From: Polyangium spumosum
GTDB lineage: Bacteria > Myxococcota_A > Polyangia > Polyangiales > Polyangiaceae
Length of the DNA stretch: 64,000 nucleotides
Assembly (NCBI RefSeq): GCF_009649845.1
Contig: NZ_WJIE01000008.1
Span: forward strand, 186,001 to 250,000
Direction: 5' to 3'
Part shown: piece by piece, positions 1-64,000 of the stretch
Position numbering within the stretch: position 1 is the first letter of the stretch
How the letters are laid out: every line of letters begins with the position of its first letter
The notes under the pieces: generated by a model
Told to the model about the DNA's origin: nothing
Database searches by the model: none
The model's input: the letters and a program-made list of their open reading frames with translations, nothing else
Translations under genes and position numbers: made by a program

Positions 1-1
1 G

Positions 2-70
2 GTCGTGTTCGAAGAGCTCGGGATCAACCTGTTCGCCGAGTGCATCAAGGAAAGAACGGGAGGGGGATGA
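2..70 (+). CDS. C-terminal end of an unidentified protein (partial)
   Basis: The window opens inside a reading frame that gives 22 residues (VVFEELGINLFAECIKERTG then two Gly) and ends in TGA at 68-70. The composition is ordinary amphipathic protein and the third codon positions are G/C-rich, unlike the other two frames. The gene starts outside the window, so neither family nor length can be given. It converges on the EF-hand gene, whose stop lies 40 bp away. Confidence 0.55.
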   Translation, partial: VVFEELGINLFAECIKERTGGG

Positions 71-110
71 GATCGTCGCGTCCACCTCCACGCGGCGTGG
101 TCACCTCCGG

Positions 111-653
111 TCACCTCCAGGGGCCGTGGAGCCAGTTGCCGGGGGCCTCGGGGTCCTGGCTGGTGAAGAACTCCACCACGCCTTCCTTCAGGTCGGCCTT
201 CGACATCACCCCGGCGCCCCTGCGATCGAGGCGGCGGAACGATTCGACCGCGTTTGGCCGATCGACGCCGTGGCCGCACAGCCAATTGGCGAACTCCTCC
301 GCCGAGATATTCCCGTCCCCGTCGGTGTCGACGCAATCGAACAGGATCGAGGTGGCCTGGCCGATCGTGAGGGCGAAGCTGTCGCCGCTCGACATCTGCC
401 TGAAGCCTTGATCCCACTCCGCCCGGGTGATCCGCCCGTCCTTGTCCGCGTCCACGGGGATCAGGTGGGACCACATCTTCTCATAGGCGCCCTGGAGCTG
501 GAGATGCATCTCCGACCGGATGGGGTGCCCGAGCCGGCCGGCGATCCAGGCGGCAGGACGGAAGAAATCCGCCTCGTCGATGTACCCGTTGCGGTTGGTG
601 TCGAAGTTATCGAACATGCGCGTCATTTTTTGCGCAACGACGTCGATGGCCAT
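111..653 (-). CDS. EF-hand calcium-binding protein (calerythrin-like)
   Basis: This 180-residue protein has no signal peptide and is probably a cytoplasmic calcium buffer or sensor. Three good EF-hand loops are visible: D18-D29 (DTNRNGYIDEAD), D68-E79 (DADKDGRITRAE) and D109-E120 (DTDGDGNISAEE). A fourth loop, at 143-154 (DRRGAGVMSKAD), has Gly and Ala in the middle and probably binds calcium weakly or not at all. The length and four-hand layout match calerythrin and sarcoplasmic-type calcium-binding proteins. An AAGGAG-type ribosome site lies about 8 nt before the ATG. The target of the protein cannot be read from the sequence. Confidence 0.9.
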   Translation of the reverse strand: MAIDVVAQKMTRMFDNFDTNRNGYIDEADFFRPAAWIAGRLGHPIRSEMHLQLQGAYEKMWSHLIPVDADKDGRITRAEWDQGFRQMSSGDSFALTIGQATSILFDCVDTDGDGNISAEEFANWLCGHGVDRPNAVESFRRLDRRGAGVMSKADLKEGVVEFFTSQDPEAPGNWLHGPWR

Positions 654-1000
654 GTCGTGGGCTCCTTTGTTGTCGTCCGGATTCGTTACAGGTCGAGAAG
701 GATTCGCGTGGTGGGTCGGACCGTGCTCGTCATCGGCGGGAGCGGGGTGCCATCGTCCCCCCTCGTTGGTGGATGTGCGATGGTAACGAGAGAAACCTGA
801 CTTCTGTCAATAACGAAATTCGTGCCGCGGTCGGGAGCTTGGTACCCGAGGTCGGATCGGGAAGGCGAGGAGCTGGATCAGGAGGTCGGGATGGTGGCAT
901 CCCGCCTGCGCCGGGAAAGCGGTTGACCGCGCGCTCGCCGTCGCCGTAGGCTTCGCCACCTGCGTCACGGGTCGCGCACCGGGACGGGGAGGGGCGGGGC
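654..1000. other. Intergenic region with a duplicated gene fragment
   Basis: This 347-bp stretch has no convincing gene. It separates the divergent EF-hand and lipoprotein genes and so should hold both promoters, but no clear -35/-10 pair stands out. Its main feature is a 58-bp near-copy (690-747) of the 5' part of the DUF2325 gene found 1.5 kb downstream. Open frames crossing this region are antisense extensions without recognisable protein character. Confidence 0.6.
690..747 (+). repeat. Fragment duplicating the 5' part of the DUF2325 gene
   Basis: These 58 bp match 2275-2331, inside the DUF2325 coding sequence, except for one extra G (GGTGGGTCGG here, GGTGGTCGG there). The extra base shifts the frame. 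The match stops abruptly on both sides, so this looks like a short decayed duplication and not a gene. Confidence 0.85.
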
Positions 1001-1744
1001 ATGAGGAAGCGGCGACGGGCGGGGGTGACCTTGGCCGCGATGTGCATGGCGGCGTCGATGGTGCCGCTGGGATGCGGGGCGACGGACGAATACGTCGCCG
1101 TGCCCGACCGCCGGGCGAATGGTTCGCTCCCTTCGAGCACGGTGCGCGCGCTGCAAGCGTGCGTCGAGGCGGGGGGCCAGCGGCTTCGGCGCAACGGTTA
1201 CGAGGTCGAATTCGCGGTCGAGGTCCGGGGCGATCGCGTCACGGAGGTGAAGCCGAAGGGCGCACGGCTCGACGATACCGGCCTCGAACGGTGCATGATC
1301 GACGCGCTGCGAGGGATGGCGGACGCGGGGTTCTCGCCGGATCCGGACGAGCTGACCTCGCGCGGCGGCCTCTTGCCTGCACGAGGCGTGCTGGCGAACA
1401 CGTCGGTGTTGCCCCAGGTGTACCGGTTGATTCCGGTGGTCGTTGGGTCGTCCGGGACCATGATCGTCGTCGCGGTCGTGCTCCTCGTGGTGGTCGCGGT
1501 CGTGGCGTCGAGGGATGATACCGATGAGGAGGCCGAGAAGGAGCGGTGCAGGAAGGCGACCTATACCCCACTCGAGGCATGTTACAATGCGTGCGAAGCT
1601 ATCTGGAACATGGACAACGCGCGCTGCCGCAAGTTGTCAAATGCGAGGGACAGGGCCATTTGCTGGGCGCAATCGAACGAAGACCGGGCGAACTGTCGGC
1701 GGGCCTGCGAACGAGAGGCGATGAAGGACAAATGCGCACGATGA
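1001..1744 (+). CDS. Putative lipoprotein with an internal transmembrane segment and a Cys-rich tail
   Basis: The 247-residue product starts with a basic, hydrophobic leader ending in a lipobox-like LGC (Cys25), so it is probably exported and lipidated. The middle part, about 45-115, resembles the soluble C-terminal domain seen in many myxobacterial AgmX/TonB-like proteins, with a conserved Cys pair, but I cannot place it firmly. A strongly hydrophobic segment runs from about 147 to 168 and is followed by an acidic stretch and a Cys-rich tail with six or more cysteines. Its last bases overlap the next gene, suggesting translational coupling. No function is assigned. Confidence 0.75.
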   Translation: MRKRRRAGVTLAAMCMAASMVPLGCGATDEYVAVPDRRANGSLPSSTVRALQACVEAGGQRLRRNGYEVEFAVEVRGDRVTEVKPKGARLDDTGLERCMIDALRGMADAGFSPDPDELTSRGGLLPARGVLANTSVLPQVYRLIPVVVGSSGTMIVVAVVLLVVVAVVASRDDTDEEAEKERCRKATYTPLEACYNACEAIWNMDNARCRKLSNARDRAICWAQSNEDRANCRRACEREAMKDKCAR

Positions 1745-2043
1745 AACGGATCGTCGCCGAGAGGATACTCGAGTTTCGTCACTCCCCGGAGTCCGAGCCT
1801 AAACGTGTCAGGGTGCGAATCGGCTCACCTCGAAGAGAAGGAAACGATTGGTCCGTCGTGTACGAGATACGCGGGCCCGGTAGGCGGCGAGAGAAGCGGA
1901 AGGTTTGGGGGGTCGATTCCTTGCAAGCGCTTCACATGGCCATGGGAAGCGTGCCCGTCGACGTGCGAGGAATCGAGATGTCGACGGGCGGCAAGGTGAC
2001 ATTCCTCGGAGGCGAGGACCTCATGTTTCCAGGCTTCAAATGA
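1732..2043 (+). CDS. Small conserved protein of unknown function (DUF6968-like)
   Basis: About 103 residues, mostly beta-strand in character, with no signal peptide or membrane segment. The pattern of an IAERxLEF-like opening, a central WSVVYEIRG strand and a late GVDSLQALHMAM helix resembles a small domain I remember as DUF6968. This is recall only. Two in-frame starts exist, at 1732 and 1741. The first has AAGGA four bases upstream, and the second overlaps the previous stop as ATGA. Either way translation appears coupled to the lipoprotein gene. Confidence 0.7.
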   Translation: MRTMKRIVAERILEFRHSPESEPKRVRVRIGSPRREGNDWSVVYEIRGPGRRREKRKVWGVDSLQALHMAMGSVPVDVRGIEMSTGGKVTFLGGEDLMFPGFK

Positions 2044-2249
2044 CACGGCCGCTCGGGCCCCGTGGCGGGCCCGCGCCCTCCTCCCCCTTCTGTCATACCG
2101 TCCGCCTCGAAGTCCCCCACCTTGCCAGCTTGTCAGCGCCCCCGTTGACCCCGCCGACATTTTGGCCGGGAATAAAGCATCTACCCCTGCAAATCGCGGG
2201 GATTTTGTGATCCTCCAGGCTGGCCCGCGGCTTGCGATGGACGCCTGGC

Positions 2250-2582
2250 ATGAGCCGAGAAGCCCTTGCCAGAGAGGTCGAGAAGGATTCGCGTGGTGGT
2301 CGGACCGTGCTCGTCATCGGCGGGAGCGGGGGGATGTCGGATCGGTATCGCGACGTCGCCGAGAAACACGGCTTGACGCTCAAGCACTACGAGACCCGCG
2401 TGCCGAAAGGCGTGCGTCGCGACGTGGGGAAGGTGGCCCTCGTCATCATCATGGTGACCATGGTCTCGCACGCGCTGCGCGATCAGGTGCACAACCTCGG
2501 GATCAACGACGCGCCCGTGGTGTATCTGCGGAGCGCGTCCGTCTCGGCGCTTCGTGGCGCGCTCGAGCAGTGGGAGGCGTGA
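2250..2582 (+). CDS. DUF2325 domain protein
   Basis: From the ATG at 2250 the product is 110 residues. It contains a TVLVIGGSGG strand-loop near the N-terminus, a central VALVIIMVTMVSHALRD stretch and a final small alpha/beta part ending at ALEQWEA. This is the usual shape of DUF2325, a small Rossmann-like domain whose role is not established. A TTG six codons earlier is a less likely start. The acyl-CoA synthetase gene follows after 17 bp on the same strand and may be cotranscribed. A 57-bp piece of this gene is duplicated upstream at 690-747. Confidence 0.8.
   Translation: MSREALAREVEKDSRGGRTVLVIGGSGGMSDRYRDVAEKHGLTLKHYETRVPKGVRRDVGKVALVIIMVTMVSHALRDQVHNLGINDAPVVYLRSASVSALRGALEQWEA
2275..2331 (+). 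repeat. Source copy of the duplicated DUF2325 fragment
   Basis: This intact in-frame copy lies inside the DUF2325 gene and encodes the segment leading into TVLVIGGSG. It differs by one base from the fragment at 690-747. Confidence 0.85.
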
Positions 2583-2599
2583 TAGGCTCGCGCGCCAGC

Positions 2600-4294
2600 A
2601 TGACAACGAGACGGAACCCGGTTGACGCTCGGGGCTTCGGGTCGCCTTCGGCGCCCTTCGCCCCGAACCCCTACGAAGAGCTGCCCCGCACGCAGGCGAA
2701 CTACGCCCCGCTCACGCCGATCACGTTCCTCGAGCGCGCGGCGGCCGTCTTCCCGGATCGAATCGCCGTCGTGCACGGGCGACAGCGGTTCACGTGGGCG
2801 AACGCTTTCGAAAGGGCGCGGCGGCTCGGTTCGGCGCTCACGCGGCGTGGGATCGGCGTGGGGGACACGGTGGCGGTGCTCTTGCCGAACATCCCGGCCA
2901 TGCTCGACGCCCATTTCGGCGTGCCCATGACGGGCGCGGTGCTGAACACGCTGAACACGCGCCTCGACGCGGCCACGATCGCCTTCATGCTCGATCACGC
3001 GGAGGCGAAGGTCTTGCTCGTCGATCGCGAGCTCGCGGGGACGGCGCGGCAGGCGCTCGCCCTCGCAGCGGCAAAGCCGCTCGTCGTCGACGTCGACGAT
3101 CCGATGTACGAGGGGCCGGGCGAGCGGATCGGCGCGCTCGATTACGAGGATCTGCTCGCCGAGGGGGATCCCGCCTTTTTGCCGCGCGTGCCCGGGGACG
3201 AGTGGGAGGCGATCTCGCTCAACTACACCTCGGGGACGACCGGCGATCCCAAAGGCGTCGTGTATCACCACCGCGGCGCGTACCTCAATGCGATCGGCAA
3301 CATCGTCACCTGGAGCATGCCGAAGCACGCCACGTACCTGTGGACGTTGCCCATGTTCCACTGCAATGGCTGGTGCTTCACCTGGACGATGGCCGCGAAC
3401 GCCGGGACGAACGTCTGTCTACGCAAGGTCGACGCGAAGAGCGTGTTCGAGGCGATGCGCGAGCACCGGGTGACGCATTATTGTGGCGCGCCGATCGTAC
3501 ACGCGATGCTGGTGAACGCCGATCCCGCGCTCCGGGAGGGCATTTCCCATCGCGTGCACGCCATGGTGGCCGCGGCGGCCCCGCCGGCGGCGATGATCGA
3601 GGGGATGGAGCGGATGGGCTTCGAGCTCACGCACGTCTATGGTCTGACCGAGACCTACGGGCCCGCGGCCGTCTGCGAGAGGCACGAGGACTGGGCGGCG
3701 CTCGACATCTCGCGCCGGACGGAGCGCATGGGCCGTCAGGGCGTGCGATACCTCGTCGAGGAGGGGCTCACCGTGATGGATCCCGAGTCCATGCAGACCG
3801 TGCCCGCCAATGCCGAGGTGATGGGCGAGGTGGTGTTCCGCGGGAACATCGTCATGAAAGGGTACCTGAAGAACCCGCGCGCCACCGAGGAGGCCTTCCG
3901 GGGCGGCTGGTTCCACTCCGGGGATCTCGCGGTCCTCCAGCCGGACGGGTACGTGAAGATCAAGGATCGCTCGAAGGACGTCATCATTTCAGGCGGTGAA
4001 AACATCTCCTCGCTGGAGGTGGAGGACACGCTCTATCGCCACCCCGCCGTCCTCGCCGCGGCCGTCGTGGCGGCCCCGGATCCGAAATGGGGCGAGACCC
4101 CGCTCGCGTTCGTCGAGGTGAAGGAGGGCTCTCCGGTCACCGAGGTCGAGCTCATCACGTTTTGCAGGACGCACCTCGCCCATTTCAAGGCCCCGCGCAA
4201 GGTCGTCTTCGGCCCGCTGCCCAAGACGTCCACGGGCAAGATCCAGAAGTTTTTGCTGCGCGAGCGCGCGCGGTCGAGAGACGCGATCGAGTGA
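2600..4294 (+). CDS. Acyl-CoA synthetase (AMP-forming, fatty-acid ligase family)
   Basis: The 564-residue product is a full-length ANL-superfamily enzyme. It should activate a carboxylic acid with ATP and join it to CoA. The P-loop-like YTSGTTGDPKG motif, the LPMFHCNGWCFTW segment, the A5 motif HVYGLTETYGP, the hinge region FHSGDLAVLQPDGYVKIKDR and the C-terminal PKTSTGKIQKFLLR with the catalytic Lys are all present. The FHCNGW segment points to the medium/short-chain or DmdB-like branch, but the substrate is not certain. The ATG at 2600 gives the usual length; the frame upstream overlaps DUF2325 and is not coding. It converges on a PLP-enzyme gene 5 bp away. Confidence 0.93.
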   Translation: MTTRRNPVDARGFGSPSAPFAPNPYEELPRTQANYAPLTPITFLERAAAVFPDRIAVVHGRQRFTWANAFERARRLGSALTRRGIGVGDTVAVLLPNIPAMLDAHFGVPMTGAVLNTLNTRLDAATIAFMLDHAEAKVLLVDRELAGTARQALALAAAKPLVVDVDDPMYEGPGERIGALDYEDLLAEGDPAFLPRVPGDEWEAISLNYTSGTTGDPKGVVYHHRGAYLNAIGNIVTWSMPKHATYLWTLPMFHCNGWCFTWTMAANAGTNVCLRKVDAKSVFEAMREHRVTHYCGAPIVHAMLVNADPALREGISHRVHAMVAAAAPPAAMIEGMERMGFELTHVYGLTETYGPAAVCERHEDWAALDISRRTERMGRQGVRYLVEEGLTVMDPESMQTVPANAEVMGEVVFRGNIVMKGYLKNPRATEEAFRGGWFHSGDLAVLQPDGYVKIKDRSKDVIISGGENISSLEVEDTLYRHPAVLAAAVVAAPDPKWGETPLAFVEVKEGSPVTEVELITFCRTHLAHFKAPRKVVFGPLPKTSTGKIQKFLLRERARSRDAIE

Positions 4295-4299
4295 CGCCG

Positions 4300-5322
4300 T
4301 CAGCCGGCTTCTTCGGGGGAGGAGAGAATCCCGCGGAGCGTGGCCTCCGCGACGTTGCGGCCCGTGACGACGTTGACCACCTTCGGCCGCGCGACGCCGG
4401 TGCGTGAGAGGTCGATCTTCCCCGCCAGCAGCGCGGCCGCGCCCACGGCGGCCGAGCCCTCCACGACGAGCCGCTCTTCCCGTAGGAAATGGCGCATGGC
4501 CTCGGCGATCTCGGCCTCCGTGACGAGGACCATGTCGTCGAGGAAGCGGCGGCAGAGGTCGAACGTGATCGAGCCGGCCTCGATATTCCCTGCCAATCCG
4601 TCCGCGAGGCTCGCGAGCTCCGGGGCGTCGGTGATTTTCCCCGCGGCGAGGCTCGAATGCATGGCGGGCGAGGCCTCGCTTTGCACGCCGACGACGCGGG
4701 TGCGGGGCGCGACCGATTTCACATAGAGCGCGATGCCCGCCGCGAGCCCGCCGCCGCCGACGGGGACGACGACGAGATCCACGTCGGGCAGGTCCGCGAG
4801 GATCTCGACCGCGACCGTACCCGCGCCGGCCACGACGTCGGCGTCGTTGTAAGGCGAGACGAACGTGAGCCCGCGCTCTCGCTCGATGCGCCGGCCGTCG
4901 GCCTCGGCGACGTCGTAATTGCCCACGGAGACGATGAGCTCGACGGGGTATCGCCAGAGGGATTCGAGCTTGGCCGGTGAAACCGTGCGGGGCACGACGA
5001 GCGTGGAGCGCGCCCCGAGCGCGGCCGTGGCGTGGGCGAGCCCGAGGCCGTGGTTGCCGGCCGAGGCGGCGACGAAGCCGCGCCGGAAGACGTCCTGCTC
5101 CTCGTCGCGCAATCGGAGCAGCTTGTTCGCCGCGCCCCGCACCTTGAACGAGCCCGTGGGCTGGAAGAGCTCGAGCTTGTGAAAGACGTCGGCCGGGATC
5201 GTGGCCGAGAGCGGCAGGCTCCGATCGAGCGGCGTCTGCCTCACGAGGCCGCCACTCGCGGCGAGCCGCTTTTGCGCCGCGAGCACGTGCCGCGGCGAGA
5301 TCGAGGGGAGGGAGTCGTTCAT
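4300..5322 (-). CDS. Threonine/serine dehydratase-like PLP enzyme
   Basis: The 340-residue product is a fold-type II PLP enzyme. The Schiff-base Lys60 sits in PTGSFKVRGA, followed by the SAGNHGLGLA loop and the phosphate-binding PVGGGGLAAG turn. The length fits catabolic threonine ammonia-lyases without a C-terminal ACT domain, which make 2-oxobutanoate and ammonia from threonine. Related serine racemases or dehydratases cannot be excluded. The ATG at 5322 is the only methionine near the conserved N-terminus. The GH92 gene upstream ends 16 bp before this start, so the two may share a transcript. Confidence 0.88.
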   Translation of the reverse strand: MNDSLPSISPRHVLAAQKRLAASGGLVRQTPLDRSLPLSATIPADVFHKLELFQPTGSFKVRGAANKLLRLRDEEQDVFRRGFVAASAGNHGLGLAHATAALGARSTLVVPRTVSPAKLESLWRYPVELIVSVGNYDVAEADGRRIERERGLTFVSPYNDADVVAGAGTVAVEILADLPDVDLVVVPVGGGGLAAGIALYVKSVAPRTRVVGVQSEASPAMHSSLAAGKITDAPELASLADGLAGNIEAGSITFDLCRRFLDDMVLVTEAEIAEAMRHFLREERLVVEGSAAVGAAALLAGKIDLSRTGVARPKVVNVVTGRNVAEATLRGILSSPEEAG

Positions 5323-5338
5323 GTTCGAATCGTTTTCA

Positions 5339-7666
5339 TCAAGGCGTGGTGACGCCGAAGGAGCCGGGGGAGGGGCCCATCTCGAAGCGGAGCGCGCCGC
5401 CCTGCGCGAGATCCCCGTGGAGGATCTCGCTTTTGTCGAGGGTTTTGCCGTTCCAGGTGACCGATTGCACGTAGATGTTCTCGTCCGAGACCGCGGGGGC
5501 CTCGACGACGAGCGTCGCGCCACGGATGAGGATCTCCATGCGGGGGAAGAAGGGCGCGCCGAGGATGTACCGATCGGTGCCGGGGATCGGATAAAAGCCG
5601 GCGGCGGTGAACAGGTACCAGGAGGAGAGGGTGCCGCCGTCGTCGTTGCCGGCGAGGCCGCCGGGGCCGTCGTTGTAATGGGCCTTCGCCACCCAGCGGA
5701 TGTATTTCTGCGTCAGATCCGCCCGGCCGACCTGCGCGAAACCATACGCCGCGTGGATGTCCGGCTCGTTGCCGTGCCAGTAGGCGTTTCGCGGCGCCCC
5801 GGAGGCGAAGGTGTCCTCGATCGGGCGCTCTTCGAGGTCCGCGACGGATTCGTCGAAGAAGCGCTGGAGCTTCTCGACGAACGGCTCCTGTCCGCCGAGG
5901 AGCTCGGCGATCCCGGGGATGTCGTGCTGCGCCCACAGGCTGTGCCAGCCGTTCGCCTCGGCGTAATGGTCGGAGATGGAGTACGGGTTGTACGGGTCCT
6001 CGACGAAGGCCCCGCTCTCGTCCCTGGCGCGGATGAAGCCCGTGGCCGGGTCGAAGAGGTTCCTGTGGCTCTTCGCGCGTTCGGTGAACATGGCCGCGTC
6101 GTCCGCCTTGCCGAGCGCCTTGGCGAGGAGGCCGAGCGCGAGGTCGTTGTGCGCGTATTCGAGCGTATGCGAGGCGGATCGGCCGATATTCGCGGGCACG
6201 TAGCCATGTTGCATGTACGGCACGGCGTGGTTCCGGCCGCCGCGCCCGCCGGGCGGATCGGCCGTGTCGGCGGCCGCGCGCCGGGCGATCTCGTACGCGC
6301 CCTCCGCGTCGAAATCGGTGACGCCCTTGATGTAGCTGTCCGCGAGCACCACGTCGGCGCTCGCCCCGATCATCGTGCCCGCCTCGCCCGTGGCGATGGG
6401 CCATTTCGGATAGAAGCCCGAGATATCGGCCATCGCGTGGAGCGATCGTACGGTGTCGAGCGCGGCCTCGGGCGCGACGAGCGAATAGAGGGGGGTCACC
6501 GTGCGGTAGGTGTCCCAGAGGGATTGATCGGTCAGGAAGGAAAAACCTTCCGCGATGCGCTCCTCCCCGCCGTAGAGGTACCGGCCGTCGACGTCGCTCG
6601 ACGCGGTGGGCATGAGGAACGCGCGGTAGAGCGACGAATAAAACATGCGCCGCTCGGCCTCCGTGCCGCCCCAGATCGTCATGCGGCCGAGGAGATCGCC
6701 CCACGCCGCCGCCGTTTTCGCCCGCGTGCCGTCGAAATCCCAGCCCGGGAGCTCGGCCTCGAGGTTCTCCGTGGCGTTCTCCAGCGAGACGAACGAGAGC
6801 CCGATCGCGAGCTCGACCGCCGCGTCCGCGCCGAGATCAAACGAGAGCGCGAAGCCGACCTTCGTGCCGCTGCCGGAGACGCCCTCGGCGGGGGCGTCGC
6901 CGTTCGACCAGACCCGCGCGGCCTTCCACGGCGCGCGTGTTCGAGCATCAAAAAAGACGTCGTAGCCCCCGAAGCCCTTCGACATGCCGCCGACGTGGTG
7001 GAGCTTGCCGCGGATCCGCTGCGCCTCGGGCTCGAGCGTGAACTCGGCCTGCGTGACCTCGCCCCCGCTCAGGTGATGGTCGAGATCAAAGACGACGTGC
7101 CCCTCCTTCGTGCCCGCCGGATACCCGTGCCGGTGCTGCGCCGCGTGGCGCGTCGCCGTGAGCTCGCTGCGGATCGAGCCCCGATCGAGGGTGACCGCGT
7201 AATACCCCGGCGAGGCCGTCTCGGTCGCCTTGTCGAAGGGCGACTCGTAGCCGGGGGCGGAGAAGCGCGAATCCTCGAAGGCGTCGACCGCCATCACGCC
7301 GAGGACGCCATAATCGGTCGCGCCCGTGCCGTGCAGGTGCAGGTGCGAAAACATCCGGACCTGATCGTCGCCGGCCCAGTAGCCCGAGTAATGCAAAAAA
7401 TTGATGGTGTCGTAGGGGCCGCGGGTATCGGGCCCGACCTTCGCCAGGCCGAACGGCGCGGCCGCGCCGGGGAACGCGCTGCCATTCGCGAAGCCGAACC
7501 CGCCGCTGCCGATCCGCGGATCAGCGTACGCGAGCGGATCCTCGACGCGCGTGGGCTTCGCCGTGGGCACCTCCTGGGGTTCGAGCGTGCACCCCGTTCC
7601 GCCGAGGACGTTCGTCAGAGCGAGCGCGAGGAGGGGCGCGAAGGATCGGTCGAGGCGAGGGCGCAT
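5339..7666 (-). CDS. GH92 family alpha-mannosidase, putative lipoprotein
   Basis: The 775-residue product has a signal sequence ending near GGTGC, so it is likely exported and lipid-anchored. The mature part starts DPLAYADPRIGSGG, typical of glycoside hydrolase family 92. Other family hallmarks are MFSHLHLHGTG, LWDTYRTVTPLYSL, the HGNEPDIHAAYGF stretch and the GNDDGGTLSSWYLF then GFYPIPGTDRYILG block. GH92 enzymes are calcium-dependent exo-alpha-mannosidases, often alpha-1,2-specific, acting on glycoprotein mannans. The linkage used here is not known. The gene is divergent from a kinase gene across 91 bp, which must hold both promoters. The role fits a predatory or polymer-degrading life style. 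Confidence 0.92.
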   Translation of the reverse strand: MRPRLDRSFAPLLALALTNVLGGTGCTLEPQEVPTAKPTRVEDPLAYADPRIGSGGFGFANGSAFPGAAAPFGLAKVGPDTRGPYDTINFLHYSGYWAGDDQVRMFSHLHLHGTGATDYGVLGVMAVDAFEDSRFSAPGYESPFDKATETASPGYYAVTLDRGSIRSELTATRHAAQHRHGYPAGTKEGHVVFDLDHHLSGGEVTQAEFTLEPEAQRIRGKLHHVGGMSKGFGGYDVFFDARTRAPWKAARVWSNGDAPAEGVSGSGTKVGFALSFDLGADAAVELAIGLSFVSLENATENLEAELPGWDFDGTRAKTAAAWGDLLGRMTIWGGTEAERRMFYSSLYRAFLMPTASSDVDGRYLYGGEERIAEGFSFLTDQSLWDTYRTVTPLYSLVAPEAALDTVRSLHAMADISGFYPKWPIATGEAGTMIGASADVVLADSYIKGVTDFDAEGAYEIARRAAADTADPPGGRGGRNHAVPYMQHGYVPANIGRSASHTLEYAHNDLALGLLAKALGKADDAAMFTERAKSHRNLFDPATGFIRARDESGAFVEDPYNPYSISDHYAEANGWHSLWAQHDIPGIAELLGGQEPFVEKLQRFFDESVADLEERPIEDTFASGAPRNAYWHGNEPDIHAAYGFAQVGRADLTQKYIRWVAKAHYNDGPGGLAGNDDGGTLSSWYLFTAAGFYPIPGTDRYILGAPFFPRMEILIRGATLVVEAPAVSDENIYVQSVTWNGKTLDKSEILHGDLAQGGALRFEMGPSPGSFGVTTP

Positions 7667-7757
7667 ACAAGGTGATGCGAGCACGAAGGAGCCCGAGCCG
7701 TCAACCCGAGCCTTGCGACGACGCGCGAGATCCCTTAGCGTGGATTTGGCGCTCGGT

Positions 7758-9278
7758 ATGAATGACCTCATCGGCGGCCGATACCGGATCGAACGCAGGC
7801 TCGGCGCAGGCGGAATGGGTGCCGTCTACGAGGCCACCGATACGCAGGGCGGCGCGCGGGTCGCGGTGAAGGTCGTGACCGCGGAGGTCGCGAAGAACGA
7901 GGTGCTGCTCGGGCGCTTCGAACGCGAGGTGCGCGCGGCGCGTGGGCTCGACACGCCACACGTGGTGCGCGCGATCGACGCGGGGCGCGACGGCTACTCG
8001 GGCCTGCCGTTCCTCGTGATGGAGGTGCTCGAGGGCGAGGACGTGCGGGCGCTCCTGAAGCGCCTCGGCCCGGTGCGCCCGGATCTCGCGGTGCGGATCG
8101 TGGCGCAGGCGTGCCGCGGGCTCGAGGTCGCGCACGCGCAGCGCATCGTGCACCGCGACGTGAAGCCGGCGAACCTGTTCCTCGCGAGGAGCCAGGTGCC
8201 CGGCGAGCGCGTGGTCAAGATCCTCGACTTCGGCATCGCGAAGCTCGCGCCGGATCCGGAGAGCATGGCCGAGGCGGGTGAGCTGACGAGCCTGACGCAG
8301 ACCGGCAGCATGCTCGGCTCGCCGCTCTACATGGCGCCGGAGCAGGCGCGCGGGCACAAGCACATCGACGGGCGCGCCGATCTCTGGTCGCTCGGCGTGG
8401 TGCTCTACCAGGCCCTCACGGGCGTGACGCCGCACCAGGACAGCGGCGCGCTCGGGGACCTGATCATCGCGATATGCACCGAGCCCGCCGAGCGCGTGGA
8501 CAAACTCGCGCCGTGGGTCCCGCCCGAGGTGGCGGCGGTGGTGCACCGCGCGCTCGACCTCGATCCGACGGCGCGTTTCCAGAGCGCCTCGGAGATGCTC
8601 GCGGCGCTCGTCCCGCTCCTGCCCGCCGGCGAGGCGAACGCCGCGATCCACGAGGGGATGCTGATCCCGCTGCCGGGGCCGGAGCGCGCGCGGCTCTCAG
8701 TCCCGCCGCGCCCGCCGAGCGGAGCACCGACGCTCTCGGAACCGCCGCCTGCCCATCCGCGAGCTCCGGCCGCGGAGGCGGGTTCGCACACGCTCGCGGA
8801 TCCCCCGACGACGCGCTGGTCGAGCGCAGGGCTCGGGATCTCGGCCGAGACGCCCGCGGCCATGCAGATCGGCGGGCCCGCGTCCGTGCCCGTCGCCATC
8901 ACGCAGGCGACGCCGCCGAAGCGCCGCGCGGGCGCGCTGGCCGTCGTGGCCATGGCGGCGCTCGCCCTCGTCGTGGGAGGCAGCGTCGCCTTCGTGGGCC
9001 TGCGGGCGCCGGCGGCGGGGTCCGGGCAGGCCGCGGCAGGACAAACCAATCCAGGACAAACGCCGACCGGGATCACGAACACGACGTCGCCCGTCGAACC
9101 GACGGCCGCGGAGCCCGCGGCGACGGCGCCGGTCGAGGCGACAGCCGCGCCCAGCGCGGCGCCCGTGGCCCCGAGCGGCAGCGCATCCGGGCGCCTCGCG
9201 CCCTGGCCCAAGGCGACTTCGCGCGGAACCGCCGCGCCGAAGCCCACGGGCAAGAGCGACATTTACCTGGGTCGGTGA
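7758..9278 (+). CDS. Hanks-type Ser/Thr protein kinase with one transmembrane anchor
   Basis: 506 residues. The N-terminal kinase domain, about 8-285, has the Gly loop GAGGMG, Lys38 in VAVK, Glu56, HRD with Asp134, DFG at 157-159 and MAPEQ near 192-196. It therefore looks active. A Pro-rich linker leads to a hydrophobic segment at about 391-414, and about 90 low-complexity Ala/Thr/Pro residues lie beyond it, presumably outside the inner membrane. The ATG at 7758 starts just before the kinase fold. Only 3 bp separate its stop from the TonB-receptor gene, so the two are surely cotranscribed and probably functionally linked. Confidence 0.92.
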   Translation: MNDLIGGRYRIERRLGAGGMGAVYEATDTQGGARVAVKVVTAEVAKNEVLLGRFEREVRAARGLDTPHVVRAIDAGRDGYSGLPFLVMEVLEGEDVRALLKRLGPVRPDLAVRIVAQACRGLEVAHAQRIVHRDVKPANLFLARSQVPGERVVKILDFGIAKLAPDPESMAEAGELTSLTQTGSMLGSPLYMAPEQARGHKHIDGRADLWSLGVVLYQALTGVTPHQDSGALGDLIIAICTEPAERVDKLAPWVPPEVAAVVHRALDLDPTARFQSASEMLAALVPLLPAGEANAAIHEGMLIPLPGPERARLSVPPRPPSGAPTLSEPPPAHPRAPAAEAGSHTLADPPTTRWSSAGLGISAETPAAMQIGGPASVPVAITQATPPKRRAGALAVVAMAALALVVGGSVAFVGLRAPAAGSGQAAAGQTNPGQTPTGITNTTSPVEPTAAEPAATAPVEATAAPSAAPVAPSGSASGRLAPWPKATSRGTAAPKPTGKSDIYLGR

Positions 9279-9281
9279 CGC

Positions 9282-12167
9282 GTGTCCCTCGCACGTTGCT
9301 TTCGCGCCGCCCTCGGACCCGTCCTCGCCGCCTTGCTCGTGCTCTCGGGCGCGGGCCGCGCCTCGGCCGATGGGCTCGCGGACGAGGCCGAGCTCCATTT
9401 CCAGCTCGGCGCCGCCGATTACCAGAGGGGCGAGTACACGAGCGCGCTCGAGCATTTCCTGCTGTCGAACCGCCTCGTCCCGAACCGGCGCGTCGTCTTC
9501 AACATCGCGCGCTCGTTCGAGCAATTGAACAAATGGCCCGACGCGCACCGCTACTACGTCGACGCCCTCGCCGGGGAGACGGATCCCAACGCGATCGAGG
9601 CCTCGAAGGCGGCCATCACTCGCCTCGCGCCGTACGTGGCGATCCTCGACGTCGTGACGGATCCGCCGGGCGCGACCATTTACATCGACCGCAAGGATCT
9701 CGGCTCGCGCGGCCACGCGCCGCGCCCGCTCGCCGTGGCCGAGGGCAAATACCGCGTGATCGCCGAGCTCGCCGGGTACGAGCCCGCCACGAGCGAGGAG
9801 CTCGTGGCGAAGCGGGGGAGCGCGACGCGTGTCTCGCTTTCGCTCGCGCGGATCGTCGGCAAGGTGAAGGTCACGGTGACGGGAGCGCCGCGGGCGGCGG
9901 TGCGGGTCGACGCGGAGACGGGACCGCCCGCGTGTTTCGCGCCGTGCGAGCTCGCGCTGCCCCCGGGCAAACACGATCTGTACGCGACGGCCGAGGGCGC
10001 GACCGCGCCGGCGCGGCCGGTGAACGTCGTGGCCCGCGAGACGACCGCGGTGAGCCTGACGGTGCGGCCGCCGGTGGGCACGGTCGTCGTGGGGACGACG
10101 GAGCCGGGCGCGCTCGTGACCGTCGACGGGCGCGCGGCCGGTTTTTCACCCGCGGTCCTCCGCGAGGTGCCCGCGGGGCCACGCAAGGTGCGCGTGAGCA
10201 TGCCCGGACACGCGCCCGTGGAGCGCGAGGTCGTGGTGCGGCAGGGCGAGCAGGTGGATCTCGGCACGCTCGACCTCGTCCCGCTGCGCGAGGTGACGGC
10301 GGCGTCGCGCTTCGCCGAGCGGATCGAGGACGCGCCGAGCTCGGTGACCGTGATCGACAGGCGCGAGCTCGCGGCGTTCGGATACCCGACGATCGCGGAG
10401 GCGCTGCGAGGCGTGCGGGGGATCGCGATCTCGAACGACCGGGCGTATGCGTCGGCCTCGATCCGGGCGATTGGCCAGCCAAACGATTATGGCAGCCGCG
10501 TGCTCGTGCTCTCGGACGGGCAGGCGCTCAACGACAACCTCCTGAACAGCTCGTACATCGGCTCCGACGCGCGGGGCGATCTGCACGATATCGATCGGAT
10601 CGAGATCGTGCGTGGCCCGGGCTCGCTCCTGTATGGCGCGGGCGCATTCTCGGGCATCGTGAACCTCGTGACGCGCTCGCGGGAGGAGCCGACGGGCGTG
10701 CACGTGGGGGTCGGGAGCTACGACGGCGGGGTCTTGCGCGGTCGCGGCGGGTTTCACCTGCGGAAGGGGCAGGACAAGGGGATCTGGGCGAGCGGGTGGG
10801 GGGCCCATTCGGACGGGTTCGAGCTGGAGGTGCCGGTCACGGGCGCGCCCCAGCCGTTCCGAGCGCGCGGGGTCGAGGCCTTTCGAGCGGGCGGCACGGC
10901 CGGTCGCGCCTACTGGGGCCCGGCCACGTTGCAATGGTTCGTGCACCACCGGACGCAGGCGAGCCCGGTGGGCGGTTATGCCACCGAGCTAGGTAACCCG
11001 CGGACCTCGTTCGGCGATACGCGCATGATGGTGGAGGCGCGCTTCGAGCCGCGCCTCACGCAATCCTTGCAATTGCTCGTGCGGGCGCACGCGAACCGCT
11101 ACACGTACGACGGGCTTTATGCCTTCGAGGGGGAGGTCGACAACATCGAGACCTTCGCCGGGACGTGGATGGGCGGCGAGGCGCGGCTCGTGTATTCGCC
11201 GAGCCCGCGGCTCCGGGTCACGGTGGGCGGCGAGGGGCAATGGCACCCGGAGGCGACGCTGCTCGGGCGCGAGGACGTGAATCGCGCGACCACGGAGCAA
11301 TACCTCGAAGAGCGGCGCCCGTACAGGTTTGGCGCGGCGTACGCGCTCGCGGAGGGCGCGCCGCTCTCGTGGCTCCGGCTCTCGGGCGGCCTGCGCATCG
11401 ACGTCTACAGCACGTTCGGCGCGGTCTTCGTGCCGCGTATGGCCATCATCACCCGGCCCGCGAAGGGCGGGACGTTGAAGCTCATGGGCGGCCGCGCGTT
11501 CCGGGCCCCGAGTATCTACGAGCAGCTCTACAACGACAATGGCCAGTCCCACCTGAAGCCCAGGCAAGACCTCGACGCCGAGAAGATCTGGTCGGGCGAG
11601 CTCGAATACACGCAGCGGTTCTTCGAGGATTGGGCGGCGCTCGCGGCCGTGCACGGCAGCCATATCGACGGGCTGATTTTCACGCGGCCCATCGACGGGG
11701 GACCGACGGTGGAATACGCGAACAGCAGCACGGGGATGCTCGTGCTCGGCGCGGACGCCGAGATCCGGCGGGAATGGCGCAAGGGGTGGATGCTCGCGGC
11801 GACGTACGGGTATCAGCGCGCGACGTACCTCGATCCCGCGCTCTCGGATCCGCGGGTGCCGAACGTGCCCGAGCACCTGGCGGGCTTTCGCGGGGTGGTG
11901 CCGATCGTGCCCTCGATCGCGTCGCTCGGGCTCCGCGCGACGCTGGAAGCCCCGCGCCTCGTCGCTGGCGGCGGCGCGACGCCGACCCAGGTCGTCGCGG
12001 ATATCACGGTGTCGGGCGAGGTGAAATCGTACGGCCTGCGGTACGTCATCGGGGTCTACAACCTCGCCGATCGCCGCGTGCTCGTGCCCGTGACGGACAC
12101 GTTCCGGAGCCGGACGATGCCGCAGAATGGTCGGACGTTCCTCGTCGACCTGATGGGGACGTATTAG
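9282..12167 (+). CDS. TonB-dependent receptor with N-terminal TPR and three PEGA domains
   Basis: 961 residues. A signal peptide (cleavage after about Ala29, GRASA) precedes a TPR-like helical part at 35-110. Three PEGA-type beta domains follow at about 121-188, 192-262 and 265-333. The receptor plug comes next, at about 338-470, with SVTVIDRRELAAFGYPT and IEIVRGPGSLLYGAGAFSG. The remainder reads as a beta-barrel and ends in an aromatic residue (LMGTY), as outer-membrane proteins do. No TonB box is obvious. The GTG at 9282 is chosen because the signal peptide starts there. Placing periplasmic PEGA/TPR modules on a TonB receptor, 3 bp after a Ser/Thr kinase, is unusual. The substrate is unknown. 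Confidence 0.88.
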   Translation: MSLARCFRAALGPVLAALLVLSGAGRASADGLADEAELHFQLGAADYQRGEYTSALEHFLLSNRLVPNRRVVFNIARSFEQLNKWPDAHRYYVDALAGETDPNAIEASKAAITRLAPYVAILDVVTDPPGATIYIDRKDLGSRGHAPRPLAVAEGKYRVIAELAGYEPATSEELVAKRGSATRVSLSLARIVGKVKVTVTGAPRAAVRVDAETGPPACFAPCELALPPGKHDLYATAEGATAPARPVNVVARETTAVSLTVRPPVGTVVVGTTEPGALVTVDGRAAGFSPAVLREVPAGPRKVRVSMPGHAPVEREVVVRQGEQVDLGTLDLVPLREVTAASRFAERIEDAPSSVTVIDRRELAAFGYPTIAEALRGVRGIAISNDRAYASASIRAIGQPNDYGSRVLVLSDGQALNDNLLNSSYIGSDARGDLHDIDRIEIVRGPGSLLYGAGAFSGIVNLVTRSREEPTGVHVGVGSYDGGVLRGRGGFHLRKGQDKGIWASGWGAHSDGFELEVPVTGAPQPFRARGVEAFRAGGTAGRAYWGPATLQWFVHHRTQASPVGGYATELGNPRTSFGDTRMMVEARFEPRLTQSLQLLVRAHANRYTYDGLYAFEGEVDNIETFAGTWMGGEARLVYSPSPRLRVTVGGEGQWHPEATLLGREDVNRATTEQYLEERRPYRFGAAYALAEGAPLSWLRLSGGLRIDVYSTFGAVFVPRMAIITRPAKGGTLKLMGGRAFRAPSIYEQLYNDNGQSHLKPRQDLDAEKIWSGELEYTQRFFEDWAALAAVHGSHIDGLIFTRPIDGGPTVEYANSSTGMLVLGADAEIRREWRKGWMLAATYGYQRATYLDPALSDPRVPNVPEHLAGFRGVVPIVPSIASLGLRATLEAPRLVAGGGATPTQVVADITVSGEVKSYGLRYVIGVYNLADRRVLVPVTDTFRSRTMPQNGRTFLVDLMGTY

Positions 12168-12176
12168 CCTCCGATA

Positions 12177-13163
12177 TCAGGTTCGCGCGTCGAGCAGGAC
12201 CTTGCCGAACGACACGTTCGACGCGACGTACCGATGCGCCTCCGCCGCCTCCGCGAGCGGAAACACGCGATCGACCACGGGCTTGACGATCCCCCGCGCG
12301 AGCCACGGCCCCACCGTACGCTCGAGCAGCCGCGCCGCCTCGATCTTCTCCTCGATCGGCCGCGAGCGCAGCACCGTGCCGATGACCTCCAGCCGTTTTC
12401 GCAAGAGCACGCCGAGCGGGACCTCCGCGCTCGCACCCGCCGTCAGCCCCACGACCACGACGCGGGCCCGCGGCGCGGCCGCGGCGATCGTCTCCGGCAG
12501 GTACGCGCCGCCCACGAGGTCGAGCACGACGTCCACGCCAACCCCGCCGGTGCGCGCGAGGACCTCGGCGGCGAAGACGTGGCCCGAGGGAACGATGCCC
12601 TCGTCGAGGCCGAGCTCGCGGCACCGGTCGAGTTTGTCCGCGGTGCGGCTCGTGCCGATCACGAAGCAGCCGAGCGCGCGGGCGATCTGCACGCCCGCCG
12701 TGCCCACGCCGCTGCCCGCCGCATGCACGAGGACACGCTCGCCCGGGACGAGGCGGCCCCGGACGGCGAGGGCGTCGAGCGCGGTGACGAAGGCCTCGGG
12801 CACGGCCGCGGCGGCCTCGTCGGTGAGGTCCGCGGGCGCGAGGACGACCTCACGCTCGTGCGCGACGATCCGCTCGGCATACGCGCCGCCCGCGACGATG
12901 CCGTAGACACGCTCGCCGCCCGAGAAGCGGGTGACGCCGGGGCCCACGGCGTCAACCGTGCCGACGTACTCGAGGCCGGGGATGTCGGCCGGTACGCCGG
13001 GCGGGGCGGGGTAGTGGCCGGCGCGCTGGAGGAGGTCGGCGCGGTTGACGCCGGCGAGCTGGACGCGGACGCGGACGTGGCCGAAGGCCGGCTCGGGATC
13101 GGGCAGGTCGCGGAGCTCGAGGACCTCGGGTCCGCCGGGAGAACGGATGACGACGGCGCGCAT
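12177..13163 (-). CDS. NAD(P)H:quinone oxidoreductase, zeta-crystallin/PIG3 type
   Basis: The 328-residue product is a zinc-free medium-chain dehydrogenase/reductase. It has the GroES-like start MRAVVIRSPGGPEVLEL, the quinone-reductase segment GVNRADLLQRAGHYP, and the nucleotide-binding loop HAAGSGVGTAGVQIARALG. The zinc-ligand cysteines of alcohol dehydrogenases are missing. LQRAGHYPAPPG is typical of the PIG3-like branch, which reduces quinones with NADPH. Its stop lies 10 bp from the convergent receptor gene. The solute-binding protein gene upstream ends 49 bp away on the same strand. Confidence 0.9.
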   Translation of the reverse strand: MRAVVIRSPGGPEVLELRDLPDPEPAFGHVRVRVQLAGVNRADLLQRAGHYPAPPGVPADIPGLEYVGTVDAVGPGVTRFSGGERVYGIVAGGAYAERIVAHEREVVLAPADLTDEAAAAVPEAFVTALDALAVRGRLVPGERVLVHAAGSGVGTAGVQIARALGCFVIGTSRTADKLDRCRELGLDEGIVPSGHVFAAEVLARTGGVGVDVVLDLVGGAYLPETIAAAAPRARVVVVGLTAGASAEVPLGVLLRKRLEVIGTVLRSRPIEEKIEAARLLERTVGPWLARGIVKPVVDRVFPLAEAAEAHRYVASNVSFGKVLLDART

Positions 13164-13212
13164 GGGCCGCGTGTAAGCGGCGCGCGGCGCGGACGCAAGC
13201 CGCGCGGCGGGA

Positions 13213-14784
13213 TCAGGGGGGATTGATGACGGTGCTCGTCACGAAGGTGTCGTTCTGCACGGCCCAGATCTCGATGCGGCCCGGGGCCTCGCCGGTCGCG
13301 GGGTCGAAGGTGAGCGGGCCGGACGTGCCCTCGATGTTGATGGAACCGCCCCCGGCGAGCGCGTTTTTCCCCTTGGGCCACTCGGTGGCGGTGATCTTGA
13401 CGAGGTCACCCGTGGACAGGCGCCCCATGCCCTCGGCCACCTGCCGGCCGTCGTAGTTCGTCCCGTCGCGTGAGGCCCAGATGACGCCGAACGCGCCGAC
13501 GTACGTGGCGTCGTACGCCTGCGCGGTGAACGAGAAATCGGCCGCGTCCGTCTGGAACTGCGAGTCCATGTTGGCGCGGAAGAGCTCGTACGTCTCGCCC
13601 GTGGGGCTCGCGGGCGCCGTGCCCTTCGCGCCCGCGATCATCTGCTTCACCTCGGCGGGCAGGTTCGGGTTGAGCAGGCTCGACGCGTCCTTCGCCCCGT
13701 CCGTGAAGAAGAAGCTACGCGCCGCGACCGGCTTGCCCACCATCGCCTTGAGGATCTCGATCGTCGGGTCGGCGCGGACCGTGATCACGAGGACGCCGGC
13801 GGGGTTGTACATGTCGATGTCGGAGGCGAGCTTGGCGAGCGCGCCGGGGTCGGTGAGCTTCGACTCGTCGATGGGGAAGAGCTCGGAGCGCCCGAGCCCG
13901 TACACCTGACGGAACACGGTCGCGAGGCCCTGGCCGTAAGCGTCGCTCACGTACGCCACGGCGATGTTCCCGCCCGCCACGACGGGGTCCACGTCGATCA
14001 CGTCGTTCGCCATCACGGCGCCCTGGCCCGTGTCGCTCGGGCAGGTGCGCCAGAAGAGCCCCGGCTCGCCCATCGCGAGGCGATCGTCGGTGTCGGTGAG
14101 CGCCGGGCTCGTCGACGAGGGCGAGATGATCACGGTGGGGTAGTTTTTCTCCTTGACGCGCGCGACGAGCCGGAGCGAGTCCGCGGAGGAGAGGGGGCCG
14201 ACGATGTACGGGACGCCGAGCGTGCCCGCGAGGTAGTCGAGCGCGGCGTGGTTCAGCGCGTCACGCGCGGGGCCGGTCGCCGCGTTTTTTTCGCCGCCGT
14301 TGTCGCAGACGACCACGGCCATCCGCTGCCCGCGGTTGAGTTTGTCGCTGCCGTTGATCTCGCGCACGGCGACGCGGACCGACTGCGTGAGGATCTCGTC
14401 CTTCGTCTCGGCGAGCGAGAAGATGCTGCCGATGACGAGCGGAGCGTCGGGGCCGGCGAGGGGCAGCTCCGCGAGCTCCGCCGGTTCGAAGATCGTGCTG
14501 CATTGCGGGTGCTTCGGGAACGTGGAGACGCAGACCCCGTCGACGCAGGCGCCCCCGCCGCCGATCTTGCGGCAATCGTGGCCCGTGGAGCACGCGGGAG
14601 GATCGGTGCAGTACCCCTCGACGCACATGCTGTTCGGGCCAATCGTGACGACACACTCGTCGTTGCTCTTGCAGTCGTCACGCTCGACGTTGCCGAACGA
14701 GCACGCGCCCGAGCCGACGAGGGTCCCGCCGGCCACGAGCAAACCAAGGAGGATTCCGGTTCCCCGGAGGAGTCGCGCAAGCAT
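13213..14784 (-). CDS. Solute-binding lipoprotein (Peripla_BP_6 type) with a Cys-rich N-terminal module
   Basis: 523 residues. The leader ends in a lipobox-like VGSGAC with Cys28. Residues about 28-105 hold roughly ten cysteines in a spacing like small EGF or disulfide-rich repeats (CKSNDECVV, CVEGYC, CVDGVC). From about 115 the protein follows the leucine-binding-protein fold of branched-chain amino-acid ABC transporters, including a DAPLVIGSIFSL start, PYIVGPLSSADSL and the VAYVSDAYGQGL segment. No permease or ABC ATPase gene is nearby, so it may act as a receptor or a stand-alone binder. The ligand is not predictable. Confidence 0.88.
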   Translation of the reverse strand: MLARLLRGTGILLGLLVAGGTLVGSGACSFGNVERDDCKSNDECVVTIGPNSMCVEGYCTDPPACSTGHDCRKIGGGGACVDGVCVSTFPKHPQCSTIFEPAELAELPLAGPDAPLVIGSIFSLAETKDEILTQSVRVAVREINGSDKLNRGQRMAVVVCDNGGEKNAATGPARDALNHAALDYLAGTLGVPYIVGPLSSADSLRLVARVKEKNYPTVIISPSSTSPALTDTDDRLAMGEPGLFWRTCPSDTGQGAVMANDVIDVDPVVAGGNIAVAYVSDAYGQGLATVFRQVYGLGRSELFPIDESKLTDPGALAKLASDIDMYNPAGVLVITVRADPTIEILKAMVGKPVAARSFFFTDGAKDASSLLNPNLPAEVKQMIAGAKGTAPASPTGETYELFRANMDSQFQTDAADFSFTAQAYDATYVGAFGVIWASRDGTNYDGRQVAEGMGRLSTGDLVKITATEWPKGKNALAGGGSINIEGTSGPLTFDPATGEAPGRIEIWAVQNDTFVTSTVINPP

Positions 14785-14829
14785 GGGAGGGCCGGATCGT
14801 ACCCCAGAAGCCGGCCGAGCGGGGCGGTC

Positions 14830-15927
14830 CTAATGCAGGACGGCGTCCTCGCCCTCGTGCATCTCGATGGCGGCGGCGCCCGGCAGGCGGCGCAGGGCGA
14901 TGATCTCGCCGGGGGCGCAGCCGAGGGCCACGTCGGGGGAGCTCGACGTGAGGATCCACTGCACACGCGGCAAGGCGCGGCGCAGGCGCGGGACGAGGGT
15001 GCGCAGGCGATGGGCGGGCTGCTCGATCTCGACGTCGTCGATGAGCACGACGCCCTCGGCCTCGCGGGGGTCGCGGTCGGGGAACGCGGCGGCCAGCGAC
15101 CGGACGGCGTGCGCGCCGAAGGCGACGAGGTGGCGCAAGCTCCGGGGCAGGTCGTCGAACTCGACGAGGCGATCGTCCACGTCGCGGAAGACAGGCTCGA
15201 GCCGCACGGGATCCACGCCGACGAAGGTCACGCCGTCCTCATCGAGGAGCGCGCCGAGTACGCCGACGAGGGCCGTCTCCAGCCGGCAAGCCGACGCCGG
15301 CGCGTCGTCCGACCTGCGGGAGAGGGCGGCCGTGATGCAAGCGAAGGAGAGGACCTGCTTGGTCTCGCGGGCGATGTCGGTGCGGCTCGCGTCGTCGAAG
15401 CTCGCGGAGGCGCGGACGTCGTACCGGAGCAAAGTGCGCTCGGGCGTCGTGAGCAGGACGGGCGTGCGCGAGAACCAGCGGGCGCCCGAGAGGGAGACCA
15501 GGACGAACCCACGCTCGCCGGCGCGGCGATCGAAGAGGGCCTGCTCGCGGCGGCGGAGAAGGGCCTCGTCGTCACGCTCGTCGAGGCGCGCGTTGGGGCT
15601 CGCGACGCAGAGCGGGTGCGGGCGGGCAGGGTCGTCGTCGCCGAGCAGCCACTCGGCCACGACGAAAGGAGGCGCCTCGAGGCGCGGGTCGGGGCGGAGG
15701 GCGCCGGAGAGCGACGCCGGCGCGCCGGGGGCCCGCGCGCTCACGAGCTGCGCGACGGCGTGGCCCGGGCGGGTCGTCGCGATGGCGGAGAGCACCGCCG
15801 TCTTGCCCACGCCCTCGCCGCCGAAGATCACGCAGAGGCGCCGGGGCGAGCCGTCCGCTTCGCAGAGGGGCAGCGTGATGTCGCCGAAGGGGCCGAGGCC
15901 GACGAGGCGGATACGAGCAAGCAGCAC
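14830..15927 (-). CDS. AAA/ABC-type P-loop ATPase of unknown role
   Basis: The 365-residue cytoplasmic protein opens like RecF/AAA_21 ATPases with RIRLVGLGPFGDITLPL. It has a Walker A motif at 36-43 (GGEGVGKT) and a late Walker B, GVVLIDDVEIEQPAHRL. It then shows WILTSSSPDVALG, the switch region of this family. No TOPRIM, HNH or other nuclease domain is seen, so it is not a complete OLD-type defence protein. It sits 45 bp downstream on the minus strand from the next gene boundary toward 14784 and 110 bp from the PEGA gene. The function is unknown. Confidence 0.82.
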   Translation of the reverse strand: MLLARIRLVGLGPFGDITLPLCEADGSPRRLCVIFGGEGVGKTAVLSAIATTRPGHAVAQLVSARAPGAPASLSGALRPDPRLEAPPFVVAEWLLGDDDPARPHPLCVASPNARLDERDDEALLRRREQALFDRRAGERGFVLVSLSGARWFSRTPVLLTTPERTLLRYDVRASASFDDASRTDIARETKQVLSFACITAALSRRSDDAPASACRLETALVGVLGALLDEDGVTFVGVDPVRLEPVFRDVDDRLVEFDDLPRSLRHLVAFGAHAVRSLAAAFPDRDPREAEGVVLIDDVEIEQPAHRLRTLVPRLRRALPRVQWILTSSSPDVALGCAPGEIIALRRLPGAAAIEMHEGEDAVLH

Positions 15928-16037
15928 GGTGGCGTCGGTTCTACCACAACGACGCGGCCGAGGCGCGGCGCGCGCGGCCTTTCATGCAGGACGCATCCAC
16001 GCGTGCGCGACGGATGAAGGCTTGCTCGCCGCGCGGA

Positions 16038-17081
16038 TCAGAAATGGCCAAACGCCGAAGCGCCGACGCCGGAGGGGCCGATCCACGGGACGAACCCGGC
16101 CTTCGGCGCGGCCTCGCCCTTCTTCGGCGCCGTCACGATCCCGTAGATGGCCGCGCCGATCCCCGCGGCGCCGACGACGCTGCCGGCCACGGTGAGCCCG
16201 AGCGTGCGGTTCCACCTCGCCTGCAGGGCTTGCGCTTCTTGTTGCGTGTAGCTCTCGTTGCAGGCGTTGTTCGGGCAGTCGCGGCTCACGGTCTCCTGCG
16301 CGTCGGCGAAGCTGAGCCCGAAGCCCACGGCCACGCCGGCCCCGACGAGCCCGACGCCGCCCGCGATCCAGGCCCACACCGGGATCTGCCGGCCGCCGCC
16401 TTCGGTGCCTGCCGTCGAGGAGAGATCGTCCGGCTCGCCGAACGGATCCACGACGTCCGCGCCGTCCCCCGTCGCCGGGCGCAACGTGACGTCGACGGCG
16501 CGGGTTTGTCCTGCCGTGACGCTCACCTTTTGTTGCGCCTGACCGAAGCCCGGGGTCGAGACCATGACCGTGTGTTCGCCCGGGTTGACCTTGTAGGGCA
16601 ACGAGATGGCCGCTTGTGGGATGGTCTCGGCGTCGACCTTGACGGTGATCTTGGCGCCCTCGGGCGGGCCGCTCACGTTGATCACGAGCGAGGGGATCTT
16701 CGGCTCGAGGGCCTTCGCGAGGGCCTCGGCCTCGGTCATGGCCGTGGCGAAGGCGTCGTTGCCGGCGGCGTTGTCGAAGCGCGTCACCTCGAGGGCGATC
16801 TCGCGCGCCTCGACGAGGCGGCCCATGGCCTCGTGCACCCGCGCGAGATCGAGCCCCGTCGAGGGCACGCCCATGATCGCGTGCGCGCCCTGGCAATCCT
16901 TGAGCGCCTCCGGGAGCTTGTTCGCGGCGAGCTTGGCCCGACAGTCGACGAGCAGCTGCCGCGCCGTCTGCTTGGCGGCGGCCGAGGGTTGTTTTCCCTG
17001 GGCGTTCGCCGCCCCGGAGAGGGAGAGGCCGAGCGCGACGATCGTCGCTGCGGCACCGAGTCGAGAGGGCGTTTGGCGCAT
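16038..17081 (-). CDS. TPR-PEGA domain membrane protein
   Basis: 347 residues. A signal peptide (cleavage near Ala27, GAANA) is followed by a TPR-like helical part at 35-125 and a PEGA domain at about 131-200, with the GEHTVMVSTPGFG turn. Two hydrophobic segments lie near 234-256 and 296-318 and flank a small loop with two cysteines. The bulk should sit in the periplasm, anchored in the inner membrane. The start lies 11 bp after the stop of a Ser/Thr kinase gene, so the pair forms an operon. This kinase-PEGA arrangement is common in myxobacteria. The ligand and role are unknown. Confidence 0.85.
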   Translation of the reverse strand: MRQTPSRLGAAATIVALGLSLSGAANAQGKQPSAAAKQTARQLLVDCRAKLAANKLPEALKDCQGAHAIMGVPSTGLDLARVHEAMGRLVEAREIALEVTRFDNAAGNDAFATAMTEAEALAKALEPKIPSLVINVSGPPEGAKITVKVDAETIPQAAISLPYKVNPGEHTVMVSTPGFGQAQQKVSVTAGQTRAVDVTLRPATGDGADVVDPFGEPDDLSSTAGTEGGGRQIPVWAWIAGGVGLVGAGVAVGFGLSFADAQETVSRDCPNNACNESYTQQEAQALQARWNRTLGLTVAGSVVGAAGIGAAIYGIVTAPKKGEAAPKAGFVPWIGPSGVGASAFGHF

Positions 17082-17092
17082 GGAACCGTTGC

Positions 17093-18544
<1,452 letters not shown>

Positions 18545-18672
18545 CCACCCGAGCCTTTCCGCGCGGCCGCCCCGGCCCCGGGAGGCGAGGGCGGCTCGGT
18601 CGGAACGTACACGATTTCGGGATGGGATCGTAGCTTCCTGCCAGAACCCGACGGCGCGGAGAGGCTGCTGCG

Positions 18673-19320
18673 TCAGCGCCCCTTTTCGCTGACCGGCCGC
18701 AGCGGCCCGGGTTCGCCCTCGGCGAGGGTCTCGCGCTCGCGCTCCTGCGTGAGGCCGCGGCTCGACGAAAGTTTCGTGTCCTCGTGAGGGTTCTCCGCGC
18801 GGACGACCGACTCCGCGTGAGCTCGTTCGGGCGCGGCCTCGCTGACCGGCTTCTGGCTGCCGGGGCGGCCCGTGGCGAGCGTGTGGCCCTCGCCGAGCGC
18901 GGGCTCGGGGGGCTTTCGCAGGTGCGCGGGAGGCGCGGGCAGCGGCGCGCGGGGCGCGAGCAGGGCGGCGAGCTCGGGCCCGAGGTGGCGGCGCAGGCGG
19001 ACGCGGGTGGTCTCGGGCAAGCGGTCGCCGAGGACGCCGAGGACGAGGCGGCTGTGCTCGATGGCGAAGCCGATGAGCGTGCCCTCGCGGTCGGCGACGC
19101 GGCGGTAGAGCGCGTCCTCGGCGAGGTTCCCGGCGTGTGGCCCCGCGAGGACCCAGGCGGCGAGCGGCGCGGGCAGCGCGTGCGCGAGGGCGCGGGCCTC
19201 GTCCAGCACGAGCGCCTCGGCGAACGCCGCGAGGACCACCTCCACGATCCTCCGCGCGCTCGCAGCATCCCCGAGGCCTCCGCGCCACGCGACCTCGTCC
19301 AGGAACGTCGCTTCATCCAT
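18673..19320 (-). CDS. DUF2267 domain protein
   Basis: 215 residues, cytoplasmic. Residues 1-130 show the two-helical-repeat character of DUF2267: FLDEVAWRGGLGDAASA, then a second FAIEHSRLVLGVLGDRLPE block, ending with an LGPELAALL segment. The last 85 residues are polar, Glu/Arg/Pro-rich and probably unstructured. The role of DUF2267 proteins is not established. The gene is upstream of and co-directional with the kinase-PEGA pair and may be read from the same promoter. Confidence 0.82.
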   Translation of the reverse strand: MDEATFLDEVAWRGGLGDAASARRIVEVVLAAFAEALVLDEARALAHALPAPLAAWVLAGPHAGNLAEDALYRRVADREGTLIGFAIEHSRLVLGVLGDRLPETTRVRLRRHLGPELAALLAPRAPLPAPPAHLRKPPEPALGEGHTLATGRPGSQKPVSEAAPERAHAESVVRAENPHEDTKLSSSRGLTQERERETLAEGEPGPLRPVSEKGR

Positions 19321-19373
19321 GCCCGCGCCTCCGCGCGTGGCGCATGCGAGGCCCGCGCCACGCGCGTGTGGCG

Positions 19374-20198
19374 CTAGCCCATCAGGATCTGCCGCGCGAA
19401 CTCGACCATCGACACCGCCGCGCTGAAGAACAGGCTCGCGCGCGCGGCGCGGGGGACCACGCCGGGCCGCGCCCAGAAGGGCAGCGGCGCGGGGAGGGCC
19501 TCGAAGTGCTCGCCCCAGAGCACACGCGCCACGGGCGGCGCGCTCCGGTAGTTCACCTCGGACGCCTGCGGCGAAGCCTCACGTGTCGCGCGCACCGTCA
19601 CGAGCACCGCGGGCGAACCGGCCGCGCGCGTGGCCTCTTCGAGGGAAGCGCGGCCTGGGCCCGTCAGCGTGAGCTCGGCGTGGAGCGCCTCCTCCGTGTC
19701 CTCCTGGATCCTCACGCCCCCCTCCGTCACCCCGACGATCCGCGCGCGGACGACCCCTGCGTCGCGCGCGCCCGACGTGATCGCGACGAGCGGCGCCGTG
19801 GCAGGCGCCTCCGCGAGCGCGGGTGGCGCCTTGGGCTTCACGCGGAGCGCGGCGGCGATCTGCAGCCCGCACATGAGCAGCGCGACGACCGCGCTCTCTC
19901 CGACGTTGACGTACGCGAACGCCTGCGCGCCGATCCCGTTCACCCCGGCGAACGTGAACAGCCCGAGCCCGTTGATCGCCGCGAGCGCGGCCGTGCCGAT
20001 CACGTTCAACCCGAGCCCGAGCAGGATGCCCACGGCGTTGATGCCGATCGCGATGGGCCCGATGGCCACGCTCATGCCGATGGCCACGACGCCGACCGCG
20101 ACGTTCCCGATCGCGATGAACCCGACCGCGACGTTGCCAAAAGCGACCAGCCGAGGGCGCGCGCCGTGCAAGGCGCCCAGCCGCGGATCGGGGACCAT
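19374..20198 (-). CDS. Membrane protein with hydrophobic A-x-G pentapeptide repeats
   Basis: 274 residues. Residues about 17-60 are a row of five-residue units of the form A-[FIV]-G-x-x (for example AFGNVAVGFIAIGNVAVG), with Gly every five positions. A more degenerate hydrophobic part runs to about 115. The rest is a soluble alpha/beta-like region holding RARIVGVTEGGVRIQED, and a C-terminal amphipathic helix. Such a period could form a hydrophobic beta-helix or a membrane-embedded stack. I do not recognise the family beyond similar Gly-periodic membrane proteins. It lies at the upstream end of the minus-strand run 12177-20198. Confidence 0.72.
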   Translation of the reverse strand: MVPDPRLGALHGARPRLVAFGNVAVGFIAIGNVAVGVVAIGMSVAIGPIAIGINAVGILLGLGLNVIGTAALAAINGLGLFTFAGVNGIGAQAFAYVNVGESAVVALLMCGLQIAAALRVKPKAPPALAEAPATAPLVAITSGARDAGVVRARIVGVTEGGVRIQEDTEEALHAELTLTGPGRASLEEATRAAGSPAVLVTVRATREASPQASEVNYRSAPPVARVLWGEHFEALPAPLPFWARPGVVPRAARASLFFSAAVSMVEFARQILMG

Positions 20199-20599
20199 CG
20201 CGAGAGGCTAGGCGAGCGAGCGCCGGACCGTCAACGTATCCCCTCGACGCGGCGAAAAAGGAATCTCCAGAGCCCGAGATCCTCCTCGAACGCAGCCGTC
20301 CGCCCGCGGCCCCCTGCGCAATTGCCGCGCACCCCCCTGCGGATCCCGTGCCGCATGTGGAGCACGTGTCGCACGCCTGCGTACCGTCCGACGCACCTCT
20401 TGGCCGTGTCGCCCCCGCTCCGGGCCGCCGCGATGCGCGCGCGAGCCCCCCGTTTGGCCATCTTCTCGATCGAGTCCAGGTTCCCCCGTGTCGGGGCACC
20501 GCGAAAAACCATTTGCGCGCGCCGCGTCATTTTGCGGCGAAATCGCGTCGAGGGTGTTTGTCCCCGCGCTCGGTACGAGGTTTGCCCTTGGCGCCGAGC
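20199..20599. other. Intergenic region, no supported gene
   Basis: About 400 bp between divergent genes. A 99-residue Arg-rich minus-strand frame covers part of it but lacks any domain, ribosome site or balanced composition, so it is not called. The region should carry the promoters for the repeat-membrane protein and the lipoprotein genes. I see no clear consensus boxes or repeats. Confidence 0.4.
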
Positions 20600-21370
20600 A
20601 TGCCCGCCCGTGTGATCCTCCGCCGACTCCTCACGTTACCGGTTCTCGCGACGCTCGCCCTCGGGACGTCCGGTTGTGCCCTCTTCGACCTGCTCGAGCC
20701 TGACACGACCCTCGCCGACCTCGCCCCGGCTCGCGCGCGTGTCGAGGTGGAGCTCGGCGACGAACCTCGTGTCTCGCTGGCGCTCGTGGCCAAGGAGGGC
20801 ACGTGTGAGGCGATCACCGACGACGTCGAGGCCAGGGTCGACGATCGGCCGATGGATCTCTTCATCCGCGGGGGCGAGACGCCCACGAAGGACGGCTGGG
20901 TCTGCGGCGCGCCGACCTTCCGCAAGGCCCTCGCCGAGAAGGACCTCGGCGGCGCCTCCACGCGCTTCGAGGTCTCGGACGACACGGCCCGGATCACGCT
21001 CGCCTTCGACGGACTGCTCGCGGCGCGGACGATCACCCCGGACCACCCGCAGAGCAAGGTCGATCCCGGCGCCGAGCTCTCGCTCGCCTGGTCCGCGCCG
21101 GCCGACGAGCTCGAAGAGGAGAAGCTCCAGGTGACGTTCACCTACGACGACGAATCCCTCGAGCTCCCGGCCCCGCCGCAGGTGCGCCTCACCGACGGCG
21201 AGATCGTCGTGAAGATCCCCCAGGGATCACCGCCCGGCCCGGGGACGTTACGCGTGGAGGCCGAGGTCTCCGTGCCCGCCACGTCCTGCGAGGGCACGCC
21301 GAAGTGCGACGCCATCGTGAAAGCCTCGCCCGAGCTGGCGCTCGAGGTGACGGACACGACGGCGCCCTGA
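20600..21370 (+). CDS. Putative lipoprotein of unknown function
   Basis: 256 residues. A basic, hydrophobic leader ends in a good lipobox, LGTSGC, so the protein is probably lipidated. The mature part is acidic and mostly beta-strand in character, with two pairs of cysteines (GTCEAI / WVCGAP and SCEGTPKC). A middle part reads like an Ig-like domain (VDPGAELSLAWSAP) and the end like another (GTLRVEAEVSVP). No family is recognised. The ATG at 20600 is chosen because the signal sequence begins there. The gene converges on the aminotransferase gene across a hairpin. Confidence 0.78.
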   Translation: MPARVILRRLLTLPVLATLALGTSGCALFDLLEPDTTLADLAPARARVEVELGDEPRVSLALVAKEGTCEAITDDVEARVDDRPMDLFIRGGETPTKDGWVCGAPTFRKALAEKDLGGASTRFEVSDDTARITLAFDGLLAARTITPDHPQSKVDPGAELSLAWSAPADELEEEKLQVTFTYDDESLELPAPPQVRLTDGEIVVKIPQGSPPGPGTLRVEAEVSVPATSCEGTPKCDAIVKASPELALEVTDTTAP

Positions 21371-21373
21371 GAA

Positions 21374-21391
21374 GGGGGTTCTCGGACCCCC
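21374..21391. terminator. Putative bidirectional hairpin terminator
   Basis: GGGGGT (21374-21379) pairs with ACCCCC (21386-21391) around a 6-nt loop. It occupies almost the whole gap between two convergent stops. There is no U-tract on either strand, so the call rests on position and stem only. Confidence 0.45.
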
Positions 21392-21392
21392 C

Positions 21393-22691
21393 TCAACCAG
21401 ACGACGCCATCAAGGCCCGCAGGCGCGGGAACGCCGCCTGGATGTCGTCCATCGACACCGCGCCCACGCTCAGCCGGAACCAGCCGTTCTCCTCCCGCAG
21501 GCCAAACGCCTGGAACGGCACGATGGCCAGGCCTGCCTCCTCCAGCAGCACCTTGCGGATCTCGTCGTTCGTCTGGATCGAACGGCCCCGGATGGTCTTG
21601 CCGATCCAGTCGAAGCGCGCCGACAGGTAGATCGCTCCTTGTGGCGCGATGGCGTCGACGGGCAGCCCCTCGGCTTTCATCGCCGAGAAGCCGGCGAAGA
21701 GGGCGTCGAGCCGCTCCTTGACCTTCGCTTTTACGCCCGAGAGGAACGTGTGCATCACGTCGGGGGCGTCGAGCAGCGCGGCCGTCGCGACTTGCTCGGC
21801 CTTCGGCGCCCACGCGCCCACGTGCCCGAGGATGTCGGCCATGCGCCGCCGCACCGCGGGCGGCATGAAGCCCCAGCCGACGCGCATGCCCGTCGCGCAG
21901 AACGATTTTGACAACGCGTCGAGCAGCAGCGTGTACGGCGCGACCTCGGGCACGAGCGAGACGGGCGTCTCGTGCCGCGCCTCGCCGTGCGTGAGCATCC
22001 AGTAGACCTGGTCGTACACGAGGAACACGGGCCGCTGCCCCGCGGCGCGGCGCTTGTGGTTCTCCTCGAGCACGAGCTCGGCGATACGCCGCAGCTCGTT
22101 TCTGTCGATGACGGTGCCGGTCGGGTTCAGCGGGGAGTTGATGAGGAGGAGCCGGGCCGCGCCGATGTGAGGGCGGAAGTCGTCGGCGGTCGGGAAGAAG
22201 TTCGACGCGGCCGAGACGGGGATCTCGACGGCCTTCGCGCCTGACAGGTAGGCGTAGTGGTTGTTGTTCCAGGACGGCACGGGGTAGACGGCGACGTCGC
22301 CGGGATCGATGAGCGTGCGATAGGCGCCGTAGAGCAGCGGGCGGGCGCCGCCGGCGACGAGCACGGACTCGATGGGGTAGCGCAGGCCGAGCTCGCGCTC
22401 GTAGAAGCGGACGAGGGCCTCGCGCAGCACGAGCACGCCGTCGGACGGCGGGTAGTTCGTGTGGCCCTCGGCGAGCGCGGCGCGTGTGCCCTCGTTGAGC
22501 TCGGCGGGGATGGGGAAGTAGGCGGGGTCGAAGTCGCCGACCGTGAGGTTGCAGATCTGGGCGCCCTTGGCCTTCATCGCCCGGATCTCGCCGGCGATCT
22601 TCAGGATCTCGGAGCCGATGACGCCACGCGCGAGCGCGGAGAGGCCGGCGTCACCGACCTCGAGCGGAGGAAATTCGAGGGCCGTTACCAT
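21393..22691 (-). CDS. Class I/II PLP-dependent aminotransferase
   Basis: 432 residues, fold-type I. Lys262 in LDALSKSFCATGMRVGW is the PLP Schiff-base residue. NSPLNPTG near 185-192 and YDQVY near 226-230 are the expected cofactor and substrate contacts. The N-terminus ICNLTVGDFDPAYFPIP and the NYPPSDGVLVLREAL segment are typical of aspartate/LL-DAP-type aminotransferases. The exact amino acid cannot be given. The ATG at 22691 starts right before the family N-terminus. Upstream lies a repeat-rich non-coding stretch that must hold its promoter. Confidence 0.9.
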   Translation of the reverse strand: MVTALEFPPLEVGDAGLSALARGVIGSEILKIAGEIRAMKAKGAQICNLTVGDFDPAYFPIPAELNEGTRAALAEGHTNYPPSDGVLVLREALVRFYERELGLRYPIESVLVAGGARPLLYGAYRTLIDPGDVAVYPVPSWNNNHYAYLSGAKAVEIPVSAASNFFPTADDFRPHIGAARLLLINSPLNPTGTVIDRNELRRIAELVLEENHKRRAAGQRPVFLVYDQVYWMLTHGEARHETPVSLVPEVAPYTLLLDALSKSFCATGMRVGWGFMPPAVRRRMADILGHVGAWAPKAEQVATAALLDAPDVMHTFLSGVKAKVKERLDALFAGFSAMKAEGLPVDAIAPQGAIYLSARFDWIGKTIRGRSIQTNDEIRKVLLEEAGLAIVPFQAFGLREENGWFRLSVGAVSMDDIQAAFPRLRALMASSG

Positions 22692-22900
22692 GGGGGACGC
22701 GGAGCATACCCCCGGAGCCGAGGGCAGGGAATGGACGTTCGTGGCCGTCGCGCTCGGCCTCTTCCAGGCCAAGCGCGTGCTCACGCCGGGGCCGGCCGTG
22801 TCGGCCGGAAGGAGACGAGGCGAGCCGCGCCTCTTCCATTCGGGAAACGGGGTCTCCAGATCCCAAGAACCACGCTCGCGCGGCGCATCGGCGCTCCGCC

Positions 22901-22960
22901 GCGAGACCGGAAGGCCGTTTGCGCGGCGAGCAAGTGCCTTTCCACGGGTCGGGAGAGGCG
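22901..22960 (+). repeat. 60-bp direct repeat, copy 1
   Basis: The copy begins GCGAGACCGGAAGG and ends TCGGGAGAGGCG. It matches copy 2 at 22987-23046 except at two C/T positions. The two copies are separated by 26 unrelated bases. Confidence 0.9.
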
Positions 22961-22986
22961 CTTGCTCGTGAGGGCGCGCACGTGCC

Positions 22987-23046
22987 GCGAGACCGGAAGG
23001 CTGTTTGCGCGGCGAGCAAGTGCCTCTCCACGGGTCGGGAGAGGCG
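22987..23046 (+). repeat. 60-bp direct repeat, copy 2
   Basis: This is the second copy of the repeat at 22901-22960, with 58 of 60 bases identical. Confidence 0.9.
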
Positions 23047-23119
23047 ATTTCCTGGCGCGCGCGTGACGCGCCGAGGAGGTGGAGAGGCCATTTCCCGTCG
23101 TGCAGACGGGATGCGTGTC

Positions 23120-23159
23120 GGATCGATCGGCTGATCCACGTCGATCGATCGATCGATCC
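23120..23159. repeat. Inverted repeat with a CGAT tract
   Basis: GGATCGATCG (23120-23129) is the reverse complement of CGATCGATCC (23150-23159). The second arm is part of a short CGAT tandem tract. It could be a hairpin or an operator-like site about 105 bp before the lipoprotein start. Confidence 0.6.
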
Positions 23160-23265
23160 ACCGCTCCGACACGCGAAGAGAGGGGAAAGGCCGCGTTTTT
23201 CGAGCGAGATACGCGGTTCGGTCCGTGGCACGGGGATTGATGTGGCTCCTCGGCGAACCCCTGCA

Positions 23266-24027
23266 ATGAAAAAGGCGGTCGCCATGAAGAGCATGCACCT
23301 CGTACGTCTCGCCCTCGCCTCTTGCCTCGTCGTCCTCCCCGTCGCCTGCGCCATGCCGGAGGCTGAAGAGATGGCCATGTACGAGGGCGAATTCGAGGCC
23401 CCGACCGCGGAGGCGGCGCAGGCCATCGCGAATCCGTGCTTCCCGACCCACCAATCTTTCGAGACCCAGGGCTTCACGACCGGATATACCCTCGACACGA
23501 CGGCCCCCATCGCGCCCGGCACATTCAACCTCGTGTCCGACGCGAAGGACTGTAATGCCGGGTTCCGTGGCAAGGCGTCGGGCGGCGGCAAGTTCGGGTG
23601 TTTCGATGGCGCCACGGTCCCGAACGTGAACGCGGTCTGCGTGAACGTGCCCGTCTCGGCCGGCACCACGTACCGGGCGTTCGTCCGGGCGCGGAGCCTC
23701 GTCAAGGATCTGCCCGCGTCGCTCCAGTTCTTCGTCGACGGCGCGGCCTGCGGCAGCCCGAAGTCGCTCACGTGGAACACGAACGAATATGCCTGGGAGT
23801 CGCTCACCTGCGATTTCACGGGCGCGACGACCGGCTCCGTCTCGCTTTGCGTCCGGGACCTCGTGACGTATGCCTGGGGCAACGATTTCGGCCTCGACGA
23901 GCTGCGCGTCCTGACGCACACAGGCGAGGAGCCGATCGGCTGCCAGTCCGAGAGCTGCGTCGATCGCTCCTGCGACGGCATCGGGCACTGCATGGAGTAC
24001 GACAACGTCCAATGCGACGAGAAGTGA
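23266..24027 (+). CDS. Secreted or lipid-anchored Cys-rich protein
   Basis: 253 residues. The leader KKAVAMKSMHLVRLALASC ends near VVLPVACAM, a lipobox-like site. The mature part has about twelve cysteines and reads like a carbohydrate-binding or jelly-roll domain (TTYRAFVRARSLVKDLPASLQFFVDG is part of the beta core). It ends in a Cys-rich EGF-like tail. A second in-frame start at 23284 is possible. The family is not recognised. The upstream 575 bp are repeat-rich. The gene is followed by a kinase gene on the same strand 78 bp away. Confidence 0.75.
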   Translation: MKKAVAMKSMHLVRLALASCLVVLPVACAMPEAEEMAMYEGEFEAPTAEAAQAIANPCFPTHQSFETQGFTTGYTLDTTAPIAPGTFNLVSDAKDCNAGFRGKASGGGKFGCFDGATVPNVNAVCVNVPVSAGTTYRAFVRARSLVKDLPASLQFFVDGAACGSPKSLTWNTNEYAWESLTCDFTGATTGSVSLCVRDLVTYAWGNDFGLDELRVLTHTGEEPIGCQSESCVDRSCDGIGHCMEYDNVQCDEK

Positions 24028-24105
24028 CGTGAGCGCGGCGCCGCCCGCGCGAGGGCCGCCCTGTGGTTTCCACCCACAGCGCGATCGGGTAGAATCGCCC
24101 GATCC

Positions 24106-26664
<2,559 letters not shown>

Positions 26665-26676
26665 AGCGCCGCCCGA

Positions 26677-28497
<1,821 letters not shown>

Positions 28498-28571
28498 GGC
28501 GTCTCGCGTGCATGGTAGAACATCGTCCTATTTCGCAGAACGACGTTCTCCAGGTGTGCCGTGGCGGAAGC

Positions 28572-28991
28572 TCAGGCGTGCTCGGGCGGGCTCGGCACGG
28601 GATACGGCGCGGGTGGCTCGGGGACGGGGTAGGCGGCCGGCGGCTCGGGCGTGGCGTAGGCGGCCGGCGGGTCCGGCACGGGGTAGGTGTCGGGGGGAAG
28701 GGGCGCTTCGTACGGCGCGGCGGCGGGCGGCGAAGCGGCGGCGGCGACCTGGCGCGGCGCGAGCGGGGAGGCCGGGATCACGGGCGCGGGCGGGAGCACG
28801 GGCGGCGGGGGGACGGCCGGCGCCTCCGGGATGGCCGGGCCCTCTCCGGCGCCGGCGGGCGGATCGAGCTTCGGCACCGTCACCTCGGGGAGGGCCGGCA
28901 TGGGCGGCACCGTCACCTCGGGGATCGCGGGGAGGGGGGCCTCTTTCGTCGAAGTCTCCGGCGTGCGGGTCTCGCTCATGGCCCTTTTCAC
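28572..28991 (-). CDS. Pro/Ala-rich low-complexity protein
   Basis: 139 residues from a GTG start that overlaps the stop of the LysR gene as GTGA, which suggests coupled translation. An ATG four codons later is the alternative. The sequence is almost entirely Pro, Ala, Val and Glu with PxPPxxY-like repeats (YPVPEPPAPYPVP), no signal peptide and no membrane segment. It is presumably disordered. The function is unknown. The bias could mimic coding sense, so the call is moderate. Confidence 0.55.
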   Translation of the reverse strand: MKRAMSETRTPETSTKEAPLPAIPEVTVPPMPALPEVTVPKLDPPAGAGEGPAIPEAPAVPPPPVLPPAPVIPASPLAPRQVAAAASPPAAAPYEAPLPPDTYPVPDPPAAYATPEPPAAYPVPEPPAPYPVPSPPEHA

Positions 28992-29995
28992 TTTGTCACG
29001 AGGCCTGCCCGGGGGCGAGCGGGGCCTTGGGGCTCCCGCGCCTTTTTATCGGTCGGCGTCCGCGCGCCCCGCGCCTGGGCGAGGGGCCGCGCTGCTCGCA
29101 CGAGCGCGCCTCGTAGCCACCGCGCCCCGGGATCCTCGTGTGTCCTCTCGTGCCACATCATGGTCATCCCGATTGGCTCGAGGTCGAGCTCGGGGGGAAG
29201 CTCGAAGGTCGTGAGCGGCAGGAGCGCGGTGAACGTCGCGGCCACGTGCGCGAGCATCGTGGTCACGTGGTCCGAGCTCGCCACGACGTGCGGCACGACC
29301 AGGAAATGCGGCACGGTGAGGGCCACGCGCCGCGCGAGCCCCATCTGCGCGAGCGCGCCGTCCACGATCCCGCCCGGCGTCCCGCGCGGGGAGACGAGCA
29401 CGTGCGAGAGCTCGGCGTACGTCGACAGATCGAGCCTGCCGCGCGCCGTCGGGTGGCCCGCGCGCGCCACGCCGACGAACGTGTCCCGGAACAGCGCCAC
29501 GCGGCGCACGTCGAGCGCCGGCGCCTCGTGATCGAAGCGCCCGATCGCCACGTCCGCCTCCCCGTCGCGTAACCTCTCGGCGGCGAGCTGGTCCGTGATC
29601 GGCAGTACATGCAGGGTGATCCCCGGCGCCTCGCGGGAGACGATCTCCTCGAGCGTGGGCAAGAGGACGAGCTGCACGTAATCCGTGGCCGAGAGCTTGA
29701 GCGTGCGCCGGCTCGTCTTCGGGTCGAACGAGGGCAGCGGCGCGAGCAGCGCCTCGAGCTCCTCCACGACGGCCTGGGCGCGCGGCGCGAGGGCCTCGGC
29801 GCGGGGCGTGAGCGTCATCGCGCGGCCGACGCGGACGAGCAGCGGATCGCCGAGCGTCTCGCGCAGCCGAGCGAGCGCGTGGCTCATCGCCGGCTGGCTG
29901 ATGCCGACGCGCTTGGCGGCCTCCGTGACGCTGCGCTCCTGGAGCAGGGCGGCGAGGGCGACGACGAGGTTCACGTCGATGCCTGCAAGGTTCAT
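28988..29995 (-). CDS. LysR-family transcriptional regulator
   Basis: 335 residues. The N-terminal winged helix-turn-helix is clear, with SVTEAAKRVGISQPAMSHAL at about 22-41 followed by RLRETLGDPLLVRVGRAM. An effector-binding domain of the periplasmic-binding-protein type follows from about 95. The C-terminal 30 residues are Arg/Ala-rich. The family usually controls a divergent neighbour, but here the upstream gene is on the same strand (ends at 30111), so the target is not evident. The region before the start has a T-rich patch, but I cannot point to a T-N11-A box with confidence. Confidence 0.92.
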   Translation of the reverse strand: MNLAGIDVNLVVALAALLQERSVTEAAKRVGISQPAMSHALARLRETLGDPLLVRVGRAMTLTPRAEALAPRAQAVVEELEALLAPLPSFDPKTSRRTLKLSATDYVQLVLLPTLEEIVSREAPGITLHVLPITDQLAAERLRDGEADVAIGRFDHEAPALDVRRVALFRDTFVGVARAGHPTARGRLDLSTYAELSHVLVSPRGTPGGIVDGALAQMGLARRVALTVPHFLVVPHVVASSDHVTTMLAHVAATFTALLPLTTFELPPELDLEPIGMTMMWHERTHEDPGARWLRGALVRAARPLAQARGARTPTDKKAREPQGPARPRAGLVTK

Positions 29996-30110
29996 CGCCC
30001 GAGAGAGCGCTACACCAACCTCAGGCGGGCGAAAAGCCCTGACACTTATGGAAGTGCATCTGTAAAATCAAGCGCTCCACCTGCCCTCGCGGCGGAGGCC
30101 GTAACGTGTG

Positions 30111-30755
30111 TTACGTCGGGTTCGGCCTGTAAAACTTCAGCGTGGCCTCGGCGCTCTTGCGCGCCTGGTCGGCGGGCGCGCCCGAGGCCTCGTGGGCGAC
30201 GCGCCACGCCTCGCTGCACCCGGCCATGAACTGGCCGCCCTCCGGCGTCTGTCCAAACGCGTCCTTTTCGTGGTCCTCCAGGTACGTGCCGCCGAGGCCC
30301 AGGCCGAGGCCGAGGAGCGCGAGATCCCAGCCGAGGCCGACGGCGCCCGGCCCGTATTCGTCCCACATGCCCGGGGGGACGATCGCGGTGTGGTCGAGCT
30401 CGAGGACCGTCTCTTCTTTTTCGCCCGCCGAGAGCTGCACGTGGACCTTGCTGGACTCGTCGTCCTTGTTCGGGCCCATCGTCCACGTCACTTCGAGCAA
30501 GCGCGGCGGCTCGCAGCGCAAGATCTTGCCGCCGGCGTTGCCTTTGAGCTGGTAAAAACCGCCGAGGCGCAGGTCGCCCTCGAGGGGGAGAAACCAGCGC
30601 CGGACGCGCTCGGGATTCGTGATCGCGTCCCAGACGTCCTCGATGGCCGCGTCGTAGCTCCGCTTCAGCCGGACGGTGTGGCCTTCCCCGCCGGGCAGGT
30701 TCGCTGGGCGGGTCATCCGGTGGACGGCGTTGATCTCCTTCACGATATCGATCAT
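30111..30755 (-). CDS. SRPBCC / AHSA1-like domain protein
   Basis: 214 residues. The START-like fold of the Aha1/SRPBCC family is visible from about 25: RLKRSYDAAIEDVWDAITNP, RVRRWFLP, GGFYQLKGNAGGKI and LLEVTWTMGPNKDD. Such proteins bind hydrophobic ligands or act as small effectors. The ATG overlaps the stop of the ArsR gene by 4 bp, and an AAGGAG site lies before it. The pair ArsR-SRPBCC is a well-known operon type. The ligand is unknown. Confidence 0.9.
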   Translation of the reverse strand: MIDIVKEINAVHRMTRPANLPGGEGHTVRLKRSYDAAIEDVWDAITNPERVRRWFLPLEGDLRLGGFYQLKGNAGGKILRCEPPRLLEVTWTMGPNKDDESSKVHVQLSAGEKEETVLELDHTAIVPPGMWDEYGPGAVGLGWDLALLGLGLGLGGTYLEDHEKDAFGQTPEGGQFMAGCSEAWRVAHEASGAPADQARKSAEATLKFYRPNPT

Positions 30756-31102
30756 GGTTTGTCCTTCTCCTCCTTCAGGCGGCGTTCGCGTTTGCCACGC
30801 GCGAGCTCGGTGGCCAGCGCGTCGAGGCGCTGCTCCCAGAATCGACGGAAGCGATCGAGCCACAGGTCGACCTCCTTCAAAGGCGTCGGGTCGACGGCAT
30901 ACAACCGGCGCGTGCCTTCGGCCCGGACCGTGGCAAACCCGCTGTCCCGGAGCACCTTGAGGTGCAACGAGACCGCCGGCTGCGAAATCCCGAACTCCCT
31001 CTGAATGACCTCGCTGATCGAGCCAGCGGTCTGCTCACCTTCGGCGAGCAGCTCGAGGATCCGGCGGCGAACCGGGTCCCCGAGCACGTCGAACGCTTCC
31101 AC
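30752..31102 (-). CDS. ArsR-family winged-helix regulator
   Basis: 116 residues. The fold begins FDVLGDPVRRRILELLAEGE, has the recognition helix ISQPAVSLHLKVLRDSG at about 39-55 and the wing VRAEGTRRLYAVDP. There are no metal-binding Cys motifs (no ELCVCDL), so it is unlikely to be an arsenic sensor. It is a typical repressor of its own ArsR-SRPBCC operon. The 4-bp overlap with the downstream SRPBCC gene shows coupling. Confidence 0.93.
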   Translation of the reverse strand: MEAFDVLGDPVRRRILELLAEGEQTAGSISEVIQREFGISQPAVSLHLKVLRDSGFATVRAEGTRRLYAVDPTPLKEVDLWLDRFRRFWEQRLDALATELARGKRERRLKEEKDKP

Positions 31103-31130
31103 GACGGATGGGTATCACCGTCCGCTTATA

Positions 31131-31688
31131 TCAGTCAAGGCTAAAGTTCGGGGAGGCGGCGCAGAGGTCCGTCATGTCGAACCGCTGCCCGCGCGGCAGG
31201 CCCGCCGCGTCGGCGTGGGCCGCGTCGAGGGCCACGAGCACGGTGGAGAGCGTCGCTTGATCGAGCACGCTCGTGGGCTCGAGCGCCTCGAGATCCCGCC
31301 CGACGAAGTTCTTCGGGCAGGCGTCGACGACCGGCAACGAGCGCCCCGCCTTTTGCTCCGCGAAACGGATGGGCAGGCCGTGCGTGCGGCAGATCGTGGG
31401 GCGCGCCTCGTACACGGCGCAGCGCCCGTCCTCGCCCAGCGCCGGACAAACCGTCCCCTCGGGATCGGCCGCCCGCGCCGCGACGCGCCGCCGCTCCTCG
31501 GCGGGCAGGCGATCGAGCGCCTCCTCGATCGCCGCCGCTTCGATCGTCGTCACCGAAAATCGACGCCGGCAGCAGTCGTCGCAGCCCGCGCGGCAGGTGA
31601 TCGCCTCGCCATATTTGCCCTGCGCGCGCGCGAAAAACGTATCCACCTTCAGGAAGAGCTCGTTCAACCGCTCGCGGGGCGTGGTCAT
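31131..31688 (-). CDS. YkgJ-like Cys-cluster protein (putative Zn/Fe chelating)
   Basis: 185 residues. A cysteine cluster CRAGCDDCC is at 32-40, and further cysteines occur in TVCPALGEDGRCAVYEARP and PTICRTHGLPIRF. This is the pattern of the YkgJ (CxxxCxxCC) family, which is thought to bind zinc or iron. The enzymatic role of this family is not settled. The start ATG at 31688 is followed directly by the family N-terminus. The gene stands alone between the ArsR promoter region and the divergent sedolisin gene. Confidence 0.88.
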   Translation of the reverse strand: MTTPRERLNELFLKVDTFFARAQGKYGEAITCRAGCDDCCRRRFSVTTIEAAAIEEALDRLPAEERRRVAARAADPEGTVCPALGEDGRCAVYEARPTICRTHGLPIRFAEQKAGRSLPVVDACPKNFVGRDLEALEPTSVLDQATLSTVLVALDAAHADAAGLPRGQRFDMTDLCAASPNFSLD

Positions 31689-31765
31689 CGCGGGCCTTCT
31701 AGCACGCCAAACGCCCGAACGACCCCCGTTTGCCTCACACGAGCCCGCTCGGGTATGTTCGCCCC

Positions 31766-33565
31766 ATGTCCATGACGCCGCCGCCCGGGCCCAACGAGCC
31801 GATCGACATCACCGTGATCCTGCACGATCGCTCGCGCGCCGAGCTCCAGGACTTCGTGATCGAGTCGTCCGATCCCGAGAGCCCCCGGTTCGGCCGCCAC
31901 CTCTCGCGCGACGCGCTCGCGGGCCTCGTGGCCCTGCACGACGTCCAGATCGACGCCGTACACACCTGGCTCCGGCGCGCCGGCCTCGAACCTCTGCCTT
32001 CCGGGCCCGTCGGCCGGCAGCTCATCGTCGTGCGCGCGCCCGAGGAGCCCATCCGCCGCGCCTTCGGCCGCCACCTCGCCGATTGGCTGCGCGAGCCCGC
32101 CGGGCACCGCTCGCCGCGCGTCGACACCGCCGTGCCCCGCGATCTCGCCGGCTACATCCAGGCCGTCCACGGCCTGCGCAACGCCCCCGAGGCCCGCAGC
32201 TCCATGGTCTCCCGCGCCCGGCAGGAGGAGGTCCCCGAAGGGCTCCGCGAGGGGTTTCCCTTTTCGGTCCGCAGCGAGCCCGGAAAACCGCCGCCGCACC
32301 TCGCCGGCGTATCACCCGCCGACATCCGTCGCATTTATTCGTTCCCGGACGACCTCACGGGCGAGGGCGAGACCATCGCGCTCCTCATGCTCGGCGGCTC
32401 GATCGACATCGGCGATCTGCACCTCTTCTGGCGCGCCCACGGCATCACGCCGCCCGCGGTGGAGATGATCGATCTCGGGCCCACGCGGGGCGGCAGGCTC
32501 GTCGATCCGCTCCACCGGCTGGAGGCCACGATGACCGTCGCCTGGGCCGGCGCGATGGCGCCCGGGGCCCGGATCGTCGTGTATTTCGTGGACCCGGAGG
32601 TCGTCGCCGACCCGTGGTCGATGTTCCTGCTCGCGGTCATCGGCGACGAGGACCGCGACGTCACGGTGGCCTCGACGAGCTGGATCACCCCGGAGCGGCG
32701 TTATTATCGGATCTTCGGCTCGAGCGTGGTCACGGGCCTGCTCGATCAAGCCGCGGCGCTCGGGATCACGGTGATCAGCGCGGCGGGGGATTGGGGCGCG
32801 CTCGACGGTATCCCGCGCCGCATGGTCGACGGGTATGCCGTGAGCGACGCGCCCTGGCCGCACGGCGTCTTTCCCGCCGTGGAGGAGCGCGTGCTCGGCG
32901 TCGGCGGGACGATGATCACGTGCATGGATCCGCTCACCGAGCTCGCCTGGAGCGGCCCGCCGCCCGTCGCCGTCGCCAGGATGGTGCAATTCACGCAGAT
33001 CGCGTCGAGCGGCGGTTTCTCCGAGGACGTGCCCATTCCCGCCTGGCAACGCGAGAGCCTCCGGAAATGGTATGCGCGCGGCGCGAACTTGCCGGCCGTC
33101 GTGCCGTATGGCCGGGGTTTCCCCGACGTGGCCCTGATGGCCTCGGGCCCCTCGGTGCAGCGGGGCGAGGTGCTCACGGCGCTCGGGTATCAGGCGGTGA
33201 TCGGGCGGAACTGGATCGATTACGCGGGGGGCACGAGCATGGCCGCGCCGATCTGGGCCTCCATCATCGCGCTCGCGAACGAGGCGCGGCGCAGGGCGGG
33301 CAAGGGCCGGGTCGGCTTCGTGAACCCGGCGCTGTATTCGCTGCGCAAGGCCGAGCCGCCGGCGTTCCGCGACATCACGATCGGACAAACCGACGTCTGC
33401 GTCCGCGTGGTGAACAGCGTGGGCAAGGCCGTCGTGCAGCGCGTCGACGGCTACAGCGCGTGCTCCGATTGGGATCCGGTGACGGGCCTCGGCGTGCCGC
33501 ACGTGACGAACCTGATCGGGCACCTCGTCCGGCTGGGCCAGCCGAGCGAAGCGGCGGAGACCTGA
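31766..33565 (+). CDS. Sedolisin-like (S53) peptidase, possibly inactive
   Basis: 599 residues with no signal peptide. The first part, about 12-140, is a pro-kumamolisin-type prodomain (DPESPRFGRHLSRDAL). The catalytic part has Ser491 in GGTSMAAPIWASI, the oxyanion Asp342 in SAAGDWGALDG and Glu253 in RLEATMTVAWAGAMAPGA. Active sedolisins have Asp four residues after this Glu; here it is Thr257. The SGGFSE segment and the C-terminal DPVTGLG calcium-site region are kept. It may be a weak or inactive peptidase. The ATG at 31766 fits the prodomain start; a TTG 12 codons earlier is less likely. Confidence 0.88.
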   Translation: MSMTPPPGPNEPIDITVILHDRSRAELQDFVIESSDPESPRFGRHLSRDALAGLVALHDVQIDAVHTWLRRAGLEPLPSGPVGRQLIVVRAPEEPIRRAFGRHLADWLREPAGHRSPRVDTAVPRDLAGYIQAVHGLRNAPEARSSMVSRARQEEVPEGLREGFPFSVRSEPGKPPPHLAGVSPADIRRIYSFPDDLTGEGETIALLMLGGSIDIGDLHLFWRAHGITPPAVEMIDLGPTRGGRLVDPLHRLEATMTVAWAGAMAPGARIVVYFVDPEVVADPWSMFLLAVIGDEDRDVTVASTSWITPERRYYRIFGSSVVTGLLDQAAALGITVISAAGDWGALDGIPRRMVDGYAVSDAPWPHGVFPAVEERVLGVGGTMITCMDPLTELAWSGPPPVAVARMVQFTQIASSGGFSEDVPIPAWQRESLRKWYARGANLPAVVPYGRGFPDVALMASGPSVQRGEVLTALGYQAVIGRNWIDYAGGTSMAAPIWASIIALANEARRRAGKGRVGFVNPALYSLRKAEPPAFRDITIGQTDVCVRVVNSVGKAVVQRVDGYSACSDWDPVTGLGVPHVTNLIGHLVRLGQPSEAAET

Positions 33566-33621
33566 CGCGTCGATCCCCGCCCGGGCTACCTGTCCCGGCT
33601 GGCACGTGTCATGATCCCCGC

Positions 33622-33813
33622 ATGAGCAAGTCCCGGCAGGATGTCCTCGATGAGTCGAAGAAAAAAGCCGTCAAGGCCGGCGTCGTGACGGCCGGAACGG
33701 TGGTGCTGGCCGCGGCGGGCCTGCCCGTCCTCGCGACGGTCGCCGCGGTCCCGGCGGCCGTGCTCGGCTGGAAGTGGTGGAAGCACCGCGCCGAGAACGG
33801 AATCCGCTTCTGA
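33622..33813 (+). CDS. Small membrane protein
   Basis: 63 residues. A basic N-terminus (MSKSRQDVLDESKKKAVKAG) is followed by one hydrophobic span of about 30 residues ending at GWKWWKHRAENGIRF. It reads as a small inner-membrane protein with both ends charged. There is no recognisable domain. It lies 56 bp after the sedolisin gene on the same strand, and a hairpin follows its stop. Confidence 0.65.
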   Translation: MSKSRQDVLDESKKKAVKAGVVTAGTVVLAAAGLPVLATVAAVPAAVLGWKWWKHRAENGIRF

Positions 33814-33820
33814 AATCGGT

Positions 33821-33840
33821 CGGGCGCCTCTTCGCGCCCG
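33821..33840 (+). terminator. Putative hairpin terminator
   Basis: CGGGCGC (33821-33827) pairs with GCGCCCG (33834-33840) around CTCTTC. It lies 8 bp after the small membrane protein gene and before the histidine kinase start. There is no U-tract. Confidence 0.4.
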
Positions 33841-33855
33841 GTCCATGGGGGAGCT

Positions 33856-36486
33856 GTGCCGCGCTCGATCGAACACCTGTCTTCCCTGGGATCCGCGCTG
33901 GCGCCCATCGCGGATGGGGTGCTGGTGGTCGACGCCGAGGGGCGCCTCGTGTTCGCGAGCGAGTCCATGCGAGCGATCGCGCGGTGCCCTCTCCCGCCAG
34001 GCCTGGATGTTCGGCAAGCGGTGACGACGGCGGTCGTGCGCCACCGGGACGGTCGGACCATGCCCTGGGGCGAGATGCCCCTCGCGCGGGCCCTCGGCGG
34101 CGCGACCGTCGTTGACGAGGTCCTCTGGTTCGATGCGCTGGGAGCCCCCGATCGTATGGTCGCGGTGACGGCGAGCCCCGTCCTCGACGACGCGGGCGTG
34201 GTCTCCGGCGCGTACGTCCTCCTGCGCGACATCAGCAGCCAGCTACGCGCCGAGGAGGCGCTGCGGCGAAGCGAAGCCCGGTTCCGCCACCTCGTGGAGA
34301 CGATGCCGGACGTCATCTTCTGTCAGGACCTCGACCTCCGTTATACCGAAATTCGCCTCCCGTACCCCGCGCTCAGCCCGGAGGCGGTGGTCGGTCGGAC
34401 CGATATCGATATTTTTCCGCCGGAGTCCGCCGCGGAGCTCACGGCCATCAAGAAGGCCGTCCTCGCGACGGGGAAGGGCGTGCGCACCGAGACGTGGCTG
34501 CCGATCGGCGAAGAGCGCCGGTGCTTCGACGCCTTCTACGAGCCGCAGCGCGACGCGAGCGGGCGGCTCGTCGGGGTCGCGGCCTTCGCGCGGGACATCA
34601 CGGAGCGCAAGAAGGTCGAGGAGGCGCTCGCGCAGAAGACGCGGGAGCTCGAGGCGGTCCTCTCGGCGCTGCCCGATCTCTATTTCCGGCTGGACGCCGA
34701 GGGCACGTACCTCGATTGCAGGGCCGGGCGCATGGCCGACCTCTATCGCCCCGCGGAGGAGATGCTCGGCAAACGAATCCGCGACGTGTTGCCGCCGGAG
34801 CTCGCCCACCGCATCGAATCGGCCCTCGCGGAGGTGCTCACCACCCAGCGCCTCGTCACGCTGGAGTACGACCTCGTATGGGCCGAGCGCACGCAGACCT
34901 TCGAGGCGCGCCTATTGCCGCTCGTCGAGGACCAGGTCGTCGCGGTCGTCCGCAACATCACGCCCGAACGGCGGGCCGCGGCGGAGCGCGAGCGGCTCCT
35001 CGCGCGAATCCAGACCGAACGCGGGCTGCTCGAGGCCGTGCTGCGCCAGATGCCCTCCGGCGTGAACATCGTCGACGCGCAGGGGACGTTCCTCTTCATG
35101 AACAACCAGAGCAGGGGCATCTTCGGGCCGCAGCCGGCGAGGGCGACCATCGCCGATTTCGCGAAGATCGTCCTGTTTCGCGAGGGCGAACGGTGCGCCG
35201 TCGACGATTTCCCGCTCTCGCGCGCGCTCCGCGGCGAGACCGTGCGGGACGAAGAGTACGTGTACGAGCGCCAGGACGGCGTCGTCATCGAGATCAGCAT
35301 CAGCGCGGCGCCGGTCGTGGATCGCGAGGGGCGCATCGTCGCCGCCGTGACCGTATTCTCCGACATCACCGAGCGAAAACGAATGGAGCACGCGCTCGCC
35401 TCCGCGCGCGCCGAGGCGGAGCACAAGGCGGCCGAGCTCCACGCGCTCCTCCGGAGCATGGCCGAGGCGGTGACGGTCATCGACGGCCAGGGCAACGTGG
35501 TCCTGCAAAACCAGGCGAGCCGCGTGCTCGAAGGTGATTCGATCTCCCACGTCCGCGAGGTCAATGGACGGACGCGCTTGTTCTCGACGAGCGGCGCCCG
35601 CGTGCCCTGGGAGGAATATCCTTCCCAGCGGCTCTTGCGCGGCGAATCCATCACGGAGGCCGAATACGTGGTCGAGTCCCCCGATGGAACACGCCGCAAC
35701 GTGCTCGTGAGCGCGAGCGCCGTCCAGGACGGGGTCGTCCCGATATCGCTCGGCGTGATCGTCTCGCGGGACATCACCGAGATCCGGCGGCTCGAGGCGG
35801 CGAGGGAGGACGTCCTGCACGCCATTTCGCACGACCTGCGCCAGCCCATCACCGTCATGATGTCCGCCGCGCAGATGCTCCGGCGCGCGCTCGCGCGGGC
35901 CCAGATGGAGCGCGAGGTGTTCATCGTCGACCGCGTCGTCACCGGCGCCCGGCGGATGGCCTCGATGATCGACGACCTCGTCGACTCGGCGCGGCTCGAC
36001 TCTGGCCAGCTCCCGCTCCACGTCGAGCGTTGTGAGCTCCTGCCCGTGGTCATGGACATCGTCTCTCGCGCGTGGACGGCGCAGGACCAGGCGCGCCTGC
36101 GGATCGAGCACCCGCCCGAGGGCCTGCCCCCGGTGACGCTCGATCCGGCGCGCTTCGAGCGGATCTTCGTGAACCTCGTCGGCAATGCGCTCAAATACTC
36201 CCCGCCCGACGAGCTCGTGACGATCGGTATCGAAAAATGCGACGCGGAGATCGTGATCGTGGTGCGAGATCGCGGCTGCGGCGTGCCGGCCGAGGAGATC
36301 CCCCACCTCTTCGAGCGGTATTACCGCGCGAGGACGGGCAAGAAGATCGAGGGGATCGGGCTCGGTTTGTTCATCGCCCGCCAGCTCGTCGAGGCGCACG
36401 GCGGGCGAATCTGGGCGGAGAGCGAGGTCGGCAAGGGCAGCACGTTCGTCTTCACGCTGCCGCTCTCGCGCGACCCTCGAGGCTGA
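33856..36486 (+). CDS. Multi-PAS sensor histidine kinase
   Basis: 876 residues with no membrane segment, so cytoplasmic sensing is likely. Five PAS-like domains can be laid out at about 10-130, 140-255, 265-375, 385-515 and 525-640, several closing with DITERK-type motifs. The phosphoacceptor His659 is in [10 protein letters not shown], and the ATPase part has [17 protein letters not shown] and [18 protein letters not shown]. No receiver domain is attached. The GTG at 33856 is the best start seen, but its ribosome site is close. A shorter start is possible. The partner regulator is not adjacent. Confidence 0.92.
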
Positions 36487-36498
36487 CCGGGCTTCGGT

Positions 36499-36877
36499 TC
36501 ACTTCGCCGCCGTCTTCTCCGCCTGCTTCCGCCAGACCTCCTCCAGCCCCACGTCCAGAAAAACATCGTAATCGAGCCCCGGGTACGCATTCATCATGCG
36601 CTCCTTGACCCGATCGATCGCCCCTGCGGGCGGCGGCATCGTGGGTTTTTCCTTCGCCACCTCCTCGATCAGCCGGCGCAGATACCCGGCGCGTCCGGAT
36701 CTCGTGCACCTCCGGGATCTTCGCGAGCACCTCGGCCGACGTGACCACCCGGATGCCCCGCGCCTGGGCCGGCTCGACGTGGCCTCGTTCGGCGCCTGGG
36801 CCCCCCCCGCAGGCGGGCAGGGCCGCGCTCAGGAGCAGCAGGCAAAACAAGCGCGAGATGGTGCGGTAGAGGCGCAT
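36499..36877 (-). pseudogene. Frameshifted small lipoprotein gene
   Basis: The frame from 36877 gives a signal sequence with lipobox-like LPAC and a mature start ending VHEIRTRR. It then runs out into an unnatural Gly/Arg-rich tail. The next frame continues sensibly (YLRRLIEEVAKEK, then AYPGLDYDVFLDVGLEEVW) and stops at 36499. Removing one base from the CCC run at about 36685-36687 restores a single 125-residue protein. This is either a recent mutation or a sequencing error. The restored product would be a lipid-anchored protein of unknown role, divergent from the PAS-STAS gene. Confidence 0.72.
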
Positions 36878-37028
36878 GGCCCGGAGGGTAATCGATTTGG
36901 GGGGCCGACGTGCAAGACGGAAGCGGGATCTGCAATCGTATTTCGTGAAGGTAACGTTTACGTTTCCGTTGACCTCGGGCCGGCTCCGGCATTTCATGGC
37001 CACCGGGGCGAACGGGGGGAGGTGGCTC

Positions 37029-37985
37029 ATGGATGGGGCCGAGATCGCTGCGCGATCGGACGTTTCACGGCTCGAATCACGCGTCGCGGAGCTCGAGCGC
37101 GCGCTCGCGGCGTCGAGGGAGAGCGAGCGGCGCTGGCGCTTCATGGTGGATGGAAGCGACGACGGCGGCTGGGACTGGGATCTGCGGACGAACGAGGCCT
37201 TCATGAGCCCGAGCTGGTTCGAGATGCTCGGCCTCGCGCCCGGGGAGATGCCCTCGAGCGCCGAGACATGGACCTCGCTCATGCACCCGGACGACGCCGC
37301 CGAGGTGTGGAAGACGCTGCAGAGCTTCCTCGAAGGCCGCATCCCGACCTACCACCTCGAGTATCGCATGCGCCACAAGACGAACGGGTGGGTGTGGGTG
37401 ATGAGCCGCGCGAAGGTGTTCGAGCGCGACGAGAGCGGCCGGCCCATCCGCATGACGGGCACGCTCCGCGACATCACCGAGCGCAAGCAAATGGAGGAGG
37501 AGCGCGCGAGCTTCGCGCAGAGCCTCATCGAGGCCCAGAAGCAGGCCTTGCTCGAGCTCGGGACGCCGCTCATCCCCATCGCGGAGCACGTGGTGCTCGT
37601 GCCGCTCATCGGCGTCGTCGACCCCGCGCGCGCCGAGCACCTCTTGCAGACGTTGCTCGCCGGCGTGGGAAACCACAACGCCCACACGGTGATCCTCGAC
37701 ATGACCGGCGTCCGCATCGTCGACGCCGTCGTGGCCGACGCGCTCGCCCGCGCCGCCCGCGCGGTCGCGCTGCTCGGCGCGAAGGTGGTCATCACCGGCA
37801 TGCGGCCCGAGGTCGCGCGGACGCTCGTGGAGATCGGCGCAGACCTCGGCTCGATCGTGCTGCTCGGCAACCTGTGGAGCGGCGTCGAGTACGCGCTCCG
37901 CCCGAGCGCCAGACGAGAGCGGCCGCCGGCCCCGCGGGTGAGCGCCGCGTCCGGTTTTCACCGGCGGGCGAAGGTCATGCCTTGA
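37029..37985 (+). CDS. PAS-STAS protein (RsbR-like, stressosome type)
   Basis: 318 residues. A coiled-coil-like start (about 10-35) precedes a PAS domain (about 38-160, with the WVWVMSRAKVFERDESGRPI end). A STAS domain follows at about 185-300, with HTVILDMTGVRIVDAV, LLGAKVVITGMRPEVARTLV and the DLGSIVLLGNL end. This layout matches RsbR-type stressosome proteins. The residue that is Ser or Thr in the VD[ST] phosphorylation site is Ala233 here. The ATG at 37029 has GGGGGAGG about 8 nt upstream and is preferred over 36996. The gene ends 11 bp inside the convergent regulator gene. Confidence 0.85.
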   Translation: MDGAEIAARSDVSRLESRVAELERALAASRESERRWRFMVDGSDDGGWDWDLRTNEAFMSPSWFEMLGLAPGEMPSSAETWTSLMHPDDAAEVWKTLQSFLEGRIPTYHLEYRMRHKTNGWVWVMSRAKVFERDESGRPIRMTGTLRDITERKQMEEERASFAQSLIEAQKQALLELGTPLIPIAEHVVLVPLIGVVDPARAEHLLQTLLAGVGNHNAHTVILDMTGVRIVDAVVADALARAARAVALLGAKVVITGMRPEVARTLVEIGADLGSIVLLGNLWSGVEYALRPSARRERPPAPRVSAASGFHRRAKVMP

Positions 37986-39447
37986 AGTCGGCGCCGGAGA
38001 GGCCGTGCTTGCGCAAGAGGTCGTGGAAATCCGTGCGGTTGCGTCCGGCGAGTTTCGCCGCGGCGCTGACGTTGCCGCCCGCGCGCCGGAGCGCCTCCAC
38101 GAGGTAGGCGCGCTCGAACGAGTCCCGCGCGGCGCGCAGCGGCGGCAGCGGGGCGCTCGGCTCGGCGAGGCTCGGGAGCACGATCGGCGGCTCCACCTCG
38201 GAGAGCTCCGCCGCCTCTTCGCCCGGCGTCGACGCGGCCTGCGCGCGCGCGGGTGTCGCCAGCGTCGCCAGGATGTGCTGCGGGCGAATACGCTCGTCCT
38301 GGCAGAGCAGGATCGCGCCCTCCATGACGTTCGCGAGCTCGCGGACGTTGCCCGGCCAGGCGTGGGCGAGCAGCACGCGCAGCGCCTCGGGGGAGATGTG
38401 CGGCTCGGGCAGGTTGTACCGCGCGGCCGAGCGGCGCAGGAAGAGCTCGGCGAGCAGCGGGATGTCGTCCTTCCGCTCGCGGAGCGGCGGCATGACGATC
38501 GGCACCACGTGCAGCCGGTAGAAGAGGTCCTCCCGGAAGCGGCCGGCCGAGACCTCGGCGCGGAGATCACGGTTCGTCGCGGCCACGATCCGCACGTCGG
38601 CGTCCTCCTCGGCCGGCGATCCGACCTTCGAGAAGCGCTTCTCTTGCAGCACGCGCAGGAGCTTGACCTGCACGGGGGGCGGGGCCTCGCCGATCTCGTC
38701 GAGCAGGAGCGTGCCTCCACGCGCCGCCGCGAAGAGGCCGTCCTTGTCGCGGCTCGCGCCCGTGAAGGCGCCGCGGACGTGACCGAAGAGCTCGCTCTCG
38801 AGGAGCTCCGCCGGCAGCGCCCCGCAGTTGACCGCGATGAACGGCCGCGCCTTCCGCGCCGAGAGCGCGTGGATCGATCGCGCCGCGAGCTCCTTGCCCG
38901 TGCCCGACTCGCCGAGCAGGAGCACCGTCGCGTCCGCGGGCGCCACGCGCGTGATCCGCTCGCGCACGGCTGCGATGCTGTCGCTCGTCCCGAGCAGCCG
39001 GATGTCGCCGCTCGTATCACCCACGATGCGCCGCAGGCCCGCGACCTCGCGCTTGAGCCTCCCGCTCTCGATGGCGTGCGCGAGCTTCTGGAGGAGCTCG
39101 TAGTCCTGGAAAGGTTTGGTCAAAAAGCCGTAGGCGCCGCGCTGGATCGCGAGCACCGCGGTCTCGATCGTCCCGTGCGCCGTCAGGATGATGACCGGCA
39201 GATCGGGCGTGCGCTTCTGCAGCTCGGCGAGCACCTCGATGCCGTCGGCGTCTTCGAGCCGCAGGTCGAGGATGATCGCGTCGACGCTCCCTTGCTCGAT
39301 CGCCTCGAGCCCTCCACGCGCGGAGAACTCCGTGCTGACGCGGTAGCCGTGGTGCTCCAGGCGGTACGAGAGCAGCTCGCAGAGGTGGGGCTCGTCGTCG
39401 ATGACGAGGATGTGCGGGCGCGGGGCGTCGAGCTCGTCCTTCCTCAT
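37975..39447 (-). CDS. NtrC-type sigma-54 response regulator
   Basis: 490 residues. A receiver domain (about 12-125) has the acidic pair DDE, the phosphoacceptor Asp61 in AIILDLRLED and the KPF Lys. The AAA+ domain has Walker A GESGTGKE, the GAFTGA loop and GTLLLDEIGEA. A Fis-type HTH ends the protein (GNVSAAAKLAGRNR). It should be phosphorylated by the HAMP histidine kinase encoded just upstream, 19 bp away. The ATG at 39447 is chosen over a TTG five codons earlier. Confidence 0.95.
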   Translation of the reverse strand: MRKDELDAPRPHILVIDDEPHLCELLSYRLEHHGYRVSTEFSARGGLEAIEQGSVDAIILDLRLEDADGIEVLAELQKRTPDLPVIILTAHGTIETAVLAIQRGAYGFLTKPFQDYELLQKLAHAIESGRLKREVAGLRRIVGDTSGDIRLLGTSDSIAAVRERITRVAPADATVLLLGESGTGKELAARSIHALSARKARPFIAVNCGALPAELLESELFGHVRGAFTGASRDKDGLFAAARGGTLLLDEIGEAPPPVQVKLLRVLQEKRFSKVGSPAEEDADVRIVAATNRDLRAEVSAGRFREDLFYRLHVVPIVMPPLRERKDDIPLLAELFLRRSAARYNLPEPHISPEALRVLLAHAWPGNVRELANVMEGAILLCQDERIRPQHILATLATPARAQAASTPGEEAAELSEVEPPIVLPSLAEPSAPLPPLRAARDSFERAYLVEALRRAGGNVSAAAKLAGRNRTDFHDLLRKHGLSGADFKA

Positions 39448-39466
39448 GGGCTGCCTGGACAATTTA

Positions 39467-40960
39467 TCACACGCGCGCGGGGAGGGCCTGCGTCGTGGGC
39501 GCCTCGGCGTCGATGGGCAACCAAATGCGGAAAACCGCGCCTCCTGTGGGGGCGTCCGAGGCTTCGATGTCGCCGCCGTGCGCCCGGGCGATCTCCCGGG
39601 CGAGGGCCAGGCCGAGGCCGATGCCCACGCGCTTCGGGGAGGTCTCCACGCTGTGGGTCACGAATGCGTCGAAGAGGACCGCGCGGATCTCGGGCGGGAT
39701 GCCCGGCCCCTCGTCGGCGACGCTGATGCGCGCCCAGGCTCCGGCCGTCCCGCCGGGGCCTTCGGGCACGCTGTCCCGGCGGACCATCACGCGCTGGCCG
39801 TTCTTGGAGACGGAGACGGCGTTGCGCAGGACGTTCGCGATGGCGCGCTCGACGAGCACCGGGTCGAGGCAAGCCTTGGCGATCTCGCCGGGCGTCTCGA
39901 CCTCGACGCGTACGCCTCGCTCGTGGGCGTCGAGGTCCTCGTCGCGGACCGCGCTCCAGAGGACCTCGTCCACGGAGGCGCCGGGCTTGCGCTGGATGGG
40001 CACGCCGGCGCGCAGCCGCGACAGATCGAGAAGCGTGGTCACGGTGCGGATCTCGCGCTCGCAGGCCACCTGCGCGATCTGCACGATGCGCCCTTGCCGC
40101 TCGTTCAGCTTGCCGCCTGCGCCGTCGGACAGGAGCGCGAGCGCCTCGCGGATCTTCGTGAGCGGCGTGCGCATCTCGTGCGAGACCGAGGCGAGGAAGC
40201 CTTGCTTGAGCGACTCGAGCTCCGCCAGGCGGCGGCGCATGGCCTCCATCTCCTGGCCGAGCTCGACCACCTCGCGTGGCCCCTTCGCCGCGATGGTGAC
40301 GGTGAAGTCGCCCCGGCCCACGCTGCGGACGCTCGAGGACAACGAGGCGAGGGGCTGCGTCACCGTGCGGGCGATCCGCTGCGCGAGCAGCACCGACACG
40401 ATACACGCCACGAGCGCGAGCACGATGCCGCCTTGCAGCGCCGAGGCCGCGGCGCGGCCGGACTCCTCGTCCTTGCGGAGGAGCGCGGAGTGCAGCTCGA
40501 ACATGCGGGAGATCCAGGCGTCCGTGAGCTTCTCGTCGAGCCGCTCGCGCTCGAGCCGCGTGGAGTTGGTGGTGAGGTCGGCGCAGGTGTCGACCGCGGA
40601 GACGCGGGCGGCGAGCTGCTGGTAGCCGCGGACCGCCTCCAGCATCGAGTCGCGCACGGGTTTGTCGGCGCTCGCGAGCACGGTGTTCAGGTCCCGCAGG
40701 CGCTCCTGGATGGTGGCCGCGACCTCCGCGGAGACGTGCTCTTTCTCGCATCTCATGGCGCCGCGGCGGATGGCGACCTCGACGGACCACGCGGCGCGGT
40801 GGACGGCCTCCTCGGTGTTCAGCGAGCCCAGCTCGGCGTCGCGCACCTCCTTCAGCGACGAGCTGATCCGCGCGAGGGATGCGAGCATGACGAGCAGCGC
40901 GCAGAGCATGACGCCGACGGGGAGCGCGTGCGAGAGGACGAGCCGCGAGACGAGCCGCAT
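39467..40960 (-). CDS. Membrane sensor histidine kinase with HAMP domain
   Basis: 497 residues. Two hydrophobic spans at about 10-32 and 175-197 bracket a periplasmic, mostly helical sensor part with two cysteines (MRCEKE and DTCADL). A HAMP domain follows, then the H-box SHEMRTPL with His261, and an ATPase part with NVLRNAV, DEGPGIPP and GIGLGLALAREIARAHGG. It is the first gene of a two-gene operon with the NtrC-type regulator. The signal is unknown. Confidence 0.95.
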   Translation of the reverse strand: MRLVSRLVLSHALPVGVMLCALLVMLASLARISSSLKEVRDAELGSLNTEEAVHRAAWSVEVAIRRGAMRCEKEHVSAEVAATIQERLRDLNTVLASADKPVRDSMLEAVRGYQQLAARVSAVDTCADLTTNSTRLERERLDEKLTDAWISRMFELHSALLRKDEESGRAAASALQGGIVLALVACIVSVLLAQRIARTVTQPLASLSSSVRSVGRGDFTVTIAAKGPREVVELGQEMEAMRRRLAELESLKQGFLASVSHEMRTPLTKIREALALLSDGAGGKLNERQGRIVQIAQVACEREIRTVTTLLDLSRLRAGVPIQRKPGASVDEVLWSAVRDEDLDAHERGVRVEVETPGEIAKACLDPVLVERAIANVLRNAVSVSKNGQRVMVRRDSVPEGPGGTAGAWARISVADEGPGIPPEIRAVLFDAFVTHSVETSPKRVGIGLGLALAREIARAHGGDIEASDAPTGGAVFRIWLPIDAEAPTTQALPARV

Positions 40961-41326
40961 CGAGGACTCCGTGAGGACCTGGAAAACGCCGCCTGGACGG
41001 CGAGCTTACTTCGTGGACGTTAGCTGACACGGCGCCTGGGCGGGCGCCATTGTCTCTGATTGCCGACACTGTCGGAAAGCGCCGTCGAATTCGCGTCGGA
41101 GGTCGCCGACGGGATCGGGGCCTCGCCCAGGCGCGTCGTGTGTTCCCCGGGGATCTGCGGGCGGCGCGGCTGGCACGATACGTGAACATACGACACCGGG
41201 TCGAATGAGGGACCACACGCTCGAGGTGTCGATTCCGCCGGCGTGTCCCGTTCCTCGTTTTCCCTCCTACGGGGAACGAGCAGCCGGGCGCGGCTCGGCC
41301 ATGCGGTTTCACGCGAAGGGATGTTG
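40961..41326. other. Intergenic region, no supported gene
   Basis: About 366 bp between the divergent histidine kinase and DUF1275 genes. A TGGCAC near 41170 followed by GATACGTGAA only partly resembles a sigma-54 promoter, because the downstream GC element is absent. No ORF with protein character is seen, and no strong repeat. The region must hold the promoters of both genes. Confidence 0.4.
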
Positions 41327-42097
41327 ATGTCTGTCGCTCTCCACACGCCGCCCACGATCTTTTCGATGCGCCACGTGCCGAGCTGGCTCTTGCTCGCGCT
41401 CGCGGGCGGGGCCGTCAACGCGGGCGCATTCATGGCTTGCCAGCGCTTCGTCACGCACGTCACGGGCTTGACCACGCAGCTCGGTATGGATATCGGGCTG
41501 TGGAGCCTCATGGCGGAGTATGGCGTGGTGGTGCTCTGCTTCATCGCGGGCGCCGGGGCCTCCGTGCTCGCGCTGGAGGGCCGCCACCAGCGCGGCAAGG
41601 AGCCATTACACGCGGTTCCGCTGGTGCTCGTGTCGTTCGTGCTCGCGGGGGTCGCGGTGGCCGGTCATGTGGGGACCTTCGGGCCGTTCGGCGCCTCGGT
41701 CGAGCAGCCCACGGACTTCCTGCTGCTGTCGCTCCTGAGCTTCGCCATGGGGCTGCAGAACGCGACGGTCGCGACGAGCACGGGGATGGCCATCCGGACG
41801 ACCCACATGACGGGGCCGGCGACGGATCTCGGCGTGCACCTCGCCACCTCGTTCTTCACGGAAGGGGAGGCCCGGCGCAACGCGCTGCGGGGCGCCGCGT
41901 TGCGCGGCGGAAAGATCATCGCATTCGCGACGGGCGGGGCCTTGATGGTGCCGGTCGTGCATGCCGGCGGCTACCTGGCGTTCCTGTTCCCCGGGATGAC
42001 CATCGTGGCCGCGACCGCCCTGAGCTTCATCCCCGGCTTCAGCGTCGAGGCGAGGCCCTCGCCGCCTGCGCTGAGCCGAAACCATCGCATCGCATAA
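41327..42097 (+). CDS. DUF1275 (YoaK-like) membrane protein
   Basis: 256 residues with about six hydrophobic spans. The first span begins SWLLLALAGGAVNAGAFM and is followed by THVTGLTTQLG. The FAMGLQNATVATSTG segment and THMTGPATDLGVHLA are typical of DUF1275 permease-like proteins of unknown substrate. The ATG at 41327 has GAAGGG 6 nt upstream; an ATG two codons earlier has none. A small membrane-protein gene follows after 34 bp. Confidence 0.88.
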   Translation: MSVALHTPPTIFSMRHVPSWLLLALAGGAVNAGAFMACQRFVTHVTGLTTQLGMDIGLWSLMAEYGVVVLCFIAGAGASVLALEGRHQRGKEPLHAVPLVLVSFVLAGVAVAGHVGTFGPFGASVEQPTDFLLLSLLSFAMGLQNATVATSTGMAIRTTHMTGPATDLGVHLATSFFTEGEARRNALRGAALRGGKIIAFATGGALMVPVVHAGGYLAFLFPGMTIVAATALSFIPGFSVEARPSPPALSRNHRIA

Positions 42098-42131
42098 GTG
42101 AACTCTCACGCGTCAGCCGAATGAGGAAGCC

Positions 42132-42569
42132 ATGACGACCCTGCCGAATTACCCGACACCGGACGAGCTTTCTTTCGGGCGCGCGGAGAGCACGCGCGCG
42201 CGCGGCGGCAAAGAGGAGCCGACGCTCGCGAACCCCGAGGTCGTCCTGGCGCGCGCCGAGGGCGTGTTTACCCACTCGATCCACCAATCGCGCCTCGTCT
42301 CGGCCGTTTGTTTCTTCGTCGCCGCGGCGCTGGCCGTCTTCGGGCTCTCGACGAGCTTCATGATGGTCTTCCTCGCGTTCGCCGTGCTCGTGGCCTTGGC
42401 GAGCCCGCCGCTCGCCCTGCGCGAGTTCCGCCTGGAGATCGAACGAGCGGCGCGATCGCAGGGCCTGCCCGTGGCCGCCGCGCGCCACGTGGCGGCCGAG
42501 AAGACCGCTGCCTTCCGCGCCAAGCGAGCGCGCGGCGAGCTCCTCGAGGGCGAGGCCGATCTCGGCTGA
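42132..42569 (+). CDS. Small membrane protein of unknown function
   Basis: 145 residues. The first 55 are polar. Two hydrophobic spans follow at about 56-100 (SAVCFFVAAALAVFGLS and MMVFLAFAVLVALAS), then a basic, Ala/Arg-rich tail that may be helical. No domain is recognised. It lies 34 bp downstream of the DUF1275 gene on the same strand and may be cotranscribed. Confidence 0.75.
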   Translation: MTTLPNYPTPDELSFGRAESTRARGGKEEPTLANPEVVLARAEGVFTHSIHQSRLVSAVCFFVAAALAVFGLSTSFMMVFLAFAVLVALASPPLALREFRLEIERAARSQGLPVAAARHVAAEKTAAFRAKRARGELLEGEADLG

Positions 42570-42692
42570 CCGCCACGCTCACGTTCTCCTGCCCCCGCCC
42601 CCGCCTTCCGTTTCTGCCTGCCCGCGCGCCTCTCCTGGCGCGGATGTCCTGACAGCCCGCGTCGTATCGACCTAGATGACGCATGGGGGTTC

Positions 42693-44588
42693 ATGACAGA
42701 CCACGGACGAGCGGGCCCGAGGAGGGACTGGGAAGGCGAGATGTTCCGGCTCCTGGTCGAGAACGTCGTCGATTACGCCATTTTCATCCTCGATCCGCAG
42801 GGCATCGTCCTGAGCTGGAGCAAGGGGGCCGAGCGGCTCCTCGGCTATCGCGAGGACGAGATCGTGGGGCGACCCATCGACGTCACCTTCACCCCCGAAG
42901 ACCTGCAAAACGGCATGCCCCGGCGCGAGCTCGACGAGGCCCTGGCGACCGGCCGAGGTGACGACGATCGATGGCACGTCCGCAAAGACGGGACGAGGTT
43001 CTGGTCGAGCGGCGTCGCGACGCCGCTGCTCGACGAACGCGGCCACCTCCGCGGTTTCGCCAAGATCATGCGGGACCGGACCGACTACAAGCGGACGGAG
43101 GAGGCCGAGCGCGAGCGGCAGCGGCAATTGCAGCTTTTGACCAACCACGTCCCGGTCCTGATCGCCCATTGCGACATCGAAGGACGCTTCAAATACGTCA
43201 ACAAACCCTACGCCGCCCGCCACGGCCTCGAGCCCGCCGACGTCGTGGGCAAACACGTCCGCGACGTGCTCGGCCCGGCCGGATACGCGACGATCGCGCC
43301 GCACGTGGACGCGGTCCTCCGGGGGGAGCGGGTCGAGTTCGAGACCGAGATCCTCATCGAGGGGATCGGCCCGCAGGTCATACGGTGCGCGTACGATCCG
43401 GAGTTCGACGAGGAGGGGCGGCTCCAGGGGTTCGTCGCCGCCCTCGTCAACGTGACCGAATCCAGGCAGGCGAGGAACGCCCTGCGCGAGACCGAGGAGC
43501 GGCTGCGGACCCTCAGCGACAACCTGCCGCGCGGCGCTGTCTATCAAATGGTGGCCGACAGCTCGGGGGGCAGGCGATTTCTTTATATCAGCGCCGGCAT
43601 CGAGGCGGTCCTCGGGGTCACGCCTGCCGAGGTCCTGGCGGACGCCTCCACGATATATCGCCTCATTCACGAGGACGACGTCCCTCACATGCGCGAGCAG
43701 GAGCTGGTCGCCATTCGTGAGCTCGTCCCTTTTGATGGCGAGTTCCGGATGTGGACCCGCTCGGGCGGCGTCGTGTGGGTTCATTGCCGCTCGGCCCGCC
43801 GTCGTTTGTCGACCGGACAGACCATGTGGGAAGGCATCTTCATGGACGTGACGGACCGCAAGCAGGCCGAGCAGGCCCTGCGCGAGGCCGCCCGCCGCAA
43901 GGACGAGTTTCTGGCCATGCTGGCGCACGAGCTCAGAAACCCGCTGGCGCCGATCCGGACGGCCGCGCAGGTCCTCCGGATGCTCGGCGTCGCCGACCCG
44001 AGGGCCGAGCGATCCACGAAGATCATCGAGCGCCAGGTGGAGCACATGAGCCGGCTCGTCGACGATCTCCTGGACGTCAGTCGAATCACGAGCGGCAAGA
44101 TCAAGCTCCAGAAGGGGCGGGTGGACCTCGCGACGGTCGTGGCGCCGGCCGTCGAGACGGCGCGGCCGCTCATCGACGCCCGCAAGCACGAGCTCTCGAT
44201 CGAGCTGCCGCCCGAGGGTGTCTGCGTGTACGCCGACCCGACGCGGCTGACCCAGATGGTCGAGAACCTCCTGACGAACGCCGCCAAGTACACGGAGGAG
44301 CGCGGGCGGATCACGCTCGCCGCCACGCGCGAGGGGGACACGGCGGTCCTCCGCGTGCGGGACACGGGCATGGGCATCCCCCAGGAGATGCTGACGAAGG
44401 TCTTTGATCTCTTCACGCAGGTGGACCGCTCGCTGGCCCGATCGGAGGGCGGGCTCGGGATCGGGCTGACGCTGGTGAAGAACATCGCCGAAATGCACGG
44501 GGGCACGGTCGCGGCCTTCAGCGAAGGCAGAGGCAAGGGCAGCGAATTCGTGGTTCGTTTGCCGATTTCAGGAGAGGCAAAGGCCTAG
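42693..44588 (+). CDS. Multi-PAS sensor histidine kinase
   Basis: 631 residues, no membrane segment. Three PAS-like domains occur at about 20-135, 145-265 and 275-395. The first opens with DYAIFILDPQGIVLSWSKGA, a pattern common in PAS domains that bind cofactors or redox ligands. The H-box AMLAHELRNPLAPI has His412, and the ATPase region has NLLTNAAKYT, DTGMGIPQ and GIGLTLVKNIAEMHGG. There is no receiver. The ligand is unknown. A cyclase-FHA gene starts 39 bp downstream. Confidence 0.94.
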   Translation: MTDHGRAGPRRDWEGEMFRLLVENVVDYAIFILDPQGIVLSWSKGAERLLGYREDEIVGRPIDVTFTPEDLQNGMPRRELDEALATGRGDDDRWHVRKDGTRFWSSGVATPLLDERGHLRGFAKIMRDRTDYKRTEEAERERQRQLQLLTNHVPVLIAHCDIEGRFKYVNKPYAARHGLEPADVVGKHVRDVLGPAGYATIAPHVDAVLRGERVEFETEILIEGIGPQVIRCAYDPEFDEEGRLQGFVAALVNVTESRQARNALRETEERLRTLSDNLPRGAVYQMVADSSGGRRFLYISAGIEAVLGVTPAEVLADASTIYRLIHEDDVPHMREQELVAIRELVPFDGEFRMWTRSGGVVWVHCRSARRRLSTGQTMWEGIFMDVTDRKQAEQALREAARRKDEFLAMLAHELRNPLAPIRTAAQVLRMLGVADPRAERSTKIIERQVEHMSRLVDDLLDVSRITSGKIKLQKGRVDLATVVAPAVETARPLIDARKHELSIELPPEGVCVYADPTRLTQMVENLLTNAAKYTEERGRITLAATREGDTAVLRVRDTGMGIPQEMLTKVFDLFTQVDRSLARSEGGLGIGLTLVKNIAEMHGGTVAAFSEGRGKGSEFVVRLPISGEAKA

Positions 44589-44627
44589 GCGGGACGGAAA
44601 CTTCGCGCTACCTTGGTTCGTCCCACG

Positions 44628-45611
44628 ATGCACCTCGACCTCGACGCGATGAGCTTGACGGAGATCATCCGGCTCCAGACCGAGCTCTCGCAGGTCCTCA
44701 CGCGGCGTTTCGAGCGGCCGCTCGCGCTCGGGTTCACGGACATCGTGGGTTCGACCGCGTATTTCGCCCGCTTCGGCGACAAGGCGGGCCGCGCTTTGCA
44801 GCAGCTCCACCACGACCTCCTCTGCGAGTCGATCCGCCCCTTCGAGGGCCGCATCGTCGACGTCGCGGGCGACGGCGCGTTCACCTGCTTCGCGAGCGTC
44901 GAAAAGGCCGTCCGTGGGCTCGTCGTGTTCCTCGAGCGCGCCGCGCGGGTGAACGAGACCCGCAGCCACGAGCACCGCCTCGTGGTCCGCCTCGGCGTGC
45001 ACTTCGGCCCCGTGCTCACGGACGGCGTGATCGTCTCGGGCGACGCGGTGAACCTCTGCGCCCGCATCACCTCCACGGCCGACCCCGGCGAGCTCCGCCT
45101 CTCGGCCTCTGCCTTGCGCGAATCGCCGCCCGACATCCGCGTGCGCGCCTTCCCCGTCCCGCCCGTGGTCGTCCGGGGCCACCCCGAGCCGCTCGTGCTC
45201 TTTCGCTTCGATTGGCGCGACGAACACCGCCTCCCCGGCTCCGTGCTCGTGCGCGAGACGGGCGACACCTTCGTATTGCCGCGGCAGGACCTCATCAGCT
45301 TCGGTCGATTGCGGGGGGACGAGGGGACGCGGGGGAACGACGTGGTCCTCTCGCTGCGTGATACGAAGCTCGAGCAGCGCGTGAGCCGCTGGCATTTCGA
45401 GCTCAGGCGAAAGCCCGAGGGATACGTGCTGCGGCCGCTGTCGCGGCAGCCGACGGAGGTGGACGGGCGGAGGGTCGAGGCGCATGGGGAAGCGCTCATC
45501 CAACCCGGGTCGATCGTGCGGCTCTCGAAGGCGGTGACGCTGGAGTTCCTGGCGAGGCAGGAGGCGGCCCCGGGCAATGCCTCGCCGACGCTGGAGCCGC
45601 GTTCGGGCTGA
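44628..45611 (+). CDS. Class III adenylate/guanylate cyclase with FHA domain
   Basis: 327 residues, cytoplasmic. The cyclase domain comes first (about 25-190). It has the metal-binding Asp in GFTDIVGSTAYFARFG, the second acidic site in DVAGDGAFTCFAS, and the GDAVNLCARI stretch with the transition-state Asn and Arg. The FHA domain follows at about 210-310, with FGRLRGDEGTRGNDVVLS and VSRWHFEL. So a cyclic-nucleotide output seems coupled to phosphothreonine binding. Cyclase before FHA is less common than the reverse. The ATG at 44628 is chosen; a TTG 5 codons earlier is possible. Confidence 0.88.
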   Translation: MHLDLDAMSLTEIIRLQTELSQVLTRRFERPLALGFTDIVGSTAYFARFGDKAGRALQQLHHDLLCESIRPFEGRIVDVAGDGAFTCFASVEKAVRGLVVFLERAARVNETRSHEHRLVVRLGVHFGPVLTDGVIVSGDAVNLCARITSTADPGELRLSASALRESPPDIRVRAFPVPPVVVRGHPEPLVLFRFDWRDEHRLPGSVLVRETGDTFVLPRQDLISFGRLRGDEGTRGNDVVLSLRDTKLEQRVSRWHFELRRKPEGYVLRPLSRQPTEVDGRRVEAHGEALIQPGSIVRLSKAVTLEFLARQEAAPGNASPTLEPRSG

Positions 45612-45670
45612 ATACACGAGGCCGGGTGATGGCGGCCGGCCGCTCGCTGGTCTATATCGGCGGCCTGGCC

Positions 45671-46639
45671 ATGCCTCCGCACGAAACCATCCTGCTCTCG
45701 CGCTCCGATGTCCGTTCCCTCCTGTCGATGGATGCCGCCATCGCCGCGGTCGAGGCCGCGTTCGAGGCCCACGGGCACGGACGCGCGCTCATGCCGCCGA
45801 AGGTCTACCTCGAGCTCGACGCCTACCACGGCGATCTGCGCGCCATGCCCGCCTACGTCGACGGCGCCGCCGGCGTGAAGTGGGTCAACTCCCACCCGGA
45901 GAACCCTGCGCGCTTCGACCTGCCCGCCGTCATGGGCATGTACATCCTCTCCGACCCTGCGACCGCGCTGCCCCTCGCCGTCATGGATGCCACGCTCCTC
46001 ACGGCCGTGCGCACCGGCGCCGCCGCCGCGATCGCCTCGAAGCACCTCGCGCCGCGACCGCCGAAGACCGTTGGCTTCGTCGGGTGCGGCGTGCAGGCGC
46101 GCACGCTGCTCGAGGCGCATCGCGCCGTCTACGGCGACACGTTCGAGGTCCTCTGCGCCGACGTCTCCGAGCACGCCGCGCGCGCCTTCGCCGACGAGGC
46201 GCGCGGCCGTGTCGTCTCCCTCGAGGAGGCCTCCGGCGCCGACGTCGTGAATGCCTCCACGCCCGCGCGCGCGCCCGTCGTCAAGCGCGCCTGGGTGAAG
46301 GAGAACGCGCACGTAAATGCCATCGGCGCCGACGCGCACGGCAAGCAGGAGCTCGAGCCCGCGATCCTGCTCGCGGGCCGCGTCGTCATCGACGACTGGG
46401 AGCAAGCCACGCACAGCGGCGAGGTGAACGTCCCGCTGCAAACGGGCGAGCTCCGCCGCGAGCAGATCCACGCGACGCTCGGCGAGATCCTCGCGGGAAA
46501 GCGCCCTGGACGAGGAGATGCGCCCCTCACGGTGTTCGACTCGACGGGGCTCGCCGTACAAGACGTCGCGCTCGCCCGGGTCGTGCACGCCGCCGCGCGC
46601 GAGCGTGGCGTCGGCACGGGCTTCGACTTCTTCCGCTGA
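45671..46639 (+). CDS. Ornithine cyclodeaminase / mu-crystallin family enzyme
   Basis: 322 residues from the ATG at 45671. The fold opens ILLSRSDVRSLLSMDAAIAAVEAAF and has the substrate-binding GDLRAMPAYVDGAAGVKWV. The NAD-binding VGFVGCGVQARTLLEAH follows. The VNAIGADAHGKQELEP segment is typical. Family members deaminate ornithine, dehydrogenate alanine or reduce ketimines. The exact substrate is not predictable. A GTG or ATG 15 codons earlier is possible but lies before a poor N-terminus. A hairpin follows the stop. Confidence 0.87.
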   Translation: MPPHETILLSRSDVRSLLSMDAAIAAVEAAFEAHGHGRALMPPKVYLELDAYHGDLRAMPAYVDGAAGVKWVNSHPENPARFDLPAVMGMYILSDPATALPLAVMDATLLTAVRTGAAAAIASKHLAPRPPKTVGFVGCGVQARTLLEAHRAVYGDTFEVLCADVSEHAARAFADEARGRVVSLEEASGADVVNASTPARAPVVKRAWVKENAHVNAIGADAHGKQELEPAILLAGRVVIDDWEQATHSGEVNVPLQTGELRREQIHATLGEILAGKRPGRGDAPLTVFDSTGLAVQDVALARVVHAAARERGVGTGFDFFR

Positions 46640-46651
46640 TACCATGGGTGT

Positions 46652-46680
46652 GGCGCCCCCGGGGGGGTCGCCTTCTTTCT
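46652..46680 (+). terminator. Putative terminator with T-rich tail
   Basis: GGCG...CCCC pairs with GGGG...CGCC around a very short centre at 46652-46672, and TTCTTTCT follows. It sits between the cyclodeaminase stop and the quinone-reductase start. Confidence 0.45.
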
Positions 46681-46698
46681 TGAAGGAGCGCCACATCC

Positions 46699-47403
46699 AT
46701 GAAGGTGTTCATCGTTCATGCGCATCCCGAGCCGAAGAGCTTCAACGCGTCGATGACGCGCCTCGCCGTCGAGGTCTTCGAGGGCGGAGGGCACGACGTC
46801 GTCGTCTCGGATCTCTACGCGATGGGATGGAACCCCGTCACGGGGCCGCACAACTTCACGTCCCGCAAGGACCCCGCCGTCTTCAAGCAGCAGATCGAGG
46901 AGGCCCACGCCGTCGAGACGAACGGCTTCTCGCCCGACGTGCAGGCCGAAATCGAAAAACTCTTCTGGTGCGACGCGCTGATCTTCCAGTTCCCCCTGTG
47001 GTGGTTCGCGATGCCCGCGATCCTCAAGGGCTGGGTCGATCGCGTCTACGCCTTCCAGCGCGTCTATGGCGGCGGCAAGTGGTACGACCACGGCACCATG
47101 CGCGGCAAACGCGCCATGGCCTCCGTCACGACCGGCGGGCCCGCCTCGATGTACGAGGAGACCGGCCTCGCCGGCGACATGAACATGCTGCTCGCCCCCG
47201 TCAACCAGGGCGTCTTCCGCTACGTCGGCTTTGACGTCCTGCCGCCCTTCGTCGCCTGGTCGCCGGCCCGCAGCGCTGAAGCGGATCGCGCCCGCATGCT
47301 CGCCGCCTACCGCGAGCGCCTGCTCGCCTGGGAGAACACGCAGCCCATCACCTACCCGCCGCTCTCTGCCTACGATCCGTCGTTCCGCCTCAAGCGCGCC
47401 TGA
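46699..47403 (+). CDS. NAD(P)H:quinone reductase, flavodoxin-like fold
   Basis: 234 residues. The FMN/FAD-binding start MKVFIVHAHPEPKSFNASM, the FQFPLWWFAMPAILKGWVDRV loop and the TTGGPASMYEETG segment match the NQO1/MdaB/KefF-type reductases. These transfer two electrons from NAD(P)H to quinones. AAGGAG lies before the ATG, about 12 nt upstream. The gene is monocistronic by context, after a probable terminator and before a kinase gene with a 73-bp gap. Confidence 0.9.
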   Translation: MKVFIVHAHPEPKSFNASMTRLAVEVFEGGGHDVVVSDLYAMGWNPVTGPHNFTSRKDPAVFKQQIEEAHAVETNGFSPDVQAEIEKLFWCDALIFQFPLWWFAMPAILKGWVDRVYAFQRVYGGGKWYDHGTMRGKRAMASVTTGGPASMYEETGLAGDMNMLLAPVNQGVFRYVGFDVLPPFVAWSPARSAEADRARMLAAYRERLLAWENTQPITYPPLSAYDPSFRLKRA

Positions 47404-47476
47404 CGGGCGCCGGCAAGAACACTCGTGCTTTCTGCCGGGGGGCAAGAGATACTCGCGCCCCGAGGGCGGTCCGAGC

Positions 47477-49144
47477 GTGACGACGGACAAGGGCGAGGAC
47501 GAGCGAAGGCTTCCGGACAGCGACAGCGGCGCGGCGGCGAGCCCCCCGCCGAGCCGCCCCGCGGCCACGTCGACGCTTCGTGGCAGGCACATCGCGCCTC
47601 GCCCCGCCTCGTCGCCCTTCTTCCGCAACGAGGCCCTGCCGGGCGCCCACCTCTACGACGGCCCTCCGCCCTCCGTCACCGCGACCCCGGCCGCCGCGGC
47701 GCCGCTGCTCTTCGTCTGCGACGAGTGCTGGCGGACCTTCACCGACGGCTCGCAGCTCTCCTGCGCTTGCGAGCGACCTCGCCCGGACGAGGGCTGGGCT
47801 GCGATGCCCTACGTCCTGCGGGGCCGCTTCCTCTTCGTCGAGCTGCTCGGCCGCGGCGGCATGGGCGCGGTCTTCCGGGCCTACGATCAGGCCTCGAAGG
47901 ACAGGCCCTGGGTCGCGGTGAAGGTCATCCAGAAGGGCGCCCCGGAGCTCGAGGTTTCGCTCAAGGAGATGTTCCGCCGCGAGGTCGCCGCGGCGCAGAT
48001 GCTCGCGCAGCACAAGCAGTTCTTCGTCGACGTCCTCGGCTTCGACGACGTCGCGCCGGCGCACCTCGCGCTCGAGTACGTCCCCTGGCAGACCCTCGCC
48101 GACCTCGTGGCCTCCTTGCCCGCGATCGAGCGGCGCCTGCCGCCGGCCCAGGTCGCGCGTATCGGCATCGCCGTCCTGCGTGGCGTGGCCAAGATGCATT
48201 TCCACCGCATCGTCCACCGCGACCTCACGCCGGCGAACATCTTCGTCCGCTACGTGCCCGAGCGGGAGGGCTACGACGTCAAGATCACCGACCTCGGCCT
48301 CTGGGCCTTCGATCAGGTGCAGGGCGAGAGTGACTCGCTCTCCCTCGTGGCCATGCCCGGCACCGCGGGCACGGCGGCGTACATGAGCCCCGAGCAATCG
48401 ACGGGCGAGAAGGTCGGCGCCGCGTCGGATCTACACGCGATCGGCTCGGTCCTCTGGGAGCTCGCGACGGGCTCGGTCCCGTACCCCGCGACCCCCGACG
48501 GGCGCGTGCACGAGATCATCGAGCGGCGCGCCAAGACCCTGCGCGAGCGGCCGTCGCGGCCCTCGTACATGCCGGAGGGGCTGTATCACGTGCTCGTCAA
48601 GGCGCTCTCGTTCGAGGCCGAGTCGCGCTTCTCCGCGGCGAACGACATGCGCAAGGCGCTCGAGGCCTTCGTCGCGTCGTACCAGCAGGAGCGGCTGCGC
48701 GACCTCGAGGATGCGCTCGGCCGCATCGACGGCCTCGCCCGCAAGGTGACGAGCCTGCGCGACAAGATGACGCCGATGCGCGAGGTGCTCGAGCGGCTCT
48801 CGTTGCTCGGCGCGATCTTGCGCGAGGCGCAGGAGCAACGTGGCGAGGCCGAGCCGGCCGTGCTCCGGACGATCGCGGACAACACCGAGACGCAGCTCGA
48901 CCAGATCACGCGTGAGCTCGGCGCGCTCGCCGAGTGGCTGCGGGTGCTCGGCGAGAAGAAGGATCTGCCGTCGGGGGAGAAGTCGGGGCGGCGCGAGATC
49001 GAGGTGCTCGCGCCGCGCGAGGGCCGGGCCACGCGCGCCTCGGGCAAGCAGGGAGGGGAGAGCCGCGAGCGCCTGCTCTGGGGCATCGCGGTGGGGCTCC
49101 TGATGATCGTGCTCGGCCTGTTCTTGTGGCGGGCGCGGGGCTGA
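47477..49144 (+). CDS. Atypical Ser/Thr kinase (DLG variant) with Cys motif and C-terminal anchor
   Basis: 555 residues from a GTG. Residues 1-75 are Pro/Ser-rich. Cys81, Cys84, Cys96 and Cys98 (CDEC and CAC) form a small possible zinc knuckle just before the kinase domain. The kinase part (about 115-410) has GRGGMG, Lys149 in VAVK, HRD with Asp249 and MSPEQ. The metal motif is DLG (272-274) instead of DFG. A long heptad-like region follows at about 415-505, and a hydrophobic segment at 531-552 forms a tail anchor with almost nothing outside. It likely works at the inner membrane as an oligomer. Substrate unknown. Confidence 0.85.
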   Translation: MTTDKGEDERRLPDSDSGAAASPPPSRPAATSTLRGRHIAPRPASSPFFRNEALPGAHLYDGPPPSVTATPAAAAPLLFVCDECWRTFTDGSQLSCACERPRPDEGWAAMPYVLRGRFLFVELLGRGGMGAVFRAYDQASKDRPWVAVKVIQKGAPELEVSLKEMFRREVAAAQMLAQHKQFFVDVLGFDDVAPAHLALEYVPWQTLADLVASLPAIERRLPPAQVARIGIAVLRGVAKMHFHRIVHRDLTPANIFVRYVPEREGYDVKITDLGLWAFDQVQGESDSLSLVAMPGTAGTAAYMSPEQSTGEKVGAASDLHAIGSVLWELATGSVPYPATPDGRVHEIIERRAKTLRERPSRPSYMPEGLYHVLVKALSFEAESRFSAANDMRKALEAFVASYQQERLRDLEDALGRIDGLARKVTSLRDKMTPMREVLERLSLLGAILREAQEQRGEAEPAVLRTIADNTETQLDQITRELGALAEWLRVLGEKKDLPSGEKSGRREIEVLAPREGRATRASGKQGGESRERLLWGIAVGLLMIVLGLFLWRARG

Positions 49145-49146
49145 CG

Positions 49147-49983
49147 TCAGGGCGCGCAGTAGTCGTCTTGCGCCGTCACCGACTCCACCTGGACCGTCGT
49201 CCCCTTGTGGATGACGAACTCGCTCTCGCCGACCTCATTCATCCCCGGGGCCCAGTCGTACGTGTAGCCGAGCCGTGTCCAGGGGTAGCCGGGGTCGCCG
49301 TACGAACTCGCCTTCAGGTCGTTGATCCAGTCCATGTGGTCCTGCGGCGTGCCGGCGGGGAAGTCGAGCTCGGCCACGTTGTCGTCGATCTCGCCGTCGG
49401 GGGAGGGCCGGAACATGTCGGCCAGCGGGACCCACAGCTCCACGACGCGATCCTTGCCGTTGTTCGGCGGCAGGCCGAGGCGCTGCTCCAGCCGGAGCGA
49501 GAGATCGGCGCCCGTCAGCCCCGTCGCCTTGCAGAACTCCGCGAGCTTCGGCGCGGCCGAGACCCAGACCTCCACGGCGAGGGTCGTCTCCATGCCGACG
49601 AGGCTGTCGTACCCGGGGAACGACGTCCACGTGACCATCTTCACGCGCCCGTTCGCGTCGAAGACGAGCTCGCCGTTGTCCGCGCGGAGGGCCGTCAGCA
49701 TGTCGGAGATCTCGCTCGCCTCGGCGACCTCGGCGTCGGCGACGGCGGCCTTGTAGAGCGCCATCAGGTCTTCGCCGCCCCCCGCGCCACCCGCGCCACC
49801 CGCGCCACCTGCGCCGCCTGCGCCACCTGCGCCGCCTGCGCCGCCTGCGCCGCCCTGACCACCTGCGCCGCCGTCTCCGCCCGTGCCGCCCGCGCCGCCC
49901 GTGTTGCCGTCGCCGCCGTCGCCGCAGCCGGCCAGGAAAGCAACGAGCCCCAGAGCGACCAGGATATGCCTCAAGTTCTTCAT
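49147..49983 (-). CDS. Lipoprotein with long Gly/Ala-Gly-Gly linker
   Basis: 278 residues. A clear lipobox, FLAGC, is at about 16-20. A linker of GGAGG-type repeats spans about 21-70. The C-terminal 205 residues form one domain with a mixed alpha/beta pattern: VTWTSFPGYDSLVGMET, KLAEFCKATGLTGADLSLRLEQ, then FPAGTPQDHMDWINDL. I do not recognise it. It is a lipid-anchored surface or periplasmic protein. The gene converges on the kinase gene 2 bp away and is divergent from the propeller-like gene at 50191. Confidence 0.82.
   Translation of the reverse strand: MKNLRHILVALGLVAFLAGCGDGGDGNTGGAGGTGGDGGAGGQGGAGGAGGAGGAGGAGGAGGAGGAGGGEDLMALYKAAVADAEVAEASEISDMLTALRADNGELVFDANGRVKMVTWTSFPGYDSLVGMETTLAVEVWVSAAPKLAEFCKATGLTGADLSLRLEQRLGLPPNNGKDRVVELWVPLADMFRPSPDGEIDDNVAELDFPAGTPQDHMDWINDLKASSYGDPGYPWTRLGYTYDWAPGMNEVGESEFVIHKGTTVQVESVTAQDDYCAP
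49777..49870 (-). repeat. Coding tandem repeat for the Gly-rich linker
   Basis: Near-identical 9-bp units (on the plus strand CGCCACCTG / CGCCGCCTG) repeat about ten times within the lipoprotein gene at 49147-49983. They encode GGA triplets. Confidence 0.8.
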
Positions 49984-50190
49984 GTCTTCTCCTCAAGCGA
50001 GCGCTGCGCCGGATGTCAGCGAGCGCGGCGCGTCGAGCAACCGATATGCCAGCGTGCTGACGCTGTGAATCCGAAAGCGGGCTGAGGGGCCGACGCCTCG
50101 ATCGAGGACAGGAGGCCGATGCGGAGAGGCCTCGCAGTGGCCGAGCCAACGAGCCTTCCTTCGGCGGGGGCATTTCTGGTATCGGACACC

Positions 50191-53025
50191 ATGGCCCCGA
50201 CTCATGCCCCGACGCGGCGCTCGATCCGGCGTACGTCCCTCGTCTTCGTCTCCGCGACGGCGCTCGCCGCGTTGACCTCCTTCGTCGCCTGCGGCGAGAC
50301 CGCGGCCCCTTCGCTCGCGCCGCCGCGCGTGGGCGCCGCCGTACGTGCCTCCGTGATGCGCGTGCCGGGGGACGTGGCCGGGTCCTCGGCGTACTCCGCC
50401 ATGCTCGATCCGCTCGTCTCGGCCGAGCTCGACGTCGACGTCCCCGTCGTCGGCTACGGCTCGAGCGGGCGCCGTCGGCCGGCGGTCGCGTGGAACGGCG
50501 CGTCCTACCTCGTCGCGTGGGACCGGAGCGGCATCTGGGGGGCGCGTATCTCCAAGACGGGCGCCGTCCTCGACACGCACGCCTTGAAGCTCGCCGTCCC
50601 CTCGAACGCCATCAAGCCTGCGCTCGCGAGTGACGGGGACGGGTTCGTCCTGACCTACCAGACGGGCATCGCGTCCATGATCAACAACCTCGCCGTCTTC
50701 GCGCAGCGCCTCGACGCGAACGCGGCGCCCGTGGGCCCGCCGATCGAGCTCTCCACGAGCACCACGATCCAGCGCCGCACGCGTGTCGCGTTCGACGGCC
50801 AGAACTACATCGTCGCCTGGGTCGACGGCAGCTCCTGCCGCCACGCGCGCCTCACGCCCGCGGGCGACATCCTCGATCCCGGCGGCGTGCTGACGCCCTC
50901 CTGCAACGACATGGACGTCGCGTCGAGCGGCGCTGGCTCGCTCCTGACCTGGGACGCGCCTTCGGGCGCCGTGTACGCGCGCCTCGACGCGCAGGGCGCG
51001 TACCTCGATCCGCCCGCGGGTGTGCCCCTCATGGCGCCCGCGCCGGAGGTCAGCGCCTTCACGCCCGTCCCGGCGTGGACGGGGCAGCATTACCTGATCG
51101 CGTACTCGCGCCGCGACGAGGCCTCGTTCTCGATGCGGATCGTGGCGAGCCGCCTCGACGCGCAGACGGGCGTGCTCCTCGATCCCGGCGGGATCGTCCT
51201 CTCGGCCCCGGGCGGCGAGCTCTACGAGACCGACGTGTCGAGCGACGGCCAGAACGCCGTCGTGTCGTGGAGCGACGTGTACCCCGACGGCTTCGGGTAC
51301 GACGTGCGCCGCGCGCGTGTCTCGCCCCAGGGCGAGGCGCTCGATCCAAACGGCGTCCTCGTCACCCCGCACGGCGCCATGTCGGCCTCCGCGTCGAGCG
51401 GCGATCAGGTCTTCCTCGCGTGGGAGCGCACGGTCGGGGACGACTTCTTCCCCGATGGACTCATCATCCACGCGCAGCGCTTCGACGCGACCGGCGCCGC
51501 GCTCGACCCGGCGCCGATCCTGCCCGCGCCGGGCGTGAACGCCGAGACCGCTCCTTCGGCTGCGTTCGACGGCCAGAACTTCGTGGTCGGCTGGTCGGAC
51601 GACCGCGACTTCCTCTCCGTCCAGCTCACGAACCTGTATGCCGCGCGGATCTCGCCGGCCGGCGTGGTGCTCGATCCTGCGGCCCTGCCGGTCGACAAGG
51701 GCCGGCGCGAGGTCGTCGACCCGTCGGTCGTCTTCGACGGCACGAACGCGCTCTTCGTGTGGACGAACTACTCGTACATCATCGACGGCCCGAGCAGCGA
51801 CATGCGCTTCGCCCGCATGAGCCCCGCGGGTGTCGTGCTCGACCAGCCCGCGAAGCCGGCGCCGATCGTCCAGGATTACGACGCCGCGTACGCGCTCTCG
51901 CCCTTCGACGGCGGGGCGCTGCTCGCCGTGACCGGGTATGACGACGACCTCGGCGATTATGCCGTCCTCTCGACGGTCCTCGGCGCGGGGGGGCAGGCCT
52001 CGCCGTCCCAGGTGATCTCGTTCGACTCGTTCCCGGCGCGCGCGGTCGCGTCGTTCGACGGCACGAACCACCTGTACGTTTATCACGTGGAGAACTCCGG
52101 CCTCTTCGCGCAGCGGCTCGACGCGCAGGGCGCGCCGGTGGAAACGACGCCGATCCTCCTGCACGCGGCCGAGGAGACGCGTGGTTTGTCGTCGGTCTTC
52201 GACGGGACGAACCACGTGGTCGTGTGGGTCGACGGGGCGACGGAGGCGCTCGTGGGCCTCCGCGTGAGCCCTGCGGGGGCTGTGCTCGACGCGGCGCCCG
52301 TGCCGCTCGTGAGCTTGCCGGGTTGTCCGTCGCTCGTGATCTCGGCGCGCGCGGCGGTGATGGAGGGGGGCCGGATCGTGGTCGGGTACGTGACGTGTGG
52401 CGGGGTCGCGAACGAGCTCGCGGCGGTCGTGCTCGACGGCGCGCTCTCGGTGATCACGACGTTCCCGATCACGGCGGACGGCCTCCCGAAGCAGGCGGCG
52501 TCGCTCGCGTCGACGAACACGGGCAAGGTGATCGCCGCGTACGCGACCTATCACGCGGAGGCGCCGCTCGTCGCGTCGCGGGTCCACGCGAGGATCATCG
52601 ATTTCGACGAGCCGATGGGCGCGGGTGGCGCCGGTGGCGCCGGTGGCATGGGCGGGGCCGTTGGCTCCGGTGGCGTGGGCGGCGGCATGGGTGGCGCCGG
52701 TGGCGCCGGTGGCGTGGGCGGCGGCATGGGCGGCGCCGGTGGTGCCGGTGGCGTGGGTGGCGCCGGTGGCATGGGTGGCGCCGCCAGCAGCAGCAGCAGC
52801 AGCAGCAGCGTCACCGGGACCGGCGGCGCCGGGGGTGGCGCGGGCGGGCTCGGCCCGCTCGAGGCCACGGGCGGCGCTTGTGGTTGCCGCGTCGCCGGAC
52901 GCGAGGAGGCGCCCCACGGGTTCGCGATGGGCTTGCTCGCGTCGCTCATGCTGCTCGTTCGCGCGCGGCGGGTGAGAGCACGACGCACGCGAAACGCGCC
53001 CTCCGCGTTGCGCCGCGTGTCTTGA
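50191..53025 (+). CDS. Large secreted repeat protein with MYXO-CTERM-like end
   Basis: 944 residues. A lipobox-like TSFVAC closes the leader. The mature part is a series of repeats of about 45-60 residues with recurring WNGASYLVAWD, FDGQNYIVAWVDG, LDPGGVLT and FDGTNHLYVYHV strands, which suggests a beta-propeller or similar beta repeat. A low-complexity linker (GGAGG, GGMGG, eight Ser) follows. The C-terminal tail has ACGCR, one hydrophobic span and Arg-rich end RARRVRARR. That is the MYXO-CTERM type of sorting signal. The protein is probably surface-displayed or released. Ligand unknown. Confidence 0.85.
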   Translation: MAPTHAPTRRSIRRTSLVFVSATALAALTSFVACGETAAPSLAPPRVGAAVRASVMRVPGDVAGSSAYSAMLDPLVSAELDVDVPVVGYGSSGRRRPAVAWNGASYLVAWDRSGIWGARISKTGAVLDTHALKLAVPSNAIKPALASDGDGFVLTYQTGIASMINNLAVFAQRLDANAAPVGPPIELSTSTTIQRRTRVAFDGQNYIVAWVDGSSCRHARLTPAGDILDPGGVLTPSCNDMDVASSGAGSLLTWDAPSGAVYARLDAQGAYLDPPAGVPLMAPAPEVSAFTPVPAWTGQHYLIAYSRRDEASFSMRIVASRLDAQTGVLLDPGGIVLSAPGGELYETDVSSDGQNAVVSWSDVYPDGFGYDVRRARVSPQGEALDPNGVLVTPHGAMSASASSGDQVFLAWERTVGDDFFPDGLIIHAQRFDATGAALDPAPILPAPGVNAETAPSAAFDGQNFVVGWSDDRDFLSVQLTNLYAARISPAGVVLDPAALPVDKGRREVVDPSVVFDGTNALFVWTNYSYIIDGPSSDMRFARMSPAGVVLDQPAKPAPIVQDYDAAYALSPFDGGALLAVTGYDDDLGDYAVLSTVLGAGGQASPSQVISFDSFPARAVASFDGTNHLYVYHVENSGLFAQRLDAQGAPVETTPILLHAAEETRGLSSVFDGTNHVVVWVDGATEALVGLRVSPAGAVLDAAPVPLVSLPGCPSLVISARAAVMEGGRIVVGYVTCGGVANELAAVVLDGALSVITTFPITADGLPKQAASLASTNTGKVIAAYATYHAEAPLVASRVHARIIDFDEPMGAGGAGGAGGMGGAVGSGGVGGGMGGAGGAGGVGGGMGGAGGAGGVGGAGGMGGAASSSSSSSSVTGTGGAGGGAGGLGPLEATGGACGCRVAGREEAPHGFAMGLLASLMLLVRARRVRARRTRNAPSALRRVS
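52618..52809 (+). repeat. Gly-rich and poly-Ser coding tandem repeats
   Basis: GGTGGCGCC/GGTGGCGTG/GGCGGCATG units fill 52618-52780, and eight AGC triplets lie at 52786-52809. All are in frame in the gene at 50191-53025 and form its linker. Confidence 0.85.
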
Positions 53026-53068
53026 ACGCGCGCAAGTCGCTCCCTGGCTTCTCGCGGAAGGTGCTCGC

Positions 53069-53139
53069 ACGCACGCAAGCGGGTCCATGCAGTCTGTGGG
53101 GGGTGCCTCGAACGCGTTCGAGGCACTCCCCACACATCG
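53069..53139 (+). repeat. 71-bp repeat unit, copy A
   Basis: The unit begins CACGCACGCAAGCGGG, contains the 24-bp perfect palindrome GTGCCTCGAACG/CGTTCGAGGCAC at 53103-53126, and ends CCCCACACATCG. Copy B is at 53197-53268. Confidence 0.85.
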
Positions 53140-53196
53140 CCCGAGGTGCCTTGCACGCACGCGAGCGGGGGCAACATGTGTGCACGAACGCCCTTC

Positions 53197-53268
53197 CACG
53201 CACGCAAGCGGGTCCATGCAGTCTGTGGAGGGTGCCTCGAACGCGTGCGAGGCACTCCCCACACATCG
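53197..53268 (+). repeat. 71-bp repeat unit, copy B
   Basis: This is the second copy, with the same order as copy A and a few base changes; its palindrome is slightly imperfect (GCGTGCGAGG). Confidence 0.85.
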
Positions 53269-53270
53269 TC

Positions 53271-53311
53271 GGAGGTGCCTCGAACGCGTTCGAGGCACGC
53301 CCCACACATCG
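53271..53311 (+). repeat. Partial third repeat unit
   Basis: Only the second half of the unit is present: the palindrome at 53275-53298 and the ending CCCCACACATCG. It is a truncated copy next to the large inverted repeat. Confidence 0.8.
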
Positions 53312-53312
53312 G

Positions 53313-53408
53313 GCCTCACCCCCCAACCCCTCTCCACTCCGTGGAGAGGGGGAGAAAAGCGCCTCTTGCTCCCCTCTCCACGGAGTGGAGAGGGGTTGGG
53401 GGTGAGGC
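53313..53408. terminator. Large inverted repeat, probable bidirectional terminator
   Basis: The arm at 53313-53351 (start GCCTCACCCCC) is the reverse complement of the arm at 53371-53408 (end GGGGGTGAGGC), apart from an extra C in the left arm. Each arm is about 38 bp and contains its own smaller hairpin. It lies at the convergent boundary before the sirtuin stop. It resembles the GGGGTTGGGGGTGAGG-type repeats scattered in many bacterial genomes. Confidence 0.65.
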
Positions 53409-54160
53409 TACCGCTCCAGCACCCGCCAGATCCCCTCCAGCGCCTCCACCGCCCCCATCGGCAGCCGCAGCCCGACCGCGTGTGACACCACCGTCGGCTC
53501 CGGGTTCACCTCGATCGTCGGCACCCCACGCGCCGCCGCCTGGAGCACGGGCTCGGCGATGTACGGGAACAGGCTCGACGTGCCGACCGAGACGACGACA
53601 TCAAAACCTCGCTCGAGCTCGCGGTGGAGCCGCTCGAGCTTCGCCCGCGGCAACATCTCGCCGAAGAGCACCACGTCCGGCCGGAGCACCCCGCCGCACG
53701 AGGGGCAGGACGGGCAAGGCGCGAGGTGCGCGTAATCCTTCACGGTCTCGGTGAAGCTGCAGCCCACGCAGAGCAGCCGGTGGATGTCGCCGTGGATGTC
53801 GATCACATTGCGCGAGCCCGCGGCCCGGTGGAAGCCGTCGACGTTCTGCGTGAGCACCCAGCTCCGCCCGAGCCGCGCCTCCATCCGCGCGAGCGTGGCG
53901 TGCGCCGCGTTCGGCGAGGCGCCGCGGCAGGCCTGCTCGATCTGGTGGATGTACTTCCACGTGATCTCGGGCGAGCGCCTGAACATGGGCCCGGAGAGCG
54001 CCTCCTCGATGCGCATGCCCTCCTCGGTCACCCGATCCCCGTAGAGCCCGCCCACGCCGCGATAGGTCGGGATCCCCGACGCCGCCGAGATGCCCGCGCC
54101 CGTGATGAAGAGGGCCGACCGCGCGTCCGCGAGGAGCTTCCCGGCCTGCTCGATGCTCAT
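53408..54160 (-). CDS. Sir2-family NAD-dependent protein deacylase
   Basis: 250 residues, cytoplasmic. GAGIS (21-25), TQNVDGFH (104-111) and His123 in HGDIHR form the NAD pocket and catalytic base. The zinc site is likely Cys131, Cys134, Cys152 and Cys155. Later PDVVLFGEML and VSVGTSS are also typical. Sirtuins remove acyl groups from lysine using NAD. Whether it prefers acetyl or succinyl is not clear from the sequence. The gene is divergent from the next gene across about 60 bp. Confidence 0.93.
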   Translation of the reverse strand: MSIEQAGKLLADARSALFITGAGISAASGIPTYRGVGGLYGDRVTEEGMRIEEALSGPMFRRSPEITWKYIHQIEQACRGASPNAAHATLARMEARLGRSWVLTQNVDGFHRAAGSRNVIDIHGDIHRLLCVGCSFTETVKDYAHLAPCPSCPSCGGVLRPDVVLFGEMLPRAKLERLHRELERGFDVVVSVGTSSLFPYIAEPVLQAAARGVPTIEVNPEPTVVSHAVGLRLPMGAVEALEGIWRVLER

Positions 54161-54219
54161 GGCGAGCAGCGTAACACGACCCTTCCCGCCCGCATGCCCG
54201 CCGTGTTATCGAGCCGCCC

Positions 54220-55404
<1,185 letters not shown>

Positions 55405-55405
55405 A

Positions 55406-56554
55406 TCACTTCGGGTTCAGCACGCAGTTTCCGTCCCATTGAATCGGGTCGCCCATGTCGACGACCTCGAAGTCCGTGGGCTGGATGTCCGCGAGCGCGT
55501 ACGCGTCCACGCCGACCTCGTCCCATTTGTGGGTCGTGAACCTGTCGCTCTGCGCCGTGAGCGCGATGTTGCCCGCGTCGGCCAGGAACATGCCGTATTT
55601 CTGCAGGCCCCGCGCGATCACGCGGGCGCCCTCGGTGGGCAGCGACGCGAGCGGGTAATCCGCGCGGAGCCGGAAGCGTACGCCGTAGGGCGGCGCGTCC
55701 GGGCCGCCGGACGTCGGGCCGGTGCTGTGCGTGCCCGGGTGCACGTACACGTTGTCGCGGATACGCGCGTTCGGCAGGATGAAGCGGATCGCGTGGTTGA
55801 TCTCGCCGGACGCCACCTCGTCGGCCGAGAACAACATCGCCGAGATGGGGAAGCCACCGGCGTCCGCGGAGGTGCAACCCTCGCCGCGCAGGTTCGGCGG
55901 ATACGATTTCGTCAGGTCCCACGTCACCGCGCAGCCGCCGTAAAAGGTGCCGCCCACGATGTTCGCCCGCCACATCTCGTAGAGGGTCTTCGTCGGCTGG
56001 TGCACGACGAGCAGGTGGCAATCGCCGTCGGTCGTGCACTCGTAGCCCTGCTCGCCCTCGAGCGCGCCGCCCGCGGGGACGGGGAAGGGGACGTGTTCGC
56101 AATCGGGGCTGAAGAAATCGCCCGTGGTCTCGAACGTGCGCAGCTCGGCGCTCGCGTCGGCCTGGAGCAGCTCGATGCTGAAATCGATCCGGAACGCGCC
56201 CGCGCCCCAGCCACCATTGGCCTCGAGCCAGCCCGTGATCGTGTCCGATTGCGTGTTCTTCGGCAGGGCCGAGACGTCCTTGTTCCAGGGGTTCGGCGCC
56301 TCGAAGAGGCCCGCCGGCGTCCCCGATCCGCCCGATCCACCCCCGCCCCCGGCGCCGCCGCTCCCGCCCGCGCCGCCTCCGCCGCCGCCCGTGCCCCCGC
56401 TGCCGCCTGCGCCGCCGGTGCCGCCGGTGCCGCCGCTGCCTCCGCTGCCGGGTGTTCCATTGCCCGACCCGCACGCCGCGAGCAAAACGAGGGCGCCGAT
56501 CACGCCCAGGACACGCCCCATTCGACCCATCGAGCCAAGTTCGTTTCGAAGCAT
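55406..56554 (-). CDS. Lipoprotein with Gly-rich linker
   Basis: 382 residues from the ATG at 56554. The leader ends in LLAAC, a good lipobox. A Gly/Ser-rich linker of about 50 residues follows. The C-terminal domain of about 300 residues begins FEAPNPWNKDVSALPKNT and contains YECTTDGDC, AVTWDLTKSYP, GTHSTGP and WDGNCVLNP with several paired cysteines. I know similar unnamed bacterial secreted proteins but cannot give a function. AAGGAG lies 2-3 bp before 56554; 56530 is another possible start. Its end is 1 bp from the convergent enoyl-reductase-like gene. Confidence 0.8.
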   Translation of the reverse strand: MLRNELGSMGRMGRVLGVIGALVLLAACGSGNGTPGSGGSGGTGGTGGAGGSGGTGGGGGGAGGSGGAGGGGGSGGSGTPAGLFEAPNPWNKDVSALPKNTQSDTITGWLEANGGWGAGAFRIDFSIELLQADASAELRTFETTGDFFSPDCEHVPFPVPAGGALEGEQGYECTTDGDCHLLVVHQPTKTLYEMWRANIVGGTFYGGCAVTWDLTKSYPPNLRGEGCTSADAGGFPISAMLFSADEVASGEINHAIRFILPNARIRDNVYVHPGTHSTGPTSGGPDAPPYGVRFRLRADYPLASLPTEGARVIARGLQKYGMFLADAGNIALTAQSDRFTTHKWDEVGVDAYALADIQPTDFEVVDMGDPIQWDGNCVLNPK

Positions 56555-56758
56555 GTCTCCTTGTACACGAGGGGACGACGGCGCGGGAAGGTCCGTGCGG
56601 GTCGGAGCACACGTCCGTCCTCGTCCCTCGAAGCGCTGTTCGTGCATTCCATTTGGTGACCCCCGCTACCTGCTTCGAAGCATCGTAGAGGGCCGGGTGG
56701 CTTGGCGCGGGCGGCCGATCTTGGCTTTCCGCCCGCGCCGGTGGGGGAGGTTCTCGTG

Positions 56759-57523
56759 ATGGGCGAGTGGTGGTTCCGGGGATGGGCGGCGACGATTGCG
56801 ACGACGGTTCTCGCGGGGGCCGCGGGATGCGCGCAAGGAACGACCCCTCCGGTCGGATTCGAACAAGCAAGCGGCGGCGGCGGCGGAGCCGGAGGCGGCG
56901 GCGGCAGCGGCGGCGAAGGCGGCGGCGGCGAAGGCGGCGGCATGAGCCCTGCGTGTGGCATCCCCGAGGTCTGCAATGGCGTCGACGACGATTGCGACGG
57001 CCTCGTCGACGAGGACATCGCGAGCCTCGGCGGTCCGTGTGACACGAAGCTCTTCGGCGTCTGCGGCGTGGGCGTGTCGGGCTGCGACGGCGGGCAGGTC
57101 TTCTGCGTCCCCACGAATCAGCCCACGCCCGAGGTCTGCGACGGCCTCGACAACAACTGCGACGGCGTGATCGACGAGGACGACCCGGGCGGCGGCGCCG
57201 CGTGTGACTCCGGCCTGTTCGGCCCGTGCGCAGCCGGCACCGCCGTGTGTATGTCGGGCGCGCTGACGTGTTCGCCCGCCGTCTTGCCGGTGGGCGAGCT
57301 CTGCGACGATGGCGTCGACAACAACTGCGACGGCGACGTGGACGAGGGCTGCAGCGCGGCTCCGCCTGTCTGCGCGCACGACCCGTGCGTGGCCGGCGGG
57401 CCACTCGATCCACTCTGCGACCCTTGCGTGAACGCGGTCTGCGTGATCGACAAGACGTGCTGCAAGGCGTCGTGGGACGTCTTCTGCGTCGGCACGGCGC
57501 AGGTGCATTGCGCTTGCCCTTGA
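56759..57523 (+). CDS. Lipoprotein with MopE-type Asp/Cys repeats
   Basis: 254 residues. A lipobox-like GAAGC is near residue 24, and GGGGGAGG before the ATG is a good ribosome site. A Gly-rich linker (about 35-62) is followed by three repeats of the form EVCNGVDDDCDGLVDED, at about 70-87, 128-145 and 185-203. These are the MopE-type putative metal-binding motif common in myxobacterial surface proteins. The tail is Cys-rich. Copper or calcium binding is inferred from the family only. Confidence 0.87.
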   Translation: MGEWWFRGWAATIATTVLAGAAGCAQGTTPPVGFEQASGGGGGAGGGGGSGGEGGGGEGGGMSPACGIPEVCNGVDDDCDGLVDEDIASLGGPCDTKLFGVCGVGVSGCDGGQVFCVPTNQPTPEVCDGLDNNCDGVIDEDDPGGGAACDSGLFGPCAAGTAVCMSGALTCSPAVLPVGELCDDGVDNNCDGDVDEGCSAAPPVCAHDPCVAGGPLDPLCDPCVNAVCVIDKTCCKASWDVFCVGTAQVHCACP

Positions 57524-57542
57524 GGCGCCTCGCTGGGGCGTT

Positions 57543-57604
57543 GCCCCAGGCCCCACCAGGGGCTGTCCGCCCCTGGACCCGGACCAGCGCAGGCGCTGGA
57601 CCTT
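57543..57604 (+). repeat. Left arm of the long inverted repeat
   Basis: It contains the block GGGGCTGTCCGCCCCTGGAC. The reverse complement of 57764-57838 shows the same order (GGGGCTGTCCGCCCC...GGACCAG...GGACCT) with a few indels. Confidence 0.7.
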
Positions 57605-57608
57605 TTGT

Positions 57609-57637
57609 CGATGAACTGCGCGGAGCGCAGTTCATCG
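57609..57637 (+). repeat. Perfect hairpin 1
   Basis: CGATGAACTGCG and CGCAGTTCATCG pair over 12 bp around the loop CGGAG. Confidence 0.9.
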
Positions 57638-57728
57638 AACAGCCGCAGTCAAGACCAACGACGACCTTGCCAACCAAGACAGCCGCGCTGCTGGTTCTGC
57701 TGGCGACACGGCTTCTTCGTCGGCCCGT

Positions 57729-57759
57729 TTGAAAAACTGCGCGGAGCGCAGTTTTTCAA
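57729..57759 (+). repeat. Perfect hairpin 2
   Basis: TTGAAAAACTGCG and CGCAGTTTTTCAA pair over 13 bp around the loop CGGAG. The core is the same as in hairpin 1, while the outer stem differs but stays paired. Confidence 0.9.
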
Positions 57760-57763
57760 CCTG

Positions 57764-57838
57764 AGGTCCAGGGCTTGCCCTGGTCCGGGGTCGAGGGGGC
57801 GGACAGCCCCCCGCGGGGTCCGGGGCGGCGCCCCGGCG
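57764..57838 (-). repeat. Right arm of the long inverted repeat
   Basis: Reverse-complement partner of 57543-57604, with GGCGGACAGCCCC and GGGGTCCGGGGC blocks. Confidence 0.7.
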
Positions 57839-57891
57839 GCCACGGTTCAGCCTTCGCATCCTGGGTGCACGTCGCTGCGCGTCCGGCTACG

Positions 57892-58995
57892 ATGGCCGCC
57901 GCCTTGGACAAGCGCGCTTCGTCTCGCACCGACGTCCTCCTGAAGATCGCCGCCTTCGTGGTCGTCGTCGCGGCCTTGCGCGCGGCGGGGGGCGTGCTCG
58001 TGCCGTTCATGATGGCGCTCCTGCTCGCCGTCGTCAGCGCGCCGCCGCTCGCGTGGCTCGAGCGCAGGCGCGTGCCCGAGCCCGTCGCGGCCACCCTCGT
58101 GCTGCTCGCGAACATCGCCGTCCTCACGCTCGGCGCGACGGTCGTCGCGGGATCGGCGACCGATTTTGGCGAGGCCGTGCCGCGTTACCAGGCGCGGATC
58201 GACGTGCTCGCCGCCGACCTCACGTCCTGGCTCGCCACGCACAGGATCCACGTCCGCACGAGCGCGATCGGCCAGATGATCTCGCCCGGGACGATGCTCT
58301 CGTTTGGCGCCGGCATGGTCCGCGACCTCGCGGGCCTCGTCTCGAACGTCTTCATCGTCCTCATCATCCTCGGCTTCATGCTCTTCGAGTCGCGCGCGTT
58401 CTCGCGCAAGCTCCGCGCCCTCGCGGGCGCGCGCGGCGGCTACGTGGGGCTCTTCCCGGGGATCGTCGACGATGTGCAGAACTACCTGTTCATCAAGACG
58501 ATCATCAGCATCGCGGTTGGCCTGCTCGCGGGGCTCATCGTCTACGTGCTCGGCGTGGATTTCGCGCTGCTCTGGGGCCTCGTCGCGTTCCTCCTGAATT
58601 ACATCCCCAACGTGGGCGCGATCATCGCCTCGGTGCCGCCGGTCTTCTTCGCGTTGCTCTCGCACGGCCCCGGGCGGGCTTTGGCCGTGTCGGCCGGTTT
58701 CCTCGTCGTGCACATGGTGCTCGGCAACATCCTCGAGCCGGCGTGGATGGGCCGGCGGCTCGGTTTGTCGGCGACCGTGGTGTTTCTCTCCCTCCTGTTC
58801 TGGGGGTATGTCTGGGGGCCCGCGGGCATGTTCCTGTCCGTGCCCCTCACGATGGTGGCGCGTATCCTGCTCGAGGGGAGCGAGAAGACGCGCTGGATGG
58901 CCATGATGCTCGATTCGAGCGCGCCGCCCGATCCCCAGCCCGAGCCGAAGGCCGCGGGCGGCGACGTCGTCGTGGAGGAGCCGAAGGACACATGA
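57892..58995 (+). CDS. AI-2E family permease
   Basis: 367 residues with about seven hydrophobic spans. The N-terminal pair, the central helical domain between about 90 and 180, and the GLLAGLIVYVLGVDFALLWG and NYIPNVGAIIA segments match the AI-2E/PerM family. Members export signals, ions or other solutes; the cargo is not predictable. The C-terminal 30 residues are Pro/acidic. The stop overlaps the start of the alkyl-DHAP synthase gene by 4 bp (ATGA). Confidence 0.88.
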   Translation: MAAALDKRASSRTDVLLKIAAFVVVVAALRAAGGVLVPFMMALLLAVVSAPPLAWLERRRVPEPVAATLVLLANIAVLTLGATVVAGSATDFGEAVPRYQARIDVLAADLTSWLATHRIHVRTSAIGQMISPGTMLSFGAGMVRDLAGLVSNVFIVLIILGFMLFESRAFSRKLRALAGARGGYVGLFPGIVDDVQNYLFIKTIISIAVGLLAGLIVYVLGVDFALLWGLVAFLLNYIPNVGAIIASVPPVFFALLSHGPGRALAVSAGFLVVHMVLGNILEPAWMGRRLGLSATVVFLSLLFWGYVWGPAGMFLSVPLTMVARILLEGSEKTRWMAMMLDSSAPPDPQPEPKAAGGDVVVEEPKDT

Positions 58996-60599
58996 GCGAT
59001 CGCGAGCGGAGCTTCTGGGCGTGGGGATGGGCGGACGCTTTTCCGGATGAATCGGCGCGCCAGGCGCTCGCGATGCAGGTCGGCGCGCTGCTCGGCCGGT
59101 CGTTCTCCCCGAGGCCCTTGCCGAGCCTGGAATCCGTGCGCCTCGCGGCCCCGCGCGTCTTACCGCCCGAAGCGCTCGCGCCTTTCTCCTCGGCCGAGGC
59201 CGAGGACAGGATCCTGCACACGTACGGCAAGAGTTATCGCGACGTCGTGCGGGCCTACCGAGGGGATTTCTCCGTCGCCCCCGATTGGGTGTGTTATCCC
59301 CGGTCCGAGGAGGACATCGAGCGCCTGCTCGCCCATTGCGCGGCCGAGGGCGTCGCGGTGATCCCGTTCGGCGGCGGCACGAGCGTGGTCGGCGGCGTCG
59401 AGGCGGCGGTGGGGGACGGGCCGCGTGGGGTCGTCTCGCTCGACCTGCGGCGGCTCGATCGGGTGCTCGAGGTCGAGCCCGTCTCTCGATCCGCCCGGAT
59501 CCAGGCCGGCGCGACGGGCCCCGTCCTCGAGGAGCAGCTCGCGCCGCACGGGCTCACGTTGCGCCATTTCCCGCAGAGCTTCGAGTTCTCGACCCTCGGC
59601 GGCTGGATCGCGACGCGCGCGGGGGGCCATTTCGCGACGCTTTATACCCACATCGACGATCTCGTCTCCTCGGTCCGGATGATCACGCCCGCCGGGGTAT
59701 GGGCGAGCCGCAGGCTGCCTGCGTCGGGCGCGGGGCCGAGCCCGGACAGGCTGGCGCTCGGCTCCGAGGGCATCCTCGGCGTCATCACGGAGGCCTGGGT
59801 GCGGCTGCAAGCCCGGCCGCGGTACCGGGCCTCGGCGAGCGTGACGTTCGCGCATTTCAAGGACGGCGTCCGGGCCTGCCGCATGCTCGCGCAGTCGGGC
59901 CTGTACCCCTCGAACTGTCGATTGCTCGACAAGACCGACGCGCTGCTCGGCGGCGTGTTCGTCGACGGAGAGGCGGTGCTCCTCCTGGCGTTCGAATCGG
60001 CGGATCACCCGCTCGGCCCCTCGATGGACCGGGCCCTCGCCCTCACGGCCGAGGCGGGCGGGGTTTGCCCGGAGGGTCCGGTGCTCCGCGAGGATCGCGG
60101 GGACGGGGCCGGGGCGCAGGCGACGTACAAGAAATCGTTTTTTCGGGCGCCGTACCTGCAGAGCGCGCTCGTCTCCCTCGGCGTCCTCGCGGACACGTTC
60201 GAGACGGCGTGCACCTGGGACAGGTTCGAGGAGCTCGACGGCGCCGTGCACGACGCCGTGCTCTCGGCCATGCAGCGCGCTCTGGGCGGCGGCGTGCTCG
60301 CGCGGCGCTTCACCCACGTGTACCCGGACGGACCCGCGCCGTATTACACGTTCCTCGCGCCCGCGCGGGAGGGCCACGAGCTCGAGGCATGGGCGGCCAT
60401 CAAGGACGCGGCGAGCCGCGCGATCCTCGCGTCGGGCGGCACGATCACGCACCACCACGCCGTCGGCCGCGTGCACCGCCCCTATTGGCAAAGCGAGCGG
60501 CCCGAGCCATTCGCGGCCGCGCTGCGCGCCGCCAAGCGCGCCGTCGACCCCGCCGGGATCATGAACCCCGGCGCCCTGTTCGAGCCCGACGAACGCTGA
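58992..60599 (+). CDS. Alkyldihydroxyacetonephosphate synthase-like FAD enzyme
   Basis: 535 residues. The FAD-binding domain contains FGGGTSVVGG and the GGWIATRAGGHFATLYTHID block. The C-terminal half has GLYPSNCRLLDK and the His-rich THHHAVGRVHRPYW motif of alkyl-DHAP synthases. These enzymes swap an acyl for an alkyl group on DHAP, making the ether bond of ether lipids. Myxobacteria are known to make ether lipids with such an enzyme. The start ATG overlaps the permease stop, so the two are translated together. No conserved active-site residue appears to be missing. Confidence 0.88.
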   Translation: MSDRERSFWAWGWADAFPDESARQALAMQVGALLGRSFSPRPLPSLESVRLAAPRVLPPEALAPFSSAEAEDRILHTYGKSYRDVVRAYRGDFSVAPDWVCYPRSEEDIERLLAHCAAEGVAVIPFGGGTSVVGGVEAAVGDGPRGVVSLDLRRLDRVLEVEPVSRSARIQAGATGPVLEEQLAPHGLTLRHFPQSFEFSTLGGWIATRAGGHFATLYTHIDDLVSSVRMITPAGVWASRRLPASGAGPSPDRLALGSEGILGVITEAWVRLQARPRYRASASVTFAHFKDGVRACRMLAQSGLYPSNCRLLDKTDALLGGVFVDGEAVLLLAFESADHPLGPSMDRALALTAEAGGVCPEGPVLREDRGDGAGAQATYKKSFFRAPYLQSALVSLGVLADTFETACTWDRFEELDGAVHDAVLSAMQRALGGGVLARRFTHVYPDGPAPYYTFLAPAREGHELEAWAAIKDAASRAILASGGTITHHHAVGRVHRPYWQSERPEPFAAALRAAKRAVDPAGIMNPGALFEPDER

Positions 60600-60729
60600 G
60601 ACGCGCCGTCACCCTTCGACATTCGAATGGCGCGCGCGGGACATAGACCGCCCGAGCGCGCCGCGCGGGAGCAATTTCTCGTCGTTGCTCCCCGCGGGTG
60701 CTAGAGATTGGCACTTCAGGGGGGGAACG

Positions 60730-61239
60730 ATGCATTCTCGTGAGAACGCAGGATCGTCGCGCGTGGTCGTGCGGGGCATTCTATCGATCCTGGTGCTGTC
60801 GGGCGGCCTCTTCCATTCGGCGGACGGCCTCTGCCGTGAGCCCTGGGAGGTCACGGTGCCGCCGCCCATCACGCCCGAGAGGAGAAGCGCGGACGAGGTG
60901 ATCGAGGGCGGCGTCGCGGCGACCGTGCTCTTCGCCTCGTTCGGCATCGGCCTCGGCGCCGCGGCGGCGACGCTCGACGCGGAGAGCGAGAGGCTCCGGG
61001 CCGAGCCCTGCCGGAGCTGCCCCGGCGGCTTCAATGAAATGCAGCGCGACATGGCGTTCCTCGCGAACGCGTCGATCCTGGCGTTCATCGGCGCGGGCGT
61101 CGCGGGCTTCGGGACGGCCCTGTATGCCATCAACGTCGCGGAGGACGAGGAGGAGACGTCGGGCAAGAAGAAGGCGCCGAGCCCGCAGGCGGTGGTGCGC
61201 TTCCAGGGCGGGCTCCTCGGCGTCCAGGTTCTCTTCTGA
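60730..61239 (+). CDS. Small exported membrane protein
   Basis: 169 residues. A signal-like hydrophobic N-terminus (VVVRGILSILVLSGGLFHSADG) precedes two further hydrophobic segments, ATVLFASFGIGLGAAAATL and ASILAFIGAGVAGFGTALYA. Two cysteines (CRSC) lie between them. The tail is Glu/Lys-rich. No domain is recognised. GGGGGGG lies 2-3 bases before the ATG. A short hairpin with a T-run follows the stop. Confidence 0.72.
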   Translation: MHSRENAGSSRVVVRGILSILVLSGGLFHSADGLCREPWEVTVPPPITPERRSADEVIEGGVAATVLFASFGIGLGAAAATLDAESERLRAEPCRSCPGGFNEMQRDMAFLANASILAFIGAGVAGFGTALYAINVAEDEEETSGKKKAPSPQAVVRFQGGLLGVQVLF

Positions 61240-61250
61240 CCCAGGCGGAC

Positions 61251-61267
61251 ATCCGTTTCGGATTTTT
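61251..61267 (+). terminator. Putative intrinsic terminator
   Basis: ATCCG (61251-61255) pairs with CGGAT (61259-61263), with loop TTT, and a run of T follows. It lies 12 bp after the previous stop and 8 bp before the next start codon. Confidence 0.4.
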
Positions 61268-61274
61268 GGGGGGT

Positions 61275-61979
61275 ATGGTCGTCATGGCGCGTAAACACGT
61301 AGGGCGGGATTTCTTGTGGATCGTGGCTTGCGCACTCACCGGCTACGGCTGCATCGTCGAGGGGGAGTACCTCGAGGACCTCGTGTCGACCGGGCCCAAC
61401 CTCGGGATCAGCGCGATCGCGGCGAGCTGCGGGGACGGCCTGCGCCACGCCGAGGAGGGGTGCGACGACGGGAACACGGCGCCGGGCGACGGCTGCGACA
61501 CGAGCTGCCAGGTCGAGCTCTGCTGGAAATGCGAGGAGGTGATCCCGGGCGCGAGGAGCGCGTGCGGCGCGCAATGCGACGCGGCCGCCGGCGAGTCCTG
61601 CGTCATGGGCACGTGCGTGAGCTGCGCCGACGGCACGCAAAACGGCGACGAGACCGGCGTCGATTGCGGCGGCTCCTGTAGCAACACCTGCGCGCAAGGT
61701 GATACCTGCGGCGCGGACGGGGATTGCGCGACCGGGTTCTGCTCGGGCGGCGTCTGCTGCAACGAGGCGTGCGGCGCGGCGTGTGTCCGCTGCGATCTAC
61801 AAGGGTCCGTGGGCGTATGCGCCTACGTCCCGGAGAACGAGACCCACGAGGATCACGCGTGCGGCGGCGGCACCTCCGTTTGTGACGGCAAGGGCGCCTG
61901 CAAGAAGGTCACGGGGCAGGCGTGCGCGATGGGCATCGAATGCCTCGGCGGCAAGTGCCTGGGTGGCCTCTGTCAGTGA
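61275..61979 (+). CDS. Cys-rich secreted protein with DUF4215-type repeat
   Basis: 234 residues from the ATG at 61275. A hydrophobic leader ends near TGYGCIV, a lipobox-like site. The first mature repeat, CGDGLRHAEEGCDDGNTAPGD then GCDTSCQVE, is the myxobacterial DUF4215 / Cys-rich repeat. About 26 further cysteines follow in CxxCxxxC arrangements, including VDCGGSC. The protein is likely surface-exposed and disulfide-rich. Function unknown. It converges on the epimerase gene 6 bp away. Confidence 0.8.
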   Translation: MVVMARKHVGRDFLWIVACALTGYGCIVEGEYLEDLVSTGPNLGISAIAASCGDGLRHAEEGCDDGNTAPGDGCDTSCQVELCWKCEEVIPGARSACGAQCDAAAGESCVMGTCVSCADGTQNGDETGVDCGGSCSNTCAQGDTCGADGDCATGFCSGGVCCNEACGAACVRCDLQGSVGVCAYVPENETHEDHACGGGTSVCDGKGACKKVTGQACAMGIECLGGKCLGGLCQ

Positions 61980-61985
61980 CCCGCC

Positions 61986-62912
61986 TCATCCCCGCACGGG
62001 GAACGCATTGCGATATTCTTCCATCGCCCGGACCTCGTCCACCTGGTGGACGAACCCCGTGGCCGCGCGGAACGCCTCGCTGTCGACCACGACGGGATAT
62101 TTTATGTGCGCGAGCGCTCCGGGGGGGAGCCGGGGTAAACCAAAGCGGCCGAGCGCGGCGCGGAAGGCGATCTCGGGCAGCGGGATCGGCGACCTCGCGG
62201 TCCCGCGGACCACGACGGAGAGCGGCACCGGCTGCGGCCCCGCGACGTTGTACACGCCCTGGACCCGCTTCTCGAGCGCGAGGCAGATCGCCGTCGTGAC
62301 GTCGTCCTCGTGCATGAAATGGAAGAGCGGATCGAAGCCGAGGACCATCGGCACGTGCCGCCCGCGCAGGAACGTCGCGAGCGTGCCGTGCCCCGTGGGC
62401 CCGAGGGTGTACACCATCCGCAGGACCGTCGTGACCAGGTTGGGGACGCGCCAGAGCGCCGTGCACGCATAAAGATCCGCCGCGACGAGGTCGGCGAGCT
62501 CGGGGAAGGTGGTGACCGCCATCGGCGGATCCTCTTCCTTGTGATAGAGCGGTGAATCGGCGGCCGCGCCGTAATAGGTGTGTCGACCGACGAAGATCGC
62601 GTGCTCGACGCCCCAGTCGCGGCAATGCTCGAACACGGCGCGCGTGCCGCCGAGGTTGATGCGGTAGCGCTCGGCGGTCTTCTCGACGAGGTGGGTCACG
62701 GTGGCCATGTGAATGACCGCCTGGGGCCGCCGCTTGCGGAAGACGTCCTCGGCCGCGCGCTTGCGGATGTCGACGTTGTAGAGCTCGATCCCGGGCGGCG
62801 CGTCGAGCCACGGCCGGCGATCGATACCGATGACCTCGTGCCCCTGCTCGAGCAGGCGGCGCGCGACGCGCTGACCGAGCACGCCCCCGATCCCGGGAAT
62901 GAGAACCCTCAT
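61986..62912 (-). CDS. NAD-dependent epimerase/dehydratase (extended SDR)
   Basis: 308 residues. The dinucleotide-binding loop is MRVLIPGIGGVLGQRVARRL (GxxGxxG variant). DVFRKRRPQAVIHMATVTH, YYGAAADS and a VLRMVYTLGPTGHGTL segment match extended short-chain dehydrogenases that act on nucleotide sugars or steroids. The active Tyr would be in the YYG region, but the usual Lys four residues later is not obvious. It overlaps the stop of the acyltransferase gene by 4 bp, so the pair is an operon. Confidence 0.82.
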   Translation of the reverse strand: MRVLIPGIGGVLGQRVARRLLEQGHEVIGIDRRPWLDAPPGIELYNVDIRKRAAEDVFRKRRPQAVIHMATVTHLVEKTAERYRINLGGTRAVFEHCRDWGVEHAIFVGRHTYYGAAADSPLYHKEEDPPMAVTTFPELADLVAADLYACTALWRVPNLVTTVLRMVYTLGPTGHGTLATFLRGRHVPMVLGFDPLFHFMHEDDVTTAICLALEKRVQGVYNVAGPQPVPLSVVVRGTARSPIPLPEIAFRAALGRFGLPRLPPGALAHIKYPVVVDSEAFRAATGFVHQVDEVRAMEEYRNAFPVRG

Positions 62913-63790
62913 CGCTGCTCCTCCTTTTTCGTCCCCACGTCCTCTCCCTCGCGCAGAGCTTCGTCCTCCGCGCCGCGCGACCACGCGAGCGCCTTGCGCC
63001 GCCTCTCCCGGCCGTGCTCGATGAGCCCGGCGATCCGCTGCTTCACCCGCTCCACGTTCGCCTCGATGACCTCGTCCTCCTCGGTGCCCGTCCCTTCGAA
63101 CCTCATGGGCTCGGAGTAGGTGAGCTCGAGCCGCACCGGCGCGGGGAGCGCGACGCCCCAGGGCGTGATCGGGACGTAGGGCGCGCCGAGGAGCTTGCCC
63201 AGGGCATACGAATTCGCGATCGTGGGGATGGCCTCCCCGCCGCCGACGAACCCGAACGGGACGATGGGCGTCCGTGTCTTCATGGCGAGGCGCATGAAGC
63301 CCGATCCGAAATGGACGAGCGTGTTGCGCTCGGGATAAAGCTTCGCCGTGCCGCGGGCGCCCTCGGGGAAAATCATGAGGAGGCGCTCGTCGTGCAGCAG
63401 GTGCTCGGCCGTCTCGACGAGGCCGGTGAGCTGCCCGCTGCGCGTGGCGAAGAGCCCCATGAAGGGTGTCTTCGCCATGAACTTCTCGGCCATGCCCTGG
63501 GCGAGCCGCGGGGGCTCGAGCTCGAAGAAGCAGGACGTGATGACCATGGCGCCGTCGAGCGCGATGCCGCCCGAGTGGTTGCCGACGAGCATGGCGCGGC
63601 CGCGCGCGGGGACGTGCTGCATGCCCTCGACGCCGACGGTGAAGTAATGGCGGTAGAAGAACCGGAAGGCCGTGAACAGGCGGGCGAGGTGCTCCTTCGA
63701 GGCGCCGTACGGATCGACGCCGTAGCGGTTGAAGGGGATCTCGAGGCGGTCGACGCGGGCAGCGATCTCCGGATCGATGAGCAGGGACAC
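62909..63790 (-). CDS. Lysophospholipid acyltransferase, MGAT/DGAT-like branch
   Basis: 293 residues. The catalytic His is in GNHSGGIALDGAM, a variant of NHxxxxD seen in the MGAT-like group. The substrate-binding FPEGARGT is at about 138-145, and PIVPFGFVGGGE is typical too. No strong transmembrane span is seen, so the enzyme probably sits at the membrane surface. It would add an acyl chain to a glycerolipid. It shares a 4-bp overlap with the epimerase gene. An upstream gene on the plus strand starts at 63967. Confidence 0.87.
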   Translation of the reverse strand: MSLLIDPEIAARVDRLEIPFNRYGVDPYGASKEHLARLFTAFRFFYRHYFTVGVEGMQHVPARGRAMLVGNHSGGIALDGAMVITSCFFELEPPRLAQGMAEKFMAKTPFMGLFATRSGQLTGLVETAEHLLHDERLLMIFPEGARGTAKLYPERNTLVHFGSGFMRLAMKTRTPIVPFGFVGGGEAIPTIANSYALGKLLGAPYVPITPWGVALPAPVRLELTYSEPMRFEGTGTEEDEVIEANVERVKQRIAGLIEHGRERRRKALAWSRGAEDEALREGEDVGTKKEEQR

Positions 63791-63925
63791 AGGGTTTCTC
63801 CAGCCGGAGGGGGCGGGCGAGAATAGGCGGAAGGGCAGGCGCGAGGCAAGGGAAGATCACGCGCGCTCGCCCGGGGGCCGGGCCACCCGCGCGCCGTCCC
63901 TCGCGCTGCACTTCGAGGCTCGTGA

Positions 63926-63931
63926 TACACT
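63926..63931 (+). promoter_or_regulatory. Possible extended -10 element
   Basis: TGATACACT (63923-63931) resembles an extended -10 box about 35 bp before the start codon of the last gene. No matching -35 box is at the normal distance, so the call is tentative. Confidence 0.25.
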
Positions 63932-63966
63932 CGCCGGTTCGGAGTCCTTACCGTAGGAGGTTTACA

Positions 63967-64000
63967 ATGAAGGAGTACATGAAGCTCAAGGCGGAGCGGT
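63967..64000 (+). CDS. Start of an unknown gene (partial)
   Basis: The ATG at 63967 is preceded by GTAGGAGG at 63953-63960, one of the best ribosome sites in the window. Eleven codons are visible (MKEYMKLKAER). The gene continues beyond the window, and the family cannot be named. Confidence 0.7.
   Translation, partial: MKEYMKLKAER

Follow-up and report, generated by a model that had tools for sequence, protein, structure and literature searches.

Why would a gene for a protein kinase sit next to a gene for an outer-membrane receptor? In the 64,000 nucleotides of Polyangium spumosum DNA that we analyzed (the window), a gene for a Hanks-type Ser/Thr kinase (7758–9278, + strand) is followed on the same strand by a gene for a TonB-dependent receptor with TPR and PEGA domains (9282–12167, + strand). 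A preliminary description of this locus, made from the sequence alone, had placed the two genes 3 bp apart, and this is exact: 3 bp separate the stop codon of the kinase from the GTG start of the receptor. It also suggested a two-membrane signaling pair, in which PEGA domains might bind polysaccharide and the kinase might regulate an outer-membrane gate. A two-membrane pair of kinase and receptor is well supported, both by the predicted folds and by the gene linkage, but we found no support for polysaccharide binding by PEGA or for gating of the channel by the kinase. We propose that the kinase and the receptor are a trans-envelope signaling pair in which the tail of the kinase docks on the TPR-PEGA module of the receptor (with a probability of roughly 0.6).

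The kinase has 506 amino acids, and its stop codon is at 9276–9278. Its catalytic domain (residues 9–280, 7782–8597; PFam PF00069, E = 5e-44) contains both HRDVKPAN and DFG, as expected for a Hanks kinase. The hydropathy maximum past the kinase domain lies at about residues 395–415 (8940–9002), so we predict a cytoplasmic catalytic domain, a single transmembrane helix, and a periplasmic tail of about 91 residues past the hydrophobic segment. This extracytoplasmic tail, which had been noticed before, consists of a low-complexity linker rich in proline, alanine, and threonine (9003–9254), with low pLDDT, and of a C-terminal peptide, SDIYLGR (9255–9275), which is an instance of a conserved I-x-x-x-R-COOH motif. 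The best NCBIfam match of the kinase is the PknB family (NF033483), at 260.6 bits versus a cutoff of 450 bits, and the match ends at residue 295; a PFam scan of the tail found neither PASTA nor any other sensor domain. Thus, the kinase is laid out like PknB and other PASTA kinases, with a cytoplasmic domain, a transmembrane helix, and an extracytoplasmic tail, but the tail is a linker with a short C-terminal peptide and is tied to an outer-membrane receptor. (On the other side of the kinase, a gene for a GH92 glycosidase, at 5339–7771 on the − strand, is divergently oriented. Its longest frame overlaps the start of the kinase by 14 nt, and the true start of the GH92 gene probably lies further in.) A scan for promoters, with the sigma-70 consensus only, and for terminators found none.

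The receptor has 961 amino acids. Residues 1–30 (9282–9371) are a signal peptide region, which we assigned by eye: a hydrophobic stretch precedes the conserved mature start, and pLDDT is below 50 at residues 1–11 and 21–29. Next are a TPR module (residues 31–118, 9372–9635), PEGA domain 1 (residues 119–189, 9636–9848), a PEGA-like beta-sandwich (residues 190–263, 9849–10070), and PEGA domain 3 (residues 264–333, 10071–10280). These are followed by the segment EVTAASR (residues 337–343, 10290–10310), which we take to be a putative TonB box and in which E, V, A340, S, and R are conserved in at least 30 of 34 receptors; by a plug domain (residues 345–465, 10314–10676; PF07715, E = 1.8e-18, 67.4 bits versus a cutoff of 23.9); and by an outer-membrane beta-barrel (residues 466–961, 10677–12164; PF00593, E = 6.9e-18).

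The preliminary description had read the N-terminal part as a TPR-like part and three PEGA domains. PFam only goes part of the way: it finds PEGA in two stretches (E = 2e-27, 95.3 bits versus a gathering score of 20.8), makes no call for the second sandwich, and scores TPR_2 slightly below its cutoff (E = 7e-6, 26.2 bits versus 27). The AlphaFold2 model of the receptor (mean pLDDT 87.1, pTM 0.71) does have the full set, with five TPR-like helices at residues 32–118, three beta-sandwiches (approximately residues 119–189, 190–263, and 264–333), and a plugged barrel. Furthermore, a profile of the receptor family matches designed TPR proteins in the PDB at positions 34–104 (E = 1.7e-23). By both PFam and AlphaFold2, the PEGA-type folds are distinct from the plug and the barrel. 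Because PEGA domain 3 is the strongest of the genome's 39 PEGA matches, and because 33 out-of-genus receptors can be aligned along their full length (40–61% identity), this architecture is not due to chance. The best-conserved parts of the receptor are the TonB-box-like segment (3.18 bits per column) and the plug (3.34 bits per column). Within the N-terminal extension, the TPR is conserved the most, at 3.0 bits per column versus 2.3–2.8 for the PEGA-type domains.

The plug and the barrel have a familiar fold, like that of CirA, BtuB, and PfeA; Foldseek with these two domains finds PfeA, BtuB (1nqg, TMt 0.84), and Cir. The nearest relatives of this part are CirA, YncD/PqqU, PfeA/PirA, and BtuB, which are too remote to name a substrate by homology. 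CirA, BtuB, and PfeA are not known to have a TPR-PEGA extension. With the N-terminal part as the query, the best Foldseek matches are designed TPRs and sandwich proteins, namely a Gram-positive surface protein (1e-11), a pilin, and carboxypeptidase D. The third PEGA domain also matches CarboxypepD_reg in the PFam scan (33.6 bits, cutoff 32.3), and a beta-sandwich ahead of the plug is reminiscent of SusC-like receptors with a CarboxypepD_reg extension. But the receptor in the window has three PEGA-type domains and a TPR, with a kinase as its partner, and a PFam scan of eight nearby frames in the window found no SusD-like protein.

Is this receptor a local oddity? Its nearest named relatives are from Polyangium fumosum and three other Polyangium strains (88–89% identity), and a search of genome contigs for related loci turned up four loci from Polyangium and a single distant match to a plug. 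Searching further, we found receptor matches with E ≤ 1e-30 in 34 of 59 close relatives (counting its own genome; in three of them, only the N-terminal part matched), with E ≤ 1e-80 in 83 of 183 genomes of the order (including partial matches), and with E ≤ 1e-60 in 75 of 377 genomes sampled across the phylum. Of these 75 genomes, 43 are from outside the order, and the N-terminal part was matched in 39 of the 43. The 39 receptors that we aligned have the complete architecture in common. Given the broad spread of its homologs and their common architecture, the receptor is, as judged from sequence comparisons, an old myxococcotal type and not a local chimera.

The linkage to a kinase is kept as well. 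We considered three sets of loci: 40 loci from close relatives (set 1), 66 new loci from the order (set 2), and 40 loci from outside the order (set 3). A locus was considered testable if at least 1.2 kb of DNA was available upstream of the receptor (a threshold that we chose afterwards), which sets aside as cut off four loci from set 1 (L026, L066, L070, and L076), seven from set 2 (L204, L217, L240, L253, L258, L262, and L264), and five from set 3 (L277, L279, L287, L301, and L302). A kinase lies directly upstream on the same strand in 108 of the 130 testable loci: 33 of 36 in set 1 (with the stop codon within 219 nt), 46 of 59 in set 2 (with the stop codon within 350 nt of the receptor match), and 29 of 35 in set 3. 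There is no adjacent kinase in the other 22. If L301 (with 1,132 nt upstream and no kinase domain seen) were scored as a miss, the count would be 108 of 131. L261 was scored as unlinked, with its kinase match 1,163 nt away, though a frame just 5' of its receptor ends in IRRQR. These loci are not independent: set 1 includes five from the window's own genus, and sets 2 and 3 include several congeners.

As a control, we compared gene coordinates in three genomes (G000, G036, and G025). A same-strand kinase is just upstream of 5 of 5 PEGA-type receptors, versus 2 of 23 other plug receptors, with kinase lists limited to the best 150 of 289, 275, and 190 candidates, so that a weak kinase could escape. 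Both of the kinase-linked receptors among the 23 belong to a second kinase–receptor family (see below). (An earlier version of this control gave 6 of 6 versus 2 of 24, from 30 of 34 plug loci; its flanks were too short to reveal all kinases, and we redid it in three of its four genomes.) We did not find a third conserved gene: after removing frames that overlap the pair, a given flanking frame is seen in at most 6 of the 35 out-of-genus loci in set 1. We also considered programmed read-through of the kinase's stop codon and rejected it: of the 33 relatives with a kinase, 22 have a spacing that is not divisible by three.

The kinases that are linked to these receptors end alike. All 34 kinases of set 1 have a hydrophobic segment with 86–187 residues beyond it, and all 34 keep HRD and DFG. 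(In three kinases, from L046, L047, and L077, the catalytic loop reads HRDVSPHN or HRDATPHN, with Ser or Thr in place of the usual Lys.) Their linkers are rich in proline and alanine and are poorly conserved; the typical end is D-I-x-[LMT]-x-R-COOH. We fixed a loose pattern, [ILVMF]xxxR-COOH, on these first 34 kinases and then applied it to the new kinases of the other sets, where it fits 45 of the 46 from set 2 (all but a kinase ending in LDIKLTH) and all 29 from set 3. Altogether, the loose pattern is found in 107 of the 108 receptor-linked kinases, and the strict form, with Ile at the fifth position from the end, is found in 92 of 108 (29 of 33, 37 of 46, and 26 of 29 in the three sets). 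The window's kinase is outside the 108 and is an additional match. Among 29 distinct kinases from set 1 (including the window's, with its genus counted once), the terminal Arg is found in 29 and Ile at the fifth position from the end in 25, and ungapped identity is 44% over the last six residues, versus 14% over the preceding 34 residues.

The strict pattern occurs at 3 and the loose pattern at 42 of 5,760 internal positions in the tails of sets 1 and 2. Of 40 complete control kinases, drawn from the window's own genome, which has at least 151 kinases, 10 end in Arg, five fit the loose pattern, and none fit the strict pattern. The conserved C-terminal peptide, which the preliminary description had missed, is new here and is the most telling element of the pair.

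Some cut-off or broken loci also have a fitting frame just 5' of the receptor (L026, L070, L217, L261, L277, L279, L287, L301, L302, and L308); these frames were sought in all reading frames, which yields some fits by chance, as in L209, L218, and L272, which fit the loose pattern. Neither a kinase nor the strict motif was found in L049, L072, L206–L211, L218, L244, L265, L272, L298, L300, L305, or L311. Separately, four loci without a kinase (L068, L247, L248, and L263) have a frame that ends in RPLGIEIER*, just 5' of the receptor, which may be what is left of a former kinase tail. These four are from one genus and amount to one observation, and a fifth locus of that genus (L264) lacks the frame.

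Does the peptide simply mark one lineage of kinases? When receptor linkage is mapped as a label onto a tree of 182 kinase domains, it requires 15 changes, at least seven of which are forced by well-supported branches (in set 3, kinases were labeled as linked only if they had the motif). For instance, the window's kinase and three others adjoin another Polyangium kinase whose tail ends in QLKLKVE. A single clade of receptor-linked kinases is rejected by the AU test (p = 2.9e-5; 55 rows, with 30 linked kinases and 25 of 51 controls, which were picked after the first tree was seen, the controls all being from the window's genome). The linked kinase domains thus fall into more than one clade, and the peptide seems to go with the receptor partner and not with the lineage of the kinase. 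The distance matrices of kinases and receptors are in weak agreement (r = 0.35, n = 28, versus at most 0.21 among 2000 permutations), which swapping of kinase domains could explain.

Kinases beside other kinds of partners have other ends. In a family of secreted TPR-PEGA proteins related to that of L084, 30 loci yielded 23 kinases, of which 18 end in Leu or Ile, often as P-x-H-L; those that do not are for the most part from the remotest members. For the secreted TPR-PEGA relatives of L107, 14 loci yielded 11 kinases; nine of these have Phe as the last residue, typically within PKVxxIxF. (Both families, whose relatives are L141–L184, include several members from the window's genus.) The stand-alone TPR-PEGA proteins that are nearest to the receptor's N-terminus have an adjacent kinase in 4 of 11 cases; the tails of these four end in APALAPR, EPLVPR, SLPIKQVF, and SLPMKTEL, so that two end in Arg and none fit the motif. 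The window itself holds another kinase with a PEGA partner, at 16038–19288 on the − strand: the kinase (17093–19288) has the C-terminus KGGKDTIGF and is followed by a PEGA protein of 347 amino acids (16038–17081).

The second family of kinase–TonB receptor pairs is represented by L098, from the same genome as the window. Its receptor (at 2172–4820 of that locus) has a TPR and a plug but no PEGA match, and its kinase (4896–6722) has a PEGA domain in its own tail. In this family, 15 of the 19 kinases that were found among 30 loci end in K-x-x-P-Y (six of the 15 are from the window's genus), and the other four end in KPNPYGD, YKDNPFGN, GYKGAY, and GFKGAY. Both receptor families have a TPR in common, whereas PEGA is found on different partners: on the receptor in the window's family and on the kinase in the second family.

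The closest known parallels are in cell-surface signaling. FecA and FpvA each have an N-terminal periplasmic domain that is paired with an inner-membrane anti-sigma regulator (such as FecR). FoxA and FoxR have the same layout: the extra N-terminal periplasmic domain of the outer-membrane receptor is contacted by the C-terminal domain of the inner-membrane regulator (according to PMC11637429). The receptor in the window likewise has an extra N-terminal periplasmic part and an inner-membrane partner. However, its extension is TPR-PEGA3, the partner is a Ser/Thr kinase, and the proposed contact is a short C-terminal peptide. PFam scans found no STN or secretin-type signaling domain in the receptor and no member of a sigma or anti-sigma family in the eight nearby frames of the window. 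Since the FecA-type signaling domain and regulator are lacking, the pair is not a member of the FecA-type transducers, but by analogy it may work alike. We found no paper that describes a kinase paired with a PEGA-TonB receptor; most subscription papers were outside the coverage of our literature search, so an earlier notice is possible.

How would such a pair work? We propose that the receptor is a TonB-dependent gate in the outer membrane whose TPR and three PEGA-type domains would hang into the periplasm. The kinase would be anchored in the inner membrane and its catalytic domain would face the cytoplasm, while its disordered, Pro/Ala-rich tail would span the periplasm. The last residues of the kinase would then dock on the TPR-PEGA module of the receptor, most likely on the TPR. 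The engagement of ligand or of TonB at the gate would alter the contact with the tail, and thereby the clustering and the activity of the kinase, so that an event at the outer membrane would lead to phosphorylation in the cytoplasm without an anti-sigma factor. What the data show are the domains, the conserved gene pair, the C-terminal peptide, its presence in several kinase-domain lineages, and the contrast between partner families; the docking, the TPR as its site, the outside-in direction, and the activation are the parts of this proposal that we infer.

We favor the TPR as the docking site because it is common to both receptor families, because it is the best-conserved part of the extension, and because TPRs commonly bind free C-termini. 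Like HOP TPR2A, which binds Hsp90, and Pex5, which binds PTS1, the module has a TPR fold, but this TPR would be periplasmic and the putative peptide ends in Arg. In the Foldseek results, HOP TPR2A, Pex5, and a designed TPR with the Hsp90 peptide rank only with the generic TPR matches (E = 1.7e-3 to 8e-3). We also modeled the tail and the receptor's N-terminus as a single chain with AlphaFold2 (with TGA as Trp and no free carboxylate; 11 of the 40 rows had both parts). Judged by pLDDT and secondary structure, no ordered contact was seen: the tail's pLDDT was mostly under 50, while the receptor's N-terminal module was mostly above 90 per ten-residue block.

The pair might instead work from the inside out, with the catalytic domain sensing the state of the cytoplasm and the kinase controlling, via its tail, the opening, assembly, stability, or placement of the receptor. 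The structural and genomic evidence is silent on the direction, and the tail is laid out like TonB, with an inner-membrane anchor, a Pro-rich linker, and a C-terminal contact. However, we know of no route by which a cytoplasmic kinase domain would act in the periplasm, and a conserved TonB-box-like segment is already there to energize the receptor, so we consider this unlikely, though it is the alternative that we take most seriously. Less likely still, the peptide would not dock on a partner but would be recognized by a periplasmic protease or chaperone, and the two genes would be no more than co-regulated. Periplasmic PDZ proteases do read C-termini, and the three other kinase families mostly have hydrophobic or aromatic ends. 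But the motif in the window's family ends in Arg, it is shared by kinase domains from separate clades, and within one genome the motif varies with the partner family.

A final alternative is that the receptor only tethers the kinase, holding it at the outer membrane for positioning, and that signaling is independent of transport. The close spacing of the genes (in 7 of 33 loci, given the starts chosen by a script, they overlap by 4 nt) favors joint production and not signaling as such. A pure tether would need neither a plug nor a TonB-box-like segment, yet these are the receptor's best-conserved parts, and we think this alternative is quite improbable. Our preferred reading is still that the kinase and the receptor signal across the envelope through the docked tail. 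If this is true, then there would be a direct line from an outer-membrane receptor to a cytoplasmic kinase, as a kinase counterpart to the sigma/anti-sigma systems.

More broadly, the Myxococcota might use such tails as "address peptides." The disordered periplasmic tail of a single-pass Ser/Thr kinase, with a partner-specific end motif, would plug into the TPR or TPR-PEGA module that is encoded by the next gene: I-x-x-x-R would be the address for PEGA receptors, K-x-x-P-Y for TPR receptors, and P-x-H-L or PKV-x-x-I-x-F for secreted TPR-PEGA proteins. Kinase domains would be swapped between addresses, and the address, rather than the kinase, would decide what is sensed. We would give this broader reading about even odds. 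To our knowledge, it is largely open which signals are sensed by the extracytoplasmic parts of myxobacterial kinases. These kinases are numerous, with 353 Ser/Thr kinases in Minicystis rosea and 317 in Sorangium cellulosum So ce56 (as given in PMC8436480). A C-terminal peptide that tracks the type of the neighboring TPR or PEGA partner gives a readable rule for pairing kinases with sensors. And if the address reading is true, then it would mean that hundreds of paralogous kinases are insulated from one another.
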